DNA of 39,653 bases, taken from contig JAEUWH010000119.1 in the NCBI GenBank assembly GCA_016785955.1, positions 1-39,653 on the forward strand. Reading direction: 5' to 3'. Positions within the stretch are counted from its first letter, which is position 1; the number at the start of each line of letters is the position of its first letter. This document shows positions 1-39,653 of the stretch, piece after piece. This DNA is from Pseudobdellovibrionaceae bacterium (GTDB lineage: Bacteria; Bdellovibrionota; Bdellovibrionia; Bdellovibrionales; Bdellovibrionaceae). Both the position numbers and the translations under genes were made by a program. The notes below the pieces were generated by a model, which worked only from the letters and a program-made list of their open reading frames with translations, did no database searches and was not told the origin of the DNA.

Positions 1-2
1 AG

Positions 3-101
3 AATCCAATTTACCTAAAAAAAGAAATGGATAAAAAACTTAAAGTATTTTTTGAACTAGTCGATGAGATAAAAAGAAGAAACCGTGCAACCGGATCTTG
101 A
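3..101 (+). CDS. C-terminal end of an unrecognised gene entering from the left
   Basis: One reading frame is open from the left edge of the window to a TGA at 99-101. It gives about 32 residues ending in RRNRATGS, rich in Lys, Glu and Arg and with helical character (MDKKLKVFFELVDEIKRR). No domain can be recognised from so short a piece. The TGA overlaps a TTG at 98-100 that opens the next ORF, a 4-nt overlap of the kind seen in translationally coupled genes. Because the upstream part is missing, it could also be a chance open frame. Confidence 0.35.
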   Translation, partial: NPIYLKKEMDKKLKVFFELVDEIKRRNRATGS

Positions 102-391
102 TTGCACTGCTTCAGTATCATTTACCTATGAGTCAATACGCCAAGCAAACTCAGTTCTTTTTAAACTATACAGATTACCAAAAGATTCCCGAGGCCGCAG
201 ACAAGTACACTCCTCAGTTTGACGATACAATTACATTTCTCCACTACGCACAGGCCCCTTATACCAAAGGCGCTGATAGAATCGATTTTTTTAAAGAGCT
301 TTTTAAAGAGCCGACAGTATATCCGTGGCCCAGAATGAAAACGGGTTATACTGAAAAATACAGTCCTATTCAAAAAGACGTGGTCGTATAA
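98..391 (+). CDS. small hypothetical protein (97 aa)
   Basis: This 97-residue ORF uses TTG at 98, overlapping the previous stop. A shorter version would start at ATG 128. Neither has a good Shine-Dalgarno sequence. The protein is rich in Tyr, Phe, Pro and Lys, has no signal peptide or membrane segment, and ends in QKDVVV. I do not recognise it. The stop at 389-391 directly abuts the stop of the convergent histidine kinase, with no spacer. The segment 104-142 is repeated, with 5 mismatches in 39 nt, at 26907-26945, where this frame does not continue. The ORF could therefore be a remnant of a decayed or recombined gene. Its codon use looks protein-like, so I keep it at low confidence. Confidence 0.4.
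   Translation: MIALLQYHLPMSQYAKQTQFFLNYTDYQKIPEAADKYTPQFDDTITFLHYAQAPYTKGADRIDFFKELFKEPTVYPWPRMKTGYTEKYSPIQKDVVV
104..142 (+). repeat. left copy of a dispersed 39-bp imperfect repeat
   Basis: This segment matches 26907-26945 at 34 of 39 positions without gaps. The shared core reads TATCATTTA, then CTATGA, then TCAATACGCC. In the frame beginning at the TGC of 103-105 both copies can be read as Cys-Thr-x-Ser-Val-Ser-Phe-x-Tyr-x-Ser-Ile-Arg, with mostly synonymous or conservative differences. A relic of duplicated coding sequence is therefore possible. Confidence 0.6.
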
Positions 392-1810
392 CTATGCAGC
401 TTGTGTATTATTTTCTGGGATGAATTTCTTAGGGAAATACAATTGAAAACATGTACCGACCTCACCCGTCGGTACATCTATGATTTCCACGGTACCGTTC
501 AAGCGAGTCACATATTCTTTTACAATCGGCATACCCAAGCCAGTTCCTTTTTCTCCATGGGTTCCCAATGTCGACGTCACCGAAGATGACGAGAAAATTT
601 TAGACTTTGCCTCGGATGAAACACCCGCACCAAAATCACGCACTCGAATAAACAAACCATTCCGTGCGGAACTCACATTGATTTCAATTTTTCCATCAAC
701 ATATGAAAATTTAATTGCGTTCGATAATATATTAGAAAAAATCTGATTCTTGATCCAAGCACGATCACTATTAACCAGTGTTTCTGTATCCGGGCAAACA
801 ACAAGATTAACAGATAAGTTTTTCATACTAATTTTCTCTTCAAATTGATCAATCACGGACGCAATCACGTCTTTTATATCAAATTCTGACAACCGTGGTG
901 TGATTTTTCCCATTCGGACCGTATGAAAATTTTTAACTGTGGCTAAGGTATCCAAGATCGTCCCTAACGCCGTTCTAGCTTTCGACTTCAAGTTATGAGG
1001 AAAATTCTCGACCTCCACCTTAGACGCCCGATCAACGAACGCCATAATGATTTGCACAGGATTTGAAATATCATGTACTAAGATACTTAAAAGCATCTGA
1101 TTCTCTTTGGTCAGAATTCCCAAGTTTTTGTTCGATTCCATCAAGTGTTCGTAGGCCAAGTTCAATTGTGACGTTCGGGCCAAGACTTGCTTTTCCAGCG
1201 ACATCGAATAACTATCAGAAGTTTTTTTGATGACAAACAAAGGTATATAAATCGAATAGATAAAATAGAAACTCAAAACGATCGAGAATCCCAACACCGC
1301 CATCTCGGGATTAGATCGAATGAACGGATAGTCGATAAAATGAGCTCCATTCAAAAATATAAGGATAGAAAAACCTTTTCTCATTAGATCAACGTTACCT
1401 TTGCGGTTCTGAAATAAACTGACCATGGTCGCCAGAAATATACCGACACAGTAAAAAGAACTTGCGGCTCCGTATTCGACACCTAAAAACATGGCCCCCA
1501 GACTGATGACCGCACCAGCACCGGTTAGTCCAAAATATATTTTAGATGATAACTGAGTCTCGAATAGTGCGTGATATATCTTCAACAAAAGAAACAGCGA
1601 CAAAGTATTTGTCGTAAAGGCTAAGAAGCCTATTTCATTTGGCTGACTAAATACCCCCTGCATAACAAAACACAAAATTCCGCTAAGCCAGAAATAGAGA
1701 AGCGACTTAAGCAGCTTCTCTCTATAAGCCATATATAAAAAGAAAGTGAATACTGAACTCATCAGTAAAATAAAACCATATATATAAACAAGGGTTTGCA
1801 TCACCAGCAT
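392..1810 (-). CDS. membrane sensor histidine kinase (orphan)
   Basis: This is a sensor kinase of 472 residues. The first half holds about seven hydrophobic segments (roughly residues 8-28, 36-55, 63-82, 92-112, 116-136, 147-165 and 173-196), an integral-membrane input module without a recognisable periplasmic domain. A short coiled linker follows. The HisKA region has its H-box at LVHDISNP (His near 246), then comes a HATPase_c domain with N-box (SNILSNAIKFS), G1 (RDFGAGV) and G2 (GTGLGMPIV). All residues needed for autophosphorylation and ATP binding appear to be present. I prefer ATG 1810 over the upstream TTG at 1816 because AAAGGA lies at suitable spacing. No response regulator is adjacent, so the partner is encoded elsewhere and the signal is unknown. 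Confidence 0.9.
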   Translation of the reverse strand: MLVMQTLVYIYGFILLMSSVFTFFLYMAYREKLLKSLLYFWLSGILCFVMQGVFSQPNEIGFLAFTTNTLSLFLLLKIYHALFETQLSSKIYFGLTGAGAVISLGAMFLGVEYGAASSFYCVGIFLATMVSLFQNRKGNVDLMRKGFSILIFLNGAHFIDYPFIRSNPEMAVLGFSIVLSFYFIYSIYIPLFVIKKTSDSYSMSLEKQVLARTSQLNLAYEHLMESNKNLGILTKENQMLLSILVHDISNPVQIIMAFVDRASKVEVENFPHNLKSKARTALGTILDTLATVKNFHTVRMGKITPRLSEFDIKDVIASVIDQFEEKISMKNLSVNLVVCPDTETLVNSDRAWIKNQIFSNILSNAIKFSYVDGKIEINVSSARNGLFIRVRDFGAGVSSEAKSKIFSSSSVTSTLGTHGEKGTGLGMPIVKEYVTRLNGTVEIIDVPTGEVGTCFQLYFPKKFIPENNTQAA

Positions 1811-1947
1811 AGACAAATCCTTTGTCGGATCCTCATCTAAAAGAGATAAGGATAAAAATGATCCAATTTAAGAAAAAACCATCAAGATTTCTTGAAAACA
1901 ACCAATATAATTAAAGTATAATAGTTTAGTTGCTAATTTACACAAAT

Positions 1948-1964
1948 CTAGACCCAACGTCTAG
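1948..1964. other. small inverted repeat upstream of the histidine kinase
   Basis: CTAGAC and GTCTAG are perfect 6-bp arms around a 5-nt spacer. They lie about 140 nt upstream of the kinase start and just beyond the rpsI terminator. This could be an operator site for the kinase promoter, but nothing else supports it. Confidence 0.25.
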
Positions 1965-2010
1965 CTACACTCAAGTCCAACAATAAAGATGTGAACATCT
2001 CAATTTGAGC

Positions 2011-2038
2011 AAAAAAAAAGGAACCTTTCGGTTCCTTT
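2011..2038 (-). terminator. intrinsic terminator of the rplM-rpsI operon
   Basis: Read on the minus strand, a 9-bp perfect stem (AAAGGAACC / GGTTCCTTT) with a GAAA tetraloop is followed by at least six further Ts. It lies 34 nt past the rpsI stop codon, the expected place for a Rho-independent terminator. Confidence 0.92.
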
Positions 2039-2071
2039 CTTTGTAAATATCCAAATATTGCGAATTGGATT

Positions 2072-2470
2072 CTAACGTTTTGAGTATTGATATCGCTTAC
2101 GAGCACCTGATTTACCGTATTTCTTACGCTCAACCATTCTTGGGTCACGAGTAAGGTAGCCGGCTTTTTTCAAAGTACCGCGGAATTCAGGGTTGAATGC
2201 TTGAAGAGCACGAGAAATTCCAAGTCGAATTGCTCCCGCCTGTCCCGCTTCTCCGCCACCAGTTACGGTAACTTTAGCATCAAATTTTCCAGATTGTTGT
2301 AATAAATCGAAAGGCTGCATAACAACCATTCGTGATTGTAAACGACTCATGTATTCATCAAGTTTTTCGCCGTTTACAGTAACAGATCCTTTACCTGGTT
2401 TCAGAAACACACGAGCAGTGCTCGTTTTTCTTCTTCCAGTCGCATAAAATAATTTTTCCATTGTAGCCAT
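2072..2470 (-). CDS. rpsI: 30S ribosomal protein S9
   Basis: This 132-residue protein is full length for uS9. The N-terminal [15 protein letters not shown] segment and the basic C-terminal tail ending in RKRYQYSKR are diagnostic. In the ribosome this C-terminal tail reaches the P-site tRNA anticodon region. AGAGGGA lies just upstream of ATG 2470. The gene follows rplM by 13 nt, the near-universal L13-S9 arrangement, and is followed by a strong intrinsic terminator at 2011-2038. The two genes form a complete bicistronic operon. Confidence 0.98.
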
Positions 2471-2483
2471 TATCTATCCCTCT

Positions 2484-2924
2484 TTATTTCACAGCGTAAG
2501 GTTGTGGTTTTTGAGCCGCGTGATCATGAGTTGCGCCCGTATAGGCTTTCATCTTTAAGATCAAGTGACGAGACATCTTATTAGTAGGCAACATTCCGCG
2601 AACGGCTTCATGCATGATGAAAGATGAATCTTCTTCTTTCACTTGCTGAGCTGTTTTTGTTTTCATTGAACCGAAAAATCGAGAGTGTCGGTAGAATTTT
2701 TTAGAATCCCACTTGGAACCAGTAAGAACCATTTTGTCCGTATTGATCACGACAACAAAATCGCCAGTATCTGCATGAGGAGTAAAAAGTGGCTTGTGTT
2801 TACCGCGAAGTAAATTAGCAATATGAGTTGCTACACGTCCGACTTTTTGATCAGCAGCATCGATTAAGTGCCATGCACGCTGAACATCTTCAGTCTTTGC
2901 CATCGTTGTTTTAGTTTGCTTCAT
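2484..2924 (-). CDS. rplM: 50S ribosomal protein L13
   Basis: This 146-residue protein has the uL13 features WHLIDAADQKVGRVATHIA near the N-terminus, then HADTGDFVVVIN, the YRHSRFFGS region and the AVRGMLP.NKM motif. L13 is an early assembly protein of the large subunit. The start at 2924 is supported by GGAG eight nt upstream. A shorter start at an internal Met (MAKTEDV) would remove seven residues and cannot be excluded. It is the first gene of the rplM-rpsI operon. A sigma70-type promoter lies at 3036-3064, with a leader of about 105 nt that can fold into competing hairpins. Confidence 0.98.
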   Translation of the reverse strand: MKQTKTTMAKTEDVQRAWHLIDAADQKVGRVATHIANLLRGKHKPLFTPHADTGDFVVVINTDKMVLTGSKWDSKKFYRHSRFFGSMKTKTAQQVKEEDSSFIMHEAVRGMLPTNKMSRHLILKMKAYTGATHDHAAQKPQPYAVK

Positions 2925-3029
2925 TTAGTTGCTCCAGTATCTTTTAACATCAGGTTAAGTTGCATCATTAACCTATGTTTTCATTGAGGTTAGAATTAAT
3001 TTTCAACAGGGCTAATCCTTGACCACGAG
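2925..3029 (-). promoter_or_regulatory. 5' leader of rplM with mutually exclusive hairpins
   Basis: Three perfect inverted repeats share the same bases: 2987-2992 with 2969-2974 (AGGTTA/TAACCT), 2968-2973 with 2953-2958 (TTAACC/GGTTAA), and 2954-2958 with 2944-2948 (GTTAA/TTAAC). Only alternate stems can form at once. Such competing structures are typical of autogenously regulated ribosomal-protein leaders, where the protein binds its own mRNA. Regulation here is inference. The pairing is seen directly. Confidence 0.45.
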
Positions 3030-3035
3030 TTTGTC

Positions 3036-3064
3036 GTTGTAAGGTTTGCGTCACCCATTGTCAA
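3036..3064 (-). promoter_or_regulatory. sigma70-type promoter for rplM-rpsI
   Basis: On the minus strand a perfect -35 box TTGACA (3059-3064) is followed after exactly 17 nt by TACAAC (3036-3041), a 4/6 match to the -10 consensus. The start of transcription would be near 3029. The stretch 2925-3227 between rplM and truA holds this promoter and the leader, and I see nothing else in it. Confidence 0.6.
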
Positions 3065-3227
3065 GCTCCAAGCTCAACAAACTTTTCCACATTTCTTCAC
3101 CTCATCGAACGTAATAGTACCATTTTTCAACCACGATTGTAAATACATGATATTAAACAGCTTTTTATATCTTCAATAAACGAAAAAATGTCATTCTGTT
3201 CAAAAGGTATTCAGCGACTCGGGACTA

Positions 3228-4091
3228 TCACTGTGAAGGCCTTATCTTTTTTAAGAGACGGCACTGACTCTCCAGGTTCTTAGGGTAATAGACCTTCCAT
3301 AAATACAGTCCCTGGGGTGGAGCCGGGGCCTTGGCTTGTTGACGATCCTTGGCGGCGATGATCTGCGCAAATGATTTGGGATCCTCTTTCGTGCGCTCTA
3401 AAAACAACTGCGTCCCAACAATATTACGAACCATTTGCTTTAAAAACCCACTACCGGTGATACGAAATTCAAGAGTATTCTTTTTAGTCTTTAGCCATTG
3501 TGCTCGATAGATCGTTCGTACCGTATGAGGCACCTCACTGCCCACGGACTGAAAACTCTTAAAATCGTGGGTCCCGATCAGCATAGCACTTAACGAATTT
3601 AAATAATCCACATCAATTGCATTGCGGATCCAATGGGCATAGCGGCTTAAAAACACCGAGGGACGGTCACTATTATAGACTATGTAACGATAGGTTTTAT
3701 ACTCAGAAGAAATTGTCGAATGAAATTCGCCAGGAGCCCTCCAAATATCTTTAATTACGATGGAGGCAGGCAGTTTTGAATTAACGGCCCAGGCAAAATC
3801 AATATTTGTAAAAAAAGATTCTGGCTTGGTCGTTTCAAAATGACAGACCTGATTAGCCGCATGAACGCCAGCATCGGTTCGACCGCTGGCATAGAGGCCA
3901 ATCTCTTCGTTCAAAATACTCGAGAGCGCCTTCTCTAAAACATAGGCCACACTTTTAACATGACCGTGATTTTGCTTTTGCCAACCACAATAGTCAGTAC
4001 CGTCATATGAAACTATAAATTTAATTTTAATTTTATTCCTATTTTCTGCGGTCACGTTGTGGTGATGTATACCATCCTCCGGGGCAGTCAA
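3228..4091 (-). CDS. truA: tRNA pseudouridine synthase A
   Basis: TruA converts U38-U40 of the tRNA anticodon stem to pseudouridine. The protein shows the N-terminal VSYDGTDYCGWQ motif and the catalytic Asp in ASGRTDAGVHA (Asp near residue 73 of the longest form). The later motifs FHSTISSEYKTYRY, GTHDFKSFQS and SGFLKQMVRNIVGT are also present. Up to 287 residues is slightly longer than usual. The start is uncertain. The longest frame opens with TTG 4091 without a ribosome site, and an in-frame GTG at 4055 gives a more typical N-terminus. A GGAGG lies between them, close to no standard start codon in frame. It is followed on the minus strand by a gene-free stretch before rplM. Confidence 0.95.
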   Translation of the reverse strand: MTAPEDGIHHHNVTAENRNKIKIKFIVSYDGTDYCGWQKQNHGHVKSVAYVLEKALSSILNEEIGLYASGRTDAGVHAANQVCHFETTKPESFFTNIDFAWAVNSKLPASIVIKDIWRAPGEFHSTISSEYKTYRYIVYNSDRPSVFLSRYAHWIRNAIDVDYLNSLSAMLIGTHDFKSFQSVGSEVPHTVRTIYRAQWLKTKKNTLEFRITGSGFLKQMVRNIVGTQLFLERTKEDPKSFAQIIAAKDRQQAKAPAPPQGLYLWKVYYPKNLESQCRLLKKIRPSQ

Positions 4092-4142
4092 TCCAAAAGG
4101 CGACGAGGTCTTCGTTTTTCAATGCCCTTATCTGCCAACCGC

Positions 4143-5000
4143 TTACTGGCGACTAGAGCAAGATTTCTGACCGATCGAGAACATGCGGTAAACATACTCA
4201 TTTTTCCGCAAGATGCGCTTTTCAATCTTTAATGTTGCCGACGGCTCGCCACGTAAGTCGGCCTTCCAAGAAACTTCCTCACCACCGCGATCACAGCTGG
4301 ATGATGTCCACATCGAAGTTAATTTCGTGGTTCCTTCGACGGCTTTGCGGATGTGGATGTCACCATTTGAATCGGTCGATTGTGTCGACGGAAAACTGTA
4401 GACCACTAAAAGCTCATTATTTTCGATTTTGGTGGTGATCTCACAGTCTTGTCCCTTGATAGATAAATTTTGGATATCTCCAAAAATCTTTGCAGTCTCA
4501 ACGGACAATCGAGCCTGGGACAATTTAATGTAGTCTGCATCAGGCTCTACTGTGGCCGAACTTTCGGTTACTGTGGCAAGGCCAAATACAATCGAATCAA
4601 CAATAAGACGATACTGACCTGGCTTAACAATAACTGGCACCGACGCGTGATCAGGACCGACCGCGCCGATAATGCCAAGCCCACCGCTGACACTTTCGTA
4701 ACATTGATGTTCTATATCCGTTTGAATAACGACTGCGATTGTTCCCGGTTCAGTGTTCGTAGGAAGCACCACGTGGCGCGAGTTCACCGCGCGAACTTTG
4801 CCACTGCCATAATGGGCTTTGGATCGAAATTGTAAACCCAAAACAACTTCTTGAGATGGATCTATAGCCATAGTCGTACCGTCTGCTTTTTTAACGATGG
4901 ACTGACTTACTTTTGTTTGAGTCAGCTCCCAAATATCCACTACGGCCGCTTGGGCCAGAGGCGCTGCGCTTAAAAGTGCTATTAAAATTAAACTTTTCAT
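4143..5000 (-). CDS. secreted protein of unknown function (285 aa)
   Basis: The first 18 residues (MKSLILIALLSAAPLAQA) are a clear signal peptide with an Ala-x-Ala cleavage site. The mature part has four Cys (HQC, QDC, SSC, KSC), which could form disulfides in the periplasm, and alternates beta-strand-like segments. I do not recognise the family. It is the last gene of a three-gene operon. The preceding gene ends 8 nt upstream of its start, and all three products carry signal peptides. truA begins 51 nt further on and may be co-transcribed. Confidence 0.8.
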   Translation of the reverse strand: MKSLILIALLSAAPLAQAAVVDIWELTQTKVSQSIVKKADGTTMAIDPSQEVVLGLQFRSKAHYGSGKVRAVNSRHVVLPTNTEPGTIAVVIQTDIEHQCYESVSGGLGIIGAVGPDHASVPVIVKPGQYRLIVDSIVFGLATVTESSATVEPDADYIKLSQARLSVETAKIFGDIQNLSIKGQDCEITTKIENNELLVVYSFPSTQSTDSNGDIHIRKAVEGTTKLTSMWTSSSCDRGGEEVSWKADLRGEPSATLKIEKRILRKNEYVYRMFSIGQKSCSSRQ

Positions 5001-5008
5001 AAATTCTC

Positions 5009-6463
5009 CTATAATAACTTACGTGCATTGTTTTTGATAATTGATGAAATGCTGCTGTTGTTAATGATTTTCTCCAGGATCGCGCGCTTGGAAGTAATTC
5101 CCGCACACGCTTTCATATTCGTACCTGCATAGGGCTTGGCTGATTCACAGTCGGCAATCTGAGCTACCAATCGCCCGGCATTGGAATAGTTAAGCTCTGG
5201 ATCTCCTATAATGCCACTTACGGAATCGCCAGCCGTCGCCACTTCGGCCAACATCTCCATCGCCATTTGCAAACCCGGCAATTCTGTTTTTGGTTTCGCC
5301 CCAATAGAAGACGTAAAAACTCTGTTACGGCCCCAAGGCGCCCCTTCGCTGTCACCGAGATTCGACTCGATAACGAACCGATAGATCTCTTCTTGAGCGT
5401 ACTTAGGCAACTGAATCGTTAAAGGCAAATCCGTTAAAACTTGAACGGCACCGCGACTGTTATTTCTAAAACGTATCGACCATTCGTCTTTATTTACGGA
5501 TTTAAGCACGGACAAAAGAGTACGCACTATATCCACCCGCATGCTTTCCGAAATTGAATTTTTACGAAGCCAATCGAATGCGATTTCAGACATCGGAACG
5601 GCGATCTCTGGCTGTCGCATCATCTGTTGTAATACCGAGGCAACGGCTTGTACGTCTTTTGAGTCCGCCAATGCCTTCACCTTTTTTTCAAATTCAATCC
5701 CGGTACTAAACAAAGTATCCAGATACTTCAAACCCTCTTTAGTTTCGCCCTTTTCATAACCAGATTTCAAAACTGTTTTCAGAATCCACAGAGAGTCTTC
5801 GTAACTGAATCCGTACGATAAAAAACCGGACATGCTCGAGCTAGAATAGTTTGAATAGCGAATCATTCTTAAAATATTAAACGCGATGGCGCTTTTGTAA
5901 TCTTTAGGGGTGGGGAAATCCGTTTTCAAAAGTTGTTCGACCATATAGCGCATATATGGGTAAGGCAGACTACTGTGCTGTCCCAAGCTCATCGAAACAC
6001 CCTGAACCATCAAGGTGGTCAACCAAGGCATCTTGAAATACTCCACCACATACTGCTGAGCCACCGACGGACTCATCCCGATATTGGACATCGCCATGTT
6101 GATGGTATCTTGAGACAGGCATTCAAGCGCGCCATCTTCACCCCAATTGCACATTCCCTTTTCTGAAAACATATTTTTGGGAACGTGCTTTAAATCATTC
6201 AAAGCGCGCAAAAATAAAGCGTCCGTTTCTTTTCTTGGAAGACCATTTTCCTGCAAATACTTTAATGAGCGAGAATAATAAATAATACGTTGCTGCAGAT
6301 CTAAAGATGCCAAATCATTTTCGACTAAACGAACCATTTGATCAACGGTTAATCGCTCGGTCGAAAGTCTGACAAGTAATTCTTCGGCGTCTTCCGCCCC
6401 GCCAGCAAAAGACAGTGATGATACGAAAGACATTAAAAATATTATTTTGAATAATTTTTTCAT
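5009..6463 (-). CDS. secreted protein of unknown function (484 aa)
   Basis: The start is set at ATG 6463 because AGGAG stands eight nt upstream and a typical signal peptide (MKKLFKIIFLMSFVSSLSFA) follows. An upstream in-frame extension to 6532 would overlap the previous gene and add non-signal sequence. The mature protein is mostly alpha-helical in character, with repeated leucine-rich amphipathic stretches reminiscent of helical-repeat scaffolds, and three to four Cys. I recognise no enzyme motif. It lies 13 nt downstream of the 520-residue secreted protein gene and 8 nt upstream of the 285-residue one, so the three probably act together in the cell envelope or outside the cell. Confidence 0.8.
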   Translation of the reverse strand: MKKLFKIIFLMSFVSSLSFAGGAEDAEELLVRLSTERLTVDQMVRLVENDLASLDLQQRIIYYSRSLKYLQENGLPRKETDALFLRALNDLKHVPKNMFSEKGMCNWGEDGALECLSQDTINMAMSNIGMSPSVAQQYVVEYFKMPWLTTLMVQGVSMSLGQHSSLPYPYMRYMVEQLLKTDFPTPKDYKSAIAFNILRMIRYSNYSSSSMSGFLSYGFSYEDSLWILKTVLKSGYEKGETKEGLKYLDTLFSTGIEFEKKVKALADSKDVQAVASVLQQMMRQPEIAVPMSEIAFDWLRKNSISESMRVDIVRTLLSVLKSVNKDEWSIRFRNNSRGAVQVLTDLPLTIQLPKYAQEEIYRFVIESNLGDSEGAPWGRNRVFTSSIGAKPKTELPGLQMAMEMLAEVATAGDSVSGIIGDPELNYSNAGRLVAQIADCESAKPYAGTNMKACAGITSKRAILEKIINNSSISSIIKNNARKLL

Positions 6464-6476
6464 AAATACTCCTGAA

Positions 6477-8039
6477 TTAACGTGCTGGCTTTTCTTTGGG
6501 CTCGTAGCGCCAAGTCTTGTTGTCGTAATCAAAATAGAATCCGGCCTTTATCATTGTAGGAAACAACTCGCTTTCGATATCTCGAGGGAGCCTGTAGTAT
6601 ATTGAATGACACGTTTCCTCTGGACCGTTATAAAGTTCTCGAATTTTACTCTGCGCAATTAATTGTGGCCCACGATATTTTTCTTCGCCAAGCACACACT
6701 GGGTACCACTGTCCATAAAGCTCAACCCCAAATCTGCCAGAGTTTTCAACGCCGTGAATGTCCGAATGGCCGAAATAGGCTGCTTGCTTGTTTTCACCCA
6801 AAATGGCGTCGCCGCAAACGGCCCCACTAGACTTGGAACCAAGCCATGAGCCGCTAGCGTTTGGCTAAGGATCCTCGATTCATATAAAGGAATCGCCAAA
6901 CTTGAATAGTTCACAATAAAATTATCGCGAATGGCGGCTTGTAAAACACGTTTGTCCCAGGCAAACAAATACAACAATCGTCCCTTGAAATCAGTGGTGA
7001 CCGAACGAAGCGCATCGGCAATCGACTGCGGCGTCACCGGCGTTGCGTACTTTTGATCCGACAAAGTGTCATATGCGCCGTAATGGTTTTGCGACAAAAA
7101 GCAATTCTTCAGACGCTCTAGAGCCGATAAACTTTTCGCCGTGCCTACACAAGGGCCATCATAAATTTGTTTATATTTTACAAACATCAAACTGTACATT
7201 CCAAGACCCGTTTCTTTTGAAGCCCACTGAGCCGGGTAAATAGAGCTTATCGAAGCCGTATTTCCGTCTGGGCCCGCAAGTAGAAAATAAGCGGCGCGAT
7301 TTTTTTTCCAGGCCAATTGAACAGCTTCATACCATTCCTCATCTTGACTCGGATTATTCAAAAATTTATCAACTCGCTGATTATTTGCATCGCCGGTTCC
7401 TAGTATTCCACCGTCAATCAAAACATCGGCTTCATTGATACGATCAAATTGTTTGTGATCTTGCCCAACGATCCTCATTCCCGAGGACGAGTTGCTTCCG
7501 TTATCTTCGTCTTTTTCATTCAGCGGGATCGACAAAATCAAAGCCGCACGGTTATGAACGATTTTTAAGGATTCCTCGTACCGATAGTCATTTACACCGA
7601 CTAGACCGGCGATCTCTTTGGTCACTAAAGCCAAACGGCCTTCGGGATCCTTGCTGTAATTCAACCAAGCCGTGCGGTTAACTAGAACCGAGGAATCCAG
7701 CCGATCAAACAATGCCGGTTTTTCTTTTCCGGCATAGTCGCGCAATATATCCTCGGTAAATTCGACTAGCGCTTTTTCACCGGCGATTTGTAAACTTTTA
7801 TCCAGCTGCTCGACTTTGTTTTTAAAATCATCCGCGGCAAAAGGAAGCTGAATTTTAAATGGATTATCTTTGAAGAAAATGGCCAGCTGTTTTGCTAAAA
7901 CTATAAACTGTTGGGCCATCGGTTCACCACCGCCACCACTCTGTCCACCTTTACCACCTTTACGTGGGGCTTGTGCCGACGACACGGCACTGATCCCAAG
8001 AATGATGGCTAGGGCACACTTAACTAAACTGCGTTTCAT
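6477..8039 (-). CDS. secreted protein of unknown function (520 aa)
   Basis: This is the first gene of the three-gene secreted operon. A signal peptide with likely cleavage after SSAQA (residue 24) is followed by a Gly/Lys-rich linker (PRKGGKGGQSGGGG) and a globular region of about 470 residues without recognised motif. GGGAG precedes ATG 8039 at good spacing. The linker suggests a flexible tether between the export signal and the folded part. The divergent regulator at 8208 faces this operon across a 168-bp spacer, so it is the obvious candidate controller. The protein may act in the periplasm, on the surface, or in a prey or host cell. The sequence does not decide between these. Confidence 0.82.
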   Translation of the reverse strand: MKRSLVKCALAIILGISAVSSAQAPRKGGKGGQSGGGGEPMAQQFIVLAKQLAIFFKDNPFKIQLPFAADDFKNKVEQLDKSLQIAGEKALVEFTEDILRDYAGKEKPALFDRLDSSVLVNRTAWLNYSKDPEGRLALVTKEIAGLVGVNDYRYEESLKIVHNRAALILSIPLNEKDEDNGSNSSSGMRIVGQDHKQFDRINEADVLIDGGILGTGDANNQRVDKFLNNPSQDEEWYEAVQLAWKKNRAAYFLLAGPDGNTASISSIYPAQWASKETGLGMYSLMFVKYKQIYDGPCVGTAKSLSALERLKNCFLSQNHYGAYDTLSDQKYATPVTPQSIADALRSVTTDFKGRLLYLFAWDKRVLQAAIRDNFIVNYSSLAIPLYESRILSQTLAAHGLVPSLVGPFAATPFWVKTSKQPISAIRTFTALKTLADLGLSFMDSGTQCVLGEEKYRGPQLIAQSKIRELYNGPEETCHSIYYRLPRDIESELFPTMIKAGFYFDYDNKTWRYEPKEKPAR

Positions 8040-8207
8040 ATAAAGCTCCCGACATAAGTCTTAATTGCAATATTCAGTGCGTGGATCATTAATACCCGAA
8101 GACAATGACGCGCTCCATATAATATTAATTATTTTTTAAATACTTTGTTTCCTTTTAGGAAAAACTTAAACTAAAACCAATCATTTTATATTAGGTAATT
8201 ATTTGTT
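8040..8207. promoter_or_regulatory. divergent promoter region between the secreted operon and the TIGR02147-type gene
   Basis: This 168-bp AT-rich spacer must hold promoters for both directions. TATAAT-like and TATATT-like boxes can be picked out but without convincing -35 partners. A perfect inverted repeat, TTTCCT-TTT-AGGAAA at 8148-8162, lies about 45 nt before the regulator's start and could be an operator. Confidence 0.4.
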
Positions 8208-9023
8208 ATGACTAAAGAAATTGTTCTTTTTAACTACCAAGATTATCGCCAGTATTTGCGCGACTATATTGCGGATTTACGTCGGTTGGAGAGGGGCATT
8301 CAAACCAAAATAGCTGATGCTCTCAGCTGTCAGCCCGCCTACGTGTCCAAGGTTTTAGCAGGTGATGCCCATTTTAGCCTAGAGCAAGCCGAGCGAGCAT
8401 CCCAGTTCTGCAATCACTCGGATGACGAAAAACACTTTTTCATACTCCTCACGCAATACACGCGCGCAGGCACACCGGCCCTGCAAAAGTATTTCGCAAA
8501 ACAACTCGAAGAACTCAGGCTTAAAAATAAAAGTTTGAAAGAACACATGAAGCTAGAAAAAGTCAGCGATTTCGAAACACAATTACGCTACTACGAGCAC
8601 TGGTCCATTGCAGCCATTCATGTGCTACTCACTATTCCCGAGTTCCGAACACGCTCGGCCATTGCCACAAAATTAAATATTTCGATGAATGATGCCAACG
8701 CGGCCATTGATTTTCTTAAATCAAAAAACATGATTCAGGAATCGGGCGGCCTGCTAAGCGTTGGCCATGTCGGACTTCACTTAGGTGCGGACTCGCCCGT
8801 GATAAAATTGCATCACAATAACTGGCGATTAAAATCCATGGATTCAATTGCTCGAAGTAATCCTGACGATCTTCACTACTCGTCGGTCGTAAGCCTTTCC
8901 AACAAAGACCGCGAACATTTTCGCGAGGAACTTTTAAAATGGATTGTCACTTTTCGCAACGGTATTACGGCTTCGAAGGAAGAAACTCTGGCAGCGATTG
9001 GAATTGATTTCTATAGCGTCTAA
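8208..9023 (+). CDS. TIGR02147/DUF4423-type regulatory protein
   Basis: The 271-residue protein has the hallmark N-terminal segment (YQDYRQYLRDYI, residues 10-21) and a helix-turn-helix-like region at about 32-65 (KIADALSCQPAYVSKVLAG). A second winged-helix-like region lies at about 147-180 (IATKLNISMNDANAAIDFLKSK). This family is abundant in Bdellovibrio and Fibrobacter relatives and is presumed to be DNA-binding. It has no signal peptide or membrane segment. The gene is divergent from the operon of secreted proteins, which it may regulate, and is convergent with thiQ, from which it is separated by a long hairpin. A ribosome site is weak (AGG about 12 nt before ATG 8208). Confidence 0.85.
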   Translation: MTKEIVLFNYQDYRQYLRDYIADLRRLERGIQTKIADALSCQPAYVSKVLAGDAHFSLEQAERASQFCNHSDDEKHFFILLTQYTRAGTPALQKYFAKQLEELRLKNKSLKEHMKLEKVSDFETQLRYYEHWSIAAIHVLLTIPEFRTRSAIATKLNISMNDANAAIDFLKSKNMIQESGGLLSVGHVGLHLGADSPVIKLHHNNWRLKSMDSIARSNPDDLHYSSVVSLSNKDREHFREELLKWIVTFRNGITASKEETLAAIGIDFYSV

Positions 9024-9028
9024 ACTAA

Positions 9029-9084
9029 AGAAACTGCGCCACTTGGTGGCGCGTAAAAAAACGCCACCAACTGGCGCAGTTTCT
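9029..9084. terminator. bidirectional terminator hairpin between convergent genes
   Basis: Arms at 9029-9051 and 9062-9084 are complementary over 23 bp with one mismatch, around a 10-nt loop containing seven As. On the minus strand, the distal arm alone can form CGCCA-GTTGG-TGGCG followed by seven Ts, a standard intrinsic terminator for the thiB-thiP-thiQ operon. On the plus strand GCGCCAC-TTG-GTGGCGC (9036-9052) forms instead, but without a U tract. The right arm overlaps the thiQ stop codon. Confidence 0.85.
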
Positions 9085-9715
9085 AAACTAAACGTCCGGC
9101 TTTGATCTCGAAAATCTTATCGCCTAAAAAGTCGACGTCGCGACGGTCATGCGTAATCAATAGCACCGGAATGTTTTGCTCTTTTATGAAATTTTTCACA
9201 AGCTCGCGGCTTTCTTGCTTTAGCTCTTCATCAAGGGCCGAGAACGGTTCGTCTAAGAACAGCATGCGAGGCTGCCCCACTACCGCACGAGCCATTGCGA
9301 CCCGCTGTTGCTCGCCTCCAGACAACATCGGAGCTTTCTTATTCAAGATATGTTCGATACGTAACTTCTTAGCAATTGCCGAAAGTTGAGTTTCAAATTC
9401 TGTGGCATCGACTTTCTTTGCTAAAGCTGCAAACTGTATATTTTCATAAGCACTCATGTGCGGAAAAAGATCGTAGGTTTGAAACACCACACCTATATTT
9501 TTCTGTGCGGGGGACAACCGGCCGATATCCATACCACCAAACTGCCATTTACACTCTTTCACATTCTCCAAGCCTAAGAGACCACGAAAAACACTAGTTT
9601 TTCCCGATCCCGACGGCCCCCACAAGACATTCACACCGGAATCCAAAAGCTCCCATTTCTCGATCTGGACCGAGAAATCGCTGTAATCAATAGTTAATTT
9701 TTCGACCAACGACAA
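9083..9715 (-). CDS. thiQ: thiamine ABC transporter ATP-binding protein
   Basis: This 210-residue ABC ATPase has Walker A GPSGSGKT (33-40), Q-loop FQTYDLF (Gln 79), signature LSGGEQQRVAMAR (131-143), Walker B MLFLDEP (Asp 155, Glu 156) and the H-loop His 189. All catalytic residues are present. Its start overlaps the end of the permease gene by 29 nt, so the two are translationally coupled. The substrate assignment to thiamine or its phosphates rests on the adjacent binding protein, which resembles E. coli ThiB/TbpA. By itself this subunit could belong to an iron or spermidine transporter. It is the last gene of the operon and ends in the shared terminator hairpin. Confidence 0.88.
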   Translation of the reverse strand: MSLVEKLTIDYSDFSVQIEKWELLDSGVNVLWGPSGSGKTSVFRGLLGLENVKECKWQFGGMDIGRLSPAQKNIGVVFQTYDLFPHMSAYENIQFAALAKKVDATEFETQLSAIAKKLRIEHILNKKAPMLSGGEQQRVAMARAVVGQPRMLFLDEPFSALDEELKQESRELVKNFIKEQNIPVLLITHDRRDVDFLGDKIFEIKAGRLV

Positions 9716-11147
9716 CTTGGGCTCCTCGGAAACATAGAAAAATAATTAATCCTAGCACGAGCAAAATAAATGACAATAGCGAAGAAAAACCAATACGATA
9801 ATGACTCAAAAAAGTTTCTGACAGCAAAGCCATCGAAATATCCCGACTGGCGATCATTTTTGAAATTCCATAATCTCCAGTCGCCCAAAAGGCTGCAATC
9901 CCGGAATACAAAAACATTCGTTTATAAGTTAAAGGAAATAGAATTTTCCAGAATACAAGATTGTTGTCAGCACCAAGCAAACTAGCACGCTCTTTGTAAC
10001 GAGCTAAATCCAACAAAAAATTTCCATATCCCATTTTATATAAATACACGATGTAACTTAACGTCAGTCCCAGAATAATCTTAAGGAAAACAAAAAAGGT
10101 CGTATTTGGTCCAAACACTAAAAATGCAAACCCGATAAGCGCCGTGCTGGGCGCCGTATAACCATTTAAAAACCGGTGAAACCAATTCGTTTGATGCAAC
10201 CGAGTAATGGCCATCAGAAATCCAAAAACCGTGATTCCTACCCCTATCGAAATCACCGCCGTCCCCAAAATCCCGTTAGCAATTTCTTCGGAATATAATT
10301 CAAAATCAGACCAGCTATTTAGGCCCTCTGCCACTCCATTGAAATAAGAATAAAAGAAAATGACGTACAGAAACGAAAAAAAATAAAAACTGAATCGCGA
10401 TTCCAAAAATCGACTTTGTAAATTTGGATTAAGCTCTACAACAGTTTGATTTTTGAAATTTAACAGGGAAAACCCAAATAACAAAATCGACTGAATTCCC
10501 GCCAAGGCCACGGATGATCCCCAATCATTGTATATCTTAATTTTTTCAAATATTAAAATTTCCAAATTAATGCCCTTGCCACCGCCCACCACCAAGGGAA
10601 TTGCAAAACTGCTAAAGGCCGAGACAAACACCAGGAAAAACACCTGAAACAAATCTTTTTTTAACAGAGGAAACAATATCCCCCTGTAAAACTGCATGTG
10701 ACCCACTCCCAAAGTAAACGAAACATCCGACAAACGAGATAGTTTGTTCTTGATCACTTCTTTCAAAATTACCCCACACAAACCTACGTTGATAAATGCG
10801 TGAACGATAATGACACCGATAGTACCCATAGGAAATGGATCAATTAAACTCATCAGACCAATAAGTACAAACAAGTTAGGCAGAAAATTAGGCAGCAGAA
10901 AAAAAATGTTAAAATTGAACCAACGCGAGAAACGATTTTCACAAAAAATTAATCCCATGGCTAACCAGAGCCCCGCCAAGGTCGAAAGCAGAGCCGACCA
11001 TACGCCTTGCCAAATCGAATTTCTTAACGCCCAAAAGAACTCGCCGGTATCCCATTTAGTTACCAGTTCAAAATGCCCAATCAGGATAAAAAAAGGGCTT
11101 AACAAAAACAGTATCAGTAAACCTTGTAGTATTTTTCTATTTTGCAT
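9687..11147 (-). CDS. thiP: thiamine ABC transporter permease (two fused halves)
   Basis: The protein has 486 residues and about twelve hydrophobic segments, arranged as two homologous permease halves. Each half has a cytoplasmic EAA-like loop: around LGVGHMQFYRGILFPLLKKDL in the first half and ASLLGADNNLVFWKILFPLTYKRM in the second. These couple to the ATPase. This fused architecture matches ThiP and the ferric-iron FbpB-type permeases. The gene overlaps thiB at its start by 11 nt and thiQ at its end by 29 nt. It is somewhat shorter than E. coli ThiP as I remember it. Substrate identity is inferred from thiB. Confidence 0.88.
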   Translation of the reverse strand: MQNRKILQGLLILFLLSPFFILIGHFELVTKWDTGEFFWALRNSIWQGVWSALLSTLAGLWLAMGLIFCENRFSRWFNFNIFFLLPNFLPNLFVLIGLMSLIDPFPMGTIGVIIVHAFINVGLCGVILKEVIKNKLSRLSDVSFTLGVGHMQFYRGILFPLLKKDLFQVFFLVFVSAFSSFAIPLVVGGGKGINLEILIFEKIKIYNDWGSSVALAGIQSILLFGFSLLNFKNQTVVELNPNLQSRFLESRFSFYFFSFLYVIFFYSYFNGVAEGLNSWSDFELYSEEIANGILGTAVISIGVGITVFGFLMAITRLHQTNWFHRFLNGYTAPSTALIGFAFLVFGPNTTFFVFLKIILGLTLSYIVYLYKMGYGNFLLDLARYKERASLLGADNNLVFWKILFPLTYKRMFLYSGIAAFWATGDYGISKMIASRDISMALLSETFLSHYRIGFSSLLSFILLVLGLIIFLCFRGAQVVVGRKINY

Positions 11148-12177
11148 TCTTCTCGCCCCGACGTATCGAAGTCCACGACTTTATCAGAAAGTCGACGTCA
11201 GAGACAGAGGGAATTTTAAATTGTGAAAGATGATTAAATTGGGCCACAGATTCAAACGCAGTACCCTGAAGAGCTGTCTTAACAACTGGGAACATAAAGT
11301 TTTTGTTCATGATAATTTTTTGCCCCTCGTCCGAAAGCATCAAATTGATAAACTCTTCTGCCAATGCACACTCTTTACAGTCCAATGGAATTCCGGCAAA
11401 TTCAAACTGCACGGGATGTTTTTCACTAAAACGAAATGCCTCAATCGAGTTATTATTTTCAACTAACTGATGATACAGTGGCGACGTCAAGTACGACAGA
11501 ACATAGCTGACCTGACGTTTCGAAAAGAATCCATAGGCCGTCGACCATGACGGAGAAAAGCTATGAGCCTGATTCATCATTTGCTCTAGATACTTTTCAC
11601 CGTCTTCTTTTCCCAAAGCATCATATACCCAACTCAGGAATTGCATACCGGGCGACGAGGTTCGTGGATCCATCAAAGCAATTTTGTTTTTATATATAGG
11701 CTTAAGCAAATCTTTTAAAGATTTTGGTGTGGGAAGTGGATCTTCTTTTCTACCCACAAAGGCAATGACACCCCAATCAAATGGCACAAAATAGCTGTTG
11801 GACAACGCCGGACGAATAATTTCGTCAATTTCCAATTGCGAAAAATCTAACTTTCGCCAATTAATTTCCGAAAGAGCCTTTTGTAAATCATATTGATCCA
11901 AACCAATGACTAAATCGGCCCCTAATGTGGCTCCTTCCAATTTAATTCGCTGAAGAAGTACACCTGAATCTGCGGCTTCGACAAAATCAACTCGGCAATT
12001 ACAAATTTGTTCAAATTTCTTTTTTAACTCATACCCTGGTCCAAGCTTGGACGTAAACGACGAGTACCCATATACGCGTATAATTTTTTGTGAATCATCC
12101 ACTACAGTTTGACGATTGAAAAAACTGATAACTAAAACAAAAAAAATACTAAAAATGAAAATAATAAAATGCTGCAT
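11137..12177 (-). CDS. thiB: thiamine-binding periplasmic protein
   Basis: This 346-residue solute-binding protein has an N-terminal hydrophobic export segment (residues 1-22). Motifs remembered from E. coli ThiB/TbpA recur in order: a VYGYSSF segment, ADLVIGLDQYDL, FDWGVIAFV, DPRTSSPGMQFL, WSTAYGFF and VLSYLTSPLYH. These similarities, especially the DPRTS-PG and Y-TSP blocks, are why I assign thiamine rather than iron as ligand. The start is directly after the stop of the DoxX-family gene, and the 3' end overlaps thiP. There is no lipobox, so it is probably held by an uncleaved anchor or released into the periplasm. Confidence 0.87.
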   Translation of the reverse strand: MQHFIIFIFSIFFVLVISFFNRQTVVDDSQKIIRVYGYSSFTSKLGPGYELKKKFEQICNCRVDFVEAADSGVLLQRIKLEGATLGADLVIGLDQYDLQKALSEINWRKLDFSQLEIDEIIRPALSNSYFVPFDWGVIAFVGRKEDPLPTPKSLKDLLKPIYKNKIALMDPRTSSPGMQFLSWVYDALGKEDGEKYLEQMMNQAHSFSPSWSTAYGFFSKRQVSYVLSYLTSPLYHQLVENNNSIEAFRFSEKHPVQFEFAGIPLDCKECALAEEFINLMLSDEGQKIIMNKNFMFPVVKTALQGTAFESVAQFNHLSQFKIPSVSDVDFLIKSWTSIRRGEKNAK

Positions 12178-12660
12178 TTACCACCACAATCCACGACGAC
12201 GTTTATAAAAGTAGTAATCCACACCTAAACAACGTCCCGCACCGATCCATGCCATCACAAAATGCAATGCTAAAAATGTTTTATTTAGATCTTCGAATGC
12301 GGGTCCCATTATAAAAATCATATTTAACGAAAGCAAAATTCCCAATACAGCAACCGGTCGCACTACATAGCCGATTAAATATGAAATAGCGATGGCAAAC
12401 TCGAAACCTGTAATCAAAAATGCTAAAATTTGCCACTGTGGAATTAACTGAGTTGTGACAATCACCTTATACCACTCTGGCGACTGACTCATGGGTAAGA
12501 ACTCAGAAATAGTCTCGGCAATCTTTGGTTTGTTGAGAAAATCAGACGAAAATTTCAGCATGGCTGACTGCAAATAGTAATAGCCCAGAAAAATACGTAA
12601 AAAGGAAATAGGAACTAAGTGACCAACGTATTTTACGCTATCCAAAAATGAAACAAGCAT
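12178..12660 (-). CDS. DoxX-family membrane protein
   Basis: This protein of 160 residues has about four transmembrane helices. The DoxX/SURF4-like features are LRIFLGYYYLQSAMLKF near the N-terminus and FLALHFVMAWIGAGRCLGVDYYF near the C-terminus. DoxX proteins are linked to quinone or thiol redox functions in some bacteria, but most have unknown roles. The stop codon directly precedes the thiB start codon, so it is the first gene of a doxX-thiB-thiP-thiQ operon. This close coupling suggests a contribution to thiamine uptake, which is inference. The 194 nt upstream (12661-12854) contain no recognisable TPP riboswitch. Confidence 0.82.
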   Translation of the reverse strand: MLVSFLDSVKYVGHLVPISFLRIFLGYYYLQSAMLKFSSDFLNKPKIAETISEFLPMSQSPEWYKVIVTTQLIPQWQILAFLITGFEFAIAISYLIGYVVRPVAVLGILLSLNMIFIMGPAFEDLNKTFLALHFVMAWIGAGRCLGVDYYFYKRRRGLWW

Positions 12661-12854
12661 GGTTTATTATTGATGATTTTTTGATCTCGCACAAGCAACC
12701 AGTCCATGACTCTACAGTTAGTCTGGTCCAACAAGAATTATGACAGGGTCGTCAAAAAAATGTCGTTGGAACAAAAAAGACCATAGCAGTACCAGGCACG
12801 TCCTGTGCGATTGTTACAATAAGAAATCAAACAAACTCGTAAACTAGTTTCGTC

Positions 12855-13079
12855 TTAGTTTAGAAGATAAATCTTATTTCGAGTTTTCAGGGTACATTGA
12901 GGGCAGAAGGCTTCTTCTTTTATCGTCGTAGAATCAGAACTAGCCACATGGTTGATTTCAAGTTCGGTATCACACAACACACAGTGATTTTGTGATTTAA
13001 TAAATTCCGAGTGTACTGGATGATTAATGTTTTCAAAATATCTCAATTTTTTTGCTTCCACAGCGTTCCCCACTTTCAA
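12855..13079 (-). CDS. small zinc-ribbon-like protein
   Basis: This protein has up to 74 residues, with two CxxC pairs (CVLC and CPQC, about 26 residues apart) that would form a zinc ribbon, and a conserved-looking tail RNKIYLLN. The start is probably GTG 13061 rather than TTG 13079, because GGGGA lies six nt before the former. The two His at the N-terminal side are not obviously part of the metal site. Function is unknown. It stands alone between the DoxX operon and ddl, both on the same strand. Confidence 0.6.
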   Translation of the reverse strand: MKVGNAVEAKKLRYFENINHPVHSEFIKSQNHCVLCDTELEINHVASSDSTTIKEEAFCPQCTLKTRNKIYLLN

Positions 13080-13173
13080 AAATCCATTTTATGCTGTCGT
13101 CATTTTAGGTTCTTAAAATTGTGACAACTCAAGTGATAAAACTAGTTAAAGCAAATTTCAGACCAAAATTTTT

Positions 13174-14205
13174 CTAGACTTTCTGATACCTAGATAAACC
13201 AGACATTAGTAATAAATCCAAAAACTCCTGAAAGGATATTTTTTCCGCTTCCAGTTGTTGAGGATAAAAAGACGCTTTAGTCATTCCAGGCAATGTGTTT
13301 GTTTCAATAAATATAGGACCTGCGTTGGTCAGTATCATGTCTGTTCGCGAGTATCCTAAACAACCAAATATCTTGTGCGCACGTAAAGCCAAGTCTTGAC
13401 ATGCTTTTTTCTGAACAGGGTTAAGATCTGCGGGAGTCACTTCTTTGCTACCTCGACCTAAGTATTTGCCTTGATAATCAAAATTCGCCCCGGCTTCAAG
13501 AAGAACTTCGCTGGGCGCTAATGCGAGTGTTTGATTGGGTCTTTCCATCACACCGACAGTAATTTCACGCCCTGAAATAAACTCTTCTGCAATATAATCT
13601 TGATCTGAAGCTTTTCTAATTTCACTTATGGCAAATTCCAATTCACTCATACTGGATACAATGTACAAACCATAGCTCGAGCCATTCGCATTTGGCTTTA
13701 AAACAATTTTTTTCTTGTCTACAAAGAATGATTTCAATTGTGTAACAGAATCCGCAGAGCCAAAATGCACTCTCAATTCTGCGGCTAATGTCATGTCATT
13801 GGCTCGTGCTACTGATTTAGCTTTCATTTTATCAAAACAGGTTCGACTGGATTCAGAACTAGACCCCGTGTAGGCAATTTGGTGGGTTTCAAAAAATTTC
13901 TGATACGTACCATCTTCGCCGGCCGTTCCGTGAAGAGCAATAAAGCACACTTTGTGTTTTAAACGAGCCACCATTCCATCCATATCTTTAGACACCGGCT
14001 CCATTTTTGGCTGAAACTCTTGAACAAATGGGTTTTTATGCCCTAACAATTCATCGATGGTAACCTGAAACCAATAACCTTGAGGACCCACAAAATAGAC
14101 ATCCGGATCTTGAAAATAACGAACTACATTTTGCGCCGAAGCGACCGAGACCAATCGTTCATTAGAAGTTCCACCAAATACAAGCGCTACATTTTTAGCC
14201 ATCAT
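13174..14205 (-). CDS. ddl: D-alanine--D-alanine ligase
   Basis: This ATP-grasp ligase of 343 residues joins two D-Ala for peptidoglycan precursors. Visible motifs are the N-terminal LVFGGTSNE, FIALHGTAGEDGT (the HG.xGEDG block), the ATP-binding KPNANGSSYGL segment and EEFISGREITVGV. The C-terminal metal-binding part reads FIETNTLPGMT, with Ser/Tyr-Pro-Q following. Length is close to the family norm. elbB lies 14 nt upstream on the same strand, so the two are probably one operon. The family also includes D-Ala-D-Lac type ligases, which sequence alone does not separate here. Confidence 0.93.
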   Translation of the reverse strand: MMAKNVALVFGGTSNERLVSVASAQNVVRYFQDPDVYFVGPQGYWFQVTIDELLGHKNPFVQEFQPKMEPVSKDMDGMVARLKHKVCFIALHGTAGEDGTYQKFFETHQIAYTGSSSESSRTCFDKMKAKSVARANDMTLAAELRVHFGSADSVTQLKSFFVDKKKIVLKPNANGSSYGLYIVSSMSELEFAISEIRKASDQDYIAEEFISGREITVGVMERPNQTLALAPSEVLLEAGANFDYQGKYLGRGSKEVTPADLNPVQKKACQDLALRAHKIFGCLGYSRTDMILTNAGPIFIETNTLPGMTKASFYPQQLEAEKISFQEFLDLLLMSGLSRYQKV

Positions 14206-14219
14206 AAAAATTCCTTAGC

Positions 14220-14873
14220 CTAAGCCATTTCAACAAGTTCTTGAATCATGCCTTTTATACCTACAAAGACCTGTCCAAAATCCGCGTCATGCATAAACGC
14301 GGGGGTCGTAATAATCTTATGGTCACGATCCGTGATAAAATCATCCACAGGACACTCTACCACTTCAACATCCCAACGTTTGAGTACATCAAATTTATCT
14401 GATTGCGGACCCAAGGTAATTGTAATTCCTTTACCCGCCAAACACTTTGCTAGCAGTATCGGTGCAATACAGACAGCACCAATAGGTTTCTGCTGTGCAA
14501 AGAATTCGGTAATAACTCGCTTAACTTCTGGCTCGACGGTACACTCCATACCTTTTTCCGCCCAAGTGCTAAAATGTAACGCGGCTCCCAAGCCACCCGC
14601 AATAACCAAAGCATCAAAATCACTTACAACGAGCGAATTTAAATCTTGAATCTGTCCGCGACTAATACGTGCAGCCTCAGCCAACATATTTCGTGTTTCC
14701 GTTTTACTAGTCAGACCCGTTAAATGGTTCGTTACGGGAATCTCCATATTCAAAGAAAAGCAATTCACCTTAACTCCCGCCAGATACAAATTAGTCAATA
14801 CACTGACGGTCTCAGTGATCTCGGCGCCATCTTTATGTCCACAACCTGAATACAAAAGTGCAATTTTTTTCAT
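14220..14873 (-). CDS. elbB: ElbB-like DJ-1/PfpI family protein
   Basis: This protein of 217 residues has the ElbB pattern: LLYSGCGHKDGAEITE at the N-terminus, LNMEIPVTNHL, the ALVIAGGLGAALH block and the nucleophile elbow AVCIAPILLAK with the expected Cys. The family belongs to the DJ-1/PfpI superfamily and has been named an isoprenoid-biosynthesis or glyoxalase III-like protein. Its physiological role is not settled. ATG 14873 is chosen because MKKIALLYSG is the family N-terminus. The frame can be extended six codons upstream. It is followed closely by ddl. Confidence 0.9.
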   Translation of the reverse strand: MKKIALLYSGCGHKDGAEITETVSVLTNLYLAGVKVNCFSLNMEIPVTNHLTGLTSKTETRNMLAEAARISRGQIQDLNSLVVSDFDALVIAGGLGAALHFSTWAEKGMECTVEPEVKRVITEFFAQQKPIGAVCIAPILLAKCLAGKGITITLGPQSDKFDVLKRWDVEVVECPVDDFITDRDHKIITTPAFMHDADFGQVFVGIKGMIQELVEMA

Positions 14874-14982
14874 GATCCCAGTGTAAAGCAAACTACCTCA
14901 TTTGAAAATCTAGTTTTTTAATGCAGATGCCTAGAGTACCCTTGTCTTTCTATCCATGCTTGGCTCATACCTGGTTCGTGCT

Positions 14983-15000
14983 TGGATCAAATCTGATCCA
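14983..15000. other. inverted repeat upstream of the glutathione peroxidase
   Basis: TGGATCA and TGATCCA are perfect 7-bp arms around AATC. They lie about 80 nt upstream of the peroxidase start and 110 nt from the divergent elbB start, a position suited to an operator or small hairpin. No regulator is known from the sequence. Confidence 0.35.
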
Positions 15001-15079
15001 GATTGTAAATCATAGTAAAGCCTATGAACTTGCATTATTGCCGTCTCAGAAATAGGCTAACCTTATGTGAGGTATACCG

Positions 15080-15565
15080 ATGAGTTTATTTTATGATTAC
15101 ACTGTAAAAGATGAAAAAAATGTTGATGTATCACTCTCTTCTTTTAAAGGCAAGACTGTTTTAGTGGTTAATGTCGCCAGCAAATGTGGCTTTACTCCTC
15201 AGTACACTGGGCTGGAAGAGATCTATAAAAAATTTAAAGATAAAAATTTTGTAATTGTTGGTTTTCCTTGCAATCAATTTGGATTTCAAGAGCCCGGTAC
15301 AAATGACGAGATCCAATCTTTTTGCAAAACAAGCTATGACGTTACTTTTCCTGTCATGGCTAAGATTGATGTCAACGGCAATAACGCGTCCCCCCTGTAT
15401 CGTTTTCTCAAAGAAAAGGCACCTGGTATTTTAGGTACTGAAATGATCAAATGGAATTTCACCAAATTTTTAATCGACAAAAATGGCAATGTGATACAAA
15501 GGTACGCACCCAAAATCGAACCAAAAGAAATTGAATCTGATATCGCGCGTTTACTAGAACAGTAA
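15080..15565 (+). CDS. glutathione peroxidase, thioredoxin-dependent Cys type
   Basis: This protein of 161 residues reduces hydrogen peroxide and organic hydroperoxides. The peroxidatic Cys 36 lies in NVASKCGFT. Cys 64 and Gln 66 lie in FPCNQFG, and Cys 82 in QSFCKT, where the resolving Cys of thioredoxin-dependent enzymes sits. Trp 125 and Asn 126 (KWNFTKF) complete the catalytic tetrad. There is no selenocysteine and no signal peptide, so it acts in the cytoplasm. GTGAGG precedes ATG 15080. The gene is monocistronic, flanked by small repeats, and divergent from elbB. Confidence 0.95.
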
Positions 15566-15598
15566 AAGCTCTGCAATTTCTTTTTCTTAGTATTTAAT

Positions 15599-15615
15599 AT
15601 CCACACAAAGTGGAT
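15599..15615 (+). other. small hairpin after the peroxidase gene
   Basis: ATCCAC and GTGGAT form a perfect 6-bp stem around ACAAA, 34 nt past the stop. The following sequence has only a short T run, so it would be a weak terminator at best. Confidence 0.3.
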
Positions 15616-15680
15616 GCTATGTTTTGTTGACTCTCGATAAACCAGTCTTCACTCCGGCCCATCAGCTTGTCGCTGACGTC

Positions 15681-15751
15681 TGCCCCTGATGCATGCCCCT
15701 GATACCTGGTTCAATTGCTCTTACCAATCAGTGCCTGTCCTTACCACTCAG
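15681..15751. repeat. short direct repeats in the spacer after the peroxidase
   Basis: TGCCCCTGAT occurs at 15681-15690 and again at 15694-15703. CTTACCA(A/C)TCAG occurs at 15720-15731 and 15740-15751, one period of 20 nt. The spacer 15566-15770 holds no gene and appears built from local duplications. Confidence 0.5.
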
Positions 15752-15770
15752 CTAGGGACTTGAATTCTAT

Positions 15771-16865
15771 TTATGATGAGACCTTGTCTTGAATACTTTC
15801 AAACGGAACACATCCAAAGTCTCGGATCAATAACTGTTCTAGAGTTTTAAGTTCATCAAGATAGCGTTTAAATTGTGCTTTGACGATGTCAAAATGTTCA
15901 TTCAAAACAAAATCACTAGAATGCTTGCGGAACGAGTAAAAAATTTTAGACTTATCGATTCCTAAATAGAAAGAAAACTGATTTTCTGAGTTAATAAAAT
16001 GTAGTAGTTTTTCAATATTCATCTTAGGCAACAAAACAACAGGACTCGCTGCATAGAAATAGTCTTGAGTGTAAAAAAAAATGCGTACGACGTCATTGTT
16101 ATGAACAAGTTCCCAGTAGTTTTTTCCCGAGCGTAGGGTTATTGGATCATGTCCAGAAAAACTTATCATGGCCTCAACCTGACTGGCCACTTTTTCAATA
16201 TCCATCGTCCTAAAATATCGTTCAGAATCAATTTGAAATCCACAATGAGGGCAATGCTCGCTAGGGGTCGTCAATTGATTTTCGCACGAAATGCAAAGAA
16301 CGCTGTATTCGGCCGTACCAAAAGATTTCCACTTTTTTAGATTCTCGAGTGCAAATTTAATTGGTATTGAAAACCCGATATTTTCCGCGTCTTGAATTTT
16401 CCGAGAGTTAATCCCCACAACTTCCCCGTATTGATTCAAAAGAGGACCGCCACTGTTACCAGGATTTATGGCCGCATCTGTCTGAATATAAGCCATATCT
16501 TGAATACGATGCTGAGAATTGGAAACAATACCTTGGGTAAAAGTGCAACTCATTCCCAGCGGATAGCCTAATGCAATAACACTGTCACGATCTTGAACGG
16601 AGCCCTCAGTTTTATACTCCAAGCCCGTGCTGACCAAGCCAGACTCTGCCTGCAAAAGGGCAATATCTTTTTTAGGATCTGCCAACAACACTTTGGCTTT
16701 CACACGCTTATTATCAAACGTTTCCAAAGCGACTTCACGTAGACCTTCTACAACATGGTAATTTGTGATCACCAGCTCAATACCCGCCAAGGTAAAACCA
16801 CTTCCTGTTGCCTCCGGTGTGAGAACTTTAAAGACACTTTTTTTAAATGATTCAAAATCAACCAC
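15771..16865 (-). CDS. cytoplasmic trypsin-like serine protease with zinc ribbon
   Basis: This 364-residue protein starts with a chymotrypsin/HtrA-fold protease domain. The catalytic triad is His 37 (TNYHVV), Asp 67 (KKDIALL) and Ser 138 (NPGNSGGP). A short zinc ribbon follows, with Cys 191, 194, 205 and 208 (CISC, CPHC). The last 150 residues form an unrecognised domain that may resemble YbjN or secretion-chaperone folds. There is no PDZ domain, signal peptide or membrane anchor, so unlike DegP it probably works in the cytoplasm. GTG 16865 overlaps the stop of the upstream 394-residue gene as TAGTG, so the two are coupled and the upstream protein is a likely partner or substrate. Confidence 0.85.
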   Translation of the reverse strand: MVDFESFKKSVFKVLTPEATGSGFTLAGIELVITNYHVVEGLREVALETFDNKRVKAKVLLADPKKDIALLQAESGLVSTGLEYKTEGSVQDRDSVIALGYPLGMSCTFTQGIVSNSQHRIQDMAYIQTDAAINPGNSGGPLLNQYGEVVGINSRKIQDAENIGFSIPIKFALENLKKWKSFGTAEYSVLCISCENQLTTPSEHCPHCGFQIDSERYFRTMDIEKVASQVEAMISFSGHDPITLRSGKNYWELVHNNDVVRIFFYTQDYFYAASPVVLLPKMNIEKLLHFINSENQFSFYLGIDKSKIFYSFRKHSSDFVLNEHFDIVKAQFKRYLDELKTLEQLLIRDFGCVPFESIQDKVSS

Positions 16866-18049
16866 TAGCGACCAATCCTTTTAAACCAACTAATCACGTT
16901 CAGCAGCATACTTTCGATTTGAACCGACTCCTGGTAAATTGTATTTTGATTTACAATATACTTTTCCAAGCCCGCATACAATTTATCGGAAGATGATTTC
17001 CAAACGGCCATCGAGGATTTCAATAATAAATTTCTTAAATAAATCTCCAATTCTTTCTCGCAAAAATAACGATTCAAGTATGTATAGATGGCGGTGTTCA
17101 AATATAACGTCGTCAAAACATGATCTTGCTTACTTCGATAATGAAACGCATTTTTTAAATAGTCATCAAAATGCAGTTTAGTTCTTTCTACATAGGCCAC
17201 CCGCTTTGCAGGCATAAACGCCGTTTCTTTGTAAAAGCTGCTTCTGAAGTTAATTTTTGAAATTTCACTTATTTTTTTAAAATTTGTAAAAACCTTGGCA
17301 TACATCGTTTCAAAATTGTTATTTGGTCCAAAATCACCCAAAGCATTTCTTATTTCTAGCTTTAGAAATCCTCGTGGTTGTAATGCGTACTCTATTTTCT
17401 GCATATAGTTCCAAAACATTTCCACGCAAACCTCGCGCCAGCGTTTCTTTTCAAACTCATCCAAAAACTGTTTTGCTTCTTGAGAGATTTCTTGAAACAG
17501 AACCCAGGCAGCATCGACATGCTTGTCATCTATAAATGTTCTAGAGTCTTGATTGGGACTTACGATATTAAATTTTTTAACCATGTAGCTTTCAAGGTAA
17601 TCACCAAAATTACAAAGGTCATCCATGACGTCAAAAAACTTGTAGGGATCTATTGCCGCCCAGTCTTCGTTGTATTCTAAGACAATTTTATCTTTTTTAA
17701 TCTTCAATTGGACTAATTTCAGATCAAAAAAACTAAACTCACTCATTTTTCTTAAAGCAGCTAGCTCTATACTGGGTGAATAATTTAACAGAATGGACTG
17801 AAAATAAATTTTACTTTCATCCCAGCGTATTTCAATAGGGCGGCCACTTTGCATAATTTGCAACGACTGGGCATCTAGCAGTGATTGAGTAAATTTAGAG
17901 CCTGCATTAATATAATTCAAAGACTGATAAAACACAGATTTAGGCTTCTTTTCTTCACTCGCTTTACGAACCAGATCCCATACTGCATTATTATATTCTG
18001 ATTCAAAGCTATCAAAATGAGTTTTGTAAAAACGAGGTGATTTTTCCAT
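16865..18049 (-). CDS. unknown protein coupled to the trypsin-like protease
   Basis: This hydrophilic, mostly alpha-helical protein of 394 residues is rich in Phe, Tyr and charged residues, without signal peptide, membrane segment or recognisable catalytic motif. It ends in SWFKRIGR. Its TAG stop shares a base with the GTG start of the protease, which implies translation of both from one transcript and probably fixed stoichiometry. It could be a regulator, adaptor or cleaved effector of the protease. No family assignment is made. The gene begins a two-gene operon, with 432 nt of gene-free sequence upstream. Confidence 0.7.
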   Translation of the reverse strand: MEKSPRFYKTHFDSFESEYNNAVWDLVRKASEEKKPKSVFYQSLNYINAGSKFTQSLLDAQSLQIMQSGRPIEIRWDESKIYFQSILLNYSPSIELAALRKMSEFSFFDLKLVQLKIKKDKIVLEYNEDWAAIDPYKFFDVMDDLCNFGDYLESYMVKKFNIVSPNQDSRTFIDDKHVDAAWVLFQEISQEAKQFLDEFEKKRWREVCVEMFWNYMQKIEYALQPRGFLKLEIRNALGDFGPNNNFETMYAKVFTNFKKISEISKINFRSSFYKETAFMPAKRVAYVERTKLHFDDYLKNAFHYRSKQDHVLTTLYLNTAIYTYLNRYFCEKELEIYLRNLLLKSSMAVWKSSSDKLYAGLEKYIVNQNTIYQESVQIESMLLNVISWFKRIGR

Positions 18050-18481
18050 ATTTACCGTCTTTCGATCTTACTATTAAAAAAATCACACTGTAATTAAAGT
18101 ACAACCAATCTCTATTTTGGTCTAGAAACTCACACTCGTTATCAAGTACCTCAGTGCATTTTATAAAATTACTATATCAAGCACTTTTGCTTGAACCAAT
18201 GCGGAAAAATTTATCAGGCTCCTCTACAAAAATTTTTAACACTCATTTTCAAAAGTTTTCATCACGACGTGATTGAAGCTCCATGGCAATGGCTGCAACC
18301 TAGCGAATGAACAAGACTTCTCCCAAACTCAACAAAATCCTAAACTCTATAAACTAAAAGGTCAGCTTTTCATTACCTTGCAGGACTTCAAAATTACTAA
18401 ATTTTTTTTAAAAGCAATATTGAATTCCGTCGTCAATCAGAGTAGGCCTAACCCCGTTCAAAACAAAAACAAGGAGTCAAA
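18050..18481. other. gene-free spacer, AT-rich
   Basis: Promoters for the divergent protease operon and for the Tyr-rich secreted protein must lie here. I find no convincing -35/-10 pair. A 70-residue ORF across 18273-18485 starts with TTG without a ribosome site and overlaps the next start, so it is not counted as a gene. AAGGAG at the right end is a strong ribosome site for the gene at 18482. Confidence 0.4.
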
Positions 18482-18907
18482 ATGAAATCCATTTCTTTAG
18501 CTATCTTTGCAATCATTGGATTAATATCTTTCCAATCTCTTGCATGCACTACTTACGAAGGTCACAGAGTGTGTTCTGGAGACGTAATCAATTACAATGG
18601 TTCACGCGGCATTGTTACTAACGCATACAACGGACGAGTTGATGTTGATTGGAACAATGGTGGTCGAGGTTCTTACTACGGAAACTATAACAATTATGAT
18701 AACCGCTATTATAACTACAATGGTACACCTTATCGCCCAGATCATATCGAGCGTGAGTCTAACCGCTATTATAATGACAACCGTAACTACAACTACAACG
18801 ATCGTTACTATTATGAAGATCGCCGCCCATACTACGGCAATGATCGCGACGGTGGTTACTACTATCGTGGACGTGATGGACGTTATTTCTACAATAACGG
18901 ACGATAA
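18482..18907 (+). CDS. secreted Tyr/Asn/Arg/Gly-rich low-complexity protein
   Basis: This protein of 141 residues has a signal peptide cleaved around SLA-C (about residue 21). A short folded segment follows with two Cys (Cys 22 and Cys 31, CTTYEGHRVC, likely a disulfide). It contains a small beta-rich stretch (NGRVDVDWNNGGRGSYYG) that resembles an SH3-like strand pair. The rest is dominated by YN, RYY and DR repeats, aromatic and polar, with no hydrophobic core. Such composition is typical of disordered, adhesive, amyloid or phase-separating sequences. The lipobox is not canonical, so it is probably soluble or surface-associated. AAGGAG lies seven nt before ATG. Expression is probably high, judging by the strong ribosome site. 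Confidence 0.75.
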   Translation: MKSISLAIFAIIGLISFQSLACTTYEGHRVCSGDVINYNGSRGIVTNAYNGRVDVDWNNGGRGSYYGNYNNYDNRYYNYNGTPYRPDHIERESNRYYNDNRNYNYNDRYYYEDRRPYYGNDRDGGYYYRGRDGRYFYNNGR

Positions 18908-18931
18908 TTAAACACCCACCAACTATAAAAA

Positions 18932-18954
18932 AAGAGGAGTTAAAAACTCCTCTT
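18932..18954. terminator. bidirectional terminator between the secreted gene and recA
   Basis: A 10-bp perfect stem (AAGAGGAGTT / AACTCCTCTT) with an AAA loop. On the minus strand it is followed by a run of Ts, so it is a good intrinsic terminator for recA. On the plus strand the downstream sequence is only T/C-rich. Confidence 0.82.
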
Positions 18955-18976
18955 CTTCTAATCCTCTTCTTCTAAT
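18949..18976. repeat. 14-bp perfect tandem duplication in the recA 3' region
   Basis: CCTCTTCTTCTAAT occurs twice back to back, the first copy forming part of the terminator stem. A shorter echo (TCTAATCAATT) follows twice. Confidence 0.7.
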
Positions 18977-19029
18977 CAATTTTTCTAATCAATTCTTTTA
19001 TTTACTTCTAGATAATTTTCTAATTTCAA

Positions 19030-20196
19030 CTAGTGCTTAGCTTTCTTTTTATCTTTGCCGTCCTTAGAATCTTTGGCCGCATCTTTCTTCGCTGTAGTGA
19101 TTTCCACATCTGTAATATCTTCCGCCGCATCTACCGAGGCTTCCGCTTTAGTATCTGCATCCACTAACAACTGACCAATGCCTTTCATCGATAAGATTTG
19201 ATTACGTAAAGTATCTTTGATTTGCGGATTAGCTTTCAAAAATGATTTCGCTTGATCACGACCTTGCCCCATGCGCTCGCCCTTGTAGCTGAACCAAGCA
19301 CCTGATTTTTCTACTAAGTTGGCCGTTACCGCCAGGTCCAAAATATCGCCTTCAGCAGAAATACCCTCGTTGTACATTAAATCGAACTCAGTTTTCGTAA
19401 ATGGGGCCGCCATTTTGTTTTTTACAATCTTAACCGCAGTTCGGTTACCCGTTACCTCTTCACCATCTTTGATTGCCCCTACACGACGCACATCCATACG
19501 AACGGATGCATAGAATTTCAAAGCGTTACCACCTGTTGTCGTCTCGGGGTTACCAAACATCACGCCAATTTTCATTCGAATTTGGTTGATGAAAATCATT
19601 AATGTATTTGAACGACTAATCGCCGCAGTCAACTTTCTTAAGGCTTGCGACATCAACCGAGCTTGTAACCCCATATGACTATCACCCATCTCACCTTCGA
19701 TTTCCGCCCGCGGAACCAATGCCGCTACGGAATCGATAACAATCACATCGATCGCGCCAGAACGCACTAATGTTTCGGCAATCTCTAAAGCTTGCTCACC
19801 CGTGTCTGGTTGAGAAATCAAAAGATCTTCTGTGTTTACACCTAATTTACGTGCGTAGTTTACATCCAGAGCATGTTCCGCATCAATAAATGCAACCACA
19901 CCGCCTTTTTTCTGTGCTTGAGCAATGGTTGATAATGCAATTGTTGTCTTACCTGATGACTCCGGCCCATAAACTTCAACGATACGCCCCTTAGGAAGAC
20001 CACCAATACCCAATGCGATATCCAAACTTAAAGCACCCGTACTGATAGCCTCGACATCTTTGTGTAAAGGTTCGTTTACGTTCAATCGCATGATTGAACC
20101 TTTACCAAATTGTTTCTCAATAGAAGAAACCGCTAGCTCCAAAGCTTTAAGTTTTTCACCTTGAGCCTTATTATCTTTTTCTGTATTTACCGCCAT
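19030..20196 (-). CDS. recA: recombinase A
   Basis: RecA forms filaments on single-stranded DNA, carries out strand exchange and triggers LexA cleavage. The 388-residue protein has Walker A GPESSGKT (77-84), the catalytic Glu 107 in IDAEHALD, Walker [11 protein letters not shown], the L1 region [12 protein letters not shown], and the [22 protein letters not shown] segment that includes L2. The C-terminal 45 residues are an Asp/Lys-rich tail, more basic at the end than in E. coli. ATG 20196 is chosen over the upstream TTG 20211 because GGGAAGG lies seven nt before it. It follows pgpA and pncC on the same strand, separated by an unusual polypurine spacer. No convincing LexA box was found in that spacer. 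Confidence 0.98.
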
Positions 20197-20305
20197 GCCA
20201 TACCTTCCCAAACTCTATCGAGTTTTTCATTTAGTTATTTTTAATTACTTGTTACTTTCAATCTATCAAAATCAGTTCAAAGTTTATTTAGGCAGCTTTC
20301 GCTTT

Positions 20306-20330
20306 TTTTACTTTTTCTTCACTGCGCCTT
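20306..20330. repeat. 25-bp direct repeat, copy 1
   Basis: This is identical to 20403-20427. It ends in CACTGCGCCTT, the most GC-rich element of the polypyrimidine tract. The copies start 97 nt apart. Confidence 0.9.
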
Positions 20331-20402
20331 ATTTTTTACTTTGCTTTCCCTGCTTTCCCTATTTTCCTTACTTTCTTATTTTTTTTATTCTTTTTTGATC
20401 TC

Positions 20403-20427
20403 TTTTACTTTTTCTTCACTGCGCCTT
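20403..20427. repeat. 25-bp direct repeat, copy 2
   Basis: This is an exact copy of 20306-20330. It is followed by a short GCGCCTTTAGGC segment that can fold on itself. Confidence 0.9.
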
Positions 20428-20514
20428 TAGGCTTTTTATTTCGCTTCTATTCAGCCCTTACTTTTTACTCTTACTATTACTCTTACTTCTTTCTTTATTC
20501 TTATTGTTTACCGT

Positions 20515-21030
20515 TCACTCTTTTTCTAAATACATTATTAGTAATTCTAGCACGCGTTCTGCAGACTGCTCTTGTATCTGAACTCGAGTCCCTGTAAACA
20601 ATTTTTTTTCTGTATATTCAACACCTGGTCCTGCGATTCCAAAACATACTGTGCCTACAGGTTTATCCTGCGTTCCTCCGTCCGGCCCTGCAATCCCAGT
20701 AACAGCAGTCGCCCAAGTTGTTTTAAGAACTCGCCGCACACCTTGGGCCATCTGCAAAGCAACGACTTCACTGACAGCGCCTTGTTTTATAAGAGAATCT
20801 TTCAGAACACCTAGAATATCTTCCTTTGCAGAGTTGGCGTAACAAACAACCGATCCCATGAAAATATCTGAAACGCCTGGAATCTCGGTTAAACGAGCGG
20901 AAAGTTTCCCGCCCGTGCAGCTTTCTGCAAAGCTAACCACATTTTTTTTGTGGCGAAGAAGTCTGACAACAGTATGTAATTTATATGTAAATGTGTCCAT
21001 GAAAAAAATCGCTTTGTTGCCTTGAGACAA
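20515..21030 (-). CDS. pncC: nicotinamide-nucleotide amidase (CinA C-terminal domain)
   Basis: PncC hydrolyses nicotinamide mononucleotide to nicotinate mononucleotide and ammonia in pyridine-nucleotide recycling. The 171-residue protein is the stand-alone amidase domain, with SFAESCTGGKLSARLT, GSVVCYANSAKEDILGV and TAVTGIAGPDGGT.DKPVGTV. The N-terminal COG1058 domain of full-length CinA is absent. An internal ATG near 21000 (MDTFTYKLH) could also be the start. It lies between pgpA and recA, a conserved neighbourhood, since cinA and recA are linked in many bacteria. Confidence 0.93.
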   Translation of the reverse strand: MSQGNKAIFFMDTFTYKLHTVVRLLRHKKNVVSFAESCTGGKLSARLTEIPGVSDIFMGSVVCYANSAKEDILGVLKDSLIKQGAVSEVVALQMAQGVRRVLKTTWATAVTGIAGPDGGTQDKPVGTVCFGIAGPGVEYTEKKLFTGTRVQIQEQSAERVLELLIMYLEKE

Positions 21031-21086
21031 AGAATTTCGATCTTAGTCTGTTTCTTTGCACACTATCCCCAATCCAAACAGCGATT

Positions 21087-21575
21087 TCAAGAGTTTACAT
21101 AGATAAATTGAGAACCCAACCAATCCGTTTTTGTGTAGATGGCCTGAAGGATTATATTGGTTATAACCCCAGCCGCAACGTCATCAATCATGACGCCCAG
21201 CCCGCCGCCGACCTTCCGATCCAACAAATTGATGGGAAAAGGTTTTAAAATATCGAAAAACCGAAAAATAAAAAAGCCCAGTGTCAACGCTTGCCAAGTC
21301 ATTGGTAACCAAGTCATCGCGATCAAATACCCCGCGACCTCATCAATCACAATTTCCGAGGAATCATGCTTACCCAGTGACTTTTCGTAAATATCGGAAA
21401 AAAAAATTCCCAATATTATAACTATAAAAACCCCAACCATATAGGCCACGGGGCCTAATCGATAAAACAAAAATATCACCGGAACAGTGGCCAGCGTTCC
21501 CCATGTCCCAGGCGCCCAACGAATTTTTCCCACCCACCACCAAGTCGCTATGATTTCTGCTAACTTTAAAATCAA
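21087..21575 (-). CDS. pgpA: phosphatidylglycerophosphatase A
   Basis: PgpA removes phosphate from phosphatidylglycerophosphate, the last step of phosphatidylglycerol synthesis in the inner membrane. The 162-residue protein has the family motifs KIRWAPGTWGTL, VIDEVAGYLIA, FFDILKPFPIN and GVMIDDVAAG, and about four membrane helices. Its start is TTG 21575, with AGGA eight nt upstream. It is the first gene of a pgpA-pncC-recA cluster, and the promoter must lie in the 169-nt divergent gap to the OmpA-like gene. Confidence 0.95.
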   Translation of the reverse strand: MILKLAEIIATWWWVGKIRWAPGTWGTLATVPVIFLFYRLGPVAYMVGVFIVIILGIFFSDIYEKSLGKHDSSEIVIDEVAGYLIAMTWLPMTWQALTLGFFIFRFFDILKPFPINLLDRKVGGGLGVMIDDVAAGVITNIILQAIYTKTDWLGSQFIYVNS

Positions 21576-21744
21576 TTTCTCATTCCTATATTTATTTTAA
21601 TATTCTTATTGGCACCGTAGCTAAATTTTGCTGACCTGTCTATCAGCGTGTTGAACAAACGTGTTGAGCAAAGATGAAGTCTTGCTTTCATAAGAAATTT
21701 CAACGTAAAATAAATACGAAACAACTTCGCAACAAGGATGCTGT

Positions 21745-23529
21745 ATGAATTGGTTTTTTAAATTCATTCTTTTACCACTTCTGATTTCCACTCAGGCATT
21801 TCCCAATGTTTTGGGCGACATGCAAACATTTGTTCCCAATACGGATGGTTTGGACTTTATCACGGTTCATACATCACGCCCCCTGTACGGCGACTATTTA
21901 GTTTTATCTCAATATGTCAATTTCGCGAAAGATCACTTGTTGGTTTTCAAAAACATCAACACTCAAGAAAAAATGTCGTATGCCAATGAACTCGCCGAGT
22001 ATGATTTTTCTGTTGGCTACGGCTTGACTCAAAACTTATCAGTTTATTTACAAGCACCTTTTTTGTGGTACTACCAATCGGAAACCAAGGAAGGAATTAA
22101 AATCAATATCGACAAAGGAGTTCATTCGCTGCGCCCGGGATTTAAATACTCGTTTGGTGATGCGGAAATTCCGTCTTGGGCCGTGTTGGCTTCGATCGAT
22201 ATCCCTTCACTAGTGGATAGTCCCTATACAGGCGTCAACCCCGCGCCCATTTATAATATGGAATTGGTTTATACACGAAGAAATGAAAAAGCGGTTCATG
22301 GCTTCAACGCCGGCATGCGCGTACGCTCTCCCAGCGAGCGTCCTGTAAATCAAAGAATGTTTCCACTAGATGACCAGCTCACCTTGTCTTATGGTTACTC
22401 AAACGAATTTTCAGAATCCAGCCGTTGGGTTTTTGAAACGTTCTACAGTTATCCACTAGAAAAAAAGCCCTACATGCGCGCTGAAGACGCTTCATCGCTG
22501 GATTTGCTGTTGGGTCTAAAACACCGCTGGTGGAAAAATACTAATTTTGATTGGGGCGCAACCGTCGAACCGGGCGTGGACTCGCTGGCGCCGGCATGGC
22601 GTCTGTTTGCAGGTATCGTTTGGTATTGGAAACCGAATAGCAACGAAAAAGTGGCTCCCGTCCAAACAAGAAAACCAACTCCGGCGCGCACCGCACAGAC
22701 TGGCTTTCGCGTCACTCCCGAAGACACCACCGTGGTTGTCGGAGAGCAAGTTGCGTATGAGTTTATTGGTGGTAAAGGACCTTATCAATGCGAGATCTTA
22801 AGTGGTGGCGGACAGTTTATCGGAAAATACTGTGACTTCCTGGCTCCTGAAAATCCCGGATCCAGCGAGATTGAATTCAAAGATTCTTTAGGCCAAACAA
22901 CGACGGCTATTGTGAACTATAAATCCCCTAGCGAATTTGCGGGCGACTTGGGTATTCGCCCCAATCGAGCCGAAATTTTTGAAGGTCAAACTATCCAATT
23001 TCGAGCCGTGGGCGGCAAAGCCCCTTTTCGGTACGGAGTCATAGACGGCTCAGGCACTATTAACTCGGATGGTCTGTTCAAAGCGCCCTTATCATCCCAA
23101 AATGTCATGATTGAAGTCGTCGATGCCGTTGGGCGCTCGGCAACCGCCTCGATTCTGGTCAAAGAAATTCCCCGACCCGACAAACTGATTCGCTTGAAAA
23201 ACCTTGAGTTTGAATTTGATCGCGACACGTTGACACCAAAATCAAAAAAGGAAATGGAAAAAATCATTTCGACTTTGTTTGATTTAAATATCAAATCGTT
23301 GATTATCGAAGGCCACACCGATTCTTTGGGAAAAGATGAGTACAATCAGAACCTCAGCGAGCGCCGGGCCAAAACAATTAAGAACATTTTGCTTGATAAT
23401 TTAGATATTCGCGATAATCAGATCACGGCCATTGGCTTTGGTGAAGCCCGCCCGATTGCGACTAACAAGACCGATGCCGGTCGTGCGAAAAATCGTCGCG
23501 TGGACATGAAAGTATATATTAAAAAGTAG
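21745..23529 (+). CDS. OmpA-family outer-membrane protein with Ig-like segments
   Basis: The 594-residue protein has an N-terminal signal peptide (MNWFFKFILLPLLISTQAFP) and about 270 residues resembling an outer-membrane beta-barrel, alternating aromatic and polar. A Pro/Thr linker follows near residue 310, then two related Ig-like segments (about 320-395 and 400-480, both with a G.APFRYGV/GGKGPYQC-type start). The C-terminal OmpA domain (from about 490) keeps the peptidoglycan-binding pattern IEGHTDSLG.DEYN and LSERRAKTI, ending in NRRVDMKV. It probably links outer membrane and cell wall, with the Ig parts in the periplasm. The acetoacetyl-CoA synthetase gene starts 6 nt downstream. Confidence 0.88.
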   Translation: MNWFFKFILLPLLISTQAFPNVLGDMQTFVPNTDGLDFITVHTSRPLYGDYLVLSQYVNFAKDHLLVFKNINTQEKMSYANELAEYDFSVGYGLTQNLSVYLQAPFLWYYQSETKEGIKINIDKGVHSLRPGFKYSFGDAEIPSWAVLASIDIPSLVDSPYTGVNPAPIYNMELVYTRRNEKAVHGFNAGMRVRSPSERPVNQRMFPLDDQLTLSYGYSNEFSESSRWVFETFYSYPLEKKPYMRAEDASSLDLLLGLKHRWWKNTNFDWGATVEPGVDSLAPAWRLFAGIVWYWKPNSNEKVAPVQTRKPTPARTAQTGFRVTPEDTTVVVGEQVAYEFIGGKGPYQCEILSGGGQFIGKYCDFLAPENPGSSEIEFKDSLGQTTTAIVNYKSPSEFAGDLGIRPNRAEIFEGQTIQFRAVGGKAPFRYGVIDGSGTINSDGLFKAPLSSQNVMIEVVDAVGRSATASILVKEIPRPDKLIRLKNLEFEFDRDTLTPKSKKEMEKIISTLFDLNIKSLIIEGHTDSLGKDEYNQNLSERRAKTIKNILLDNLDIRDNQITAIGFGEARPIATNKTDAGRAKNRRVDMKVYIKK

Positions 23530-23535
23530 GATTAA

Positions 23536-25542
23536 ATGAAAAAAGTTCTGTGGGAACCCAGCCCTTCCAGTTTTGAAGCCACCGCTCTGTATCGACTAAA
23601 AAGCGAACTGGAAAAAAAACACCGGGTTTCCCTGAAGAACTATTCCGACCTGTGGGCCTGGTCGACCGAAAATTCAGAATTATTTTGGTCTGATTTGTGG
23701 GACTTCTTTGGCGTCGTTGGACAGCGCATGGGAAGAACTCTAGAAAACGCGGGTGATTTCGTGAATTCGAAATGGTTTCCCGAATCCCACGTCAATTATG
23801 CGGAAAATCTAATTAAGCTGGCGGAAAAAAATCGTCAATCCCATCCCGAGCACCGCAAGCATGACTTCCTGATTTTCAAAGCCGAAGACCATGTGGAATT
23901 CGCACTAACATTTACAGACTACGTCACATTGGTTTCCAAAGCACAACAAGCATTGAAACAATTAGGTCTTAAAAAGGGCGATTGCGTGGCCGCGATGGTG
24001 CCGAATCATCCCGCCACAATTATTTTGATGACTGCGGTGACTTCGCTGGGTGGGATTTGGTCCAGCTGCTCGCCCGATTTCGGCGTGCAAGGCGTATTAG
24101 ATCGCATGACTCAGATTGATCCCAAAATTTTCGTCACCAGTGACTATTATATTTATAACGGTAAGAAACTTGATCTGAGCCAAAAAACTGCGGAAATTTT
24201 GAAATCCCTGCCTACAATAAAGAACACCCTTGTGATGGGCTTTGGCCAAAATCTGTCGCCGATTGCTCGGGCAAAGTTTGCAGGGACAGCCCTAAAGCCA
24301 GAGCCGGTTATCAGCTTGGATTCAGCACTGGACGCGTTCGAGTCACAACCTTTAGAATTTGTAAAAACTGAATTCAATCATCCCTTATTTATTTTATTTT
24401 CTTCCGGTACCACCGGAGTTCCCAAATGCATCACCCATGGCCATGGCGGAACCTTGCTGCAACATTTAAAAGAACACCAACTGCACGGGGATATTCGCCC
24501 ACATGATCAGCTCTTTTATTTCACGACGTGTGGATGGATGATGTGGAATTGGTTAGTCACAGGCATCGCCTCGGGCGCAAATATTTTGTTGTATGAAGGT
24601 GCTCCATTTTATCAAGATGCACGCGTCCTATTTCAATTCATAGAAAAATATAAATGCACACAGTTTGGGACATCCGCCAAGTTTATCGACTCCTGCAAGA
24701 AAGCCAATCTGGATCCAGCAAAAGATTTTAATTTATCCTCTATTCGCACCGTGTTTTCCACAGGCAGTCCCCTGAGCGAGGAAGGCTTTGATTATGTTTA
24801 CGAACACATCAACCCCAACGCGCAACTGGGATCTATCTCGGGCGGAACCGATATCGTTTCGTGCTTTGTTCTTTCAAATCCTTGGACACCCGTCATTCGC
24901 GGCGAAATTTCGGCGCCCGGGCTGGGGCTGGCCGTGGATATTTGGAATGACGAACAAATGGCTGTGGTTCAGGAAAAAGGCGAACTAGTTTGTAAAAAAA
25001 CATTTCCATCAAAACCTATTTATTTCTGGAACGACCCCAACCGTGAAAAATTTCGCAAAGCCTATTTTGAAAAATTTCAAAATATTTGGTGCCATGGAGA
25101 CTATGTCGAGAAAACAGCCAATGGCGGATTTATTATTTATGGTCGCTCGGATGCAACCTTAAATCCTGGTGGCGTTCGTATCGGTACTGCCGAAATTTAT
25201 AAGCAAGTGGAACTGCTTGATGAAGTCATGGAATCCGTGGTGATCGGCCAAGACTGGAACAACGATGTCCGCGTCGTTTTGTTTGTAAAACTTCGTGATG
25301 GTATACAACTAGATGTGTCGCTAGTGGAAAAAATTAAATCACAAATTAAAAAGAACACCACTCCTCGACACGTTCCCGCCAAAGTCTTGCAAGTGCAACA
25401 AGTGCCACGAACTAAAAGTGGCAAAATCGTCGAACTTGCGGTCAAGCAAACTGTTCATGGCGAATTGGTTAAAAATGTCGAGGCCTTGGCAAATCCAGAA
25501 GCCTTAGCGGAATATAAAAATCGCCATGAACTGACAAGTTAG
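23536..25542 (+). CDS. aacS: acetoacetyl-CoA synthetase
   Basis: This enzyme activates acetoacetate with ATP and CoA, feeding ketone bodies into lipid or energy metabolism. The 668 residues have the AMP-forming synthetase motifs LFSSGTTGVPK (about 288-299), the HGHGGTLLQH and TTCGWMMWNWL blocks typical of AacS, HGDYVE and YGRSDATLNPGGVRIG (about 535). The catalytic Lys lies in RTKSGKIVE (about 630). The N-terminal Trp/Phe-rich region and total length fit AacS rather than acetyl-CoA synthetase. It starts 6 nt after the OmpA-like gene and appears co-transcribed with it. A GntP-type permease that could supply hydroxybutyrate is 12 kb away. Confidence 0.95.
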   Translation: MKKVLWEPSPSSFEATALYRLKSELEKKHRVSLKNYSDLWAWSTENSELFWSDLWDFFGVVGQRMGRTLENAGDFVNSKWFPESHVNYAENLIKLAEKNRQSHPEHRKHDFLIFKAEDHVEFALTFTDYVTLVSKAQQALKQLGLKKGDCVAAMVPNHPATIILMTAVTSLGGIWSSCSPDFGVQGVLDRMTQIDPKIFVTSDYYIYNGKKLDLSQKTAEILKSLPTIKNTLVMGFGQNLSPIARAKFAGTALKPEPVISLDSALDAFESQPLEFVKTEFNHPLFILFSSGTTGVPKCITHGHGGTLLQHLKEHQLHGDIRPHDQLFYFTTCGWMMWNWLVTGIASGANILLYEGAPFYQDARVLFQFIEKYKCTQFGTSAKFIDSCKKANLDPAKDFNLSSIRTVFSTGSPLSEEGFDYVYEHINPNAQLGSISGGTDIVSCFVLSNPWTPVIRGEISAPGLGLAVDIWNDEQMAVVQEKGELVCKKTFPSKPIYFWNDPNREKFRKAYFEKFQNIWCHGDYVEKTANGGFIIYGRSDATLNPGGVRIGTAEIYKQVELLDEVMESVVIGQDWNNDVRVVLFVKLRDGIQLDVSLVEKIKSQIKKNTTPRHVPAKVLQVQQVPRTKSGKIVELAVKQTVHGELVKNVEALANPEALAEYKNRHELTS

Positions 25543-25565
25543 TATTATTGAAGATAATCTGACAA

Positions 25566-26807
25566 CTATTTTTTATTGTATATAGGTATCGTACATGTCG
25601 CACAGTGGACGGCACCTTGATCGTCAATGGCGTCTCCCGAGTCCACCATGATAGTTTTAAATCCTAAAGATTCATACATTTTTTTCGCAGCTTTATCATA
25701 AGACTCTAACTCAGGATATTGTTCGTTAGCATATTTTGGAACATACACTATAGACTGAGCCTGCCCCGGACTGTTTAAAATAAGTGAATTAGTATAGCTT
25801 CTAAAAGGAGTAAATGGATTTCTACCTAACTCTCTTTCGACATCAGCAACTGCAACATCTATTGTGTGGACCGTCTTTCCCAAATTTTCAAGTTGTTTCT
25901 TTGCTTTTAACAACTCTGCTTGCTCATAGATATTGGGTGATTTCGCTAGAACAACCGTGTTTGCATCCACAAACTTGAACATGAGATCAACATGTCCTGT
26001 AGGCTCAGTCGGAAGCTGTTTGATCCAGTGTACTTTTAAAGATGAATTAACATGCGTACGGAACCATAATTCAAACTCTCTTTTAATTTCTCCATAATCC
26101 ATATTCACAAACTGAGAAAGATCACGATTACTTTTTAAAAAAACCTTTGACACAAAAATATTTCCAAGCCCATCGTTTTCCCAATTTCCCCATTCAAACT
26201 TAAATGGCAATTCCATGTTTTCAACACCTCTACCAGTAAGTTTACCAATCTCAACAGCTACTTTTTCTTGAATTATTTTCTCAGTATAGTCAGCTGTAGG
26301 ATTAAAGTAAGCCGCATTTAAAAACTTAACCTTGCCATCTTTTGTTAACGCTGTATTTGACATAAAATCACGAATCCAATTGGGATGTTCACTGACAGAG
26401 AAACTTCCATCAACTGGAATTTCAATTAGTGACAACTGTCCTTTTTCAATTAAATCTTTCATTTGATCTTTGTAAAAATTTGAATGATCAAAAGCTTTTT
26501 GATTATCTGCTTTAGCGGCAGATGGTATTACGGCAAATGCTTTAATACCTTTAGGAAGATTCTCCGCTATCAATCGATGCATGTTAATAAAATATTTTCC
26601 CGTCCCCATATAAGATAAAAGTAAAATTTGTGTATTTTGAAACTCAGGTGTCAAACCATAATGGCTTTTAACAATCGAAGTCTGCTTGTAAAATTGAATG
26701 CAGGCTTCGCTCGAAGCCAAAGTTGACTCTGAATAGACGCCAATAAGTAGAGATAGTATGACAAAAATTGGTCTTACTGTTATGATCAAACTTAATTGAA
26801 AGCTCAT
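25566..26807 (-). CDS. exported agmatine-deiminase-superfamily protein
   Basis: The protein has about 413 residues. An N-terminal export signal (hydrophobic PIFVILSLLIGVYSESTLA) is followed by the guanidino-modifying (PAD/AgD) fold. Visible landmarks are the WIRDF motif (Trp 144 to Asp 147), FEWGNWEND, GHVDLMFKF (His 272, Asp 274) and the C-terminal GAVHCATC with the nucleophile Cys 402. All catalytic positions of the superfamily therefore appear present, so it may deiminate agmatine, arginine or protein arginine outside the cytoplasm. The start is uncertain: ATG 26807, TTG 26831 and an internal TTG are all possible. Right after the signal comes CIQFY, echoed in the neighbouring kinase-like protein (CIDFY). 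Confidence 0.8.
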   Translation of the reverse strand: MSFQLSLIITVRPIFVILSLLIGVYSESTLASSEACIQFYKQTSIVKSHYGLTPEFQNTQILLLSYMGTGKYFINMHRLIAENLPKGIKAFAVIPSAAKADNQKAFDHSNFYKDQMKDLIEKGQLSLIEIPVDGSFSVSEHPNWIRDFMSNTALTKDGKVKFLNAAYFNPTADYTEKIIQEKVAVEIGKLTGRGVENMELPFKFEWGNWENDGLGNIFVSKVFLKSNRDLSQFVNMDYGEIKREFELWFRTHVNSSLKVHWIKQLPTEPTGHVDLMFKFVDANTVVLAKSPNIYEQAELLKAKKQLENLGKTVHTIDVAVADVERELGRNPFTPFRSYTNSLILNSPGQAQSIVYVPKYANEQYPELESYDKAAKKMYESLGFKTIMVDSGDAIDDQGAVHCATCTIPIYNKK

Positions 26808-26906
26808 GACAAAAAAGCATGCAGTTATCAAACCTAACTCAGCTCCTTCAGTTTTATTTTAAATGTATTTCTTTTAGACGATGTCAAAAATTGATGCTCA
26901 TGATTT

Positions 26907-26945
26907 GCACCTCTTCGGTATCATTTATCTATGATTCAATACGCC
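26907..26945 (+). repeat. right copy of a dispersed 39-bp imperfect repeat
   Basis: This copy matches 104-142 at 34 of 39 positions. It lies in the 167-nt gap between the two minus-strand exported-protein genes, where no gene is recognised. Sequence similarity becomes weaker but may continue 50 nt to the left (TATTT, AG.CGATG and AAAA in the same order). Confidence 0.6.
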
Positions 26946-26998
26946 GGGTACAAATCGAAGTCTTTTCTTCAGAATCCACTTCAGAATTCGAATTAGTG

Positions 26999-28047
26999 TT
27001 AAAAATTCCCATCACCAATGATCCTTTTAATATCATAGGATGAAAAATCTCTCTGAATCCGTGTTTTATATCCCCACTTCGAAAGAAGAGATGCGATCCT
27101 TAAATAGTCTTGTTCGCTTTGAAGATTGTTATTAATAATTTTCAAAACGGCCTGTTCGTAATCATTTTTTCTAAGTCTTTTATCTACAATTTTATAGCCA
27201 TAACGTGGCGATGCTTCTATTTTTTGAAGTAATTTTGTCGCTTTTTCTGATATTAACTCAGAATGCCGAGCTGGGGACGGCAGATCTCCTGTGTAGACAG
27301 CAAAGTCTAAATCAGCCAAATAGACTCGCCCCTCAGTACTTACAAAAATTTGCAGATCAGGGACAAAAATTCGTAACTCTGCTAAAGCATTTGCGACTAG
27401 TAAAAAATCATTTTTAAGATTCAACGAACTAGATTTTACTCTAAAATTGATAGGCGTTTCACCGGCCCCATTCCACACGTCCCCCATATCATCCATTAAT
27501 ATTCCAATTATGTTGTCTCCGGCAATTTGAGCTCTGGTAAGATATTTGTTTGTACGCTTTAATTTTCTATATAGGTTTGCTATTGATTCTTTACCAATAA
27601 GTCCATGAATCCTGGGGGATAACCCAGATCTGCCAGATGATTTTGGATAATAAAGGTATCATAGAATTTTCCACTGATACTGACTCTAGAGCCACTTTCA
27701 TTCACTATTGAAGTTTTTCTAATTTCGTTGTCATTGATAGCCGAAATTTTTAAAACCAAAATGGCACCTGAATCTGTTTTGACACGATAAACACCACGAT
27801 GTGTAGTTCCACTATTAGATATTTCCTCTATGACTGAAACAATTCTAGGAGGTTCTGCAGACAACATAAAAAAATTTGCCTCACTCGTTTGAAGAGCCTT
27901 TTGAAATTTCTCCCGCTCTTCACTCCAGATGACTGCGCTTAGTCGTTTAGTATTGTAGAAATCGATACAACTATGCTCTGCCAAACTTGGCTGAAGTGCG
28001 ACTAAGTTTAAGACAGCAATAAATAATATAAACAGATTTGGGCTCAT
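26999..28047 (-). pseudogene. exported kinase-like protein broken by a one-base frameshift
   Basis: Two minus-strand frames (28047-27580 and 27606-26999) together give about 349 residues. The first opens with a signal peptide (ending ALQPSLA) and then CIDFY. It contains a kinase-like N-lobe: RGVYRVKTDSGAILVLKIS with Lys 100, and a possible Glu in NESG. It terminates at TAG 27580. The second frame is open through the same point and continues as HGLIGKESIANLYRKL, ILMDDMG, then FVPDLQIFVSTEGRVYLADLDFA, which resembles the catalytic loop and DFG region of APH or lipopolysaccharide-kinase folds. Reading through needs one extra base, most simply in the five-C run 27615-27619. It may be a pseudogene, a phase-variable gene or a sequencing error. 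Confidence 0.72.
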
Positions 28048-28209
28048 AAAATTAAACTATTCAAAGTTCATTCCATATTTTTATGATTCGCTTGGACTTG
28101 GACGGGACGTGCGTACGCGAAGACCGGGGACAACGATAAGCGCGACTTTGGTAATGACACAGTTACGATAACTAGTCTTAAAATCTGGTGAAACTACACC
28201 GAACTTATC

Positions 28210-29466
28210 ATGATGAATGCGCGTGTGTTGACGACCTTTTCCGTCGTCTTCCTTTTTCTTTTGCTCTGGGAAAATGGGAGTTTCTTAACTCCGGCGTCTA
28301 GATTTCTGGAACAAATGACTCTTGATTTTCGCTATCGGAACTTTAGTCCATTTAACGTGCCGTCAGACAAGATCATCTTCATCGATATCGATCAGGACTC
28401 GCTCGGGCAAATGAATAAAACACACGGGGCCTGGCCATGGAAACGCACTGTCTGGCACGATACCGTGCGTGCTTTAACAGAGGGCCAACCGAAATCGATT
28501 CTTTTCGACATTCTACTTACCGAAAATGATCAGAACCATCTCCAGTTGGACGCGCAATTCGCCGACTTGATAAAAAAATATCCCAACGTTTCACTGGCCA
28601 TGAGTTTTCAATCTGCAAACACCGCACGACCCGATCGACTGCCAGCCGCCACCAATTCGTTTAGTGTCGAGATTCAAAATGCGGCAATTGCGAAAAATAA
28701 TTTTAGTACATTTTCCCGACCCTACAGCCCGCTATGGGAAAACCTGACTCACGTACATGTCGTCAATTCATTCAAGGATACCGATGGGGTATTTCGAACC
28801 ACTCCCATTTTTTTCGGGTATGATTCACAGCAATTTCCGTCATTGGGTCTGAAGGCACTGCAAATGTATTTCGAGCATCCGAAATTTGCCTTAGATGGAA
28901 ACGCATTGCAAATTACATCCAACAACACCACTCGGTATATCTCTCTGAATAACGATCTGACCTTTCCATTCCACCTGTATGGTCGCAAATTTCAAACCAT
29001 GTCTTTTACATTCGTTCACGAGCTAGCAAATAAATACAAAACGTCGGCCCGTCTGAAACAATACCTGCAATCCCTTTTCAAAGACAAAATTTTAATTATT
29101 GGTGGGTCCGCAAATGAATTGAAAGACCTAAAACAGACTGCAATGCATTCCCGATATCCTGGAGCCCTGCTGCACGCAACAGTTATCTCCAACATCGTGG
29201 AAGATCATCAACTAAACAAAAAACCTTTAGATTGGTGCGTGTTGATCACACTATTCTTGATGGCGTTGATCTATTTCCACTTTATTCATGTCAAAAATAG
29301 TCTGGCCAGAAGCATAATTCCACTGGGTATTCTTATCGCGTACATCGCCCTCGGCCTGTATGTGTTTCAAGTAGACAACATCGCCTTGCCCCTCGCAACG
29401 CCCGCGCTGTTTTGTTTGCTGAGCTATTTTTTAGAATTACGAATCAGGTCCCATTCACTAAAGTAA
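28210..29466 (+). CDS. CHASE2-domain membrane protein without output domain
   Basis: This 418-residue protein has an N-terminal membrane anchor (residues 8-26) and a periplasmic CHASE2 sensor. The sensor is recognised by LDFRYRNFSP, IIFIDIDQDSL, WPWKRTVWHD, ILFDILL and the later DKILIIGGSANELKD segment. It is closed by three C-terminal membrane helices (about 338-414). In most CHASE2 proteins these helices lead to an adenylate cyclase, histidine kinase or GGDEF module. Here the protein ends in LELRIRSHSLK only ten residues after the last helix. The final 43 nt overlap the end of the convergent kamA-like gene. It could signal through a separate partner or be a truncated sensor. Confidence 0.88.
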   Translation: MMNARVLTTFSVVFLFLLLWENGSFLTPASRFLEQMTLDFRYRNFSPFNVPSDKIIFIDIDQDSLGQMNKTHGAWPWKRTVWHDTVRALTEGQPKSILFDILLTENDQNHLQLDAQFADLIKKYPNVSLAMSFQSANTARPDRLPAATNSFSVEIQNAAIAKNNFSTFSRPYSPLWENLTHVHVVNSFKDTDGVFRTTPIFFGYDSQQFPSLGLKALQMYFEHPKFALDGNALQITSNNTTRYISLNNDLTFPFHLYGRKFQTMSFTFVHELANKYKTSARLKQYLQSLFKDKILIIGGSANELKDLKQTAMHSRYPGALLHATVISNIVEDHQLNKKPLDWCVLITLFLMALIYFHFIHVKNSLARSIIPLGILIAYIALGLYVFQVDNIALPLATPALFCLLSYFLELRIRSHSLK

Positions 29467-30623
29467 TCTTCGGCATCGATCGGTTCGATAATCTCGCTGT
29501 CATTTGGGCTTACGTATGCGCCCTCGACACCGTCCCAACCTCTGTAGAAAATCGTGTTGTCTTGGCGTTCTGTTTCAAAATTTGGCGAGTAGTAGGTCTT
29601 GCCACCCCCATTTGGAATATCCACAGCCAAATTCGGCATCGCCAGGCCTGATAAATGGCCCCACAGATTTTTCTGGATCTTCAAAGAGTTTGAAATACTG
29701 GTGCGAAGATAATCTGTCCCTTTTGAAGGATCACACTGAAACATATAATAAGGTTTTACTCGTAAATACAACATCCGGCGAGACAATGCCTGCACGATCG
29801 CTTCGTGGTTGTTCACGCCATTTAATAGAACCATTTGATTAAACGAAGGGACACCGTGATCCACAATCATCTCGAGCTTCTGGGCAGCAAGTTCCGTGAT
29901 TTCCTTGGGATGATTGAAATGATTCATGAAATACACCGGTTTATATTTCTTAAGTATCCTGCAAAGATCTTCGGTAATACGCTGGGGACAAACCACCGGC
30001 ATACGTGAACCAAGACGAATAATCTCGACGTGTTCGATTTTGCGAATTTCAAAAAAAACACGATCTAGAACCGCATCTGATAAAGTCAACGGGTCTCCAC
30101 CCGAGATAATAACTTCTTTTATACCGGGATGGGATTTGATGTACAAAAGCGCTTCGTCTAGTTCTTCTTTTTTCGCCAAGACTTGGTCTTGCCCCGTAAA
30201 GTGCTTGCGCGTGCAATAACGACAATAGACACTGCAAAAATCCGTGATCAACAACAAAGCCCGATCGGAATAGCGATGAATTAAACGCCGGGACTTCAGA
30301 TTTCGCTTCTCTCCTAATGGATCCAACATTTCTTGATTCTCGGATACCAATTCACGCGTGTTCGGCATCAAAATTTTACGGATCGGATGATGCGGTTTAT
30401 TCTGCGCAAGGCTGGCGTAGTAGGGCGTACAACGAATGTTGAACAAGTCGCTAGCTCCGTGAAATACGCTGGATTCATCTGATTGCAGATCAAAATAACA
30501 TGCAAAATCAGCCTCTTTTTTTAGTGCGTTTTGCATCTGCCATTGCGGATTCATCCATTCATTTTCAGTAATGGATAAATGCTGCGGAATCGGGGGGTTT
30601 TTTTCAAATTTAAACAGAGGCAT
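29424..30623 (-). CDS. kamA: KamA-family lysine 2,3-aminomutase (radical SAM, PLP)
   Basis: The protein has about 399 residues and a radical SAM cluster motif CSVYCRYC, with Cys 130, 134 and 137 counted from ATG 30623. The GGDPL motif for SAM binding and the PLP-anchoring Lys in IPNGGGKT follow. The Asp in FQCDPSKGTDYLR and the Asp in AVDIPNGGG correspond to the positions that hold the lysine side-chain amino group in clostridial lysine 2,3-aminomutase, and DR upstream of the cluster fits the carboxylate-binding Arg. Conversion of L-lysine to L-beta-lysine is therefore likely. A role as EpmB on elongation factor P is less likely, since neither efp nor epmA is nearby. TTG 30647 is an alternative start without ribosome site. 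Confidence 0.88.
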   Translation of the reverse strand: MPLFKFEKNPPIPQHLSITENEWMNPQWQMQNALKKEADFACYFDLQSDESSVFHGASDLFNIRCTPYYASLAQNKPHHPIRKILMPNTRELVSENQEMLDPLGEKRNLKSRRLIHRYSDRALLLITDFCSVYCRYCTRKHFTGQDQVLAKKEELDEALLYIKSHPGIKEVIISGGDPLTLSDAVLDRVFFEIRKIEHVEIIRLGSRMPVVCPQRITEDLCRILKKYKPVYFMNHFNHPKEITELAAQKLEMIVDHGVPSFNQMVLLNGVNNHEAIVQALSRRMLYLRVKPYYMFQCDPSKGTDYLRTSISNSLKIQKNLWGHLSGLAMPNLAVDIPNGGGKTYYSPNFETERQDNTIFYRGWDGVEGAYVSPNDSEIIEPIDAEDYFSEWDLIRNSKK

Positions 30624-30892
30624 TTTATGACTCTTACGAGGTTTCAACTGTTTTAGTCAAGGTATTGAAAATCTTCGGTAATTTTTATTTTCTCAATTCG
30701 AGACACCAAATGTTTGACAGCGTTTCACACTGAGACAGATTTCTAAAATTTAAAATATAAGATCAAATTCGACTATTTAGACCAGCATTCGCGCCCCTTG
30801 GCACACCACCCACTTGGTCACCCGGCTTGCAATTTCTTTAGTTGGAATAAGAAAAATAGAGCCGGGACGGCTCATAATAAATGGAGGAATTT

Positions 30893-32326
30893 ATGAAATT
30901 ACCAATGAAACAGTGGTTCTTATACGGAACCCTATTTAGTGTACTAGGATTCTCACTGTCGGGACATGACCCCCGAGTGGAAGGATCTACACATCTTTCA
31001 CAATTAGCACCCGCGACAGCTTCGCCTGCAGCGAGTAATGCAACAAACACAGGTTCAAGCACCGCACCGGCTGTCGAACACGCAGCGGCTACCGTTGTTA
31101 CCACTACCCCCGCTCCTGCGCGTGGTGGAGCCGACAGCTCGGCCTCAGGCCGCACGGTAACCCCAGCGCCTAAACCAGAAAAATTTAATAATTATTCACT
31201 TTACGTAAAATCCACGGGCAAAACATACGAAGTCCAAATGCTGAGCAAAAACGACCAAACCCAAGTTATATACTTTGATAAAAACGAAGGAAGAAACTGC
31301 ACCTCATCCGAATGCAACCGTACGGCCGCCATGCATATTATTGATGGCGAATCCGCAGACGACTTCAGAAAAATCTTGGCTAAAATTGAATTTGAGCTGA
31401 TCCCTCAAGACGAAGCCAAAATAGCCAAAAAAGAGACCGCAAGCAGCGAAGACTCTGATAAAGATTCCGATGGAACCTCGGATGGTCGAGCTTATTTGGA
31501 TAAGACCATCGATAAGCGCTGCAAGAATTTTAAAGACGAAATCCTTTTGATTGACTGCAAAGTAAGTAAATTTATGGACATCCTCAAAGAAAATAAAAAA
31601 CAAAAGAACAAGAAAAAATTTCCAGAAATCACAGACGACGATGCTAAATCCTATGTGAGCGACGAACTAAAAACCAAGCTCAAGGACATGCTCACGCACA
31701 AACACTCGGTCAGAACCTTAGGGCGAAGCGCATATGGTTTAAATTTGGAAGATCGAAACTTCATTTTTGAAGAAAAAGAAAAAGCACTTTTGGAAATGGA
31801 AAAAGCAAAAAATATGATCGCCAAACTGCTTCGATTAAGCGTTGCTGGTTATGATGAGACTAAAAAAGAAATTACATCTTTGTATAAAGAATCCATGCGT
31901 GAACAAGCCAATATAGCTTTACGCAACCTTCGTGAAATGAGCGACGCCAAAGCCGCCGACAACATGCTGGGTTTTGCGAAAAGCCGTGGCAGTTTCATGG
32001 AAAACTATAACTATTTAGGCTATCTAGACCGCGAACTTTATTCTTCAATGGACGACAATTTACGTTGGGCAATGTCCTCTGACTATCTAGGAGACAGCTT
32101 CGGCTCGAATCTTTTAGACTCACTGTACACAGATCGCGAATCTATCTTGAAAGCTTTCTTAAACGAGCGCACCCAATCGCTTGGCTCGAACCCACTTCTT
32201 CAAGGCCTCGACGCTGTGACAAATGCTGGACGTAGAGGTCGCGGAACGGGCACGACCGCATCGGGACTGTCTACGGGATTGCCTGGGAGTTCAGTGATCA
32301 TCAATCGAGTGAATCGCGGTTTCTAA
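30893..32326 (+). CDS. secreted or anchored protein of unknown function (477 aa)
   Basis: ATG 30893 is preferred because GGAGG lies seven nt upstream. The earlier in-frame ATG 30881 overlaps that ribosome site. A hydrophobic N-terminal segment (WFLYGTLFSVLGFSLSG) is followed by a long Ala/Thr/Pro/Ser linker (about 30-95). A small beta-rich domain (about 97-165, two Cys in NCTSSECN) and a Lys/Glu/Asp-rich helical part come next. The C-terminal end is Gly/Ser-rich. The linker suggests a domain pushed away from the membrane. I recognise no family. It stands alone, with a clear terminator at 32361-32388 and a good -35 box (TTGACA 30714-30719) upstream but no matching -10. Confidence 0.78.
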   Translation: MKLPMKQWFLYGTLFSVLGFSLSGHDPRVEGSTHLSQLAPATASPAASNATNTGSSTAPAVEHAAATVVTTTPAPARGGADSSASGRTVTPAPKPEKFNNYSLYVKSTGKTYEVQMLSKNDQTQVIYFDKNEGRNCTSSECNRTAAMHIIDGESADDFRKILAKIEFELIPQDEAKIAKKETASSEDSDKDSDGTSDGRAYLDKTIDKRCKNFKDEILLIDCKVSKFMDILKENKKQKNKKKFPEITDDDAKSYVSDELKTKLKDMLTHKHSVRTLGRSAYGLNLEDRNFIFEEKEKALLEMEKAKNMIAKLLRLSVAGYDETKKEITSLYKESMREQANIALRNLREMSDAKAADNMLGFAKSRGSFMENYNYLGYLDRELYSSMDDNLRWAMSSDYLGDSFGSNLLDSLYTDRESILKAFLNERTQSLGSNPLLQGLDAVTNAGRRGRGTGTTASGLSTGLPGSSVIINRVNRGF

Positions 32327-32360
32327 GAAAACCATTATTATTAAACATGACCCAACCCTC

Positions 32361-32388
32361 CCCCAAATCCATGATGGATTTGGGTTTT
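32361..32388 (+). terminator. intrinsic terminator after the 477-residue protein gene
   Basis: CCCAAATCC and GGATTTGGG form a perfect 9-bp stem around ATGAT, followed by TTTT and a T-rich stretch. The outer-barrel gene of the opposite strand ends about 70 nt further on. Confidence 0.85.
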
Positions 32389-32460
32389 GGATTTTCAGAC
32401 ACAACTTTTTATTTTAGGCAAAAAATAAGAACACGTTCTGATATTTAAGAGAACAACGCT

Positions 32461-33855
32461 CTAGAATTGCAAACCAATTTTGGTGGCAAAACCAAAAGTA
32501 AAATTCTTTTCTGATCCCGGAACCAACGGCGACTTGAAAGCCTCGCCAGGAAACAACAAACCTACTTGGTTTACCCATTGTACTTTCTCGCGCAATTTGT
32601 ACACCAGCTCGACATCATATTCAAAACCAAGATCCTTGGAACCTGCACCACCCACTAAAGGATCCGTCATTAACTGTCCCCACGCAATCGTCTGATTCAA
32701 ATCAAGTTTATCGCTCCATCGGTATTTAAATACGGGAGCCAAGTAAAATACATTGCTGATAGCCTCATCATCCGGACTATTTGCTACACCCATATTAACG
32801 GTATCGCGAATTGCAGCCGAACGAAAAAGATCGTACGAACCCAAGCGATGATTGAACATTAAGAACGCCACATCATAATTGCGGTCAAATTGAAAGCCTT
32901 CATAGTCAGTCGTATTGGGATTGTCTCCGCTGGCGACCCCTGCTTTTAAAATATAATTCCAATTCGATTCGGTTTTAAAAAACCACTCCGAAGCAATACC
33001 GTAACCCGTCGATTTAACACTTTGTCCATTTTTCAGCAGACCCAGTTCACCCGAGTTAAACCCCGCCTCTAAACGAAAACTAAAAAAATCCCAGTCTTTA
33101 CCCAGAATAAAATTTGTTTTCTGAACATTCATATCACCCTGACGAGAATCTGCGATGGCGCTTGGATTCGTCGTGCCGACCGGAACATCGTTAGTGCCAA
33201 TGCTGGCTTTGCGACGCTCTAACATCACACCGATTTGATTTCCCGTCTGTTTGTTATCATACATGACCAAAAAACCTTCGTCTTGAATGATACTTCCTTG
33301 TTGAAACCCATCATCGAAATGGCGCGAAATGAATGGCATCAAAGTCATATTATCGACCAACATTTTGTAAGCCACTTGATCACGATTACTGTTCCAGTGA
33401 TCAAACAATCCATCACCCACGCTGTAACTCATTCCAATACCGAATTGAAAAGGGGCGCGACCGACGATCAACGAAGCATTTTCCTGACTTAAATTAAAAT
33501 ACATTTGCGACGCGCGAATGGTCGAACTTGTTCCGTTACGCCCCAAAACATTTGATTTAGAAGAATACGCGCCAGAATCGCTATTGCCTTGTCCCCAAAT
33601 ACTTCCCAAGTATGAATTATAACTGGGATGAGTGTCGCCAAAAACTTCAAAGCGAGTGATGACTTGAATCCCATCAGATACCACCAATCGAGGTGATAAA
33701 TACAAAGCATGCATTCCATACGATTTTCGCTCGTAAGGCGTGCCTAAGCTTGGGCGATCGATTTCTAGATATTCAAATCGATAACCACCTTTCCAATCTA
33801 CCTGGTTCGCAAACACTAATCCCGACAACGTAATTAAAAATAATACTATTCTCAT
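32461..33855 (-). CDS. outer-membrane beta-barrel protein, porin-like
   Basis: The protein has about 464 residues. A signal peptide ending in SGLVFA is followed by alternating hydrophobic/aromatic strands throughout (QMYFNLSQ, FQFGIGMSYSV, MLMPFISRHFDDG, FSFRLEAGFN) and a C-terminal Phe (KIGLQF), the recognition signal of the BAM machinery. No specific substrate can be assigned. ATG 33855 is chosen because AAAGGA sits too close to the first ATG at 33861. The gene lies 16 nt downstream of the GroES-like fusion gene and closes a four-gene operon starting with two DUF507-like genes. Confidence 0.85.
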   Translation of the reverse strand: MRIVLFLITLSGLVFANQVDWKGGYRFEYLEIDRPSLGTPYERKSYGMHALYLSPRLVVSDGIQVITRFEVFGDTHPSYNSYLGSIWGQGNSDSGAYSSKSNVLGRNGTSSTIRASQMYFNLSQENASLIVGRAPFQFGIGMSYSVGDGLFDHWNSNRDQVAYKMLVDNMTLMPFISRHFDDGFQQGSIIQDEGFLVMYDNKQTGNQIGVMLERRKASIGTNDVPVGTTNPSAIADSRQGDMNVQKTNFILGKDWDFFSFRLEAGFNSGELGLLKNGQSVKSTGYGIASEWFFKTESNWNYILKAGVASGDNPNTTDYEGFQFDRNYDVAFLMFNHRLGSYDLFRSAAIRDTVNMGVANSPDDEAISNVFYLAPVFKYRWSDKLDLNQTIAWGQLMTDPLVGGAGSKDLGFEYDVELVYKLREKVQWVNQVGLLFPGEAFKSPLVPGSEKNFTFGFATKIGLQF

Positions 33856-33871
33856 ATTCATCCTTTAGCGG

Positions 33872-34537
33872 CTACTTCACTATTCCCAAGACATCAGACT
33901 CACGAATAATCATCACATTGCGACCTTCAACATCGATTTGACTTCCCGAAAACTGCGAGAAAACAACTTTGTCGCCAAGGGACACGTCTAACGGTTTTAC
34001 TTTTCCTTTTTTATTCATATGACCGCGACCGATCGCCATGACCTTGCCGTGGTAGTTTCCCGAAACGTCGGTCACAGTATCTGGAATGTATAAACCACCT
34101 GCAGTCACTTTTTCCGTCTCGCCAACCAGCACCACAATGCGATCGTCCAGCGGAGTTAAAAAACTTTGGAAGTAACTTTCAGATTTTTTACCATGCAGCG
34201 CCGATGTTTTGGCGCCGCCCGCTGCTGGGGACACAGATTTTCCACCTGTCGGTTTTGTCACAGTTTTTGTTTTCGCAGAGGCTTTGGGTTGAGTCAAAGA
34301 CTTGACCTTTGCTACTGGCTTAACTGACTTAGACAAAGGCTTGGCCGCCGATTTAACTGCTTTCGCTGGCTTAGCTGCCTTGCCTGATTTAGCTGTTTTC
34401 GCTGTTTGAGCGATTGGCTTAGCCGTGGACTTAAATTTATCTGTCGTTTTTGTTTTCGCTTTAATGACGGGTTTAGCCGTTTTCTTTGCGCTGACCTTTT
34501 TTGCCGGAGTCGTTTTTTTTACATTTTTCTTAGCCAT
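33872..34537 (-). CDS. GroES-like co-chaperonin fused to a histone-H1-like basic tail
   Basis: This protein of 221 residues comes in two parts. Residues 1 to about 125 consist of Lys, Ala, Pro, Thr and Ser in KPAK/AKKT-type repeats, like histone H1 or AlgP tails, with almost no acidic or hydrophobic residues. Residues about 128-221 are a complete Cpn10 domain: PLDDRIVVLV, TAGGLYIPDT (mobile loop), AIGRG, LGDKVVFSQFSG and a C-terminal MIIRESDVLGIVK. Normal GroES is about 95 residues without such a tail. No groEL is adjacent. The gene overlaps the preceding DUF507-like gene by 8 nt. The tail may bind nucleic acid or acidic surfaces. An ordinary groES probably exists elsewhere in the genome. Confidence 0.85.
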   Translation of the reverse strand: MAKKNVKKTTPAKKVSAKKTAKPVIKAKTKTTDKFKSTAKPIAQTAKTAKSGKAAKPAKAVKSAAKPLSKSVKPVAKVKSLTQPKASAKTKTVTKPTGGKSVSPAAGGAKTSALHGKKSESYFQSFLTPLDDRIVVLVGETEKVTAGGLYIPDTVTDVSGNYHGKVMAIGRGHMNKKGKVKPLDVSLGDKVVFSQFSGSQIDVEGRNVMIIRESDVLGIVK

Positions 34538-34799
34538 TTTTCTTTCTTTCCTCTTCGTAATATTTTTTATACAAAACTTCCCATTCCGGAGAGCTTTCCA
34601 CGACTCCTCGTTTCAGTGACGCCACTTTTTCTCGTGCGCGCTTGTCGATGGCCAAGTCCTCGTTGACGAATTCTTTAATCGCAAGCTTCGCCAGCCTCAA
34701 GGCTTGATCTTCGTCCGTGTAATCCACCATGTCGTCGTTCCAAATAGAATCCGTCAACAAATGAGCCCAATGAGATTGTCGCTCTTCGGATAAAATCAT
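34530..34799 (-). CDS. DUF507-like protein, second copy
   Basis: The protein has 89 residues, is highly charged and mostly helical, with WAHLLTDSIW at the N-terminus and WEVLYKKYYEEERKKNG at the end. I place it in the DUF507 family because of its size, helix pattern and pairing with the preceding gene, which is typical of deltaproteobacterial and Bdellovibrio relatives. The function of the family is unknown. The start overlaps the end of the first copy by 4 nt (34796-34799), and its end overlaps the GroES-like gene by 8 nt, so all three are tightly coupled. Confidence 0.68.
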   Translation of the reverse strand: MILSEERQSHWAHLLTDSIWNDDMVDYTDEDQALRLAKLAIKEFVNEDLAIDKRAREKVASLKRGVVESSPEWEVLYKKYYEEERKKNG

Positions 34800-35074
34800 A
34801 AGATCACCTTTTTCTCTTTTGCCAATTTTTGTTTTAGCAACGGATACATTTTGTAACGTTGAAATTCGCCAGAATTGGAACGCTCGAGCTTGTCCAACAT
34901 ATCATTCACTTCTTTTTCCAGATCCAGCTCTTTCTGAAAATCTTGTTTCAAGCTTTCAAGCATACGACTCATAACTTTTTTTTCGTAGGCTTTGAATTCA
35001 ATCACATGATTGTCTTTCCAGGCTTTCATTACTTTATTGACGATGACTTCGAGCTGCTGATTTGTTAGTTTCAT
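34796..35074 (-). CDS. DUF507-like protein, first copy
   Basis: The protein has 92 residues from ATG 35074 (MKLTNQQLEVIVNKVMKAW), with AAGGG about eight nt upstream. Upstream in-frame codons to 35149 would run into the divergent gene and are rejected. It is charged and helical, without signal peptide or membrane segment. It opens the operon DUF507-DUF507-GroES fusion-barrel. Its start codon is separated from that of the divergent penicillin-binding protein by only ATAT, so its promoter must lie inside the other gene's coding sequence. Confidence 0.72.
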   Translation of the reverse strand: MKLTNQQLEVIVNKVMKAWKDNHVIEFKAYEKKVMSRMLESLKQDFQKELDLEKEVNDMLDKLERSNSGEFQRYKMYPLLKQKLAKEKKVIL

Positions 35075-35078
35075 ATAT

Positions 35079-37463
35079 ATGCCCTTAATTCGAAGTCGAT
35101 TAAAGACCATTTTAATAGCTTTTACAATCACTCTGACGCTGTCGATCATCTACTCGGCCAACGCATTCACCAACTATGAAAAAGACCTCGAAGATCGTTT
35201 GAAATCCAAACAATTCCTTAATCCCACAGTTTTTTATGCCTCACCGATTGCTTTAAAAAAAGGATTTATTCTGCCCCGCGAATCCCTGTCGACGTATTTT
35301 GCTCGTCAAAACTTTAGAGAACGTCAAAAAGATCAGCGTATTATGGACGGGGACTATTTTTATGGCAAACGCGAGGACTGCCTTTCTATGGCTCCCGAAA
35401 TCACAAGCGAATATCAATCCTGTCTTTTTTTCGCTAAAAAATATCATTCCTCGTCTTCCGAAAGCGTCGCCGAAAGGGATATCTCAGTATTTCAAGTTTT
35501 TATGGATCCAGACTATCGCATACTAGAGATCCATTCAAATACACCACCAACGGCGCCTGAAATTATTGAGATGGATCCCGAAATTTTAGCTCAGTATTTA
35601 AGTACTGAGCCCATCATGCAAGAGGCCGTGGAAATCAAAGACCTACCGACGAATTGTCCCAATGCGATTATGGCCATTGAAGATGCCGATTTTCTGGAAC
35701 ACAAAGGCTATAGCATCAAAGGCACTGTGCGCGGAATATTGGCTCCCTTGCTGAAAGGGAAAAAGCCTCAGGGTGGCAGCACCATCACACAACAACTTGT
35801 CAAAAATTATTTTCTAACGAACGAGCGCACCGTGCGCCGGAAAGCCGAAGAATTTATTTTATCGGTTTTGATTGAAAAGAAAATGACCAAAGACGAAATT
35901 TTAGAAACTTACATGAACGTTATTTATATGGGACAAAACGGTCCGTTTCAGATTATCGGTTACGGCGCCGCCAGCCAATATTACTTCGATAAAAAGATCT
36001 CGGATTTACGGCTAGACGAATGCGCGTTACTGGCCGCCGTGTTGAACGGCCCTGGCGTCTATCATCCATTCAACAAACCCGAAAAAACGATGACGCGCAG
36101 AAATTTGGTCTTATCAAAAATGCAGCAATTAAAACTGATTTCTGATACCGAATACGAGGAAGCAATCCAAAAGCCGATGCCCAAGAAACGCACCTCACAG
36201 GCCTCGGAAACGGCGCCTTATTATTTAGACGCTGTTCGCAAGCAGCTTAAAAAATTAAATATCCCGGCCGAGGGTACGCGCATCCAAACTGGTTTAAATT
36301 TGGAATTACAACAAAAAGCGCAAGAATCTTTACAGGCTCACTTGGCGTCTTTGGAAAAAGACAATAAAAAATTAGCCGACAATAAAACAAAAGGTCTCTC
36401 TTTGGAAGGCGTGGTTCTGTCAACAGAACATCAAACCGGTATGGTTGATGTCTTGGTGGGCGGACGCAGTTTCCGGATGACCCAATTCAATCGGGCCACT
36501 GAAGGGCATCGTCAAGTGGGTTCTATTTTTAAACCATTGGTTTATTTGACGGCTTTAGAAAAAATTAAAACGGAAGAAGGATTTGTATCCCCGCCCACGG
36601 GCTTGGGAAAAATTTTTAGCAGCTATCGTCCCTTTACCCCCATGACGCCACTGAAAGATGAGCCTTTCGTATGGACAATGAACAAACGAAAATGGTCTCC
36701 AGAAAATTATGCTAAAAAATTTTTCGGCTCAGTGCCTTTTTACTATGCCTTGAAAAACTCTCTAAACGCATCGACCGCGATGCTGGGTCAAACAGTTGGC
36801 TTAGAGGATATCATCGCGAATGCCAAAAAATTAGGGGCCTATTCAGATTTAAAACCGTTTCCTTCGTTAACGCTGGGTGCGTTCGAGATGTATCCCGTAG
36901 AGGTTTTGCAGATATATTCGACATTGGCGAATATTGGAAAAAAAGTGAACTTAAGTTTCATCAAGCGGGTTTACAATTTTAAAAATGAACTGTTGTTTGA
37001 GCATAAACCCAGCCCGGAGGTTGTCGTTGATGATGTCATCACCTCGATCCTTTTAGGAGTGATGAAACAAACGCCTATTTCAGGTACTGCCAAGTCCTTG
37101 GCTAGCGCTGGTTTTGACATCCCCATCGCCGGAAAAACGGGAACGACGAATGATTATAAAGACACATGGTTTATCGGCATGACTCCGCTTAAAACAAGTT
37201 TAGTTTGGGTCGGTTATGATCAAAACGGAGTAACGGGTTTGACCGGCGGCTCGGGCGCAGTTCCCGTGTGGGCACAATTTATGAAAAGCGCCCTAAAGAA
37301 TCACCCCAAAATTGATTTCTTTTTTCCCGAAGATAAAATTCAACGGGTCATTATCGATAAAGACAAATTAACAAAAATGAATTTGAATGTTGATCTGGAG
37401 CCAGACTTAGCACCATTTGAACTGATTTTTGATAAAGAAAAAGTCCCCCCCGAATTGAACTAA
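35079..37463 (+). CDS. class A penicillin-binding protein, PBP1B-like
   Basis: This bifunctional peptidoglycan synthase has 794 residues. An N-terminal membrane anchor (about 9-30) is followed by a linker domain with VFYASPIALKKG. The GT51 glycosyltransferase has catalytic Glu 201 in EDADFLEHKG, then GGSTITQQLVKN and RRKAEEFILS. The transpeptidase has Ser 482 in SIFK, Ser-Leu-Asn at 561-563 and KTGT at 686-689. All active-site residues are present. It resembles MrcB (PBP1B) more than PBP1A in its linker. ATG 35079 is the only start that keeps the membrane anchor, but no Shine-Dalgarno is visible. Its promoter must lie in the divergent DUF507-like gene. The permease gene follows after 68 nt. 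Confidence 0.93.
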   Translation: MPLIRSRLKTILIAFTITLTLSIIYSANAFTNYEKDLEDRLKSKQFLNPTVFYASPIALKKGFILPRESLSTYFARQNFRERQKDQRIMDGDYFYGKREDCLSMAPEITSEYQSCLFFAKKYHSSSSESVAERDISVFQVFMDPDYRILEIHSNTPPTAPEIIEMDPEILAQYLSTEPIMQEAVEIKDLPTNCPNAIMAIEDADFLEHKGYSIKGTVRGILAPLLKGKKPQGGSTITQQLVKNYFLTNERTVRRKAEEFILSVLIEKKMTKDEILETYMNVIYMGQNGPFQIIGYGAASQYYFDKKISDLRLDECALLAAVLNGPGVYHPFNKPEKTMTRRNLVLSKMQQLKLISDTEYEEAIQKPMPKKRTSQASETAPYYLDAVRKQLKKLNIPAEGTRIQTGLNLELQQKAQESLQAHLASLEKDNKKLADNKTKGLSLEGVVLSTEHQTGMVDVLVGGRSFRMTQFNRATEGHRQVGSIFKPLVYLTALEKIKTEEGFVSPPTGLGKIFSSYRPFTPMTPLKDEPFVWTMNKRKWSPENYAKKFFGSVPFYYALKNSLNASTAMLGQTVGLEDIIANAKKLGAYSDLKPFPSLTLGAFEMYPVEVLQIYSTLANIGKKVNLSFIKRVYNFKNELLFEHKPSPEVVVDDVITSILLGVMKQTPISGTAKSLASAGFDIPIAGKTGTTNDYKDTWFIGMTPLKTSLVWVGYDQNGVTGLTGGSGAVPVWAQFMKSALKNHPKIDFFFPEDKIQRVIIDKDKLTKMNLNVDLEPDLAPFELIFDKEKVPPELN

Positions 37464-37531
37464 ACAGATATTGCTTTGGGTACTTGTATTCAAGATGGTC
37501 CCGAGCTATAGAGTCCACCATCGAGGTGAGC

Positions 37532-38917
37532 ATGCTAAGTAGTTTGGGGATCCTAATCAGTTTAGGTCTATTGATGTTTATGGCGTATCGAGGATTTTCG
37601 GTTATCTTTTTCGCCCCTATATTTGCGCTTTTGGCCGCGGCATTCGCGGGTTTTTCACCGCTACCGGCATTGACAGAATTATTTCTTCCTCAACTGGCGG
37701 GTTACGTAAAAGTCTACTTCCCATTTTTTCTTTTGGGCGCCGTTTTTGGTAAAATCATGGAACAATCTGGGGCCGCCGATGCGATTGCCCAAACTATCAC
37801 AAAAAAACTGGGGGCCAAGCACAGCCTACTGGCCGTTGTACTTTCCTGCGCCGTGCTGACGTACGGCGGGGTCAGCTTGTTTGTGGTGGCATTTGCCGTG
37901 TACCCATTCGGGGCTTCACTTTTTCGCAGCGCCAATATTCCTAAGCGACTGCTCCCCGCCACGATCGCCTTGGGCGCATTCACCTTTACAATGGATGCGT
38001 TGCCTGGAACACCGCAAATACAAAACTCGATCCCGATGAAATTCTTTAACACTGATTTGTATGCGGCACCGATTTTTGGAACGATTGGTGGACTGATGAT
38101 TTTTTTCTTGGGCTACGTTTATCTTGAATCTCAACGGAAAAAGGCCCAACAACAAGGTGAAGGCTATGGCACTGTCGCAGCCGGCGAGACACAACAAACA
38201 AACAGAGAAACTCCTTCTTTCGGAATCGCAATCTTGCCGCTTGTCAGCGTCTTGGTATTGACATTGGTTCTACAAAAAATTGTTTTTCCCAATTGGGATA
38301 TTTCACCGTGGGCGGTCGAGCCTCCTTATAAAATGGATCCGAACACGCTGAAAGGAACAATGAATAACTGGGCATTGATCATCGCCTTATCATGCGGAGT
38401 TTTTCTAGCTACGATTTTAAATCCCAAACGACTTTCTGGAAAGTTAGCTCACGCCATCAGCTTGGGCGCCAGCGGGTCACTGCTGGCGATCATGAATACT
38501 GCCTCCGAGGTGGGATTTGGTAATGTCATCAAAATTCTGCCAGGATTTAAAACCATCGCAGAGGCGATGATGAGTATCGGGCGTGGTGGAAGCCCCCTCT
38601 TATCCGAAGCTATTACCGTGAACGTGCTGTCAGGCGTGACCGGTTCGGCATCAGGAGGATTAAGCATTGCTCTAGATTCATTCGGACACGAGTATCTACG
38701 CTGGGCGAATGAATACGGAACCAGTCCCGAACTGCTTCACCGAGTGGCTTCGATGGCCTCGGGTGGAATGGATACTTTGCCGCATAACGGAGCCGTTATT
38801 ACATTGCTGGCCATCACGGGAATGACTCATAAACAATCCTATAAAGATATCTTTGTAATCACACTCATGAAAACGGCGGTCGTATTTATCCTGATTGGCT
38901 TTACCATGTTGTTCTAG
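37532..38917 (+). CDS. GntP-family permease, possibly for D-beta-hydroxybutyrate
   Basis: The protein has 461 residues with about 12 membrane segments. Start ATG 37532 has GAGGTGA just upstream, and the longer frame from 37484 would add a hydrophilic N-terminus. GntP hallmarks are GAVFGKIMEQSGAA near residue 70, the TYGGVSLFVVAFAVYPF segment and the C-terminal ASGGMDTLPHNGAVITLL block. This subfamily includes gluconate and hydroxybutyrate permeases. Conserved details do not decide the substrate, but the acetoacetyl-CoA synthetase in this window makes a ketone-body substrate plausible. It follows the PBP gene in the same direction with its own ribosome site. Confidence 0.87.
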   Translation: MLSSLGILISLGLLMFMAYRGFSVIFFAPIFALLAAAFAGFSPLPALTELFLPQLAGYVKVYFPFFLLGAVFGKIMEQSGAADAIAQTITKKLGAKHSLLAVVLSCAVLTYGGVSLFVVAFAVYPFGASLFRSANIPKRLLPATIALGAFTFTMDALPGTPQIQNSIPMKFFNTDLYAAPIFGTIGGLMIFFLGYVYLESQRKKAQQQGEGYGTVAAGETQQTNRETPSFGIAILPLVSVLVLTLVLQKIVFPNWDISPWAVEPPYKMDPNTLKGTMNNWALIIALSCGVFLATILNPKRLSGKLAHAISLGASGSLLAIMNTASEVGFGNVIKILPGFKTIAEAMMSIGRGGSPLLSEAITVNVLSGVTGSASGGLSIALDSFGHEYLRWANEYGTSPELLHRVASMASGGMDTLPHNGAVITLLAITGMTHKQSYKDIFVITLMKTAVVFILIGFTMLF

Positions 38918-39213
38918 AGAGCGCTTTTGCTCCAAGCGCCAAAAACAGTTCCTATTTTTTAGAAACTGCGTCTACTGAGTGGTTCTAAGTATGGAGGGGG
39001 GGGGCTCCCTTCATATTTTGTATATTTGAGCTCAGGTTACCTGCGTCTATTTTGAATAGAGAGCTTGGGTTTTGTTCGATCGTCGTTATGCGATAGGGAA
39101 AAACCAAAAGGCCTAAGTTACTAGTTTCCTATGTCGAAAATTTAAACGCGGAATAGACAAAAAAACGCCTAGATCTTCTTATATCGATTAATGATTCGAC
39201 TAATCACTTAGTC
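38918..39213. other. gene-free spacer with a nine-G run and a small hairpin
   Basis: GCGCTT-TTGCTCC-AAGCGC just after the permease can form a hairpin but lacks a U tract. A run of nine Gs at 38996-39004, set between GGA and CTCC, is the longest G homopolymer in the window. The rest shows no gene or promoter that I can support. Confidence 0.6.
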
Positions 39214-39214
39214 G
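39197..39214. promoter_or_regulatory. inverted repeat touching the GTG start of the last gene
   Basis: CGACTAA and TTAGTCG form perfect 7-bp arms around TCAC. The right arm ends on the first base of the GTG start codon at 39214. It could be an operator or an mRNA hairpin controlling translation. No Shine-Dalgarno sequence is visible. Confidence 0.5.
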
Positions 39215-39456
39215 TGAATACAAACCCTCATCAAATATTAGAACAAGTTAGAACTGAAAAACGTGAAATTGCCGAAACACTTATGAGCACGCAACAACAA
39301 AATGGAAGTGTAGAGATTACATTTACCAATGGCATTGCGGGACGGATCAGAGGAAGTGTTTCAAATTTCAGGATCGAAGATGGTCAGGCCGTATTTGAAA
39401 TCGGTGGTCAAACTCATAGCTTATTTAATGTTGGCGAAATAAGTCCAATCGAATAG
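39214..39456 (+). CDS. small hypothetical protein (80 aa)
   Basis: The 80-residue protein begins with a helical, Glu/Arg-rich segment (about 1-30). A beta-rich stretch follows (SVEITFTNGIAGRIRGSVSNFRIEDG, FEIGGQTHSLFNVGEIS), perhaps a small barrel. There is no signal peptide, no Cys and no recognised family. The start is GTG, the only start codon near the beginning of the open frame, without ribosome site but with a hairpin reaching its first base. Codon use looks coding. It is followed by a small hairpin at 39518-39534. Confidence 0.55.
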   Translation: MNTNPHQILEQVRTEKREIAETLMSTQQQNGSVEITFTNGIAGRIRGSVSNFRIEDGQAVFEIGGQTHSLFNVGEISPIE

Positions 39457-39517
39457 CCTTACCATTTAACTCTAAAATCTGCCTATCTCAGAAAACCTAC
39501 AATTTAAGTCCACTCCT

Positions 39518-39534
39518 GCTCAGCCTAGCTGAGC
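39518..39534 (+). terminator. possible terminator after the last gene
   Basis: GCTCAGC and GCTGAGC form a perfect 7-bp stem with a CTA loop, 61 nt past the stop. Only three Ts follow directly, then a T-rich stretch, so it would be weak. Confidence 0.45.
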
Positions 39535-39577
39535 TTTGTGGATTTAGTTTTTCTAAACAATCTGATAGCCGTTATTA

Positions 39578-39607
39578 AGAGCGATGTATAAGTAAATATG
39601 TCGCTCT
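39578..39607. other. inverted repeat near the right edge
   Basis: AGAGCGA and TCGCTCT are perfect 7-bp arms around 16 nt. It may belong to a terminator or promoter region of the next gene beyond the window. Confidence 0.35.
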
Positions 39608-39653
39608 AAGTTTTCAATAACTTTAGTAGTACACCAGGATCTTCTGGTTAAGC

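Follow-up and report, generated by a model that had tools for sequence, protein, structure and literature searches.

The closest described relative of the gene treated here is groES2 (bd3349) of Bdellovibrio bacteriovorus HD100, which Lambert et al. described in 2012 as a second groES (PMC3464611). In that work the start of Bd3349 was reset from an annotated 224-aa open reading frame to the internal Met108, giving a 117-aa protein, on the ground that the region before the internal Met is repetitive; a tail was thereby dropped (PMC3464611). RT-PCR in HD100 found groES2 expression low in attack phase and raised at 2–4 h, at septation/prey lysis, and loss of the sigma factor Bd0743 derepressed the gene (PMC3464611). 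The authors also argued that GroES2 shares GroEL with GroES1 (PMC3464611). Basic low-complexity tails have been described on quite different proteins. Pseudomonas AlgP and PhaF, with net charges of +55 and +35 over the whole proteins, carry KPAA tails that reportedly bind DNA and give granules their place on the nucleoid (PMC9239181).

A Cpn10 domain fused to a basic tail

The window analyzed here is a stretch of 39,653 nucleotides (contig JAEUWH010000119.1, assembly GCA_016785955.1) from a Pseudobdellovibrionaceae bacterium. A first-pass annotation made from its letters alone had placed a complete Cpn10 domain behind a histone-H1-like tail at 33872–34537. Those coordinates are right, and the gene is read from the minus strand, 34537..33872. 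Its features, and the putative ribosome-binding signal ahead of it, are as follows.

33872..34537, minus strand: groES2-type gene, 221 aa (basic tail plus Cpn10), ATG start, no internal stop
34178..34537, minus strand: predicted disordered Lys/Ala/Pro/Ser/Thr tail, residues 1–120 (composition; pLDDT)
33878..34159, minus strand: Cpn10 (GroES) domain, residues 127–220 (Pfam PF00166, model alignment)
34076..34105, minus strand: mobile loop TAGGLYIPDT, the GroEL-binding segment (motif comparison with orthologues)
33995..34021, minus strand: dome-roof hairpin HMNKKGKVK, charge-reversed versus canonical RVTEDGKIL (net-charge comparison)
34550..34553, minus strand: Shine-Dalgarno-like GAGG 5′ of the groES2 ATG, within the DUF507 C-half gene at its 3′ end (sequence)

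The match to PF00166 is complete, spanning profile positions 2–93 of 93 (E = 1.6e-23; 83 bits against a cut-off of 21.1), and with the window protein none of the 15 canonical GroES NCBIfam subfamily/equivalog models reaches its cut-off (best 88.2 bits versus 133). Residues 1–120 are rich in Lys, Ala, Pro, Ser, Thr, and Val and carry a net charge of +32; Lys makes up 27% and Ala 17% of the tail, and just two of the first 126 residues are acidic. This composition bears out the account of the tail as H1-like. In the AlphaFold2 model, residues 1–120 have pLDDT values of about 51–57 and lack secondary structure, whereas the Cpn10 domain is mostly above 86 except in the mobile loop, where values drop. 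Aligned with solved GroES structures, the modeled domain scores Z = 11–14 (up to 14.2), so that the gene, as modeled, carries the GroES fold with a disordered tail. No tail-like peptide was found elsewhere in the window genome at E = 0.01, in a search weakened by the HMMER composition correction.

The window reading frame is a true fusion of tail and Cpn10 domain and not a chance joining. An identical arrangement occurs in 55 distinct orthologues, which excludes a frame error or assembly artefact as its source, and no relative among those examined encodes the tail and domain as separate genes.

Distribution and phylogeny

Besides the tailed copy, the window genome encodes a canonical 99-aa GroES adjoining GroEL on another contig (C46). 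This is its only GroEL, and the earlier remark that no groEL lies beside the tailed gene thus stands. A single GroEL was likewise found in each of the 32 GroES2 genomes tested. Most of 60 relatives carry a pair of Cpn10 genes, the first short and the second lying inside a long open frame.

Searching a phylum-wide sample of 290 genomes (105 in the order of the window and 185 outside it, tallied by eye from a table) for Cpn10 domains with basic N-terminal extensions, a survey the first-pass annotation had proposed for the Bdellovibrionota, recovered tailed second copies across the order. Two Cpn10 matches were present in 82/105 genomes of the order, comprising 53/55 in the family of the window and 29/50 in the other families. 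From this sample and a set of named genomes, 55 distinct second copies were collected by a Lys-rich stretch of >45 residues ahead of the Cpn10 domain, and all 55 have a basic tail on inspection; the named genomes include Bdellovibrio bacteriovorus kdesi (L082), which has a tailed copy. No untailed long-branch second copy was seen within the order except L067, which is cut by a contig end. No tailed Cpn10 was seen in the 185 genomes outside the order. Nine of these have two Cpn10 copies, all 18 being ordinary short GroES beside groEL, and the rest have one or none; matches from Geobacter, Myxococcota, Nitrospirota, and Planctomycetes are untailed as well.

In a tree of 102 Cpn10 domains, all 55 tailed sequences fall on one side of a single branch with support of 96/93, while the canonical-paralogue part is poorly resolved (95 columns). 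The tree places the tailed copies, that of B. bacteriovorus kdesi included, in one clade distinct from GroES1. On these comparisons GroES2 is a paralogue spread across the order to which the predator Bdellovibrio belongs.

About a fifth of the genomes of the order lack GroES2, which is thus dispensable in some lineages. Several of the genomes without it are small, and its loss seems to track genome reduction in members of family f4. Seven genomes of that family (G202, G221, G230, G248, G271, G294, and G295) measure 1.2–1.8 Mb and have a single Cpn10. In another genome of the order (G039; about 99% complete, 2.1 Mb) no Cpn10 was found, which is unusual at such a size.

Conservation in the tail, mobile loop, and roof

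All 55 tails are basic, with net charges from +18 to +94 (median +31) and a composition of 34% Lys and 20% Ala, yet they range from 48 to 193 residues and conserve neither sequence nor length. Lys residues recur at spacings of 4–5 far more often than in shuffled tails (pooled z of 14 and 12), and taken singly 26/55 tails exceed z = 2; the window tail alone has a weak periodicity (z = 1.7 at lag 4 and 2.8 at lag 6). GroES2 tails are thus H1-like in the sense that applies to AlgP, PhaF, and Hc2, being disordered, rich in Lys/Ala/Pro, and periodic in Lys.

The mobile-loop motif GG[LI]x[IL] is shared by all 47 canonical sequences and by 54/55 tailed orthologues. The GroES2 domain also conserves P, L, D, R and E, L, G in its subunit contact strands, although for heptamer assembly or GroEL capping this is only suggestive. 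The roof hairpin has changed: canonical RVTEDGK corresponds to HxxKKGR in GroES2 (TEDG to xKKG), the second position being Lys in 53/55, and the mean net charge over nine residues is +3.6 in 55 GroES2 against +0.6 in 47 canonical sequences. With a basic tail and a charge-reversed roof, two separate parts of the lid have shifted in the same electrostatic direction. The roof change lies at the dome orifice.

Genomic neighborhood

The gene has the following neighbors.

34530..34799, minus strand: DUF507 C-terminal half gene, 89 aa, overlapping the groES2 start (PF04368 positions 93–181, E = 3.8e-17)
34796..35074, minus strand: DUF507 N-terminal half gene (PF04368 positions 1–93, E = 2.2e-9, from ORF residue 26)
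32461..33861, minus strand: weakly TIGR04551-like gene, 10 bp 3′ of groES2 (C-terminal part, 56.9 bits versus a cut-off of 300)
35079..37463, plus strand: divergent class A penicillin-binding protein, conserved upstream neighbor (PF00912, PF00905; synteny)

The N-half frame opens at 35149, with its probable start Met at 35074. Coupling of groES2 with two DUF507-like genes and the barrel-like gene, as first proposed, is supported, the DUF507 genes matching the two halves of PF04368; the outer-membrane barrel as such is plausible but weakly supported by its TIGR04551 score. Most relatives keep the order of divergent penicillin-binding protein gene, DUF507-N, DUF507-C, groES2, and barrel-like gene, with the groES2 start falling within or near the end of DUF507-C, and the barrel-like gene is the downstream neighbor in nearly all. 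In the genus Bdellovibrio, the DUF507 pair is gone from the locus and the remaining order is kept.

These neighbors make weak candidates for functional partners. Genomes of the order without GroES2 that were examined have the identical locus minus the gene, and a groES-free version of the cluster occurs in other classes and in a further family of this class; being identical in outgroups with no groES at the locus, the neighbors tell little about GroES2. Elsewhere an untailed groES–groEL pair occupies a similar place: in a genome of another class (G062; L164 5294–9382) it has the DUF507 pair on one side and the barrel-like gene on the other, and in two f21 genomes (L201 and L204) it comes after the DUF507 pair. 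Such pairs could be an ancestral state or independent insertions, a common origin not being favored by the tree. These loci suggested that GroES2 might be a relic of a second groES–groEL operon, but the tree does not support this, joining the G062 locus copy with the other GroES of that genome and not with GroES2.

Several features of the surroundings deserve separate mention. DUF507, solved as a single 183-residue protein in Aquifex and counted among the essential DUFs in some bacteria (PMC10439177), is split in the window into two overlapping half-genes. The split is widespread in the phylum, and two f19 genomes (G067 and G073) have the frame unbroken over its full length. G010 and G035, from the genus with B. 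bacteriovorus-like genomes, have no DUF507 match and retain groES2 and the other neighbors. At 30881–32326 the window holds a 481-aa ORF with a signal-like N-terminus, an Ala/Thr/Pro-rich linker, and no Pfam match, whose place near groES2 is conserved in close relatives only. A GntP-family permease gene (37484–38917) follows the penicillin-binding protein gene.

Proposed role and alternative readings

The reading we favor is that GroES2 is another lid for GroEL and that its cationic arms and roof would hold the chamber on a polyanion, e.g., the nucleoid or polysomes, a proposal to which we give belief and doubt in equal measure. We infer that it works as a heptameric lid, the lid function itself being well supported: the cell has a single GroEL and the loop that binds it is intact, so the chaperonin capped by GroES2 is most likely the one that GroES1 caps. 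It would do so by replacing GroES1 or mixed with it, and GroES1/GroES2 mixed rings are possible. Each GroES2 subunit would bear a disordered H1-like cationic arm of about 120 residues and a net charge of about +32, and the dome roof would add a Lys-Lys pair where GroES1 has Glu-Asp, giving the lid a large positive charge. By binding polyanions, this charge would concentrate GroEL–GroES2 chambers on the nucleoid and on nascent RNA/polysomes, with tethering timed to late growth/septation, when B. bacteriovorus expresses groES2.

The chances that the tails tether to a polyanion are about even: AlgP/PhaF-type tails are reported to bind DNA, and GroES2 tails together with the basic roof would act likewise. 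The most likely target would be the nucleoid or nascent RNA, with polyphosphate or membrane next. A further step, a spatially addressed chaperonin in which the choice of lid would bring the single GroEL to nascent transcripts or the chromosome during a particular stage of predation and so set the site of folding within the cell, is offered tentatively, with doubt outweighing belief. In the main text of a study of the B. bacteriovorus nucleoid, neither GroES nor Bd3349 is mentioned (PMC10627809); the material was from attack phase, when groES2 is low, and trypsin/LysC would destroy the tail.

An unlikely alternative keeps the binding of the tail and changes its partner, with polyphosphate or anionic membrane lipid taking the place of nucleic acid and the chaperonin being held at granules or the envelope. 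The similarly tailed AlgP associates with polyP granules (PMC9239181), and the penicillin-binding protein and putative outer-membrane barrel encoded next to groES2 would suit an envelope site. Those genes stand unchanged in outgroups without groES at the locus, however, and so say little about an envelope role, and the tail has no evident hydrophobic or amphipathic membrane motif on sequence inspection.

Rather unlikely is the placement of the cationic arms within the chamber or at its mouth, where they would alter the charge of the cavity or plug it and make a specialized folding cage for proteins of the late Bdellovibrio stage. Charge reversal of the roof at the dome orifice favors this placement, as does the modified cage proposed by Lambert et al. 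(PMC3464611). A GroEL cage holds roughly 60 kDa, however, and seven tails of about 13 kDa each amount to about 90 kDa; the tails are therefore probably outside, unless rings are mixed, and only GroES2-poor mixed rings would fit. A range of 48–193 residues is also unlike a fitted plug. The literature searched gave nothing usable on which way the GroES N-terminus points.

Lys-rich low-complexity tails may be kept for solubility, too, or may drift as repeats slip, which counts against the tether model, as does the dispensability of GroES2 in some lineages. A nearly neutral entropic or solubility appendage, with slippage-driven length and no specific partner, would account for the wide variation in sequence and length and for the low complexity, but we consider it quite improbable here. 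The composition, a net charge never below +18, the Met-Ala start, and the Lys spacing are kept over several families, and the roof has changed in the same electrostatic direction as the tail, contrary to a neutral appendage.

If the tethered lid is correct, its targeting of GroEL to nucleic acid would localize protein folding in a manner that is new for a co-chaperonin, and the retention of two lids by predators that have one GroEL would be explained. Tail and roof are separately removable, so the question can be put to a direct test in a predator amenable to genetics.

Translation of the tail

That the tail is not made at all, with translation beginning just ahead of the Cpn10 domain to give a 117-aa GroES2, is very improbable, even though the published reannotation of Bd3349 favors such a start (PMC3464611) and L041 and L082 have an ATG 21 residues ahead of the domain with a 4-base SD-like match. 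L041 fits the description of Bd3349 exactly, with a 224-aa ORF and a Met 117 residues from the C-terminus. ATG is absent throughout the tail in the window gene and from the tail in 29/55 distinct orthologues, and in 48/55 the 45 residues ahead of the domain hold no start preceded by an SD-like match of ≥4 bases; in the window gene, one GTG does have a 4-base match. Within the Bdellovibrio cluster, a Met at the Met108 position is present in 2/6 and missing in 4/6, while GAAAGG (GGAAAGG in one) precedes a GTG-GCN (VAK) start at a near-identical position in all six.

At the outer start, M1 is invariant and Ala2 occurs in at least 90% of 47 proteins, a figure biased upward since starts were picked favoring Ala2; in most orthologues the MA/VA start follows an SD-like site of ≥4 bases. 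Along the whole tail the reading frame is kept, contrary to an internal start. Indels between close orthologues are multiples of three in 56/60 cases (pairs non-independent), and tail substitutions are enriched at third positions (e.g., 22/19/52 for L041–L082, p = 2e-5). GC3 of the tail tracks GC3 of the domain (rho = 0.81), with positions 1 and 2 doing so less (0.59). These data support the tail as translated and selected coding sequence, and an internal start that removes it was rejected on start conservation, frame-preserving indels, and the absence of Met108 in most relatives. As judged from the orthologues, the choice of Met108 for Bd3349 is contradicted and the published gene model corrected; constructs of groES2 without the tail would miss the distinguishing feature of the protein.

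Comparison with known systems

The window gene matches the GroES2 (Bd3349) group in its clade, the penicillin-binding protein gene upstream, and the barrel-like gene downstream. Like the tailed clade as a whole, Bd3349 of HD100 is a second groES away from groEL that keeps the mobile-loop residues (PMC3464611). The account of Bd3349 by Lambert et al. makes no mention of roof charge reversal, order-wide distribution, or synteny (PMC3464611), and Bd3349 was not found in other Bdellovibrio papers of the literature searched. As far as that literature shows, groES2 was already known in B. bacteriovorus, with its conserved tail, roof change, and distribution undescribed.

Other tailed proteins share the tail and not the domain. 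AlgP and PhaF have a disordered Lys/Ala/Pro tail, theirs with a four-residue Lys repeat (PMC9239181), but it lies at the C-terminus, where it extends helical or phasin domains and not a chaperonin. Chlamydia Hc2 resembles the GroES2 tail in being Lys-rich, with pentamer repeats that vary in number, and differs as a stand-alone DNA-binding protein (PMC2848022).

Other co-chaperonins share the domain and not the tail. Canonical GroES/Cpn10 (GroES1) has the complete Cpn10 fold, mobile loop, and subunit-contact strands of GroES2, but is untailed, about 95–100 aa long, encoded beside groEL, and has an acidic TEDG-type roof. Chloroplast Cpn20, the best PDB sequence match, is likewise a long co-chaperonin variant (about 200 aa), whose added length is a second Cpn10 domain and not a disordered tail. 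Phage T4 gp31 has the Cpn10 fold (Z = 9.3 to the model) and, as GroES2 is proposed to be, is an alternative lid for a shared GroEL; untailed and 7% identical, it specializes by cage size.
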